Origin: Kiritimatiellia bacterium
GTDB lineage: Bacteria > Verrucomicrobiota > Kiritimatiellia > B70-G9
Length of the DNA stretch: 39,782 nucleotides
NCBI GenBank assembly: GCA_029934055.1
Contig: JAOZMZ010000010.1
Span: 1 to 39,782 of the forward strand
Direction: 5' to 3'
The notes beneath the pieces were generated by a model that worked only from the letters and a program-made list of their open reading frames with translations, had not been told where the DNA came from and searched no databases. Both the position numbers and the translations under genes were made by a program. Each line of letters starts with the position of its first letter. The stretch's first letter is position 1. Positions 1 through 39,782 of the stretch are shown here, in pieces.

Positions 1-2
1 AC

Positions 3-983
<981 letters not shown>

Positions 984-1003
984 AAAAGTGCGGCAAATGC
1001 CGT

Positions 1004-1032
1004 TTGACAAGCCGGTGCGGGGCGCCTATAGT
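1004..1032 (+). promoter_or_regulatory. Putative sigma70-type promoter: TTGACA-N17-TATAGT
   Basis: ttgaca at 1004-1009, 17-bp spacer, tatagt at 1027-1032, about 40 bp upstream of the rpoZ GTG start. Confidence 0.7.
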
Positions 1033-1043
1033 GCGCCCCGCAC
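1015..1043 (+). terminator. Strong hairpin, candidate groEL terminator
   Basis: gtgcggggcgc-ctatagt-gcgccccgcac: 11-bp perfect stem, 7-nt loop, followed by tgatttt. Confidence 0.5.
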
Positions 1044-1072
1044 TGATTTTGGCGGAATGGAGGATTCAGGCG

Positions 1073-1321
1073 GTGAATATTGATTATCTCGAAGCGGCCA
1101 AGGAACGTATTCCCAACGTACCCTTGTTGATAAACGTTGTTTCCAGGCGCGTGCGTCAGCTCAATCATGGACATCGGCCCTTGACCAAGCCCGATAATCC
1201 GAACATGGAAAAGATTGATATCGCCCTCAAGGAAATAGCCGAAGGCAAACTGACGGCCGAGATGACGTTCGCCTCCGACACGGATACTTCTCCCGGAGAA
1301 GAGAAGGTCATCACTCTTTAA
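1073..1321 (+). CDS. rpoZ: DNA-directed RNA polymerase omega subunit
   Basis: GTG start; (M)NIDYLEAAKERIPNVPLLINVVSRRVRQLNHGHRPLTKPDNPNMEKIDIALKEIAEGKL matches the omega signature (VSRRVRQL, DIALKEIAEGK). Confidence 0.9.
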   Translation: MNIDYLEAAKERIPNVPLLINVVSRRVRQLNHGHRPLTKPDNPNMEKIDIALKEIAEGKLTAEMTFASDTDTSPGEEKVITL

Positions 1322-1326
1322 CGGGT

Positions 1327-1833
1327 GTGCTGGGGGTCCCTGCCGTGGCGCCTTCCGGGGAGAAAACGGCCGGAAACACTGAGCGTACGGTGGTGACGAA
1401 TCGTCGCGCGTTACGCAACTACCATGTCCTTGAGAGGATTGAGGCCGGTATCGAACTGACGGGCACGGAGGTGAAATCCATTCGGGCGGGCCGCGTAAGT
1501 CTCGACGAGAGTTTTGCGCGGGTCGAGAAGGGGCAAGTGATTCTCTACAACATGCATGTGTCGCCCTATTCGCACGGTGGCGCCTATAATCATGAGCCCC
1601 GGCGGCGACGGAGGCTGCTGTTGCACCGCGCCGAGATCCATCGTCTTTTCGGACGGGTTGCGTTACGTGGACTGACTTTGGTGCCGTTGCGTGTTTATCT
1701 TCGGAGGGGATGGGTGAAGGTCGAGCTGGGTGTATGCCGCGGCAAGCACCTTCATGACCGCCGCGAAGACCTGCGGCGCCGTACGTTGAACCGGGAACTC
1801 GCCAGGGAGGTCGGCAGGCGCAGGCGTGGGTGA
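1327..1833 (+). CDS. smpB: SsrA-binding protein SmpB
   Basis: TNRRALRNYHVLERIEAGIELTGTEVKSIRAGRVSLDESFARVEKGQVILYNMHVSPYSHGGAYNHEPRRRRRLLLHRAEIHRLFGRVALRGLTLVPLRVYLRRGWVKVELGVCRGKHLHDRRE. Confidence 0.95.
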   Translation: MLGVPAVAPSGEKTAGNTERTVVTNRRALRNYHVLERIEAGIELTGTEVKSIRAGRVSLDESFARVEKGQVILYNMHVSPYSHGGAYNHEPRRRRRLLLHRAEIHRLFGRVALRGLTLVPLRVYLRRGWVKVELGVCRGKHLHDRREDLRRRTLNRELAREVGRRRRG

Positions 1834-2022
1834 AGGGGCGGCGGGCCGGCTTGATTTCCTACCTTGATTCTGATTCCGGTCGGCGGGGCTGCGCCGGGCG
1901 GGGGATGTCTCTTTTTTGGGATTGCGAATTATTGGTGGACGGCCCGCGGTGTGCTCGACTGCAGTTGCCGGCGGCCGATTTTTTTAGTGAAAAGGCCTTT
2001 GCATTTCAGGCGCAGTGGGGTA

Positions 2023-2052
2023 GTTTAAACAAGCGATTGCTTTAAACAAACG
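2023..2052. promoter_or_regulatory. Candidate TetR operator: two TTTAAACAA(G/A)CG half-sites
   Basis: tttaaacaagcg (2024-2035) and tttaaacaaacg (2041-2052), 17-bp period, overlapping the imperfect palindrome TTTAAAcaagcgattgcTTTAAA; about 20 bp upstream of the TetR ATG. Confidence 0.55.
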
Positions 2053-2070
2053 TATTAACAGGGCCTCGGT

Positions 2071-2727
2071 ATGAGCGAGACTTCGACACGCGACAGGATT
2101 CTCTCGGCAGCCGCGGAGTTGTTTGCGCGGCGGGGCTATGCGGCTACGAGTATCCGCCATATCTGTGAACAGGCCGGGGCGAACGTGGCTTCGGTCAATT
2201 ACTATTTCCGGTCGAAGGAACATCTTTACGAGGAGGTCTTCCGGATGCTTTTCGAGACGATTGCCTCGCCGCTGGAGGAAATCGCCCGCCGCAGGATTGA
2301 GACCGCCACGCAGTGGCGCGAAGCAATCCATGACTGGATTCTGAAGGTGCTCCGGATTTTCAGCGCGGAGGATCCTCCGCAGCGCTGGGCCGCCAAGCTT
2401 TTCGCGCGGGAACGGGTGGCGCCTTCTTCAGTGTTCCCGATCGTCTACGGGAAGTTTTTCCACCCGCTGGAGAAAGCACTTGAGGACCTGATTCGTCTGG
2501 CACTTGCACGGCGGAGATCTGAACACGAGGTCCGCAAGTGGATACTGCTGATAGGGGGTGCCTGCGATGTTTTCGCCTATCACGATGCGCCCTGGGATGA
2601 AGTCGTCTTTCCGGCAGGAGTCGAGAAGCAGGAGTGGCTGCGGCAAGTGGCGGAACATTTGACCGGAGTAGTGTGCTGCGGGTTGCCGGAGAAGGGATCC
2701 CCCTTAGATGGGGAGGGGCCGAAATGA
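2071..2727 (+). CDS. TetR/AcrR family transcriptional regulator
   Basis: N-terminal HTH TRDRILSAAAELFARRGYAATSIRHICEQAGANVASVNYYFRSKEHLYEEVF; directly upstream of RND efflux genes. Confidence 0.95.
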   Translation: MSETSTRDRILSAAAELFARRGYAATSIRHICEQAGANVASVNYYFRSKEHLYEEVFRMLFETIASPLEEIARRRIETATQWREAIHDWILKVLRIFSAEDPPQRWAAKLFARERVAPSSVFPIVYGKFFHPLEKALEDLIRLALARRRSEHEVRKWILLIGGACDVFAYHDAPWDEVVFPAGVEKQEWLRQVAEHLTGVVCCGLPEKGSPLDGEGPK

Positions 2728-4187
2728 GTGTACGGAAAAGAGCGTGGCGAGGCGGGCCGGCGGTGTGGTATCTGGCGGCGGCCTTTACGATATGCGCGGC
2801 GAGTGCCTTCGCGGATTCGCGGCGATCGGCCGGGGTGGCGCCGCCTGCCGGTACGGAATCGAGTCCGCCGAAAAGTCTGACGGCCTGGCTGGGGTCGGTG
2901 GGGGACACCGGGGGCTTATCGCTTGCCGAGGCCACGGATATCGCGTTGAAGAGCAACCATGATCTCCGGCTGGCCATTAAGAAGGCGGCCGCAGCGGGGT
3001 ACGATACCGATGCAGCCCGCTCTTTGTTTTTCCCTCAGGTAAGTGCGGAGTACGGCTATGACGTGCGCGATCGTGAAGTTGAGCAGGAGTTCGGCGGACA
3101 GGCGGTTCCCTTGGGAGAAAAGGAATTTCAGCGCGGGGAAATCGCCGCACGGATGACCCTGTGGGATTTCGGGCGTACGCTGGGGGCTTATCGCCAAGCG
3201 GCCGGGGCGGAAGAGGCGGCTGCGCAGGTGCTGCAGCGGGTGCGGCAGGATGTGATTTACCGGACCGAGACCGCGTATTTTGCGGTATTGGAAACACGCA
3301 GGTTTCGCCAGGTGGCGCGTGCGGCTGTGCGCCAGGCGCGCGACCACCTGAAGACGGCCGAGAGTCAGTACCGTAACGGCGTAGTGACCACCAGTGATGT
3401 CCTGCGGGCGCGTGCCAATCTGGCGCGGGCGCGTCAGGAGCTGATTCGAGCGGACAACGCCGTTTCGATATCCGAGAGTCGTTTCAACAACGTTTTGGGA
3501 GTGGACATTGACCGCTCTGTTTGTATTCGTGACGAAGAAGCGCATTCCCGCGGGCTGTTGTCGGAGGGCGTGCGGGAGGCCTTCCGTTGTGCCCTCCGGA
3601 CGGCGGCTGAAAATCGGCCGGAACTCAAGCAGATGGCGGCGCTGATACGATCGGCGCGCGGCGGGCTTATGTCATCGCGGGGCCGGTTTCTGCCCGCGAT
3701 CTATATTTCCGGAAAAGTGGACCACTTGGACGACAAGTACCAGGTCCACAAGACTACGGCACTTGCCGAGATCGGCCTGCGCATTGACCTGTTCACCGGC
3801 GGGCGCGATCTGGCCGGATGGCGCAAGGCGCGGGTCAACGTCGAGAGAGCCGAAGAACAGGCCGCCAAGCTGCTGGATCTGATAACGCTGGAAGTCAAGC
3901 AGGCGGTTCTTTATCTGGATGAAGCCCTGCAGAAGCTCGATGTCGCCGCCGCGGCGGCTGCCTATGCGGACAGCAATCTTACGCTTGTGAACAACATGTA
4001 CGGTGAGGGGGCGGCGACGTCCACCGATGTGATGGATGCCGAGTTATTGCGCACGAGTGCTTTCAACGATTACGTCAGCGCACTTTATGATCTGCAGGTG
4101 GCTGAGAGTCGCTTGCGATATGCAACGGGAGTGATCGGTTGGGGGACGGTTCGCCAGGTGGTTGAGAGACAGGAGGAAAAACGATGA
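2724..4187 (+). CDS. TolC-like outer membrane efflux protein
   Basis: In-frame ATG at 2724 overlapping the TetR stop; signal-like N-terminus; LSLAEATDIALKSNHDLRLAIKKA..., ARANLARARQELIRADNAV, RPELKQMAALIRSARGG. Confidence 0.9.
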   Translation: MSVRKRAWRGGPAVWYLAAAFTICAASAFADSRRSAGVAPPAGTESSPPKSLTAWLGSVGDTGGLSLAEATDIALKSNHDLRLAIKKAAAAGYDTDAARSLFFPQVSAEYGYDVRDREVEQEFGGQAVPLGEKEFQRGEIAARMTLWDFGRTLGAYRQAAGAEEAAAQVLQRVRQDVIYRTETAYFAVLETRRFRQVARAAVRQARDHLKTAESQYRNGVVTTSDVLRARANLARARQELIRADNAVSISESRFNNVLGVDIDRSVCIRDEEAHSRGLLSEGVREAFRCALRTAAENRPELKQMAALIRSARGGLMSSRGRFLPAIYISGKVDHLDDKYQVHKTTALAEIGLRIDLFTGGRDLAGWRKARVNVERAEEQAAKLLDLITLEVKQAVLYLDEALQKLDVAAAAAAYADSNLTLVNNMYGEGAATSTDVMDAELLRTSAFNDYVSALYDLQVAESRLRYATGVIGWGTVRQVVERQEEKR

Positions 4188-5332
4188 ATTTCACGAGGCA
4201 GCGTACGCGTATTTGGTGGGGTGGACTTGCGGCAGGGATTGTATCGGTGGGCTCTGCAGTACTTTCCAGCGGAGCATCCCTCCCGGCGGTTCCGGTGACT
4301 ACGGCCGCCGCGGCCAGGCACACGATCGAGGAGACGCTGGAGTTGACCGGGAACGTCGAGGCGCTGAACAGCGTGACGGTTTACTCGAAGGTGTCCGGGA
4401 TCATCGAGAAGCTGGCGGTTGAACGTGGTATGAAGGTGAAACGGGGTGATGTGATAGCCGTCGTGGAACATCGTGCCGAAACGGCGCGGCGCGGGCGGCT
4501 GGCCGCGGCGGTGAAGGTGGCGGAAGCAAGCTTGGCACAGGCGGTTGCCCAACGGGAAAACGCCGAACTTGAAAAACGGCGCGCCGAGAATCTTTACCGG
4601 GAGAAAAGCATTCCCAAGCAAAAATACGATGCCGTCCTGGCGAGCTATAAAGTCGCTGCGGCAGGAGAAAAGCTGGCAGAGGCGAACCTGGTCGCGGCGC
4701 GCAAGGCTCTTGAAGAGATGGACGTACGGCTTTCCGATTACACTATTCGGGCGCCCATCGCCGGGGTGGTGAGTGAGCGATTTGTAGACGAGGGGGCGAT
4801 GGATACTCCGACGATGCCGATAGTGAGCATTCTGGATACTTCCATGTTGAAGATCACCTGCGACGTTGCACAGGTCAACGCCGCGCAGGTCCGGGAGGGG
4901 CAGGCGGCACGGATCACCACGGATGCCTATCCCGGGTATACATTCACGGGAACGGTCAGCATCGTCAATCCGGCCCTGGATCCGGCAAGCAGAACCCGGC
5001 AGGTGGAGATCCGCACCAGTGGTGAGCCGGAAGGAGGGGTTGCCGCCGGAGGGGTGTTGTTACGGCCGGGCATGTTCGTAAAGCTGAACATCGGCACGGG
5101 CAAGAGAAACGTGCTGGCGGTACCCAGGGACTGCCTCATGCGCCTGCCGGGTACGGGGGTCTATTACCTTTTCACCGTCAAGGATGGAACGGCGCAGAAA
5201 CGGATCGTCGAACTGGGAACAAGCCGCGGCAATCTGGTGGAAATAGTCCGCGGCATAAAGGTGGGGGAACGGGTGGTCGTCAAGGGCCAGGTGAACCTAA
5301 AAACGGGCACGCGGGTGGTGGAGACGGAGTAA
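4184..5332 (+). CDS. RND efflux periplasmic adaptor (membrane fusion protein)
   Basis: TIEETLELTGNVEALNSVTVYSKVSGIIEKLAVERGMKVKRGDVIAVVE...YTIRAPIAGVVSERFVDEGAM; ATGA overlap with the upstream gene. Confidence 0.95.
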   Translation: MNFTRQRTRIWWGGLAAGIVSVGSAVLSSGASLPAVPVTTAAAARHTIEETLELTGNVEALNSVTVYSKVSGIIEKLAVERGMKVKRGDVIAVVEHRAETARRGRLAAAVKVAEASLAQAVAQRENAELEKRRAENLYREKSIPKQKYDAVLASYKVAAAGEKLAEANLVAARKALEEMDVRLSDYTIRAPIAGVVSERFVDEGAMDTPTMPIVSILDTSMLKITCDVAQVNAAQVREGQAARITTDAYPGYTFTGTVSIVNPALDPASRTRQVEIRTSGEPEGGVAAGGVLLRPGMFVKLNIGTGKRNVLAVPRDCLMRLPGTGVYYLFTVKDGTAQKRIVELGTSRGNLVEIVRGIKVGERVVVKGQVNLKTGTRVVETE

Positions 5333-5348
5333 ACGGAGAAGCAATCGC

Positions 5349-8300
5349 ATGAATCTGCCGGAATTCGCCGTACGTCGCAAAGTTACCGTGTGGATGATCT
5401 TTCTCGCCATCGCCCTGATGGGCGTGATTTCCCTGACGAAACTGAAAATAGATTTACTTCCGGAGATCGAGCCGCCGGCGATCACTGTGCTGGTGCCCTA
5501 TCCCGGAGCGTCGGCGGAGGACGTGGAATCGGATGTAACCAAGTATCTCGAGGATCAGCTCAGTACGGTCAACAATCTCGACAAGCTGCGTTCGATTTCC
5601 AAGGACAGCTTGGCGGCGGTCACCTGCATGTTCAAATGGGGTGCGGATCTCGACGTGGCCGCCAATGATGTGCGCGACAAGATAGATCTTGCGCGCCAGG
5701 ACGTCCGCGACCATGCGCCGGATGCCGAGGAGCCGATGCTCTTCAAGTTTTCCAGTGCAACCGCACCGATCATGTTCGTGACCGTGACCGCTGAGGAAAG
5801 CTGGAAGCATCTCTATCATATCGTTGACAAGCAGATCGTGGATCCACTCAAGCGCGTACCGGGTGTGGGGGCCATGGTGATGTACGGCGGCCTGGAACGG
5901 CAGATCAATGTCCGTTTTGACAGGCAGCGGTTGGCGGGCTACGGGATAACGATTCCGGAATTGGTGCGCATACTCAAGGCGGAGAACATGGACTTCCCCG
6001 CCGGAGAGGTCAAGCTGGGTACCCGGGCTTACAAGATTCGTGTTACCGGACGTTTAAAGTCCGCCCGCGAGGCTGCCGAGCTGATCGTGGGCATGCACGC
6101 CGGGCACCCGGTATATCTGCGCGATGTTGCTGATGTCAGCGACGCCTTCGAGGAGCCGCGGATGTACGGCTGGGGCAACGGCAGGAAGGCCGTGGTCTTC
6201 ATGGTCCAGAAGCAGCAGGGGGCCAATACCGTGGCGGTCTGCCGGGCCATTCGGGAACGTCTCGCGAAGCTGCGGAAGCATTTGCCTGCGGATATCGAGA
6301 TAACCATTCCGATGGACAACTCGATTTTTATAATGAATTCGATTCACGACCTGGCACATACACTGTTGATTGCCGGGGTGCTTGTTGTACTGGTAACCGT
6401 GGTTTTCCTGCGGCGTATGCGTGCCAGCTTGATCGTGGTACTCACAATTCCCTTTTCTCTGATTATCGCATTTATCATGATGTACTCCGCCGGCTACACG
6501 ATCAACGTAGTTTCGTTGATGAGCCTGTCGATCGCCATCGGGATGGTAGTGGACAATGCAATCGTGGTCCTGGAAAACATCACCCGCCACGTGGAGGAAG
6601 GGGGTGAGCGTCCCAGCGAAGCCGCGGTCGCCGCCGCCGGTGAGGTCGGCACGGCGATAGCCGCCTCGACCTTGACTACGATCGCCGTCTTTGCGCCGTT
6701 AGCTTTCGTTACGGGCTTAAGTGGTATCGTCTTCAAGCAGCTTGCCTTCGTGGTTTCGATTACGCTGGGGGCTTCGCTGTTTACGGCGTTGACCATGACG
6801 CCGATGCTTGCATCGCGTTGGATCCGCCCGATATCCGAACGGGGAGGGTTGTTCGGACTCGGCGAGAAAGTGTTCGGGATGATCGAACGGAACTACGGGC
6901 GGTTGCTCGGATTTGCCCTGGCACACCGGTTACGGATTTTGGCGATCCTGGCCGTGGTGCTGTTCGCCAGCCTGCTGCTTCTGCGTAACGTGGGCAGTGA
7001 TCTTTTCCCGGACGTGGACACGGGAGACATAGATATTTCCGTGCAGCTCGACGAGAGTACGCGCCTCGAGGAATCCGCGCAGGTGGCGCAGCGCATCAAT
7101 CGGCTTTTCGAGAAGCTGGTTCCCGAGGCGGCGAACGTTTATACGTTTTGCGGCGAATCCGAACAGGGTATCGGGGTGGCGCTGGGTATTGATGAGGGCC
7201 CCAACATCGCCGAGGGGGGCTGCAAGTTGGTGAAGAAGAAATTCCGCCGACGTTCCGCAAAAGAGATCGCCGCATTACTGCGGGGGAAAATCAGGCGTAT
7301 TCCCGGAATCAAGCGGATGAAGGTCGTTGCTACGACCCCCATGAAACAGGTATTCATGGGAGGTGGTAAACAGGTTGAGGTGGAAATCATCGGGCACGAT
7401 CTGCGCCAGCTCAATCGGCTTGCGGAGGAGATTCGGGATATTTTCGATCGGACGCCCGGAGCAGTGGATGTTTCCATAGACGCCAAGCCGCCGCGCCAGG
7501 AGATACACGTCATCGTCAACCGCCGGAAGGCCGCCGAACTGGGGATCAGGGTGGCGGACGTCGCCCGGGTGCTGCGCGCCTCCTATTACGGCGCCAAGAC
7601 CAGCAAGTTGCGCGACGGTGGTGATGATTTCGACATTTTCATCCGTCTGCGGCGTGACAACCGTGCTGAGCTGGAAAAGATCGGAGATGTTCTCATCCCC
7701 TCGCGGATCAGTGCGGTAGGCCAGGTGCAATTGAAGAACATCGCCGAAATCAGACAGTCCACCGGTCCCGTGGAGATAAAGCGGAAGAACCGCGAGCGGA
7801 TCATCACCGTCGGTGCGGATACATACGGCCGATCGCTGGGCCAGGTCAAGGCCGATGTCGAGGAGGGGTTGAAGAAATTGTCCATTCCGCCGGGGATAAC
7901 GCTCGATTTCGGCGGTGAAGTCGAAGAACAGGCCAAGGCGTTTCACGACCTGGTCTCGCTGTTGGTGGTCGGGCTGATTCTGGTCTACATGGTGATGGCG
8001 GGGCAGTTCGAATCGCTGAAGACCCCTTTTATCATCGCCTTTGCGATTCCCTTTGCTTTTATCGGCGTGATCTGGGCGTTTTTCCTCACCGGGGTGACGC
8101 TGAGCCTGATGTCCTTCATGGCTGTCATTATGCTGGTGGGCGTAGTAGTCAACAATGCGATCGTTCTCGTGGACTACGCCGATATCTTGCGGGCGCGCGG
8201 GTTGCCGCTTGTGGCGGCGGTCAAGAAGGCCGGACACGATCGCCTCCGCCCGGTACTGATGACCACTTTGACGACCGTCTTCGGCATGTTGCCTCTGGCA

Positions 8301-8471
8301 GTTTCGCATGGGGAGGGAGCCGAGATGTGGCAGTCCTTCGGAATTACGGCCATAGGCGGGCTCTCGCTTTCGACACTGGTTACCCTGGTTCTGGTCCCGA
8401 TTGTTTACTCCTTGATCGAAAGGGAGCGCGGCGGCGGGCGAGAAGGTGCCCGGCGGGAGGTTCGGCGATGA
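5349..8471 (+). CDS. RND efflux transporter permease (AcrB/MdtB-like, HAE-type)
   Basis: 1040 aa; LKIDLLPEIEPPAITVLVPYPGASAEDVESDVTKYLEDQL, VSLMSLSIAIGMVVDNAIVVLENITRH, VGVVVNNAIVLVDYADILR. Confidence 0.97.
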   Translation: MNLPEFAVRRKVTVWMIFLAIALMGVISLTKLKIDLLPEIEPPAITVLVPYPGASAEDVESDVTKYLEDQLSTVNNLDKLRSISKDSLAAVTCMFKWGADLDVAANDVRDKIDLARQDVRDHAPDAEEPMLFKFSSATAPIMFVTVTAEESWKHLYHIVDKQIVDPLKRVPGVGAMVMYGGLERQINVRFDRQRLAGYGITIPELVRILKAENMDFPAGEVKLGTRAYKIRVTGRLKSAREAAELIVGMHAGHPVYLRDVADVSDAFEEPRMYGWGNGRKAVVFMVQKQQGANTVAVCRAIRERLAKLRKHLPADIEITIPMDNSIFIMNSIHDLAHTLLIAGVLVVLVTVVFLRRMRASLIVVLTIPFSLIIAFIMMYSAGYTINVVSLMSLSIAIGMVVDNAIVVLENITRHVEEGGERPSEAAVAAAGEVGTAIAASTLTTIAVFAPLAFVTGLSGIVFKQLAFVVSITLGASLFTALTMTPMLASRWIRPISERGGLFGLGEKVFGMIERNYGRLLGFALAHRLRILAILAVVLFASLLLLRNVGSDLFPDVDTGDIDISVQLDESTRLEESAQVAQRINRLFEKLVPEAANVYTFCGESEQGIGVALGIDEGPNIAEGGCKLVKKKFRRRSAKEIAALLRGKIRRIPGIKRMKVVATTPMKQVFMGGGKQVEVEIIGHDLRQLNRLAEEIRDIFDRTPGAVDVSIDAKPPRQEIHVIVNRRKAAELGIRVADVARVLRASYYGAKTSKLRDGGDDFDIFIRLRRDNRAELEKIGDVLIPSRISAVGQVQLKNIAEIRQSTGPVEIKRKNRERIITVGADTYGRSLGQVKADVEEGLKKLSIPPGITLDFGGEVEEQAKAFHDLVSLLVVGLILVYMVMAGQFESLKTPFIIAFAIPFAFIGVIWAFFLTGVTLSLMSFMAVIMLVGVVVNNAIVLVDYADILRARGLPLVAAVKKAGHDRLRPVLMTTLTTVFGMLPLAVSHGEGAEMWQSFGITAIGGLSLSTLVTLVLVPIVYSLIERERGGGREGARREVRR

Positions 8472-8758
8472 AGATGGTGCTGATAACATACAACGTTGTG
8501 CTGCATGATGAACTGATGGAACTGCTCGCGAGACTGGGGCTTGAGAGTTATACCCGCTGGAGCGGGGTGACCGGAGTCGGGCGTCTGAGCGGGCCGCATC
8601 TCGACAGTCACGTTTGGCCCGCCAAGAACTCCGCGCTTGCCGTGGCTGCAGACGACGCCAAGGCCGCACGTCTGCTGGAGGAAATCCGACGGATGCGCGA
8701 GGTCGCCGGCAGAGAAGGGCTGAAAGCTTTCGCGTGGCGTCTCGAAAGTGTGACTTGA
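8468..8758 (+). CDS. Small PII-like (nitrogen regulatory PII superfamily) protein
   Basis: ATGA overlap with the RND gene stop. MKMVLITYNVVLHDELMELLARLGLESYTRWSGVTGVGRLSGPHLDSHVWPAKNSALAVAADDAKAARLLEEIRRM resembles PII-like proteins accompanying efflux pumps. Confidence 0.7.
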   Translation: MKMVLITYNVVLHDELMELLARLGLESYTRWSGVTGVGRLSGPHLDSHVWPAKNSALAVAADDAKAARLLEEIRRMREVAGREGLKAFAWRLESVT

Positions 8759-8794
8759 GGGGCGGGGCCCCGTGCCACAATCGCCCGTATCGCA

Positions 8795-9670
8795 TCAAGG
8801 GCTCTCGTCCGTTGAGAGCCGGCCGGCCATTTCGGCCCAAGCCGTAATGGAAACATTTTCGGGTCTGGCATCCGGAGGGACTCCGGCCTGCTTCAACAGG
8901 CGTTGACGGTCGTTTTCCGTCAGCCCGTAGTGATCGCGCAACAGAGAGGAGATTTTCTTGCGCCGGCGGGTGAAGGCCGTCCGCACCAGATCACGAAAGG
9001 CCTTGCGATGTGCGCGGGGGCAGATCGGATATTCGCGTTGCATGAGGAGTACGACCGCAGAGTCGATGCGAGGCACCGGCACGAAACAGTGAGGGCTGAC
9101 GACCTTCAGCCGCCGGGCCGTGTAGACAGCGCCCACGAGGATCGTAAGGACCCCATAGGCGGATGTTCCCGGGCGTGCGACCAGTCGTTCGGCGACGTCT
9201 TTCTGGATGGTGACGACCATCCTGGGAACAGGGCGCTCGAGCTGTGCCAGCCGGACAAGGATACGGCTGGCGACGGAATAGGGAAGGTTCGAGACCACGC
9301 GGGTGATATGTCCGGCGGTGATGAGGGCGGGCAGGTCCAGATCGAGAATATCACCGTGGATGAGCGTGATGTTCGGAATGCCGGCGAAATAGGACGCCAA
9401 GTGGTCTGTCAGTCGGGGGTCTTTTTCCACGGCGATGACCGCCGTCTTCCTTGCGGCCAGAGCTTCACTGAGTACACCCAGCCCGGCTCCTATTTCGAGA
9501 ACGGCATCATTTTGTGACACGGCGGCGGCGTTGATGATGAATTCGACGATATTCGCATCTATCAGGAAGTTTTGTCCGAGTGAACGCCGGGGACGCAGGT
9601 TCATCTCCTTCATGATCCTGCGGACGTAGGTTGGGCTGGTAAGCTTCGACTTCATTATGACGGGCCGCAC
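8795..9670 (-). CDS. rsmA: 16S rRNA (adenine1518/1519-N6) dimethyltransferase RsmA/KsgA (possible start 9655)
   Basis: RPRRSLGQNFLIDANIVEFIINAAAVSQNDAVLEIGAGLGVLSEALAA...VVSNLPYSVASRILVRL. Confidence 0.96.
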   Translation of the reverse strand: MRPVIMKSKLTSPTYVRRIMKEMNLRPRRSLGQNFLIDANIVEFIINAAAVSQNDAVLEIGAGLGVLSEALAARKTAVIAVEKDPRLTDHLASYFAGIPNITLIHGDILDLDLPALITAGHITRVVSNLPYSVASRILVRLAQLERPVPRMVVTIQKDVAERLVARPGTSAYGVLTILVGAVYTARRLKVVSPHCFVPVPRIDSAVVLLMQREYPICPRAHRKAFRDLVRTAFTRRRKKISSLLRDHYGLTENDRQRLLKQAGVPPDARPENVSITAWAEMAGRLSTDESP

Positions 9671-10671
9671 TACTTATGGGATCTGCGTTTCCAGGGGTTG
9701 GCGCGGCCGGCAAGCTCTGCGGCGACCGTGATTGCGGCGAGCATACTACCGGAATCGGCGCGTTTGCGGCCGGCGATATCGAAAGCCGTGCCGTGATCCG
9801 GGGAAGTGCGGACGAAGGGCAGCCCGAGGGTGATGTTGACGCCCTTGTCGAAGGCTATTGTTTTCAAGGCCGTCAGACCCTGATCGTGATACATACAGAT
9901 CACCGCATCGAATTCGCCATGTAGTTCGCGGTGGAAAACAGCGTCGGCGGGCAATGGACCAGTTGCGGACAACCCCAGCCGGCGGGCGGCGTTGACAGCG
10001 GGCCGGATGACGAGGAGTTCCTCGTCGCCGATGGCGCCTCCATCGCCGGCATGTGGATTGAGCCCGCAGACGGCGATCCGTTTCCGGGGGGCTCCCAGCC
10101 ATGGGAGGGCCTCGGCGACCAGGCGGATGTGTTCAAGAATCATGCGCTTGCTGAGTGTTGCGGGCACCTCTCGCAACGGGATGTGGCGGGTAACGGGAAC
10201 TACGCGGAGTCCACCGCCGGAGAGCATCATTGCGAAGCGCGCGGTACCGCTCAACTCTGCCAGGAATTCCGTATGGCCGGGAACGGAAAGCCCGGCCGCC
10301 ATCAGGCCTTCCTTGCATATCGGGGCGGTTACCATCCCATCGAATGCCCCCCTGAGGCACGCGAGCGCTGCGGCGCGGATCCAGGATAATGCCGCGAGTG
10401 CCGCTTCCGGGTCCACCTTGCCACGGTGGAGGCGCAGCCGATGTGGTGACGGATCCCATATGGAGACACGTGTTCTGGGATTCGAGGGGGAGTCCGGCTC
10501 CCAGGGCTCGGGGACCGGCAGTCCCAGGCGGCGGGCCTCACGTGCGCAAAGTGCGGCGTTTCCCACCAGCACCAGACGTACTCCCGGAAGTTTGGCCAGA
10601 TTGGCTGCCCGCAAGGAGACCTCCGGACCGATGCCGTTGACGTCGCCGATGGATATGGCCAGACGTTTCAT
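9670..10671 (-). CDS. pdxA: 4-hydroxythreonine-4-phosphate dehydrogenase PdxA
   Basis: LAISIGDVNGIGPEV..., GMVTAPICKEGLMAAG..PGHTEFLAEL, VCGLNPHAGDGGAIGDEE, ICMYHDQGLTALKTIAFDKGVNITLGLPFVRTSPDHGTAFDIAG. Confidence 0.97.
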   Translation of the reverse strand: MKRLAISIGDVNGIGPEVSLRAANLAKLPGVRLVLVGNAALCAREARRLGLPVPEPWEPDSPSNPRTRVSIWDPSPHRLRLHRGKVDPEAALAALSWIRAAALACLRGAFDGMVTAPICKEGLMAAGLSVPGHTEFLAELSGTARFAMMLSGGGLRVVPVTRHIPLREVPATLSKRMILEHIRLVAEALPWLGAPRKRIAVCGLNPHAGDGGAIGDEELLVIRPAVNAARRLGLSATGPLPADAVFHRELHGEFDAVICMYHDQGLTALKTIAFDKGVNITLGLPFVRTSPDHGTAFDIAGRKRADSGSMLAAITVAAELAGRANPWKRRSHK

Positions 10672-10689
10672 CGCGGAGACCGGTGATTT

Positions 10690-11664
10690 TCAGGGTGTCA
10701 CCGGGAACACCTTAACGAAATACTTTTTCCGCAGCCGTTGTATCCATGCTTCGTAGAGGCGTTTTTCCGCATTACGCCGCAATTTCTTTTCTATCTCCGG
10801 GCGGACCTCTTCCAGGGGTTTCACCGATGCCGGTCGGCGCGCGATCACCTTGATGATGTAGCAGGCGTCGTCGGTTTCGATTACCGGACTGAGCATGCCG
10901 GCCTTGAGCTGACGCACCGCCCGAGCGAGTTCGGGGCGCAGGTCGGATGGGGCGATCCAGCCCCAATCGCCGCCCTCTTCGGCATGGGGCCCGCTGGATT
11001 CCTTTCGTGCAAGGAGGGAAAATTCTTCACCATTTGCAAGACGTTCGCGCAGTGCGGCGGCGGCTGCGCAGGGAGCGGCGTTCGTATCTCCGGCATCCTT
11101 CTTCTTGATCACGATCATGGACAGATGGACCTGGGCCGGCACGCGATACTTGGCGAGATTTTTTTCGTATTCGCGCCGGATTTCGCTCGGAGAAATGATC
11201 ACCCGCATCGCGACTTCCCGGCGATGGGCCAGCATGAGCGTCAGGCGGTCCTTCAACTTCTGGCGCCAGTCATCGACCGTCATGCGTGTTTCCCGCAGGG
11301 CCTCGAGAAAAGCCGAGCGATCGTTGTTGAAGCGTTCATGGATCATGGCTTCCATTTGCTGGTCCACGAGCCGGTCGGGGATCGTTTCTTTCTTTTCCTC
11401 GGCGTCCTCCAGGATGAGGGCTCTCTCGATCAGTTCCTTGCGTCCGTCCTCGAAAAGTTGTTCCAGGCGGCGTCGCAGTTCGGTGCCGCGATATTTTTCG
11501 CGCAGCCGGTCCTGATCGGGCTGTATGTAACTGAGGACATCCCCGATGGTGATGACGCGGTCATTTACCACGGCGGCATAGCCGTCGAGACGAACGCCCT
11601 CGTTCTGTGCGCCGACGGATATTGCTGTGACGCCCAGAAACAGTATTGCCGGTCCAATTTTCAT
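10690..11664 (-). CDS. SurA-like periplasmic peptidyl-prolyl cis-trans isomerase
   Basis: Signal-like N-terminus; DGYAAVVNDRVITIGDV...; PPIC core VPAQVHLSMIVIKKKD...FSLLARKESSGPHAEEGGDWGWIAPSDL. Confidence 0.9.
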   Translation of the reverse strand: MKIGPAILFLGVTAISVGAQNEGVRLDGYAAVVNDRVITIGDVLSYIQPDQDRLREKYRGTELRRRLEQLFEDGRKELIERALILEDAEEKKETIPDRLVDQQMEAMIHERFNNDRSAFLEALRETRMTVDDWRQKLKDRLTLMLAHRREVAMRVIISPSEIRREYEKNLAKYRVPAQVHLSMIVIKKKDAGDTNAAPCAAAAALRERLANGEEFSLLARKESSGPHAEEGGDWGWIAPSDLRPELARAVRQLKAGMLSPVIETDDACYIIKVIARRPASVKPLEEVRPEIEKKLRRNAEKRLYEAWIQRLRKKYFVKVFPVTP

Positions 11665-11840
11665 TGTTTTCGATTACCTTGTCGTCGTTTCCCCAAATCG
11701 GCCGCGGCCGGGGCGCACGTCCGTTGGGCGCGTCGGTGTTCCGGCCTCTTTTTATTACATGTATGCGGAAATGGCGATGCAATCTTTCGGTCATCTTTGC
11801 CGGTGAAGGGCGGTGAAGCGGATATCGGTCGGGCCGAGGA

Positions 11841-12890
11841 TCACTGCTTGAGGACGGCGCGGGCCTGCTCGCGGACGAGGGGCGGCATTTGCTCGCGGGC
11901 GAGATATTCCAGGGTTTTGCGTGCCTCGCGGGAGTCCCAGTTGCCCAAGGCGACCGCCACGTTGCGGAGGACGCGTTCCCATCCGGCGTGTTGCAGGGGT
12001 GTCTTACCGTAAATTTCCCTGAATTGTGCGGGCGTCAGTAGGGCGAGCTCCGTGAGGCGGGGGGTGTCGCGGGAGGGATCGAAGGCGAGAAAGGCATGTT
12101 CTGGATCGGCGGGCCGCGCCGCCCCGTTCCACGGGCAGACTTCCTGGCAGACATCGCAGCCGAATATGCGGTTGCCGAGCAGGGGACGGACGGCTTCCGG
12201 AATAAGGCTGCGGCTTTCGATCGTCAGGCAGGAAAGGCAGCGGCGGCAGTCGAGCAATCCGTTGTTACGGAGGGCGGCGGCCGGGCAGGAGTTGATACAG
12301 AGGCGGCACTCGTCGCAGGCAGGGGCGATTGTTTGTGAGTCAGGGTTGAGTTCCAAGTCGGTCAGGATTTCTCCGAGGAAGAACCATGATCCGAAACGTG
12401 GATTGATGAGCATGCCGTTACGGCCGATGAAGCCGAGTCCGGCGCGCTGTCCGAGTTCGCGTTCCATGAGGGGGGCTGTATCCACCGCGACTCGGGTGAT
12501 GATGTTGCTGTGGGTGATTTTTTTCATGAAACCGGCAAGTTTGTGCAGTCGTGGACGAAGGACGTCGTGATAGTCCGGGCCCCAGGCATAGCGGGCGATG
12601 CGGCCGCGGGAGGGGTCTTGGGCCAGTTCCTCCGGGATATCTCCGGGGTAGTAATTCATGCCGAGGACGATGATGGAAGTCATGCCGGGAAATGCCGTTA
12701 TGGGATTGAGGCGCTTGGCGGCATTGCGTTCGATCCAGTGCAAGTCTCCGTGCAGCCCGGCTTTGATCCATTCCTGAAATTGTTGGGCATGGGGGCTCGG
12801 CGCGGGTGTGGTGAAGCCGATGAAGTCGAAACCGAGTTCGTGGGCGTATTCTGTGATAGTCTCTTCTACGGGCGGCATGATGTCGGCCAT
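11841..12890 (-). CDS. queG: Epoxyqueuosine reductase QueG (start taken at MADIMPPVEE; ORF extends to 12995)
   Basis: GFDFIGFTTPAPSPHAQQFQEWIKAGLHGDLHWIERN..., 4Fe-4S motifs CDECRLCINSCPAAAL and CDVCQEVCPWN. Confidence 0.95.
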   Translation of the reverse strand: MADIMPPVEETITEYAHELGFDFIGFTTPAPSPHAQQFQEWIKAGLHGDLHWIERNAAKRLNPITAFPGMTSIIVLGMNYYPGDIPEELAQDPSRGRIARYAWGPDYHDVLRPRLHKLAGFMKKITHSNIITRVAVDTAPLMERELGQRAGLGFIGRNGMLINPRFGSWFFLGEILTDLELNPDSQTIAPACDECRLCINSCPAAALRNNGLLDCRRCLSCLTIESRSLIPEAVRPLLGNRIFGCDVCQEVCPWNGAARPADPEHAFLAFDPSRDTPRLTELALLTPAQFREIYGKTPLQHAGWERVLRNVAVALGNWDSREARKTLEYLAREQMPPLVREQARAVLKQ

Positions 12891-13024
12891 TATAATGCGG
12901 GACGGGGGTGGTTTGGGAGGTACAAGCCTGGAAATTGCGGAGTGAAGGGATATTGGGGCGAAATCCTTAGCATCACCGGCTGTAGGGGAGGGCATTCGGC
13001 ACGGAGGAAAATATTTTTGATTAC

Positions 13025-13053
13025 TTGACCGGGCTCCCTACATGTGATATTGA
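13025..13053 (+). promoter_or_regulatory. Candidate promoter TTGACC-N17-TATTGA upstream of the AbiEi-like gene
   Basis: ttgacc 13025-13030, tattga 13048-13053; the -10 lies inside the 20-bp palindrome. Confidence 0.4.
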
Positions 13054-13072
13054 ATTAATTCAATATTTATGC
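13047..13072. promoter_or_regulatory. Operator-like element 1: perfect 20-bp palindrome ATATTGAATTAATTCAATAT (13047-13066) plus TTATGC
   Basis: Self-complementary by inspection; shares aattaatt-N-aat-N-tttatgc with element 2. Confidence 0.6.
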
Positions 13073-13104
13073 GACATGGCCCGAGGATAGCAAACGGTCT
13101 GCAT

Positions 13105-13133
13105 ATAAACATAAATTAATTAAATGTTTATGC
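13105..13133. promoter_or_regulatory. Operator-like element 2: inverted repeat ATAAACAT-N11-ATGTTTAT overlapping the start codon
   Basis: 8-bp perfect arms 13105-13112 / 13124-13131; 18/21 identity of 13113-13133 to 13052-13072. Confidence 0.55.
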
Positions 13134-13765
13134 ACCACAAGGCAAAGGATGCCTTTGAAAGGCTATGTGCGCTGGCTGCCCGACAGGACGGTTTCTTTAC
13201 TGCCGGACAGGCGGTAGAGGCGGGATATCAGCGTCCGCTTCATTCCTATCACGTCCGGAACGGGGACTGGAAGCGGGAGGGATGGGGGCTGTATCGGCTG
13301 GCGTTTTTTCCGCCGCCGGAGCATGGGCGGCTGGCGGTGGGGTGGTGGTGGACGCGGGGGAGGCGTGGGTTGCCCGTAGGGGTTGTCTCCCACCGGACAG
13401 CGCTGGAATTATTGGGGGTTGTGGAGCCGGACGGGGATGATGTGCATTTGACCGTACCGCCGGGGTTCCGGCGGAACAGCCGCCCGCCGGGTGGGGTGAT
13501 ATTGCATGTGGGGCGGGTGCCGGAGGGTGAAATTGTCCAGGTTGGTTGTTATCGTGTGACGAGTGCGGAACGCGCGCTGAAGGATATGGAGGGAGTGGAA
13601 GATGTCTTGTTGCGTGGCGCTGAGGGTGCGTTGCGCCGGGGATCAGAATCTATTGAGGGTGAAGATTCTGAGGCGTACGGGAGGATGACGTACCATGTGG
13701 AACGGCCGGAGGAGAGGGGTGGCGAGGGCGGTTATGATGCTGTAATAGAGGCGGGTATGGATTGA
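13124..13765 (+). CDS. AbiEi-type antitoxin/transcriptional regulator-like protein (orphan: no AbiEii toxin seen)
   Basis: AFERLCALAARQDGFFTAGQAVEAGYQRPLHSYHVRNGDWKREGWGLYRLA (AbiEi-like N-terminal winged helix), SHRTALELLGV, VHLTVPPGFRRNSRPPGGVILH, YRVTSAERALKDM. Confidence 0.75.
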   Translation: MFMHHKAKDAFERLCALAARQDGFFTAGQAVEAGYQRPLHSYHVRNGDWKREGWGLYRLAFFPPPEHGRLAVGWWWTRGRRGLPVGVVSHRTALELLGVVEPDGDDVHLTVPPGFRRNSRPPGGVILHVGRVPEGEIVQVGCYRVTSAERALKDMEGVEDVLLRGAEGALRRGSESIEGEDSEAYGRMTYHVERPEERGGEGGYDAVIEAGMD

Positions 13766-13793
13766 ACGACGGAACGACTCGGTTGGTGGGCGT

Positions 13794-15077
13794 GTGGCAG
13801 ACGTAGGGGGGGAGGCGTTTCGGGAGAGGAGGAACATGGAAGGGCCAGAGTTGGGCGATGTGGGCAAGAGGGAACGGCTGGCAAAGCTGATACGGAAGTA
13901 TGGAGGGGCGTTGTGGGGTAGGGTGAGTCCGGTTGAGGTCGTCGTTCTTGTGGTGTTGCCCATTGGGATGGGCATGGCTCACGCCGCGGGCCGTCGTTTT
14001 GAGTGGCTTGCGTGGGCCAACTTGAAGCTGACGGCGGGGCTCCTAAGTTGGATAGCACCGTGTCTCCTGGTCCATTTCACCGGGAGGCTTCTCCGGTTGC
14101 GGCGGCGGGTGGTAAGGGGCCTATACCTCGGCTACTACTGGTTACTGGCGTTGTTTCTGATTGGATCGAACATAGAGGCGGCGTTAATCAGAACCGGTTG
14201 GCTGATGCGTGGCAGCGCCGTGCTTTATTCGATTGCCGTGATTGACGGGTTGCTTGTACTTCCAGTGCTGGGGGCGGCCTTCGTGGCACGCCGTCGTGAT
14301 GGGTTGCATGCCGACATGGTTATCCTGTCGGAGTTGATCGAGTTGACGTATATCCTGCGCCTGCTGGTTTCGCTGGGGATTCTGTTCGCCGTGTACAGCA
14401 ACCTGAAGGCGCTCATTCCGGTATTTCGGACGGGGTTATGGGACCCGGTGTATTATCAATGGGACAAGCTGCTTTTTTTCGGCCACGACCCATTACCCAT
14501 TCTGGCGGGTGCGTTCGGCGAGCGCTTTCGGGCTCTGATGGAGCGGAGTTATTTTTTTCTCTTCTTTTTTCTGATTTTCGGGCTTTCGGCGGCGTACGTG
14601 TATCGTTCCGTGCGCTATTTTGAGAAGGCGCTTCTGGCGATGGTGCTGACGTATGTGCTGGGGACGGCGGCATATTACATTGCTCCGAGCGTGGGCCCGG
14701 CGTTTCATGATCAAACGTGGAATTTGTTTGCCGGAACCAGCGGAGCCCCTTTGAAGGCGAGCCTGTACAGAAGTTACCGGGCGATTTGCGAGGCTCCGCG
14801 GCAGGCGCCGATTCATCTTTTCCAGGGATTGGCGGCGTTTCCGAGCCTGCACGTGGCGGTGATGGTGGTATTCCTGTACTACCTATGGTACTGCGAGCGG
14901 CTTTTGGTCTACACGTTGTTGCCGCCCATGCTGCTTATGACGGTCTCGACGGTGTATCTCGGCTGGCATTATGTGGTTGACATTCCGGGCGGTATCGCGG
15001 TCGGTGCGGCGGGGATTTGGCTGGCGGATCGGATGATTGTCATGTGGAAAGGCCGCGCGAGGCGGGGGCTGACATGA
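13794..15077 (+). CDS. PAP2-family (Aur1/Ipt1-like) integral membrane phosphatase/transferase (possible start 13836)
   Basis: Multiple hydrophobic segments; FPSLHVAVMVVFLYYLWYC...STVYLGWHYVVDIPGGIAVG matches the PAP2 SxxH and (S)xxxxGxHYxxD motifs. Confidence 0.8.
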   Translation: MADVGGEAFRERRNMEGPELGDVGKRERLAKLIRKYGGALWGRVSPVEVVVLVVLPIGMGMAHAAGRRFEWLAWANLKLTAGLLSWIAPCLLVHFTGRLLRLRRRVVRGLYLGYYWLLALFLIGSNIEAALIRTGWLMRGSAVLYSIAVIDGLLVLPVLGAAFVARRRDGLHADMVILSELIELTYILRLLVSLGILFAVYSNLKALIPVFRTGLWDPVYYQWDKLLFFGHDPLPILAGAFGERFRALMERSYFFLFFFLIFGLSAAYVYRSVRYFEKALLAMVLTYVLGTAAYYIAPSVGPAFHDQTWNLFAGTSGAPLKASLYRSYRAICEAPRQAPIHLFQGLAAFPSLHVAVMVVFLYYLWYCERLLVYTLLPPMLLMTVSTVYLGWHYVVDIPGGIAVGAAGIWLADRMIVMWKGRARRGLT

Positions 15078-15233
15078 CGCGCGGCAAATGGGGCTCAATA
15101 CGGGAGGAGGATGCTGGATTTGCACGCTGACTTGGCTGAACGGTTGAAAGTGTGGTTGTCATTGGGGGGGTAGGTGTGGGAGGATTCCGGTCCCTGTTGG
15201 AGAAGCGGTAATTGTTTGAAGGAGTTCTGATCG

Positions 15234-18200
15234 ATGATGCGAAATTCTCGTGGTGATTGGTTGTGGTCTCTCGTGCGGTATTGGAGGCGGGCGCGGTGGC
15301 TGGCGCTGAGTATTGGGCTTGGTGTCGTTGTGAGCGCTTGCAATGTCCCGCCGGTTGGTAAGGAGGAAAAAAAGGCGGCTGCAAAGCAGGCCGGGGTACC
15401 GCAAAAGGAGAAGGTTCCTCCGGCGCTGACCAACAGGGCCGGGTGGCGCGTCAGTGCTTCTACACATGAGGGGAACTTTACGCCGGAATTGGCGGCGGAC
15501 GGGGTAATGACGACCCGTTGGAGCAGCGCGTGGTCGGATCACCAGTGGTGGATGGTGGATTTCGGACGCACGGAGAAGGTGGGCCGGGTGACATTGCATT
15601 GGGAAGACGCCTACGCGGCCGCCTATGGGATTCTGGTATCGGAGGACGGGCAGACCTGGCGCAAGGTATATGAAACGGAGCAGGGCGATGGCGGGATTGA
15701 TGAAGTCACTTTTGATCCGCAGCCGGTACGTTATGTGAAGATCGACCTGAGACGGCGGGCGACGCGCTGGGGGTTCTCGTTGTATGAAGTTGGGTTCAAC
15801 CAGGAGGCGAAGCCGCATACCGAGGTTTCGGCTTCTTCGGGAACGGGGGCCTTTGCGCCGGTGAAGGCGATAGACGGCCGCATGGACACCCGCTGGAGCA
15901 GTGATTTCAGTGATGATCAATGGTGGCAGGTGAAATTCGACAAGGTGCGCACGCTCGGGGGAGTCGAAATAAAATGGGAAACGGCTTTTGGGGAGAAGTA
16001 CGAGATTCTGGTATCGCGCGACGGGCGGCAATGGGAGTGTGCGCGGCGGGTGGAGGACGGCGACGGCAAGACCGACATTCTTTTCTTCCGTCCGCGTCCG
16101 GTGAGGTACCTGAAGTTGCGCGGAATACAGAGAGGAACCGGCTGGGGATACTCGATCTGGGAGATGCATTTCTTCGCCGGAGACGATATTCCGCGCGTGT
16201 CCGTTTCGGGCGAGAAGACCGGGTTCCCGGGTGATAACGCTATTGACGGTGATGCGGCGGATTGCTGGCACTCGCGCGATGACGGAGCCCAGTGGCTGGA
16301 ATTGCGGTTGCCGAAGGAGACAGCCGTGGGGGGGTTGGTGATCACCTGGGGGAGGGACCACGCGGTAAAGTATGCATTGGAAGTGCAGAGCGGGACGGCG
16401 CAAACGCAGGCTTGGCAGACCGTGTACCGGACCGAACGCGGTAATGGGGGCAGAGACTACATATACTTCCCCGCGCGGCGGGTGAAAGCGTTACGCGTGC
16501 GCTGTCTGGAGAGTGTTGCGGGCGAGGGATATGCGATATGCGGCCTGGAGTTGAAGGGTGCGGACGAGGCCGCTACTCCTTTGCGCGAGTACAAGGCAGC
16601 CGCCGCCGAGGCCCCGCGCGGGTGGTATCCGATGTGGCTCCGTCGCGAGCAGGAGTTTTGGACCATTACGGGCGTGGCGGGGGACAGTGAAGAGACGCTC
16701 GTCGGTGAAACCGGTGTGGTCGAGCCGTACAAGGGGGGATTCAGCGTGTTGCCGGTGATGCTGGTGTCGAACGCTGTGGTCACCTGGGCGGACGTCGACC
16801 GCGAACAGAGTCTTGAGGAAGGTTTTCTGCCGTTGCCGACAGTGCGCTGGAAGGGTTCCGGGTGGAATCTCGAGGTGACGGCGTTGGGCTGTGGTGCGGC
16901 GGGAGAGGCGGCGACGCTGGTGCGCTATGCCGTTGAGAGGACCGGGTCAGGACCTTTTGAGGGACGCTTACTGCTGGCCGTACGCCCGGTGCAGGTCAAT
17001 CCCGCCTGGCAGCATGGCGGGATGAGCCCGATCCGGACGGCGGCCTGTCGTGAGAACGGAGAGACACAATCGGTGGTGGTGATCAACGGAGAGGAACGGA
17101 TCATCTCCTTGGCTCGTCCTGATTCATGGGGCGCGGTTGTCCTCGATCAGGGAGACGTGATTCCGTTCTGGCGCGGCGGTGACGGTCCGGGCAGCCTGGT
17201 TGCGACCGATGGATTGGGGCGGGTCAGTGTGGGTCTGTGTTACGACATCAACCTGGTGACCAATCGGCGTTTCGAGGCGCTGCTGGCGTTTCCCCTGCAT
17301 GCCGGCGGGGTACGCTTGCCGGAGCAGGCCGGCAGCCGGCCGCTGGCGGCTTTCAGCAAGGAGTATTCGGGTCGTCGTGACTGGTGGCGGAAGGTGGTCG
17401 GCAGGGCTGAGATTTCGATTCCCGAAAGGCGTCTGATCGACATATTGCGCAGCAATCTGGCTTACATTCTTCTCAATCAGGACGGGCCGTGGATTAAGCC
17501 CGGACCGCGCAATTACAATCATGCATGGATCAGGGACGGGGCAATGACGTGTGCGGCGTTGTTGCGCATGGGCCTGGTGTCACCCGTGCGTGCATATGTT
17601 TACGCATACACGCCGCTGGTGGCCGAGTCCGGATGGGTCCCTTACATCGTGATGGAGGGGGGCAACCCGGTCGGCTTCAATGCGGATCTCGAACGCGGGG
17701 AGGGGCACGAGTACGACAGCCAGGGAGAATTCCCGTTTCTGGTGAAGACGTATTACGAGTACACCGCGGACACGAATCTCCTGCGCAAGGCGTATCCGCG
17801 GGTAGTCGCTGCGTTGCGTTTTGTGCAGCGGCTGCGCCGCCTGCGGAAGACTGCGGATTACCGCAGTGACCCGGTGAAGAGGGCCTATTACGGATTGCTG
17901 CCGGCATCCAACAGCCACGAAGGATACTATCCCGCCCAGCACAGCTATTGGGACGATTTCTGGGCGCTGAGAGGCCTGAAGGATGGCGCTTGGCTTGCCG
18001 AGCGCCTGGGCCGGGTGGAGGATGCCCGCTGGATGCGGAGTGAGGCTGAGGACCTGCGGCGTTGCCTGGTGGCTTCTCTGCAGGCGGTCATCCACCGTAA
18101 CGGGTTGGACTACATTCCGGGTTGCGTGGAGAAGGGTGATTTCGATCCGACCTCGACGGCGATAGCCGTGATGGCGTGTGACGAAGCGGGGGGGCTGCCC

Positions 18201-18833
18201 GAACCTTACCTGCGACATACCTTCGACAGATTTTTCGAGGACTTCCGCCGTGCGGCGGAGCATGGCCGGCGGACATATACGCCTTACGAGGTTCGCAGCG
18301 CGGAGGCATTCGTACGCATGGGGATGCGCAAGCGCGCGCTTTACATGCTGCGGTTTTTCGCGCGGGACGCGGTTCGCCCTCAGGGGTGGAATGAAATGGC
18401 CGAGGTGGTGCACGCCCGCGAGCGGGCACCCTCCTACATCGGGGACATGCCGCACACGTGGGTTGGTTCCGGTTACATCAGCGCCGTACGGAGTCTCTTT
18501 GTCTATGAAGACGGGGATTCATTAGTGGTGGGTGCGGGCATTGATCCCGCCTGGCTGAAAGAGGGGGTGGAGGTCAAGAACCTCGGCACATGTTTCGGCG
18601 GCTTGAGTTATGCGATGCGCATGGGGGAAGGCGGGATTGTATTTCATGCGGAAGGGACGGCGGCACCGCCGGCGGGTTTCCACCTGGCACTGACACCGGA
18701 ACAGGCAGCTTACGCGGTGTTGGTCAACGGCAATCAGGCTCCGATCATGCATGGTATGGTGAGGTTCGGAAAGTTGCCGGTAACGATCAAGCTGACGCCG
18801 CCGGGTGATGTCGGGCAGGCGCCCTCCGAGTGA
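15234..18833 (+). CDS. Lipoprotein with three tandem F5/8 type C (discoidin) domains and a C-terminal six-hairpin glycosidase-like domain
   Basis: Lipobox-like VVSAC; three repeats around DGVMTTRWSSAWSDHQWWMVDFG, DGRMDTRWSSDFSDDQWWQVKFD and DGDAADCWHSRDDGAQWLELRL; C-terminal NYNHAWIRDGAMTCAALLRMG...EYDSQGEFPFLVKTYYEYTAD. Confidence 0.85.
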   Translation: MMRNSRGDWLWSLVRYWRRARWLALSIGLGVVVSACNVPPVGKEEKKAAAKQAGVPQKEKVPPALTNRAGWRVSASTHEGNFTPELAADGVMTTRWSSAWSDHQWWMVDFGRTEKVGRVTLHWEDAYAAAYGILVSEDGQTWRKVYETEQGDGGIDEVTFDPQPVRYVKIDLRRRATRWGFSLYEVGFNQEAKPHTEVSASSGTGAFAPVKAIDGRMDTRWSSDFSDDQWWQVKFDKVRTLGGVEIKWETAFGEKYEILVSRDGRQWECARRVEDGDGKTDILFFRPRPVRYLKLRGIQRGTGWGYSIWEMHFFAGDDIPRVSVSGEKTGFPGDNAIDGDAADCWHSRDDGAQWLELRLPKETAVGGLVITWGRDHAVKYALEVQSGTAQTQAWQTVYRTERGNGGRDYIYFPARRVKALRVRCLESVAGEGYAICGLELKGADEAATPLREYKAAAAEAPRGWYPMWLRREQEFWTITGVAGDSEETLVGETGVVEPYKGGFSVLPVMLVSNAVVTWADVDREQSLEEGFLPLPTVRWKGSGWNLEVTALGCGAAGEAATLVRYAVERTGSGPFEGRLLLAVRPVQVNPAWQHGGMSPIRTAACRENGETQSVVVINGEERIISLARPDSWGAVVLDQGDVIPFWRGGDGPGSLVATDGLGRVSVGLCYDINLVTNRRFEALLAFPLHAGGVRLPEQAGSRPLAAFSKEYSGRRDWWRKVVGRAEISIPERRLIDILRSNLAYILLNQDGPWIKPGPRNYNHAWIRDGAMTCAALLRMGLVSPVRAYVYAYTPLVAESGWVPYIVMEGGNPVGFNADLERGEGHEYDSQGEFPFLVKTYYEYTADTNLLRKAYPRVVAALRFVQRLRRLRKTADYRSDPVKRAYYGLLPASNSHEGYYPAQHSYWDDFWALRGLKDGAWLAERLGRVEDARWMRSEAEDLRRCLVASLQAVIHRNGLDYIPGCVEKGDFDPTSTAIAVMACDEAGGLPEPYLRHTFDRFFEDFRRAAEHGRRTYTPYEVRSAEAFVRMGMRKRALYMLRFFARDAVRPQGWNEMAEVVHARERAPSYIGDMPHTWVGSGYISAVRSLFVYEDGDSLVVGAGIDPAWLKEGVEVKNLGTCFGGLSYAMRMGEGGIVFHAEGTAAPPAGFHLALTPEQAAYAVLVNGNQAPIMHGMVRFGKLPVTIKLTPPGDVGQAPSE

Positions 18834-18863
18834 GCCGGAGCGAGGGTGCCGTGGTTGCGCCGG

Positions 18864-21800
18864 CTACTGGGTTACGAGACGGACACGGTAGCAGCGCAGG
18901 CCGTTCGTGGGAGGGCCGCCGGTATCGGAGTAGTCGTCGAGGTATGTCTCGGAAGAATTGACGCCGTCGGCGACGTCGTCTTCGGTGATCTCAACCGCCG
19001 TTTGGAACGGCTGTCCGGAAAGGTCGTCGCAGAATTCCACGGCGTAGTTTTTCCCCCCGACGGTGGACCATGTAATTCGGGGATACTCCACGGCGGCGTT
19101 GAGGTTGGTGACCACGAAGGTTGAAAAGCCGCTGAGCGGATGAGTGCCGAGCAGGTATTCTTCCCGGTTGTTGAATCCGTCGCCGTCGTTATCCATATTC
19201 CAGACGGCGTTGGTGGGTCCGCCGAAGTAGCGTGTCTCCCAGTCGTCCGGCAGTCCGTCGCCGTCGCTGTCGGCATCGGGGAACCCGACTTCGAGGCCGG
19301 TGAGGGTTACGAACGTGAAGGCGAAGTTCCCGTAGGCATCGCGGTCGGCGTCGTTGGTGGCGGCCCGGCCGAGGTAATTCCCGGAGAGGTAGCGGTCGTT
19401 GCCGCTGACGCTGTCGTTGGCGAAGATGCCGGCCACGCGGCAGGATGTGATCGAGCCTATGCCGGTTGCATTGAGACTGCTCCAGGGGATCGAGGCTTCC
19501 CAGCGTTCCGTGAGCCGATCGCCGTCGTCGTCGGTGCTGGTGGTGGCGTTTGTTCCGGAACCGTCGAACTGTGAGAGATGCGCGCCGTCAACGGGGACAA
19601 AGGAGGTGGCCGAGAGATAGAAAACACCCTGACCGAAGTCATATCCATTGCCGAGGTCGAAATGGGGGAAGGTGCCGTCGCCGTATTCGTCACCGAGTAC
19701 GATGGCGATATCCATCGGCGGATCGAAAGCGAGGTTATGGAGATAGTCGAGTCCGTTGGGTGGCCCGGACTTATCCCACAGGTTTCCGGCGTTATCGCTG
19801 AGGGTATTGAAGTCCAGGAAGATGATCATGGCGTTGTTGTCGCCGCCGGAAAGGCTGCAATCGGTGGCACCGACATAGAGGTTACTGGAGTCGTAGTTGA
19901 AGTAGAGGTGGCCGAAGCTGCCGAAGCCGCCCTGGTCGGTGGTTACCGCGTCGCCGCCGGAGAGGACGAAGTCGAAGCTGTCGCCGGCGTGGTTCTGGCC
20001 GTTGGTCGGATCGGAACTGATCTGCGGGGAGCCTTCGGCGAAGCGGATGGTCTGGTTTGTACCGCCGCTGCAGTTTTCGACGCTGACGGCCCAGTCGTTG
20101 CCGCCGTTGTTGTCCCAGGTTCCGTTGCCGTCGTTGAAGGCGCAATTGATTTGACGGGTGGCGTCGGGGATGGAGTAAGTATAGCTCCAGGAACCGCCGG
20201 TTGTAGAAGTCATGGCGGGGTCGGGAGAGATGATATCCTGCCAACCATTGCGGCCGACGTGGATGTAGACGCCGGTGGCCGATGCCAGCGGCCCGTCGCC
20301 GGGATGGTAAGTGATGGTGACGTCGTCACAACCATTGGGTTGGGCCGGGCTGAAGTCCACGCTGGAGGACGCGTTCGAGGAGCAGGGCCGAATCGTGACC
20401 GACCAGTTGTCGCCGGAGTTGTCGTCCACGAGCGAGCCGTCGTTGTTGCGGAAATTGACCACGGCATTGGTGGCGCCGGAAGGCACGCTGTTGGTGAATG
20501 TCCAGACGGCCCCGCCGGCGGACGCCATCTGGTAGTTGTTCGAGGTGGACCAGTTGTCGAAGGTGATTGTCAGGAAGACCGGGCTGGTGTTGCTCAGGAT
20601 GCGGTCGGTTGCATCGTAGCGTGTAACGAGGTCGTCGCAGTCTTCGGGTTCTGCGGGGCTGAACACCACGGGGGTGCCGCCGCCCTGGGAGCCGACGTAA
20701 ACATGCTGGATATCGGTTTTCTTCAGGTTGCCGTAGGCATCGCGGGCTTCGATGTAATAATCCAGCAGCTGGTTGTTGTAGCCGGTGAGGTGGTACCAGT
20801 ATTCGTCGGCGATTGCGGTCGGCATGATGAAGAAGTCTATTTCGGAGTTGTTGAATATGTTGCTGACGAACGTGTCGCCGCTGCGCCGGTTCATCTGGTA
20901 AGAGGTCCATGATCCCACGGAGGGGCCGCCGGCATAGGTTTCGTTGTCGTTATTGTCGAGCGGGTTGACTCCGTCATTATCCACGCGGACCTTGAGGACG
21001 ACCGAGGTTATACCGGAGACATCGTAGGCGAGGGTCCAGATGTAGAAATCGGAAGGGGCCACCCAGGAGCGGTATCCGTATTGGGCACCGTAGTTGGTGG
21101 ATCCCGGGTTGTAGGGATAGCGCTGGGGCACGAAGACCGTCGGGCCGGTCTGGTCGTGGTCGGCGGGATAGGCGGCGAGCACATTCGTGGCGTAGGAGAC
21201 GGCCTGGTTGCAGGCCAGAGTCGGCTTGACTTCCATATCCAGGGAAGTTCCGTAGTACATGTATCCGCTGGTGAGGGCCGGCAGGAAGAAGTGCCAGGCG
21301 AGCTCGACGTCGTTGGCGCCGTTGTCGGTGCCGTCGGGCTGAACGGGTTCCTGGATTTTCCAATCGGCGACGCTGCCGCCGTTGAGTTTGTAGACCTGTT
21401 CGGCGGTGCTGACATAGTTCTGGGCGGCGACGATGACGGCCCAGTTACGGAAGTCCTCGGCCCAGCCATGCTCGATATCCGCATAGGTCGAAGGGTCGTT
21501 GTAGTCGTACTGGGGCGAATTGCGGTCACGTTGGGGATACCAGAGCCAGTTCAGGAATTGCGGATGTCCCCAGTCGTCGGCGGCGTTGACCCAGGCGCCG
21601 TCCTCGACGTGGACGACATCATTTTGCGGGGGTGGATTTTCGTCGAGAAATGTCTGGATCGTCGTGGGGCGGTAGCCCTTCGAGGCGGCGCTGCTGACGA
21701 AGTTGGGAACGGCTTCCATGTAATAGCTGTATCCGCCTCCCCAGGCGTTGTCGCCGTCGTGGCAGAAAAGCGTGATGCAGGGATGGTCGTAGGATGCATA

Positions 21801-22811
21801 GGGGGCGATATTCGAGTCGATCGTTTCGGTCCCTTGCTGGCTGTAGCCGTCGCGGTAGCTGAGGATATCGCCCATGGGGACGATGATGATCTTGTATTCC
21901 TGGCCGGATTCCGGGTCAACGTACTTGGCGCGGTGGGCCTGGTAACAGAAGGGCACCGCCAGCGTGGCGCCGCGTCCGTCTATTTCGCCGGACCACCAGT
22001 GGTCGCCTGTGCCGTTGACTTGGTCGGCGCGGTTGGGCGGGTCGTAAAGGCCCTTGCCGTGAAGGGGCACATAATTCGAGAGGGTCCGTGCCAAGTGATG
22101 GTTGGCGACGATGACCCATTCGTAGCCCGCCTGAACCAGTTGCTTGATTATTCGTTCCGTGAAGGCTTCCTCCGGGCAGCGGAAGCCCTTGGGATGGTCC
22201 GACTTGTCAGGGTTGCCGTTCCAGGCTTTCCACCATATTTCCTTATTGATGGAGATTTCCTTAACGAGGGCGTCCTTGTCTATCAGCGGCACGAGGGCAT
22301 GATGGTAAGGGAAGCCGACCGGCTCGATCTTGCGTTTTCCGCGGGTCGTGGTCCAGCCCATGGCTTCGCGGATGGCGCTGTTCCAATCCGGGGAATAGCC
22401 GAGCGAATTGTGATTGCCGAGGCTCTGGATGTTTTCGATCAGCACGCCGGAATACGAGATTTGTGCGCCGGCATCCGGCTGGTTCATGGCGGCGACGGCG
22501 TCGCGGGTACGGTACTGGTAGACGGCGACGCGGTCGTCTTTGCCGAAGATATCAGCGAGATTATTGGCGGGGTGTCCGGGATAGGTGGGGCTGCCGCCGA
22601 GTTGTTCGTAGGCGAACATGTAACGGTTGGCGCCGTTGAGTTTTTCGGGCCAGTAGTTCGGTTGTTGAAGGTGCCAGAGATAGGTGGTGTAGACCTTGTA
22701 GTTACCGGCGAGCGAGGCACTCGGGGCGATGGTCAGCAGAAAGACGAGTGTGGCGGGGGCGAGTATAGTGGAGGGGCATCCCTGCGATATCCTTCTGAGG
22801 GGGCCGCGCAT
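18864..22811 (-). CDS. Secreted GH57-like glycoside hydrolase with two CBM25-like modules, a CBM9-like module and a Ca-binding repeat
   Basis: Signal peptide from M at 22811 (MRGPLRRISQ...TLVFLLTIAPSASLAG); YTTYLWHLQQPNYWPE; two VxFSPAxPxxCDDxxxxY modules; DADSDGDGLPDDWE...DNDGDGFNNREEYLLGT. Confidence 0.85.
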   Translation of the reverse strand: MRGPLRRISQGCPSTILAPATLVFLLTIAPSASLAGNYKVYTTYLWHLQQPNYWPEKLNGANRYMFAYEQLGGSPTYPGHPANNLADIFGKDDRVAVYQYRTRDAVAAMNQPDAGAQISYSGVLIENIQSLGNHNSLGYSPDWNSAIREAMGWTTTRGKRKIEPVGFPYHHALVPLIDKDALVKEISINKEIWWKAWNGNPDKSDHPKGFRCPEEAFTERIIKQLVQAGYEWVIVANHHLARTLSNYVPLHGKGLYDPPNRADQVNGTGDHWWSGEIDGRGATLAVPFCYQAHRAKYVDPESGQEYKIIIVPMGDILSYRDGYSQQGTETIDSNIAPYASYDHPCITLFCHDGDNAWGGGYSYYMEAVPNFVSSAASKGYRPTTIQTFLDENPPPQNDVVHVEDGAWVNAADDWGHPQFLNWLWYPQRDRNSPQYDYNDPSTYADIEHGWAEDFRNWAVIVAAQNYVSTAEQVYKLNGGSVADWKIQEPVQPDGTDNGANDVELAWHFFLPALTSGYMYYGTSLDMEVKPTLACNQAVSYATNVLAAYPADHDQTGPTVFVPQRYPYNPGSTNYGAQYGYRSWVAPSDFYIWTLAYDVSGITSVVLKVRVDNDGVNPLDNNDNETYAGGPSVGSWTSYQMNRRSGDTFVSNIFNNSEIDFFIMPTAIADEYWYHLTGYNNQLLDYYIEARDAYGNLKKTDIQHVYVGSQGGGTPVVFSPAEPEDCDDLVTRYDATDRILSNTSPVFLTITFDNWSTSNNYQMASAGGAVWTFTNSVPSGATNAVVNFRNNDGSLVDDNSGDNWSVTIRPCSSNASSSVDFSPAQPNGCDDVTITYHPGDGPLASATGVYIHVGRNGWQDIISPDPAMTSTTGGSWSYTYSIPDATRQINCAFNDGNGTWDNNGGNDWAVSVENCSGGTNQTIRFAEGSPQISSDPTNGQNHAGDSFDFVLSGGDAVTTDQGGFGSFGHLYFNYDSSNLYVGATDCSLSGGDNNAMIIFLDFNTLSDNAGNLWDKSGPPNGLDYLHNLAFDPPMDIAIVLGDEYGDGTFPHFDLGNGYDFGQGVFYLSATSFVPVDGAHLSQFDGSGTNATTSTDDDGDRLTERWEASIPWSSLNATGIGSITSCRVAGIFANDSVSGNDRYLSGNYLGRAATNDADRDAYGNFAFTFVTLTGLEVGFPDADSDGDGLPDDWETRYFGGPTNAVWNMDNDGDGFNNREEYLLGTHPLSGFSTFVVTNLNAAVEYPRITWSTVGGKNYAVEFCDDLSGQPFQTAVEITEDDVADGVNSSETYLDDYSDTGGPPTNGLRCYRVRLVTQ

Positions 22812-22961
22812 GTGTTTACTCCTTTGGTAAAACGCTACACTAGCCTGGTATCGAAGTAAAGAAGGAAGCAGTGAGATTTGGCCTGAACCAGGGTGGGCCG
22901 CAGTTGTGATAGTACGAAATTTTATCGGGTGGACTCGCTCCCAAAAAATACCCGCCATCCC

Positions 22962-22990
22962 TTGACAAGATTTGATATTCGGCATATCTG
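22962..22990 (+). promoter_or_regulatory. Candidate promoter TTGACA-N17-TATCTG upstream of the PUR-domain gene
   Basis: ttgaca 22962-22967, 17-bp spacer, tatctg 22985-22990. Confidence 0.4.
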
Positions 22991-23076
22991 TGCATACGAT
23001 TGATTAAACTGGTTCGCCTGAAAGCCGCTGGTCGGTAGGAGATCTGGTGGGATTGTTCGTTTTGACGGAAGGAGGA

Positions 23077-23322
23077 ATGACAGTGGAACAGCAACTCTTG
23101 AGCGAACGGATACAGATTGAGCGGAAGCAGTTTTTTTTCGATTTCAAGGAAAACCCGCGTGGCAGATTTTTGAAGATAACCGAAGATGTCGGCGGGCGGC
23201 GGGATACAATCATTGTTCCCTCGAGCGGACTTGATTTGTTTTGCGAGACGATCGAAAAGGCCATCAAGTGGGGGAAGGACCGTTCCGGGGCTGAGGACGG
23301 GGGGACTGAGACTGCGTCCTAG
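23077..23322 (+). CDS. PUR-alpha-like DNA/RNA-binding domain protein (DUF3276-like)
   Basis: MTVEQQLLSERIQIERKQFFFDFKENPRGRFLKITEDVGGRRDTIIVPSSGLDLFCETIEKAIK; RGRFLKITE...R.TIIVP is the PUR repeat signature. Confidence 0.8.
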   Translation: MTVEQQLLSERIQIERKQFFFDFKENPRGRFLKITEDVGGRRDTIIVPSSGLDLFCETIEKAIKWGKDRSGAEDGGTETAS

Positions 23323-23436
23323 CCGAGAGCGTTTGCACCATGGGGAGGGAAGGAGCCGGCACGGTGAGGCATGCGGTCGGCTGGACATTTCCGCGGATTG
23401 CCTGCATGATGTGACCGTGGTCATGACAGGCGGGCT

Positions 23437-24822
23437 ATGTCCATGAAGTTCAGGCGTGAGAGGGATTCGCTGGGGGAAAAGGATGTTCCGGCGGACGTAC
23501 TGTACGGGATCCACACAGTGCGCTCTCTGGAAAACTTTCGTGCCGCGGGACAACCGCTTCCACGGGAGTTGATCCTGGCGATGGTGCGCATAAAGTGGGC
23601 CTGTGCACTGGCGAATGAGGAACTGGGACGTCTTGATCCGCGGAAGGCGCAGGCGATCGTCGCGAGTTGTCAGCGGATACTTGACGGCGGTTATGACGAC
23701 CAGTTCCCGGTAGATATTTTTCAGGCGGGTTCGGGGACGTCGTCGCACATGAACGTCAACGAGGTGATCGCCAACCTGGCCTGCGAGGTGCTCGGGGGGG
23801 CGCGGGGCGATCGCGGTCTGGTGCATCCGAACGACGATGTCAATCGGGGGCAATCCACGAACAACGTATTTCCCACGGCGATCCGTGTAGCGGTGTTGCT
23901 GGAATCGCGTGGTCTGCTGGAGGCGCTGGAATCCCTGGAGTTGTCGTTGCGGAAGCAGGCGGAGGCGTTCGCTGATGTTCTCAAGGCGGGGCGGACGCAC
24001 TTGCAGGATGCGGTCCCGATGACCCTGGGCATGGAATTCGGGGCTTGGGCGGAGGCCCTACGCAAGGCCGGTGCACGGGTGAAGGCGGCCCGCGAGAAGT
24101 TGCTGGTGGTGGGGCTGGGTGGAAATGCGGTGGGGACAGGATTGAACACGCATCCTCTTTTCCGTGAGAAGGCGGTCGCTCGCTTGGCGGAACTGGTCGG
24201 CGAGCCGTTACGGATACCGGATGACGGTGTTGAGGCGACGCAGTTCCTCACGGACGTGGCGGAGTATTCGTCCGCTTTGAAGCTGCTTGCGGTGGACATG
24301 ATAAAGGTGGCCGATGATCTACGTTTGTTGTCTTCCGGCCCGCACACCGGGCTGGGTGAGCTGACCCTGCCGGCGGTGGAACCGGGTTCGTCCATGATGC
24401 CCGGCAAGGTTAACCCGAGCATTTGCGAGGCCGTTGACATGGCTTGTCTGCAGGTATTCGGGTATGACACTGCAGTAGCGGCGGCGTGCAGCCGCGGCCA
24501 GCTTGACCTGAACACACATATGCCATTGATCGGAAGCGACGTGGTGCAGGCCACGAAGATTTTACGGGAGATCTGTCGCATGCTGGATCGGGCGTGTGTG
24601 ACGGGTATTACGGTACACAAGGAGCGCTGTTCGGCTTACTGCAGTGAGAGTGCGGGGGTCGCGACGGTGTTGGTTCCGCGCCTGGGATATGATCGGACCG
24701 CCGCGCTGGTACGGCGGGCGGTGGAGGCCGGGCGCCCGGTACGGGATGTGGTGATGGAGGAAGGTATATTGACTCCCGCCGAGTGGGATGAACTCTTGCG
24801 GCGTTCACTTGGGCCCGGCTGA
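23437..24822 (+). CDS. Class II fumarase/aspartase superfamily lyase
   Basis: ERDSLGEKDVPADVLYGIHTVRSLENF, GSGTSSHMNVNEVIANLA, GRTHLQDAVPMTLG, superfamily signature GSSMMPGKVNPS. Confidence 0.92.
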   Translation: MSMKFRRERDSLGEKDVPADVLYGIHTVRSLENFRAAGQPLPRELILAMVRIKWACALANEELGRLDPRKAQAIVASCQRILDGGYDDQFPVDIFQAGSGTSSHMNVNEVIANLACEVLGGARGDRGLVHPNDDVNRGQSTNNVFPTAIRVAVLLESRGLLEALESLELSLRKQAEAFADVLKAGRTHLQDAVPMTLGMEFGAWAEALRKAGARVKAAREKLLVVGLGGNAVGTGLNTHPLFREKAVARLAELVGEPLRIPDDGVEATQFLTDVAEYSSALKLLAVDMIKVADDLRLLSSGPHTGLGELTLPAVEPGSSMMPGKVNPSICEAVDMACLQVFGYDTAVAAACSRGQLDLNTHMPLIGSDVVQATKILREICRMLDRACVTGITVHKERCSAYCSESAGVATVLVPRLGYDRTAALVRRAVEAGRPVRDVVMEEGILTPAEWDELLRRSLGPG

Positions 24823-24842
24823 GGCCGCGGGGGATTCCCCCC

Positions 24843-25385
24843 TCAGAAGAAGAAGCGCATTCCGAGCCGGAGTTGGGCGTTTGTGTCCTGCAGTTCGTTT
24901 TCGTCTTCCAGGAAGATGTCGTCCGTAGCCCATTCAAGGACGAGGGCGCCGCTTACGGCGACGTTTTCGGTGACGAAATACTTGGCTCCGGCCTCGGCGG
25001 TGAAGACGAGGGCGTTGCCGTTGTCGGTGGTCGTATTCCCGAGTGGGGTGGTGCGGTCGAGTTCATAGTGGGCGTAGGAGACGGCGCCCCCGAGGTAGGG
25101 GACCATTTCCATGCCGAGATCGAAATCGTATTCGCCGCGGGCTCCGAAACGCCAGATGGTGCGGTTGTCATCGTCGATGACCCCCAACAGTCCGCCGGCC
25201 TCGATATAGTCGTACAGGAAGACGCCGTAGAAGAGGGAGGCGTCGATAAGCGTGCCGGCGGCGGTGTCGAAATCCACCAGGCCGCTGACGTTGAGTTCCT
25301 GGGTGCCGGCGGACAGCAACTGGGCTTGGGCTGCGCCGGCCGTGAGAGCGAGAACGGCAAAGATTACGACGACGATTCGTTTCAT
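24843..25385 (-). CDS. Predicted secreted/outer-membrane beta-barrel protein, function unknown
   Basis: Signal peptide MKRIVVVIFAVLALTAGAAQAQ; alternating beta pattern; terminal aromatic run LRLGMRFFF typical of OMP C-termini. Confidence 0.7.
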   Translation of the reverse strand: MKRIVVVIFAVLALTAGAAQAQLLSAGTQELNVSGLVDFDTAAGTLIDASLFYGVFLYDYIEAGGLLGVIDDDNRTIWRFGARGEYDFDLGMEMVPYLGGAVSYAHYELDRTTPLGNTTTDNGNALVFTAEAGAKYFVTENVAVSGALVLEWATDDIFLEDENELQDTNAQLRLGMRFFF

Positions 25386-25490
25386 CCTGCACCTCCGGCT
25401 GTGTTTCCCGTACCGGGGGACGGACGCCGTGTCCGACCCCGCTTGAGAATGCGTGATGGGGCTTGGGGAGTCAAGCCGACTGTGGCGGGC

Positions 25491-26462
25491 CTAGAGGAAA
25501 GGGGTAAGGGCGGTTTTCCCGTGAATAAGGTCTTCCCGCAGCAGGGCGGAGAGCCTCTCGTAGACCGGTCCGGGCTGTCCCGTTCCGACGGGCCGATCAT
25601 TGAGCCGGGTGACGGCGACGACGTCTATGGTTGTCCCGACCAGTATGATTTCGCGTGCGGAGTAGACTGTGTCGCGCGGGAGCGCACGGCGCTGGATGGG
25701 CACCGGAGGGGTGGTTTCCTGCAGCAGGGCGACGAGGCGCTCGGCGGTGGTTCCCGGAAGCAACTGCCGGCTGCTGGGGAGGCAGAGAGAGCCGTCGGAG
25801 GTGACCACCATGGCGGATTCCGTGGCGCCTTCGGAGAGACGGCCCTTGTTGTCGAGGGCCAGGGCGAAGTCTGCGCCGGCGTCGGCGGCTTCCTTTTTCA
25901 TAAGGACGTTGGGCAGGTAGTTGCAGGTTTTGGCTTGGGCCAGCAGGGAGGATTTTGCCGGTATGGAGCTGATGATCGCACTTGCGCCGGCGGGATGAGT
26001 TTCCATGAAGGGTGGGGGCAGGGGGGCGGCGATGACGTAGAGCTGTGCGTGGGTGCACTCATAGGGGTTGACACCCAGTCCGCCCGGGCCGCGCGAGAGG
26101 AGCAGGCGGATGGCGCAGTCCGGCCGGGCGGCCGCCCGCGCGGTTTCCAGCACGGCGGCGCGCAGGTGCCCGCGGCTGAAGGGGGATGACAGCCCGATGC
26201 GTTCGGTGGAATTCAGGAGGCGGGTGAGGTGGGCGTCGAGGTTATAGACTGAACCGCGGATGCATTTCATCGTTTCGAAAACACCGTCACCGCGATGAAC
26301 CAGGTGATCGTCCACGGGCACGAACATCAGGGCCGGATCGGTCAGGATGCCGCCGACATAACTTGAATACATGGCGAGGAGTTCGGCGGGGTTGTTGCGG
26401 CGGGCGTCGTGGAAGGTTTCCAAGAGTCGGCTGGGACCGATGACTGGGAATTGATGGTGCAT
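25491..26462 (-). CDS. Class IV PLP-dependent aminotransferase (BCAT/D-amino acid transaminase/ADC lyase family)
   Basis: VPVDDHLVHRGDGVFETMKCIRGSVYNLDAHLTRLLNS, KTCNYLPNVLMKKEAADAGADFALALDNKGRLSEGATESAMVV. Confidence 0.92.
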   Translation of the reverse strand: MHHQFPVIGPSRLLETFHDARRNNPAELLAMYSSYVGGILTDPALMFVPVDDHLVHRGDGVFETMKCIRGSVYNLDAHLTRLLNSTERIGLSSPFSRGHLRAAVLETARAAARPDCAIRLLLSRGPGGLGVNPYECTHAQLYVIAAPLPPPFMETHPAGASAIISSIPAKSSLLAQAKTCNYLPNVLMKKEAADAGADFALALDNKGRLSEGATESAMVVTSDGSLCLPSSRQLLPGTTAERLVALLQETTPPVPIQRRALPRDTVYSAREIILVGTTIDVVAVTRLNDRPVGTGQPGPVYERLSALLREDLIHGKTALTPFL

Positions 26463-26513
26463 GCCCGCCGTTTCTTATCTTGAGGGTTTCCGCCGGCGGA
26501 AGGCCGCGGGGGA

Positions 26514-27077
26514 TTACACGGTCATGATTTCTTCTTCCTTGGCCTTGATCATTTCCTCGATGTGGCTGATGTGGTCGTCGGTCAGTTTCTGTATTTTTTC
26601 CAGGGCTTGGTCGCGTTCGTCTTCGGTGATGGTGGAGTTTTTCTGGAGAGCCTTGACGTGTTCGTTGGCATCGCGGCGCACGTTGCGCACGGCCACTTTC
26701 TGTTCTTCGGCATTGCGCTTGATGACCTTGACGAGTTCCCTGCGGCGTTCCTCGGTCAATTCGGGGATGGGGATACGAATGACGTGGCCGTCATTCATGG
26801 GGGTTACGCCGATATTGGCCGCGAGGATGGCTTTCTCTATGGCGGACATGGAGGAGGGGTCGTAAGGATTGATCACCAGCAGGCGCGGTTCGGGCGTGGA
26901 GATGTTCGCCAGTTCCCGCAGGCGCACGGAGGAGCCGTAATAATCCACGCTGACATTTTCCACGAGGGCCGGGGAGGCCTTGCCGGTCCGCAGGCGGGCG
27001 AATTCCTGGGTAAGGAATTCCACCGCCTTGTCCATTTTTTCTTGGGCTTCCTTGAGTAGATCATCGAGTGGGTTCAT
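26514..27077 (-). CDS. frr: Ribosome recycling factor
   Basis: AQEKMDKAVEFLTQEFARLRTGKASPALVENVSVDYYGSSVRLRELANISTPEPRLLVINPYDPSSMSAIEKAI. Confidence 0.98.
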   Translation of the reverse strand: MNPLDDLLKEAQEKMDKAVEFLTQEFARLRTGKASPALVENVSVDYYGSSVRLRELANISTPEPRLLVINPYDPSSMSAIEKAILAANIGVTPMNDGHVIRIPIPELTEERRRELVKVIKRNAEEQKVAVRNVRRDANEHVKALQKNSTITEDERDQALEKIQKLTDDHISHIEEMIKAKEEEIMTV

Positions 27078-27098
27078 GGTATTGCCCTTTCTGCTGGT

Positions 27099-27851
27099 TC
27101 AAGCTTCGACCACGGTTCCTACGGGTTCCCCTCGCAGGACGCGCAGGATTTCATTCTTGCGGAAAAAGTTGAAGACGATGATCGGGATGTTGTTTTCCAT
27201 GCAGAGGGAGAAGGCCGCCGTATCCATGATGCGCAGTCGGCGGGCAATGGCCTCGCTGAAGGATATGCGCTCATAGCGGGTGGCCCCGGGGACCTTTTGG
27301 GGGTCATCGGAATAGACCCCATCCACCTTGGTGCCTTTCAGGAGAACGTCGGCCCGGATTTCGCTGGCGCGCAAAGCGGCGGCGCTGTCGGTCGTGAAGT
27401 AGGGGTTTCCGGTGCCGGCGGCGAAGATGACCACGCGGCCCTTTTCGAGATGACGCATGGCGCGCCGCCGGATGAGCGGTTCGGCGACCTTGGGCATTTC
27501 AATGGCGGTCATCAGGCGGGTAGGGACTCCCTTGTTTTCGAGTGCGGTTTGGAGGGCGAGACTGTTGATCACCGTGGCGAGCATGCCCATGTAGTCGCCG
27601 GTCGTGCGGTCAATGCCCGACTGGACGCCGGGAAGTCCGCGGAAGATGTTGCCGCCGCCCACGACCAGCGCGAGTTCGACTCCCAGGGAGCGGACCGCGG
27701 CCAGCTCCTCGGCGATGGAGACAAGCCTTTCGGGGTCGAGGTTGCGCGATCCGTCGCGGCTGTTGAAGGCCTCACCGCTGAGTTTGAGGACGACTCTCCG
27801 GTAGCGGGTCGGCGCGGCTTCTTCTTTTGCGCTCATCGTCGGGGCTCCCAT
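27099..27851 (-). CDS. pyrH: UMP kinase
   Basis: YRRVVLKLSGEAF, VVGGGNIFRGLPGVQSGIDRTTGDYMGMLATVINSLAL, VDGVYSDDPQKVPGA. Confidence 0.98.
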   Translation of the reverse strand: MGAPTMSAKEEAAPTRYRRVVLKLSGEAFNSRDGSRNLDPERLVSIAEELAAVRSLGVELALVVGGGNIFRGLPGVQSGIDRTTGDYMGMLATVINSLALQTALENKGVPTRLMTAIEMPKVAEPLIRRRAMRHLEKGRVVIFAAGTGNPYFTTDSAAALRASEIRADVLLKGTKVDGVYSDDPQKVPGATRYERISFSEAIARRLRIMDTAAFSLCMENNIPIIVFNFFRKNEILRVLRGEPVGTVVEA

Positions 27852-27926
27852 CGCAGCATGCCCGTACCACCACGGGCACCGGGCTGCATGTTAGGACAAT
27901 CATTATGGGGTGTAAAGGTCCGCGGG

Positions 27927-30365
27927 TCATCTTTTCGCTGTTCGTGCAGGATTGCCGTCGGCGGGATCCGTAACCAGTGCCGGGCGGATGAGCGGCAGGA
28001 GGCGGCTGGGGAAGGTCGGGTCGAGGCTGTAGAGGACGAAGCCGGCGGAATTGAGGTTGCGCAGGACGGCGATTTGTTCCAGCACCCGGTCGGGAGAAAG
28101 CTGGCATTCGGCGGCGGTCACGCCGATACCGGGGATGATGCGCCGTGGCCCGGCAAGGGCGATCTGCCGGGTGAGAAGTTCCTGGAAACGGGCGCTGTTC
28201 GGGACGTAGTTCATGGGGCAGACGAAGTCCACGAGCCCGCGGCGCAACCATGAAGCCCAGTCCTGTCCGACGCTTAAGGCGGCGTCCGGATAGTCGCCGA
28301 AGACGGCCGCCGAGAGCTGAAGGTCGGGCGAGGTCTTTTTCAAGAGTGCACGTACCCGGCTGACGAGGTCTTCGATGACCCTGCATTTCCAGGTGGTGAG
28401 GGCGGCCTGGGTGAAGGCGTCCGGGGCGACGCCGAGTGGGGTGCCCCTGTTGAGAATGACCTGTTTGCGGAACCAACGGCGGGTGAAGGGGGTGAAAGCG
28501 CCGGTCTGTTCGGGGAAACGGATGTAGTCGAGTTGGATGCCGGCGATTCCGCCGCGCGCGGCGATTTCGGCGATGGTTTCAAGTTCGAGGCGGCGGTTGG
28601 CGGGATGGGCCGGTGAGAGCCACGGCAGGGGACGCCCGTGGGCGTCGAGTACCAGACGTCCTTCCGCGGCCATGCGTTTTATGAATGACGGGGGGGCCCC
28701 TTCCAGGTTGAAGCATATTTTCCAGACATGGACGGCGAGCCCGTTGCGTTCGGCGGCGCGCGTGCATTGACGGAGCTGGTCGCCATAGCGCCGGTAGATA
28801 TCGGAAGGAGGCAGAACACGGCTGGCATAATGGGCGCAGCCTCCGCCGGCGAAGTTCGCAAGGATGGAATTTATGCCGCACGCGGAAAGTTCAGCACAGG
28901 TTCGGTTCCATCGGCCGGGATAGATGCCGATGCCGCGCCGATCCCAGACACCGCGGAACTCATGGGGCCGCGGTTCCTGGGCGAGGGCGTATGCCTTCGT
29001 GAGATTTTCATTGAGGAGATGGACGGTATCGATGGTTTCGACATAGTTCGCGGTGTGGTAGGAGTCGCCGGCCTTTTTCAGCAGGCGGGCGGAGGTCTTA
29101 ACGAGGGATTCGACCCGTCCGCGGCGGCTGGACGGGGTTGTTTTCCGCAGGGCGGCGGCGGTTTCTTCGAATGATCGGAACGAGTCTATCGCACCTGCCC
29201 CGCGCAGGGCGGCGCGGGCCGCGCGTTCGGCGGTTTGCGGGAGCAGGTGCATGACCAGCGCCAGCAGCATGCGGCGCTTGGCGGAGGGATCATCGGCAAG
29301 GAGGATATGGCTGATCCAGATCCCGGCGGGGGAAGCGACCACGGCGGGGTAGCGGGTCCGTCGTCCGCGGGCGTCGTGCCACCAGGCGACGACCGCCGCC
29401 TGCCGATCAGCCGGATAGGCGGGACGGATATTCCAGGATTGTTGCACGATAAGATCGGGTACGTGCCATGCGTGGGGCCGCGCGAAGACGATCCGCGACC
29501 AGGTCCCCGGGCGGGGGGCCCGGTGGTAGCGGCCCAGCCGGAAATGCATCAAGCCGGCCAACTTGCTGTCGGCGCAATAAACGACCAGGAGGCGGCCGCC
29601 ACTGTCGAGGAAGGCATGCAGCGCCGAGCGCATTGTGGCGGAGGGATTGGGATTATACGGTAGAATCAACAGGCGGGCTGGACCGATGCGTGTGGGTACG
29701 GCGGATTCTTCAATGATACCGTGGGGAACTGCGGATTGGCGCAGCCAGGTGCTGATGCGCCGGGCGGCGCGCGCGGCGATGCTGCGGTCACGTTGCGGAC
29801 AACTGGGACCCGGCCGGACAATCAGGAGAGCGTCGCGCCGGGCGCTGAGGGTTGTGAGGGTCAGGGATGCATCCAGGGCGGCGCCCTTCCAGGCGGCAAT
29901 GCGGACGGCCTCGATCCTGTTCCAGCCGGCCGGCCGGCCCTCGTGGGTGAATTCGGCGCGTGGAACCAGCAGGAAACCGTGGTGCGGCGGCAGGTCTCCG
30001 GTCCAGGCATACCATCCCGCGCCGCTCTTGAAGTATATCGAAACCGCCCGAAGGGCCTCCGGATGGCGGCAGGAGAGATCGAGTTCGAGGCTGGTTACGC
30101 CGGTCAGGTTGCGCCGCAGGGGGAAATCCCAGTAGAAACGGTCGGCGGATCGCGAGGCGAAAGGGCAGGGGAGGATCACGCCCTTATCCGACTGGGCGGC
30201 GGGCGGGGTTTCACGGCCGGGTCGCCAGGCGCGGGCCGAGCGGGGAGCGGTGCCGTTGAGCAGGAGAAATTCGGCGGGGGAAACCGGCGGCGCCGCGGCC
30301 GTGAGGCTGCATCCGGCCAGTCCGATCGGGAGCGATAGCAGCAGGATATGTCTCTTGAGCTGCAA
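27927..30365 (-). CDS. Lipoprotein with GHL10-type glycosyl hydrolase-like domain
   Basis: Lipobox IGLAGCS; EFRGVWDRRGIGIYPGRWNRTCAELSACGINSILANFAGGGCAHYAS...IAGIQLDYIRFPEQTGAFTPFTRRWFRKQ (GHL10/DUF187-like). Confidence 0.8.
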   Translation of the reverse strand: MQLKRHILLLSLPIGLAGCSLTAAAPPVSPAEFLLLNGTAPRSARAWRPGRETPPAAQSDKGVILPCPFASRSADRFYWDFPLRRNLTGVTSLELDLSCRHPEALRAVSIYFKSGAGWYAWTGDLPPHHGFLLVPRAEFTHEGRPAGWNRIEAVRIAAWKGAALDASLTLTTLSARRDALLIVRPGPSCPQRDRSIAARAARRISTWLRQSAVPHGIIEESAVPTRIGPARLLILPYNPNPSATMRSALHAFLDSGGRLLVVYCADSKLAGLMHFRLGRYHRAPRPGTWSRIVFARPHAWHVPDLIVQQSWNIRPAYPADRQAAVVAWWHDARGRRTRYPAVVASPAGIWISHILLADDPSAKRRMLLALVMHLLPQTAERAARAALRGAGAIDSFRSFEETAAALRKTTPSSRRGRVESLVKTSARLLKKAGDSYHTANYVETIDTVHLLNENLTKAYALAQEPRPHEFRGVWDRRGIGIYPGRWNRTCAELSACGINSILANFAGGGCAHYASRVLPPSDIYRRYGDQLRQCTRAAERNGLAVHVWKICFNLEGAPPSFIKRMAAEGRLVLDAHGRPLPWLSPAHPANRRLELETIAEIAARGGIAGIQLDYIRFPEQTGAFTPFTRRWFRKQVILNRGTPLGVAPDAFTQAALTTWKCRVIEDLVSRVRALLKKTSPDLQLSAAVFGDYPDAALSVGQDWASWLRRGLVDFVCPMNYVPNSARFQELLTRQIALAGPRRIIPGIGVTAAECQLSPDRVLEQIAVLRNLNSAGFVLYSLDPTFPSRLLPLIRPALVTDPADGNPARTAKR

Positions 30366-30604
30366 CGGTGGTTCGTCTCCGCAAGAAAGACCATTTCGAG
30401 CACCGCGGCGAGCGCGGGGCGTGGGGAATCAATAGCCTGCGCCGGGCGCCCAGTCAAGCCGGAGTAGTGGGGCGGGGGGACGTGCCAAGAAGTTCTTCCA
30501 ATACGGTTCGGGCTGGGATAGACTGCGGGGGTGGTGACAGGAAATAACGTCCCGGGCGGCCTCGCTGGGATGGTCGCCGGGGTGCTCGTAGTGGGGATGG
30601 AAAA

Positions 30605-31150
30605 GTGACGGATATCATATTCTATTGCCCGAAATGCGGCGCGAAGCTCTCCGCAGGCGTTGATGAAGTCGGCGAAGAGTTTGAGTGTCCGGTTTGCGGA
30701 GCACTTCAGAGAGTGCCGGGGGAGAAGTCGGCGGCGCCCGCCGCCGAAGTGGTCCAGACGATTGCACCGGCCCCGGCCGGTCCGCCGCCGTCTACCAAGG
30801 TGATCCGCGTTCCAAAAAAGAAGATCGTTTTGTCTTCGCGCGAGGAAGAGTCCGAAGACGAAGTCGAGGAGATCGAGGAGGAAATCGAAGAGCAGGTTGC
30901 CGGTTCGGGGTTGCGCGTGCTGGCAATGGCCGTCGGAGCGGTGGCGGTGATCTTGTGTGGGGCGGCGCTGACCTGGGTCGTATTCACGGCGCGGGGGGCT
31001 TACCGGGATTGGTGGCAGATCATGCTGACCTTCGGTACGATTTTCCTGTTGTCATTGATCGGCGTGGTGGTGGCGGTCATCGCGTTCCGCATAGAACGGA
31101 TACTGGCGCTGCTTGAGCTGCTGGAAATCGGCGGGGACGAAGAGGATTGA
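30605..31150 (+). CDS. Zinc-ribbon membrane protein with acidic linker and two predicted TM helices
   Basis: N-terminal FYCPKCGAKLSAGVDEVGEEFECPVCGA, acidic EESEDEVEEIEEEIEEQ, then two hydrophobic segments. Confidence 0.75.
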   Translation: MTDIIFYCPKCGAKLSAGVDEVGEEFECPVCGALQRVPGEKSAAPAAEVVQTIAPAPAGPPPSTKVIRVPKKKIVLSSREEESEDEVEEIEEEIEEQVAGSGLRVLAMAVGAVAVILCGAALTWVVFTARGAYRDWWQIMLTFGTIFLLSLIGVVVAVIAFRIERILALLELLEIGGDEED

Positions 31151-31178
31151 ACGAAAATGCCGGGCGCTGGGGGGGGGG

Positions 31179-32300
31179 TCAGCGGCCGTCTGAGATTGTA
31201 GAAGGCGGCGCGGCGAGGTTTTTCCAGAGCAGCCAGAAACACCAGCAGAGCGGGCCGAAGGGAAGGTATCCGGTGTAACCCACCAGGGGCATTTCGAACA
31301 GGTGGAACTTGTCCACGTAGGGAAGAGAGTAATTCCACTGTGGCAGGCTGTAATAGTTCCACATTTCCCAGAAGAAACCGGTTATCAATGCGGCTGCCGC
31401 GAGGACCAGCAGTTGCGTGTAATCGCCCTTGAGCAAGTCGTGGAAGGGGGTAGATGTATTGGTAAGGGCGAGTGCGCCGGCCAGGACGGCCAGCGGGCCG
31501 AGCCAGGTGGCGAAGAAGAATGCATCCGGGAAGGCGGCCAGGAGATAAAGGGCGGCGGTTCCGCCCAGCATCGCGAGCAGGCCGGCACGGCGCGGAGGAT
31601 GGAGGCGGGGTCCCTTGCGGAAACGGCGGTTGAATGCCGGGAAGGTCAGCAGCCAGTCCCGCGTTTCGAAAATTGCCGGCAACACGGTGGAGAAGCAAAG
31701 TGTCGAGTAAATGACGTAATGCCAAGGGCCGAATTCCTCAATGCCACGGTACCACCAGTTGCGCATGAAGCGGTTGAGATATTCGAAATACCACCATGAG
31801 AGAGCCGAGGCCGGGAAGAGTGCCGCGAACTTCAGCGGCGTACGTGAGAGCCGGGAAGAGCCTTGCCGGCGGTAGACCAGTCCGTCCATGACGAGGATGT
31901 ATCCCATCCAGAGAGGAGGGAACATATGCCGGCGCAACGGACCGAGCCATGTGAAGCGCCCCCAGGCACAGATCCATGCCAAGGCGGTAAGAACGAGTCC
32001 CAGGGTTCCCCAGGCGGGAAATTGCGCGGGTTTGCGGGGGCGGACCTCGGGGCCGGGGGTTGTTTGGCTGAATCCGAACCATGCCGGGCGCGCGTAGAGT
32101 ACGAGCGTGGCGATACCCAGCAGGGCGAAGGTGCCGAAAATCAGGGGGGAGAATGGGGCGTGTTCCGGCCGTGCAACGATCAGGGGCGGGTAACGCCAGA
32201 AGTGTTCTCCGAGGCCGCGTTGCAGACCTCCCGCGAGAGGCGCGGCCAACAGCGCCGCGAGTGCTCCGGCCAGAACGACTCTTTTTCGGGTGGTGGTCAT
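31179..32300 (-). CDS. Polytopic membrane protein of unknown function (start taken at MTTTRKRVV)
   Basis: Many hydrophobic segments; ORF runs to 32363 but M at 32300 gives a signal/TM-like start. Confidence 0.65.
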   Translation of the reverse strand: MTTTRKRVVLAGALAALLAAPLAGGLQRGLGEHFWRYPPLIVARPEHAPFSPLIFGTFALLGIATLVLYARPAWFGFSQTTPGPEVRPRKPAQFPAWGTLGLVLTALAWICAWGRFTWLGPLRRHMFPPLWMGYILVMDGLVYRRQGSSRLSRTPLKFAALFPASALSWWYFEYLNRFMRNWWYRGIEEFGPWHYVIYSTLCFSTVLPAIFETRDWLLTFPAFNRRFRKGPRLHPPRRAGLLAMLGGTAALYLLAAFPDAFFFATWLGPLAVLAGALALTNTSTPFHDLLKGDYTQLLVLAAAALITGFFWEMWNYYSLPQWNYSLPYVDKFHLFEMPLVGYTGYLPFGPLCWCFWLLWKNLAAPPSTISDGR

Positions 32301-32440
32301 CACGCCGATGAATCCGGATCGGTTCACTTCGCCATTTTCATCCACCCCGGAAGTATAGCACATTTACGCCGGAGGGGCGAAATCGGATGGATACCGCAGA
32401 AAGGCGATCGGCCGCATTGAATATTTCCCGGCGGGGGGAG

Positions 32441-32648
32441 GACGGAGGACGGCGGTCGGCGGTCGGCGGTCAGAGGTCGGAGTTGTTGGGTTGCTGAGTT
32501 GTTGAGTTGTTGGGGGATGAGAGATTCCTCTGCGTGTCTTGGGCTCTTGGCGAGGGGCTCTTCTTTTCTTGCCTTTTCTTTGCGATCTTTGCGCTCTTTG
32601 CGAGAGATTCTTCTTTTCTCCTCGCCAAGCACGCCAAGGACGCCAAGG
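32441..32648. repeat. Mosaic intergenic tandem-repeat block (7-bp, about 8-bp and 9-bp units)
   Basis: Six 7-mers gacggag/gacggcg/gtcggcg/gtcggcg/gtcagag/gtcggag (32441-32482); gagttgtt-like run (32483-32517); three tttgcgNNN 9-mers (32579-32605); three Ncgccaag(N) 9-mers (32622-32648). Confidence 0.8.
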
Positions 32649-32844
32649 AAGGGGCGGACCGGTTGATGGTTGAGCGTTGATGGTTGCTTGGGATGACGGA
32701 ATGCAGCCTTCATGATTCGTGGTTTGCGAGATGCCGCCGGGGAGAGAAATCCCCCCGGCAAGTGTGGCGGCACGTGGCGCGTGGCGCGGGATCACATTCG
32801 GCAAGCGGGAAGGGTGAGGAGAGACGCGGAATTGAGCGGAATAG

Positions 32845-32872
32845 AAAAGGGAGGGCGGCAGGCCTCCCCTTT
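32845..32872 (-). terminator. Rho-independent-like terminator for the 32902-33189 minus-strand gene
   Basis: Minus strand aaaggggagg-cctgccg-ccctcccttttct: GC stem with one bulge and T-rich tail, about 30 nt after the stop. Confidence 0.6.
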
Positions 32873-32901
32873 CTCAACAATCGGTTGAATCGCCCGGGTG
32901 T

Positions 32902-33189
32902 TTACTTCTGGGGCGCGGACCAGAAATCTATGCGGATGCCCTCATCAGTGTTGCCGTTGGCGGCGTCCATGACCGACGAAATCTGGACAAGGCAGCAGAG
33001 CGCGCCGAGGATACATTCACCCCAGGGATAGGATCCCTGCCAGTCGCGGTTGTACCATTCACCGGTGCCGGGCAGGACGGCCGAAAGCAAGGCGGCAGCG
33101 CCCGCATCTTTCGCCGCCCGTGCGGGGACGACCGCGATGGTGGAAACCAGCATGATCACGCTCAGCAGAACTACGATGGTCTTGCGCAT
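32902..33189 (-). CDS. Small secreted/membrane protein with an LSAVLPGTGEWYNRDWQG motif
   Basis: Signal peptide MRKTIVVLLSVIMLVSTIAVVPARA; the LSAxLPGxGxxY motif recurs in the 34138-35067 product. Confidence 0.65.
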   Translation of the reverse strand: MRKTIVVLLSVIMLVSTIAVVPARAAKDAGAAALLSAVLPGTGEWYNRDWQGSYPWGECILGALCCLVQISSVMDAANGNTDEGIRIDFWSAPQK

Positions 33190-33270
33190 GGCATCATCTC
33201 CTTTGGCTGAACTGTTTCCACACCACCTCCCCGCAACCAGGGGAATTAGAGCACGGCCGCGCGGAGGGTG

Positions 33271-34104
33271 TCAACGGTTTTTCGCCGTGTGCGGATTGTT
33301 GGTGATCACTTGTACGGCGGGGGGCGGATGAAATCTGAATATGGATGGGTTAAGCGGCTGGTCGAGGCGGAGATGCTTGAGGAGTATCTCCTGGCGGACG
33401 AGACGCTGCTTGAGGAGCGAGCGCATGACCAGGCGGCGGGGAAGGTAACCGTAGCCGCTGACGGGGAGGAAGGCCTGGACAGCATAGGCGGCGGTGATGC
33501 GATCGGTCGAATCGCGCTGCTCGAAGGATCTGGGCAGCTCGTGGACGGTGTCAAGTACGATGCGGGCGGTGGGGTCTTTCAATGCGAGGATCAGGGTTTT
33601 TCCCGGTGGGGCGCCGTCGTTGACGGCTACGAGGCGGCGGGCGATGGAGTCCGGGTCGCCGACATGAAACCCTTCCAGGTGAAGGGGGGCGAGGGATCGG
33701 GCGGTGATGCGGCGGGCTTCGGCGGGGGGGAGGGCTCCCAGGTCGGTGAAGACGGCCTTGCGCAGGGTGGGGATGTATTCCCAGATGCCGTTATGGTTGA
33801 CGACGATGGTTTTTTCGTAGGGTTGGAAGTAATCAATGTGGAACATATCGGGGGCCTGGTAGCTCATCATCCACTTGTCGTGGACGGTTGTGCGCGGGAG
33901 GACGGTTGTGCGTTCGGCGGTGTAGGAGAGTGTCTTGATGGACCTGAAACGCTTTTCGATGCGAGCGCAGAGCGCGAGGGCGCGCGCGCGCGGGTCGGCC
34001 GACGGGGGCTTGCCGGCGATGCCGGTGATGCCGGCCGTAAGCAGAACGGCGGCTATTGTGATGCGAGTTTTCACAGCGGCTGGTATTTTGGCGCATGAGG
34101 GCAT
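33271..34104 (-). CDS. LolA-like outer-membrane lipoprotein carrier family protein
   Basis: IEKRFRSIKTLSYTAERTTVLPRTTVHDKWMMSYQAPDMFHIDYFQPYEKTIVVNHNGIWEYIPTLRKAVF. Confidence 0.65.
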   Translation of the reverse strand: MPSCAKIPAAVKTRITIAAVLLTAGITGIAGKPPSADPRARALALCARIEKRFRSIKTLSYTAERTTVLPRTTVHDKWMMSYQAPDMFHIDYFQPYEKTIVVNHNGIWEYIPTLRKAVFTDLGALPPAEARRITARSLAPLHLEGFHVGDPDSIARRLVAVNDGAPPGKTLILALKDPTARIVLDTVHELPRSFEQRDSTDRITAAYAVQAFLPVSGYGYLPRRLVMRSLLKQRLVRQEILLKHLRLDQPLNPSIFRFHPPPAVQVITNNPHTAKNR

Positions 34105-34137
34105 GGAAATACAAGGAGATGTGAGGGGGCGCGGGAG

Positions 34138-35067
34138 TCAGAAACGCACGCCGAGGGCTGCGCCGCCGCCTTCCGGAACGGCGAACAGTCCGTAGCGCAG
34201 TTCGAGGTCGCGGAAGAACTTGCGTTGTTTGCGGCGGTTGTATTTATGGGCGTTGTTGACGGCGTTGTAGATGTTGCCGGTATACCAACCAAACTCTATC
34301 ACGGCGAGCAGGCCGCCGGTGACATTCTCGCCGTTGTCGAAAGATTCCCAGGCCGCCCAGATGAGGACGCCGTTGAGGATGAAGGCGAAGGCGGCATCGG
34401 AATAGTAGCCGACGTAGCATTGCCCTGCGCCCGGGAGTGCGGCGGAGAGGATGCCGGCGGCGAGCGGCGATTTGCGCGGGAGCCGGTTATAGCGGGCGGC
34501 CTCTTCTTCGAGGGCGGATGCCGTGGCGTGGGAGGTGGAGGAGGGATCCACGGAATGGAATTCGCGGACGGCGGCATCGGTTTCGCCGGACCGCAACAGG
34601 CAAAGGCCGCGCATGATCCGGACCTGGTCGAGGTTGTCGGCGTCGGGATAGGTGCTCATGTAGCGGCCCAGTTCCAGGGCGGCGCGGGAAAAATCGCCGG
34701 CGGCGTGGTAGGATCCCGCGAGGAGCAGGGCGGCTTTCCGCGCGATGGGCGTACCGGCGTGGGCGGCTTCGATTTCCCGCAGGCGCGTGCGGCCGGCTTC
34801 CGGGCGTTGGCCGAGGAGGTAACAGAGGGCGATATCGAGTTCGATCTGGGGTATGTTCGTGGCGTCCGGGTGCAGGAAGGCATAGCGTTTGTACTCGGTG
34901 ATGGCGCGGTAATAGTCGCCCTCGGCGCGGAGCTGCTCGGCGAAGGCCAGGACGGGGTCCGCCCCGGCGGTGTCCTGGGCCCGACTGTGGGCCGGCAGGA
35001 GCGCACACAGGCTGGCGGCCGCCAGTGCAAGGAGGAAATTATGGGCGCCTGTACCACCAGAAGTCAT
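34138..35067 (-). CDS. TPR-repeat secreted protein with C-terminal membrane region
   Basis: AEQLRAEGDYYRAITEYKRYAFLHPDA..., SYHAAGDFSRAALELGRYMSTYPDADN; C-terminal LSAALPGAGQCYVGYYSDAAFAFILNG. Confidence 0.65.
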   Translation of the reverse strand: MTSGGTGAHNFLLALAAASLCALLPAHSRAQDTAGADPVLAFAEQLRAEGDYYRAITEYKRYAFLHPDATNIPQIELDIALCYLLGQRPEAGRTRLREIEAAHAGTPIARKAALLLAGSYHAAGDFSRAALELGRYMSTYPDADNLDQVRIMRGLCLLRSGETDAAVREFHSVDPSSTSHATASALEEEAARYNRLPRKSPLAAGILSAALPGAGQCYVGYYSDAAFAFILNGVLIWAAWESFDNGENVTGGLLAVIEFGWYTGNIYNAVNNAHKYNRRKQRKFFRDLELRYGLFAVPEGGGAALGVRF

Positions 35068-35497
35068 TGTTCTCCACCGGGTCGGGGAAGTGTGCTCTTC
35101 CGTTTATGAAGACGATGGGGGCTTCTTTTTGTGCGTGGGCCTCGTGAAGGAGGCGGTCGGCGGTCATCATGATTCCGACGAAGGGTCCGTGCTTGCGGAT
35201 CGCCTGGACGCTGTAATTGGAACACGTCGGCAGCATGCGACAGCGGGAGATCATGACGACCGAAAGGATGCGCTGATAAAAGTGCAGCAAGAGGAAGGTA
35301 TAGTCGCGGCCGAGGGAGGCGGTGGGGCCGTGGTCTTCGGGGGCCGGCGGGAGGGGGCGAAGGTCGGCCGGGACGGTGACGGGGTCGCGGGGTGAGACCG
35401 ACCACGGGGGGGCGGAGCTGAAAGCCGCAAGGGGGCCCGCGAGGCAGCAGGCGCAGGTAATGATCAGTAAGCTTCGGATCTTCATGGCCGGCGGCAA
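35039..35497 (-). CDS. YidD-like membrane protein insertion efficiency factor with N-terminal signal/extension
   Basis: FYQRILSVVMISRCRMLPTCSNYSVQAIRKHGPFVGIMMTADRLLHEAH matches YQRxLSP...CRxxPTCSxYxxxAIxxHG. Confidence 0.8.
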   Translation of the reverse strand: MPPAMKIRSLLIITCACCLAGPLAAFSSAPPWSVSPRDPVTVPADLRPLPPAPEDHGPTASLGRDYTFLLLHFYQRILSVVMISRCRMLPTCSNYSVQAIRKHGPFVGIMMTADRLLHEAHAQKEAPIVFINGRAHFPDPVENNDFWWYRRP

Positions 35498-35548
35498 GCA
35501 TACGACGGGCGGCGTATGCTTGCAAGGGCGCGGATGGGCCTTGAGGGA

Positions 35549-35929
35549 CTATTCGCCGTAGGCGGTGACCGTGAGGCGTTCGTAGATCAGAAGCACGTTG
35601 AAGTACTCGTAGTCGGCGTAATGTACTTTTGATATGCCGCCGTTACGGGCGGCGTCCTGGATGCTGCAGCTGTCGAAAGCCAGCGGCAGCCAGATGCAGG
35701 GATAGGGATTGATGTAGCTCACACTGGCGGATCCGCTTTTGGGACACTCGGCGGGTGTTCTATCGAAATTCGCCGTCAGGGGGGCCTTGACCTGGGAAAT
35801 CAGACAGCCGCCCGGCGGGACGAAGGGGGCGCGGTATTGGGGGAGGGCGCAACCACTGACGGCCAGGACGAGCGCGGCCGGGAGGACCACCCTGATGCAG
35901 AATCGCGGCGGCTTCATTGATGCAATCAT
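35549..35929 (-). CDS. TRL-like family lipoprotein (possible start 35914)
   Basis: Lipobox AVSGC; CSIQDAARNGGISKVHYADYEYFNVLLIYERLTVTAYGE parallels the neighbouring TRL-like paralog. Confidence 0.75.
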   Translation of the reverse strand: MIASMKPPRFCIRVVLPAALVLAVSGCALPQYRAPFVPPGGCLISQVKAPLTANFDRTPAECPKSGSASVSYINPYPCIWLPLAFDSCSIQDAARNGGISKVHYADYEYFNVLLIYERLTVTAYGE

Positions 35930-36261
35930 TCGCCCGTGACTATCACCGTGGTTTTGGTGTAGATGCCGATGATGTTAAAGAACTCATAATCGGCGTGATA
36001 GATTTTCGTCAGATTACCGTTGCGGGCGGCGGTGGCGATACTGCAGTCACCGAAAGCCAGCAATCCCCAAAGCATTGAGGTGGCCGAGGCCGTGCCCTGG
36101 CGGGTGCCGACGGGGGTCTTGTCGAAGTCGGTGCTGATGGGAGCCTTGGTCTGGTTGAAGACCAATCCGGGGGGCGGGACCACCGGTGCGATCAGGGTAC
36201 AGCCGAGAGAGAAGACGCTCAGGACAAGAGCCACGGCGATGAGTAAAGCGAACCTTTTCAT
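35926..36261 (-). CDS. TRL-like family lipoprotein
   Basis: MKRFALLIAVALVLSVFSLGCTLIAPVVPPPG...LAFGDCSIATAARNGNLTKIYHADYEFFNIIGIYTKTTVIVTGE. The 35926-37095 ORF is a chance read-through into upstream sequence. Confidence 0.8.
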   Translation of the reverse strand: MKRFALLIAVALVLSVFSLGCTLIAPVVPPPGLVFNQTKAPISTDFDKTPVGTRQGTASATSMLWGLLAFGDCSIATAARNGNLTKIYHADYEFFNIIGIYTKTTVIVTGE

Positions 36262-36347
36262 GAAACCTCCTTGTTTTCCCTGCATCCTGCCTGGAGGATA
36301 TGCCGCCGGGTGTCCGGTGGTCAAGGGGTTTTCCGGCGGATGGTTTT

Positions 36348-36530
36348 TCAGAGGCTGGAACCGCGCCAGTGAAGTTTGCGCCGCAGGAGATCGAAGTAGC
36401 TGTAACCGGGCACGAGCACGAGGCGTGCCGAGCGGGGGCTGCGGGTGATGGTGATGGTGTCGTTTTGAAGGAGATGGGCGTGTTCCTGGCCGTCCACCGA
36501 CATAAGTGCGGCGCGCGCCGCCTTTGGCTC
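36348..36530 (-). pseudogene. C-terminal fragment of NAD kinase, 5' part missing at a sequence junction
   Basis: ALMSVDGQEHAHLLQNDTITITRSPRSARLVLVPGYSYFDLLRRKLHW resembles NAD kinase C-termini (DGQ...GD.V.I..S...A.LI......YFD.LRRKL.W). Confidence 0.7.
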
Positions 36531-37183
36531 CGTTGGTGAGGACCAGCCGCCCCTCACCATAGTTTCCGGCATAAAACAGGCTGTTGTTATTCAGAAGAGA
36601 ATTTGCTCCCTCAATGACTACCTTGCCGTTTCCATTTGTGCCGTTGCCGATATAAAAGTAGTAATTGTTGAGGAGTCGGCCGTCGTTGCTTATACAAAGC
36701 GTGCCATTGCCTTCATCACCGATGTAGAAATTGTCCTCGTTATTCCAGTCACTTCCGGAATTGGAAATGTTCAATGTTCCCGTGCTGCCGATCATGTAGC
36801 CGACTATTGCATTCGTGGTGTAAATGCTGCCGCCGATGATATTCAATGTGGCGTCATCAGACGCATCCTGCCCGATACGAAAGCCGTAATTGTATTCCTT
36901 GGCGGTTCTTATCCAGTGGGCTGCAAGGTTGAATGAAACGTCGCCGTAATGAATCGCAAGATGATTCAGCGTATGGTTATTGGCAAAAGAGACAGTGTAA
37001 GTTGCCGTATTGGTGAATATGCACCAGTCGTCTTCGGTCGGCAGGGCTATATTTGGGATCCCAATTGTCCGTGTTTTCAAAAAGCCCGTTTTCAACGAGC
37101 CGGTGATAGGGCTGTGCGGGAGAATTGAGTCCCGCCAGCAGAAGCAGCAGAAGGCACAACGAAATTTGTGCAGATTTCGTCAT
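36525..37183 (-). pseudogene. Truncated, frameshifted adhesin/autotransporter-repeat-like secreted protein
   Basis: Signal peptide MTKSAQISLCLLLLLLAGLNSPAQ (from 37183), ENTDNWDP, +1 shift, NIALPTEDDWCIFTNTATYTVSF...TLNIIGGSIYTTNAIVGYMIGSTGTLNISNSGSDWNNEDNFYIGDEGNGTLCISNDGRLL...GRLVLTNGAK, then abrupt loss of the repeat pattern. Confidence 0.7.
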
Positions 37184-37493
37184 ACCCGGAAGGTTACCAA
37201 GACGGGTGACCGCATCCTTTCGCGCCTGCCGGGCTGTTTCCCTGCGAAGCATGGTAATTCGCGGGCCTGCGCGTTTGCTTTCCACCCGAAGTCGGCACGC
37301 CTTAATGGGTCTATAGGTTTTTTTGTTGCCAAGGATATTCATTATGGGAATAATGCGCCGCATATTTTACCTCCGATGCCTGTCAAACGGGCAGCAGGAG
37401 AAGGTTTAATGCCGATAGCTTGGACTCAGGCTGAGAGTTTTGAAGGCATTATTTCGCTATTGATGTAGAGTTCGGTTGTTCAATCAGGCAACT

Positions 37494-37534
37494 AAATGGA
37501 GAATAATCAAATGGAGGATAATCAAATAGAATAA
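37494..37534. repeat. Short 15-bp direct repeat, 2.7 copies (aaatggaGaataatc / aaatggaGgataatc / aaatagaataa)
   Basis: Units at 37494-37508 and 37509-37523 differ at one base; partial third unit follows. Confidence 0.8.
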
Positions 37535-37697
37535 GCGCAAGAAAGGTCGCCGCTTTCGTTTGACAGGTGTGTCTTTTTCGGGCTAGCGACCTCTCCAGAT
37601 CGCAGTTGGCGACTTGAGATACTCGCAAAAGGTTGCCGGGGATGGTCGCCTTAGCATGAGGTAAAAAATGCGTAAAAATCAAAAAAGGAGCGGAGAA

Positions 37698-38945
37698 ATG
37701 ACGAAGCGTAATCCCTTTGAGGTTGCACAAAAGCAGTTGGATGAATGCGCACAGATTATGAAGTTAGATTCTGCTTCGCATGCAATCCTTCGAGTCCCAA
37801 AGCGGGAGATCCACGTATCATTGCCGGTGCGGATGGATGACGGCTCTATCAAAATGTTTCAAGGATTCAGGGTTCAGTACAATGATGCAAGGGGGCCAAC
37901 AAAAGGGGGGATTAGGTTCCATCCCGATGAAACAATTGATACTGTTCGGGCATTAGCGGCCTGGATGACATGGAAGTGTGCCCTGCTCGACCTACCTCTT
38001 GGCGGTGGGAAAGGTGGGGTCATTTGCAATCCCAAAGAAATGTCCCAGGGTGAACTGGAGCGCTTGAGTCGCGCATACATCCGGGCGATATCCCAGTTCA
38101 TCGGCCCAGACAAAGACGTTCCAGCACCTGATGTTTACACAAATCCTCAAACAATGGCTTGGATGATGGATGAGTATTCAAAGATTGCAGGTAAGAATCA
38201 ATTTGGTGTTATCACTGGCAAACCGCTTAGTGTAGGTGGTTCTGTTGGGCGAGGTGACGCCACAGCACGCGGCGGGGTATACACCCTGCGTGAAGCTGCA
38301 AAAGAACGTGGTATCGACCTTAAGAAAGCCACTGTTGCCGTTCAGGGTTATGGTAATGCCGGATATTATGTGGCGGGTCTCGCTAAATCTCTTTTAGGCT
38401 GTAAGGTAGTCGCTGTTAGTGATAGCAAAGGGGGCATATTCACAGAGGAAGGGCTTGATCCAGAGGCTGTTCATAAACATAAGGCTGAAACGGGGTCGGT
38501 GATTAATTTCCCAAATACTAAAGCGATTTCTAACGAAGATATTTTGGAACTTGAAGTGGACGTGCTTATTCCCGCCGCCTTGGAAAATGTTATCACAGAG
38601 AAGAATGCACCGAATATTAAGGCTAAAATTGTTGCTGAATTGGCTAATGGCCCAATTACACCAGAGGCCGATGATATACTACATAAGAACGGCATCCACG
38701 TGATACCAGATTTCTTATGCAACGCTGGCGGAGTAACTGTTTCATATTTTGAGATGGTGCAAAACATGTATATGTACTATTGGGACGAAAAAGAAATCCA
38801 CGAACACTTAGATAAGAAAATGACTACAGCGTATCATTCAGTGCTAAATGCATCCAAAAAATACAATATAAATATGCGGCAGGCAGCTTATGTTTTGGCT
38901 GTTGAACGTGTAGTTGATGCGATGAAGGTTCGTGGGTGGATATAG
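37698..38945 (+). CDS. Glu/Leu/Phe/Val dehydrogenase family: glutamate dehydrogenase
   Basis: SD aaggag before ATG 37698; [83 protein letters not shown]. Confidence 0.95.
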
Positions 38946-39056
38946 TTTATTGATGATATGAAATTGGAGTGGAGGCGTAGTATGGCGTTCGGGGTCACGA
39001 CTGGACAAGCCACAAACAGATCATGTGGTGGCCGCTGAATGTGCTGGAGCTTGTGA

Positions 39057-39473
39057 ATAGCAGGGCCTTTAAGGATAGATATAGAGAACGGCTGGTATCA
39101 TATCACCGCACAAGCCATGCAGCGGCGGAGTCTTTTCCCCGATGATTCATACAGTGTGCATTTTCTGGAACTGCCGCCGGAGACGAGTCTGCGCTGTGGC
39201 GTGGAGGCACATGCCGGCCCGCTTGAGGGGGGAATGACTATCATCGGATTATTCGGGCGCCGGTGCGGTATTGCAATGGTTGAATGTCAGTCACAGCGTG
39301 TGGTTCAACCGGGAGGAAAAATCAGGGGGACTTGTTTTGCCGGGAGCGATTCGGGGAGCGTTGTCATTGACGAGAAAAGACACCTAGCTCTTGATTGCAA
39401 GTTGTCCGATGTCCAGATGTGTGACTCCTCCGAGAAAAGGTTTCACCGGCGAGTTCTTGGTGGTGAACTATAA
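39057..39473 (+). pseudogene. Decayed REP-associated tyrosine transposase (Y1/IS200-like, RAYT)
   Basis: Frame upstream of the called ATG reads AGPLRIDIENGWYHITAQAMQRRSLFPDDSYSVHFLELPPETSLRCGVEAHA; NDYH appears in a shifted frame, NVSHSVWFNREEKSG in another, and VIDEKRHLAL back in the original. Confidence 0.75.
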
Positions 39474-39782
39474 GCCTTGCATTCCCATATTTGCATTCTG
39501 TAGTCGGAGGAGGGCACCCTGATCATACCAAAAATTGGGGGTAGAGGTTGACCGATTTCCTGGATGAAGCGAGCGCTGTCCGGCAATTTGGTGGTTTTGC
39601 CGACCTTTGTAACTATGTAGTCATGAATTTTGCAGTTGGGTTCACCAAGCAGGCGCAGTTTTGCTCCAGCTTTTTCGGTCGCGTACCAAATTTCTGGCGG
39701 CCCCCAAACAATCGCGCCTTGGGGGATAGCCTGCGGAGGGCCAGATAAAGAGGCGTTGCTACAGTAACTTTGTTCCGTAGGC
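39443..39782 (-). CDS. Partial minus-strand ORF open to the right edge, unknown function
   Basis: Open on the minus strand from the edge to TGA at 39443-39445: ...GPPQAIPQGAIVWGPPEIWYATEKAGAKLRLLGEPNCKIHDYIVTKVGKTTKLPDSARFIQEIGQPLPPIFGMIRVPS. No family recognised. Confidence 0.3.
   Translation of the reverse strand, partial: PTEQSYCSNASLSGPPQAIPQGAIVWGPPEIWYATEKAGAKLRLLGEPNCKIHDYIVTKVGKTTKLPDSARFIQEIGQPLPPIFGMIRVPSSDYRMQIWECKAYSSPPRTRR

What the first reader, a model, noticed from the sequence alone, without database searches (positions are those of the whole stretch)
36500..36560. Abrupt junction: NAD kinase C-terminus fused to an adhesin-like fragment, with composition shift
On the minus strand the GRLVLTNGAK repeat pattern stops. 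In another frame the next codons become AARAALMSVDGQ..., the last roughly 55-60 residues of a NAD kinase. Its catalytic N-terminal part is missing, and DNA to the right is visibly more AT-rich. NAD kinase is usually essential, so either a second copy exists, a mobile insertion disrupted it, or the contig is chimeric here.
Basis: partly seen in the sequence, partly recalled or inferred. Interest (0 to 1): 0.6.

Follow-up and report, generated by a model that had tools for sequence, protein, structure and literature searches.

The report
Likely assembly chimera at NAD-kinase tail
The half NAD-kinase gene glued to a piece of an adhesin-like gene is most likely a wrong join made when short metagenome reads were assembled: the same bin holds a complete NAD kinase on another contig that overlaps this spot, so this is an ordinary artefact and not a broken essential gene.

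Summary
The junction is real in the sequence. A NAD-kinase (NADK) tail (51 residues, 36351-36503, minus strand) stops dead, a GC-rich stretch of about 20 nt follows (36504-36525, containing a 14-bp perfect palindrome), and then AT-richer DNA begins: an adhesin-like N-terminal fragment, a glutamate dehydrogenase (GDH), and unrecognised DNA. The window is all of contig C81 of a draft genome with 115 contigs (88.9% complete).

The same genome carries a complete 290-aa NADK at the end of contig C2, behind TlyA as in all 11 class relatives examined. C2 and C81 share 377 bp with only 2 differences, both at third codon positions of NADK. Outside that block identity falls abruptly. C2 has NADK whole but the next gene (TRL lipoprotein) cut; C81 has TRL whole but NADK cut. 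Laid end to end, they give one ordinary locus. In the sister genus, NADK lies beside the homologue of a gene at 30.6-31.1 kb of this window, so the window's left 36.5 kb belongs with NADK.

Best explanation: a wrong join at a strain-variant site in a short-read assembly (about 0.82). A true strain-specific rearrangement cannot be excluded without reads. The origin of the 3.3-kb right arm is unresolved. Not a real feature.

The parts
36351..36503 (-). C-terminal 51 codons of a NAD kinase (stop at 36348-36350); the other ~239 codons are absent here
   Evidence: Aligned to intact NADK on G000:C2 with 2 differences, both at third codon positions; intact copy matches PF01513 and PF20143
36127..36503 (.). 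377-bp block shared with the end of contig C2 (C2:48-424), 375/377 identical: NADK tail, intergenic stretch and start of the TRL gene
36504..36525 (.). Breakpoint: GC-rich filler with a 14-bp perfect palindrome GCGGCGCGCGCCGC (36508-36521), not homologous to C2
   Evidence: this 14-mer occurs once in the fetched genome
36526..37095 (-). Adhesin-like fragment (about 190 residues) truncated at the breakpoint
   Evidence: No Pfam match; 26-33% identical to stretches of long ORFs in 3 of 37 relatives; no other copy in this genome
37052..37183 (-). Signal-peptide-like start MTKSAQISLCLLLLLLAGLNSPAQ, in a different frame from the rest of the adhesin-like fragment (frameshifted)
37668..38945 (+). Intact glutamate dehydrogenase, AT-rich (GC3 0.43, 0.24th percentile of this genome)
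   Evidence: PF02812 and PF00208; closest relative G002 of the same family, 87%
38946..39782 (.). DNA with no recognised gene, to the contig end
   Evidence: One frame without Pfam hit; no credible match in own genome or near GDH relatives
35926..36261 (-). TRL-like lipoprotein gene, complete here, truncated on C2
   Evidence: PF13146 5.7e-20; C2 diverges at its position 47
35549..35929 (-). Second TRL-like gene (45% identical to the first)
   Evidence: PF13146
30605..31150 (+). Gene whose homologue lies beside NADK in the sister genus (G001:C49), linking the window's left arm to NADK

Best explanation
The join at 36504-36525 is an assembly chimera in a short-read metagenome bin. In the organism, the window's left 36.5 kb most likely runs on through NADK into contig C2 (TlyA-NADK-TRL-TRL-YidD-TPR). 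The sample appears to hold at least two strain versions of this locus. The assembly graph forked there. One path (C81) was continued into an unrelated 3.3-kb AT-rich piece through a short GC-rich palindromic bridge, and the other (C2) ended after about 47 bp of different unrelated sequence. Shown: the overlap, the reciprocal truncation, the intact NADK, and the composition step. Inferred: that the bin is a short-read metagenome assembly, the strain origin of the two SNPs, the graph mechanism, and the adjacency of C2 and C81.
For: (1) Intact 290-aa NADK on C2:272-1141, the only full copy in the bin. (2) C2 and C81 share a 377-bp block with 2 differences, both third-position in NADK; on either side identity drops at once to 10/30 and 17/44. 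(3) Reciprocal truncation: C2 has NADK whole and TRL cut, C81 has TRL whole and NADK cut. (4) TlyA-NADK is conserved in 11 of 11 class relatives with DNA fetched, so C2 has the normal arrangement. (5) In G001 (sister genus) NADK (C49:6910-7401, minus) lies ~150 bp from the homologue of window 30605-31150 (C49:6535-6759, plus), the same order and orientation as C81-left plus C2. (6) Contig ends in this bin share exact 54-55-bp overlaps (15 pairs), typical of a k=55 de Bruijn assembly, and 8 more pairs dovetail over 56-162 bp with a few mismatches, so breaks at strain-variant sites recur; of overlaps >=100 bp at >=95% with one side near a contig end and the other internal, only two exist and C2/C81 is the longer. 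(7) Both genes at the breakpoint are cut there. (8) The right arm shares no 21-mer with the rest of the fetched genome and is a composition outlier. (9) In a benchmark, SPAdes made on average 2.63 chimeric contigs per genome from short-read metagenomes (PMC11261854).
Against: No reads or coverage were available. GDH on the right arm has an 87% relative in a same-family genome (G002), so the arm need not be foreign. Other AT-rich stretches exist in this genome (C74:22-31 kb). Misassembly is described as relatively rare in MAGs compared with mis-binning (PMC8201837).
Confidence: 0.82

Rival explanations
1. A true rearrangement in one strain: a deletion, insertion or recombination joined the 3' end of NADK to an adhesin/GDH segment in that strain, while another strain or another locus keeps the intact NADK.
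For: The two SNPs between the NADK tails are both synonymous third-position changes, so two real versions of the locus probably exist. GDH occurs at 87% identity in the same family. The adhesin-like fragment's codon usage is not atypical (36th percentile).
Against: Needs a second, independent oddity at the other edge of the same 377-bp block (C2's TRL also cut). Both genes at the break are truncated. No repeats, transposase or integrase were found at the break in what was scanned.
Confidence: 0.13
2. A real segmental duplication in one genome: a 377-bp copy of NADK tail plus TRL start lies at two loci, one with intact NADK (C2) and one with intact TRL (C81).
For: Both contigs carry the block, and 2 differences in 377 bp would fit a young duplication.
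Against: Each copy lacks exactly what the other has, which a duplication does not predict. Sister-genus gene order ties the C81 left arm to NADK.
Confidence: 0.05

Closest known systems
Chimeric contigs (misassembly) in short-read metagenome-assembled genomes
   Same: Abrupt switch of homology and composition inside a contig, genes truncated on both sides, intact version on another contig of the same bin, overlap with a few strain SNPs
   Different: Reads and coverage, the usual proof, were not available here
Bacterial NAD kinase (PF01513 + PF20143)
   Same: The tail at 36351-36503 is identical in protein sequence to the C-terminal 51 residues of the bin's intact NADK
   Different: Lacks the N-terminal domain and most of the C-terminal domain; cannot be a working NADK
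Long adhesin-like proteins of class relatives (ORFs of 645 to 7025 aa)
   Same: 26-33% identity to stretches of them, signal-peptide-like start
   Different: Only about 190-215 residues here, frameshifted near the start, cut at the breakpoint

Membership tests
Assembly chimera | Sequence on each side belongs to a different place or genome | tested here: inconclusive
   Left side overlaps C2 (377 bp, 2 differences) and homology stops at 36503; right side shares no 21-mer with the rest of the fetched bin and is a composition outlier. This fits, but the true place of the right arm was not found
Assembly chimera | An unbroken version of the locus exists elsewhere in the same assembly | tested here: met
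   Intact NADK next to TlyA on C2
Assembly chimera | No reads span the join, or depth changes there | not testable with these tools
NAD kinase (functional) | N-terminal domain (PF01513) present | tested here: not met
   Only PF01513 match in the bin is on C2
NAD kinase (functional) | C-terminal domain (PF20143) complete | tested here: not met
   C81 has only the last part; the only family match in the bin is on C2
Mobile-element insertion | Terminal repeats or target-site duplication, transposase or integrase | tested here: inconclusive
   No repeats of 12 bp or more in 36400-36700; no such family in the right-arm frames scanned, but not every frame was scanned and a duplication shorter than 12 bp would be missed

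The most novel reading that the evidence does not exclude
A strain really carries an adhesin/GDH segment fused to the 3' end of NADK, produced by a GC-palindrome-associated rearrangement, with NADK kept intact elsewhere or in a sibling strain.
Probability: 0.12. Interest if true: 0.25.

Novelty: not a real feature. Interest (0 to 1): 0.08.

Why it matters
It matters mainly for quality control. Anyone annotating this genome should not report a broken essential NADK or an adhesin-NADK fusion, and should treat 36504-39782 (adhesin-like fragment and glutamate dehydrogenase) as not securely part of this chromosome neighbourhood.

Tried and rejected
Strain-variant NADK extending past 36503 (the frame reads AARAAL, which looks NADK-like): rejected as homology, because the seven codons before the shared ATG differ from C2 at 13 of 21 nt (my count from the sequences), near chance, beside a block that is 99% identical. 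Finding the right arm's donor: its DNA matches nothing else in the bin; the closest GDHs in the GTDB contigs are 58-83% identical across many phyla and 87% in G002, so no donor was pinned. Gene order around GDH: only GDH itself is shared with G002 at that place. YidD/TRL as neighbours of NADK in relatives: YidD not informative; one relative (L014) has a TRL homologue next to NADK but in the opposite orientation, weak support. A regular-expression count of adhesin motifs was too strict to find even this fragment and is disregarded; the profile search was used instead.

Full report
What is there. The window is contig C81, all 39,782 bases of it, of a draft genome with 2.2 Mb in 115 contigs, 88.9% complete, 0.9% contaminated. 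On the minus strand the last 51 codons of a NAD kinase end at 36351 (stop 36348-36350); going upstream in the gene, homology stops at 36503. Positions 36504-36525 are a GC-rich bridge containing the 14-bp palindrome GCGGCGCGCGCCGC (36508-36521), which occurs once in the fetched genome; perfect 14-bp palindromes of any sequence occur about once per 5 kb here, so its placement is suggestive only. From 36526 rightwards lie an adhesin-like fragment (minus strand, signal-peptide-like start at 37183, frameshifted near 37050-37095), an intact glutamate dehydrogenase (37668-38945) and 0.8 kb without recognised genes.

The intact NADK. Profile searches for PF01513 and PF20143 find one match each over the cut-off in the bin, both on contig C2. 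C2:272-1141 encodes a full 290-aa NADK, preceded by TlyA. In all 11 class relatives whose NADK region was cut out, TlyA lies directly before NADK. So the essential gene is not broken in this genome.

The two contigs overlap. C2:48-424 equals C81:36127-36503 except at two positions (36453, 36474), both third codon positions of NADK, and the protein is unchanged. This looks like strain variation and not sequencing error. At both edges identity falls at once: 10 of 30 beyond the NADK edge, 17 of 44 beyond the TRL edge. C2 has NADK whole but leaves the TRL gene after about 45 codons and runs 47 bp in other sequence (reading SDGDGIHDWWEWQYY) to its end; C81 has TRL whole but leaves NADK after 51 codons. 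Each contig holds exactly what the other lacks. One ordinary locus, TlyA-NADK-TRL-TRL-YidD-TPR, with a wrong continuation on each contig, explains this most simply.

Gene order in the sister genus. In G001 (same family, other genus) NADK at C49:6910-7401 (minus) stands about 150 bp from the homologue of window gene 30605-31150 at C49:6535-6759 (plus). Order and orientation agree with the window's left arm followed by C2, with some 5 kb of genes between them here. This ties the left 36.5 kb to the NADK locus independently of the overlap. It rests on one 225-bp DNA match at 69% (E 7.8e-18).

How the assembly behaves. Fifteen pairs of contig ends share exact 54- or 55-bp overlaps, as a de Bruijn assembler with k=55 leaves them (inference from general knowledge of such assemblers). 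Eight further pairs dovetail over 56-162 bp with a few mismatches, so ends that differ by SNPs are common in this bin. Of overlaps of at least 100 bp and 95% identity where one side is near a contig end and the other is internal, there are two, and C2/C81 is the longer. Chimeric contigs are a known error of short-read metagenome assembly: about 2.63 per genome for SPAdes in one benchmark (PMC11261854), though misassembly is called relatively rare elsewhere (PMC8201837).

The right arm. Its GC of 48.4% is lower than 99.7% of equal stretches of the genome; tetranucleotide distance is at the 99.5th percentile, though a Mahalanobis measure puts it only at the 95th. GDH has GC3 of 0.43 (0.24th percentile); the adhesin fragment's codon usage is unremarkable. 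No 21-mer is shared with the rest of the fetched genome. GDH is 87% identical to one in G002 of the same family, at most 62% to others in the class, and up to 83% to those of quite different phyla. It may therefore come from this family, or be a transferred gene; the donor or true location is open. The adhesin-like fragment has no other copy in this genome and weak relatives (26-33%) in 3 of 37 relatives, inside much longer reading frames, so it too is probably cut at the breakpoint.

Verdict. The main rival is a genuine strain-level rearrangement (0.13), which only reads can exclude.

Noticed in passing
window:32442-32614: Dispersed repeat: 33-120-bp pieces at 91-97% identity on C18, C68, C100, C109 and C114 of the same genome; short similar pieces also occur on many contigs of G002.
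   Followed up: partly
window:35549-36261: Two adjacent TRL-like lipoprotein genes, 45% identical: a tandem paralogue pair.
   Followed up: no
window:37668-38945: The GDH resembles those of Dehalococcoidia, Hadesarchaea, Nitrososphaerales and others (78-83%) more than those of most of its own class (62% or less), except G002 (87%); suggests horizontal spread of this GDH.
   Followed up: partly
window:37040-37100: The adhesin-like gene changes frame shortly after its signal-peptide-like start.
   Followed up: no
G000:C74:22000-31000 (L168): Another AT-rich stretch (47-52% GC) in a 60% GC genome, about 9 kb, not examined.
   Followed up: no
G000:C44:2664-3092 and C109:1337-1766: 430-bp repeat, 96% identical, on two contigs.
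   Followed up: no
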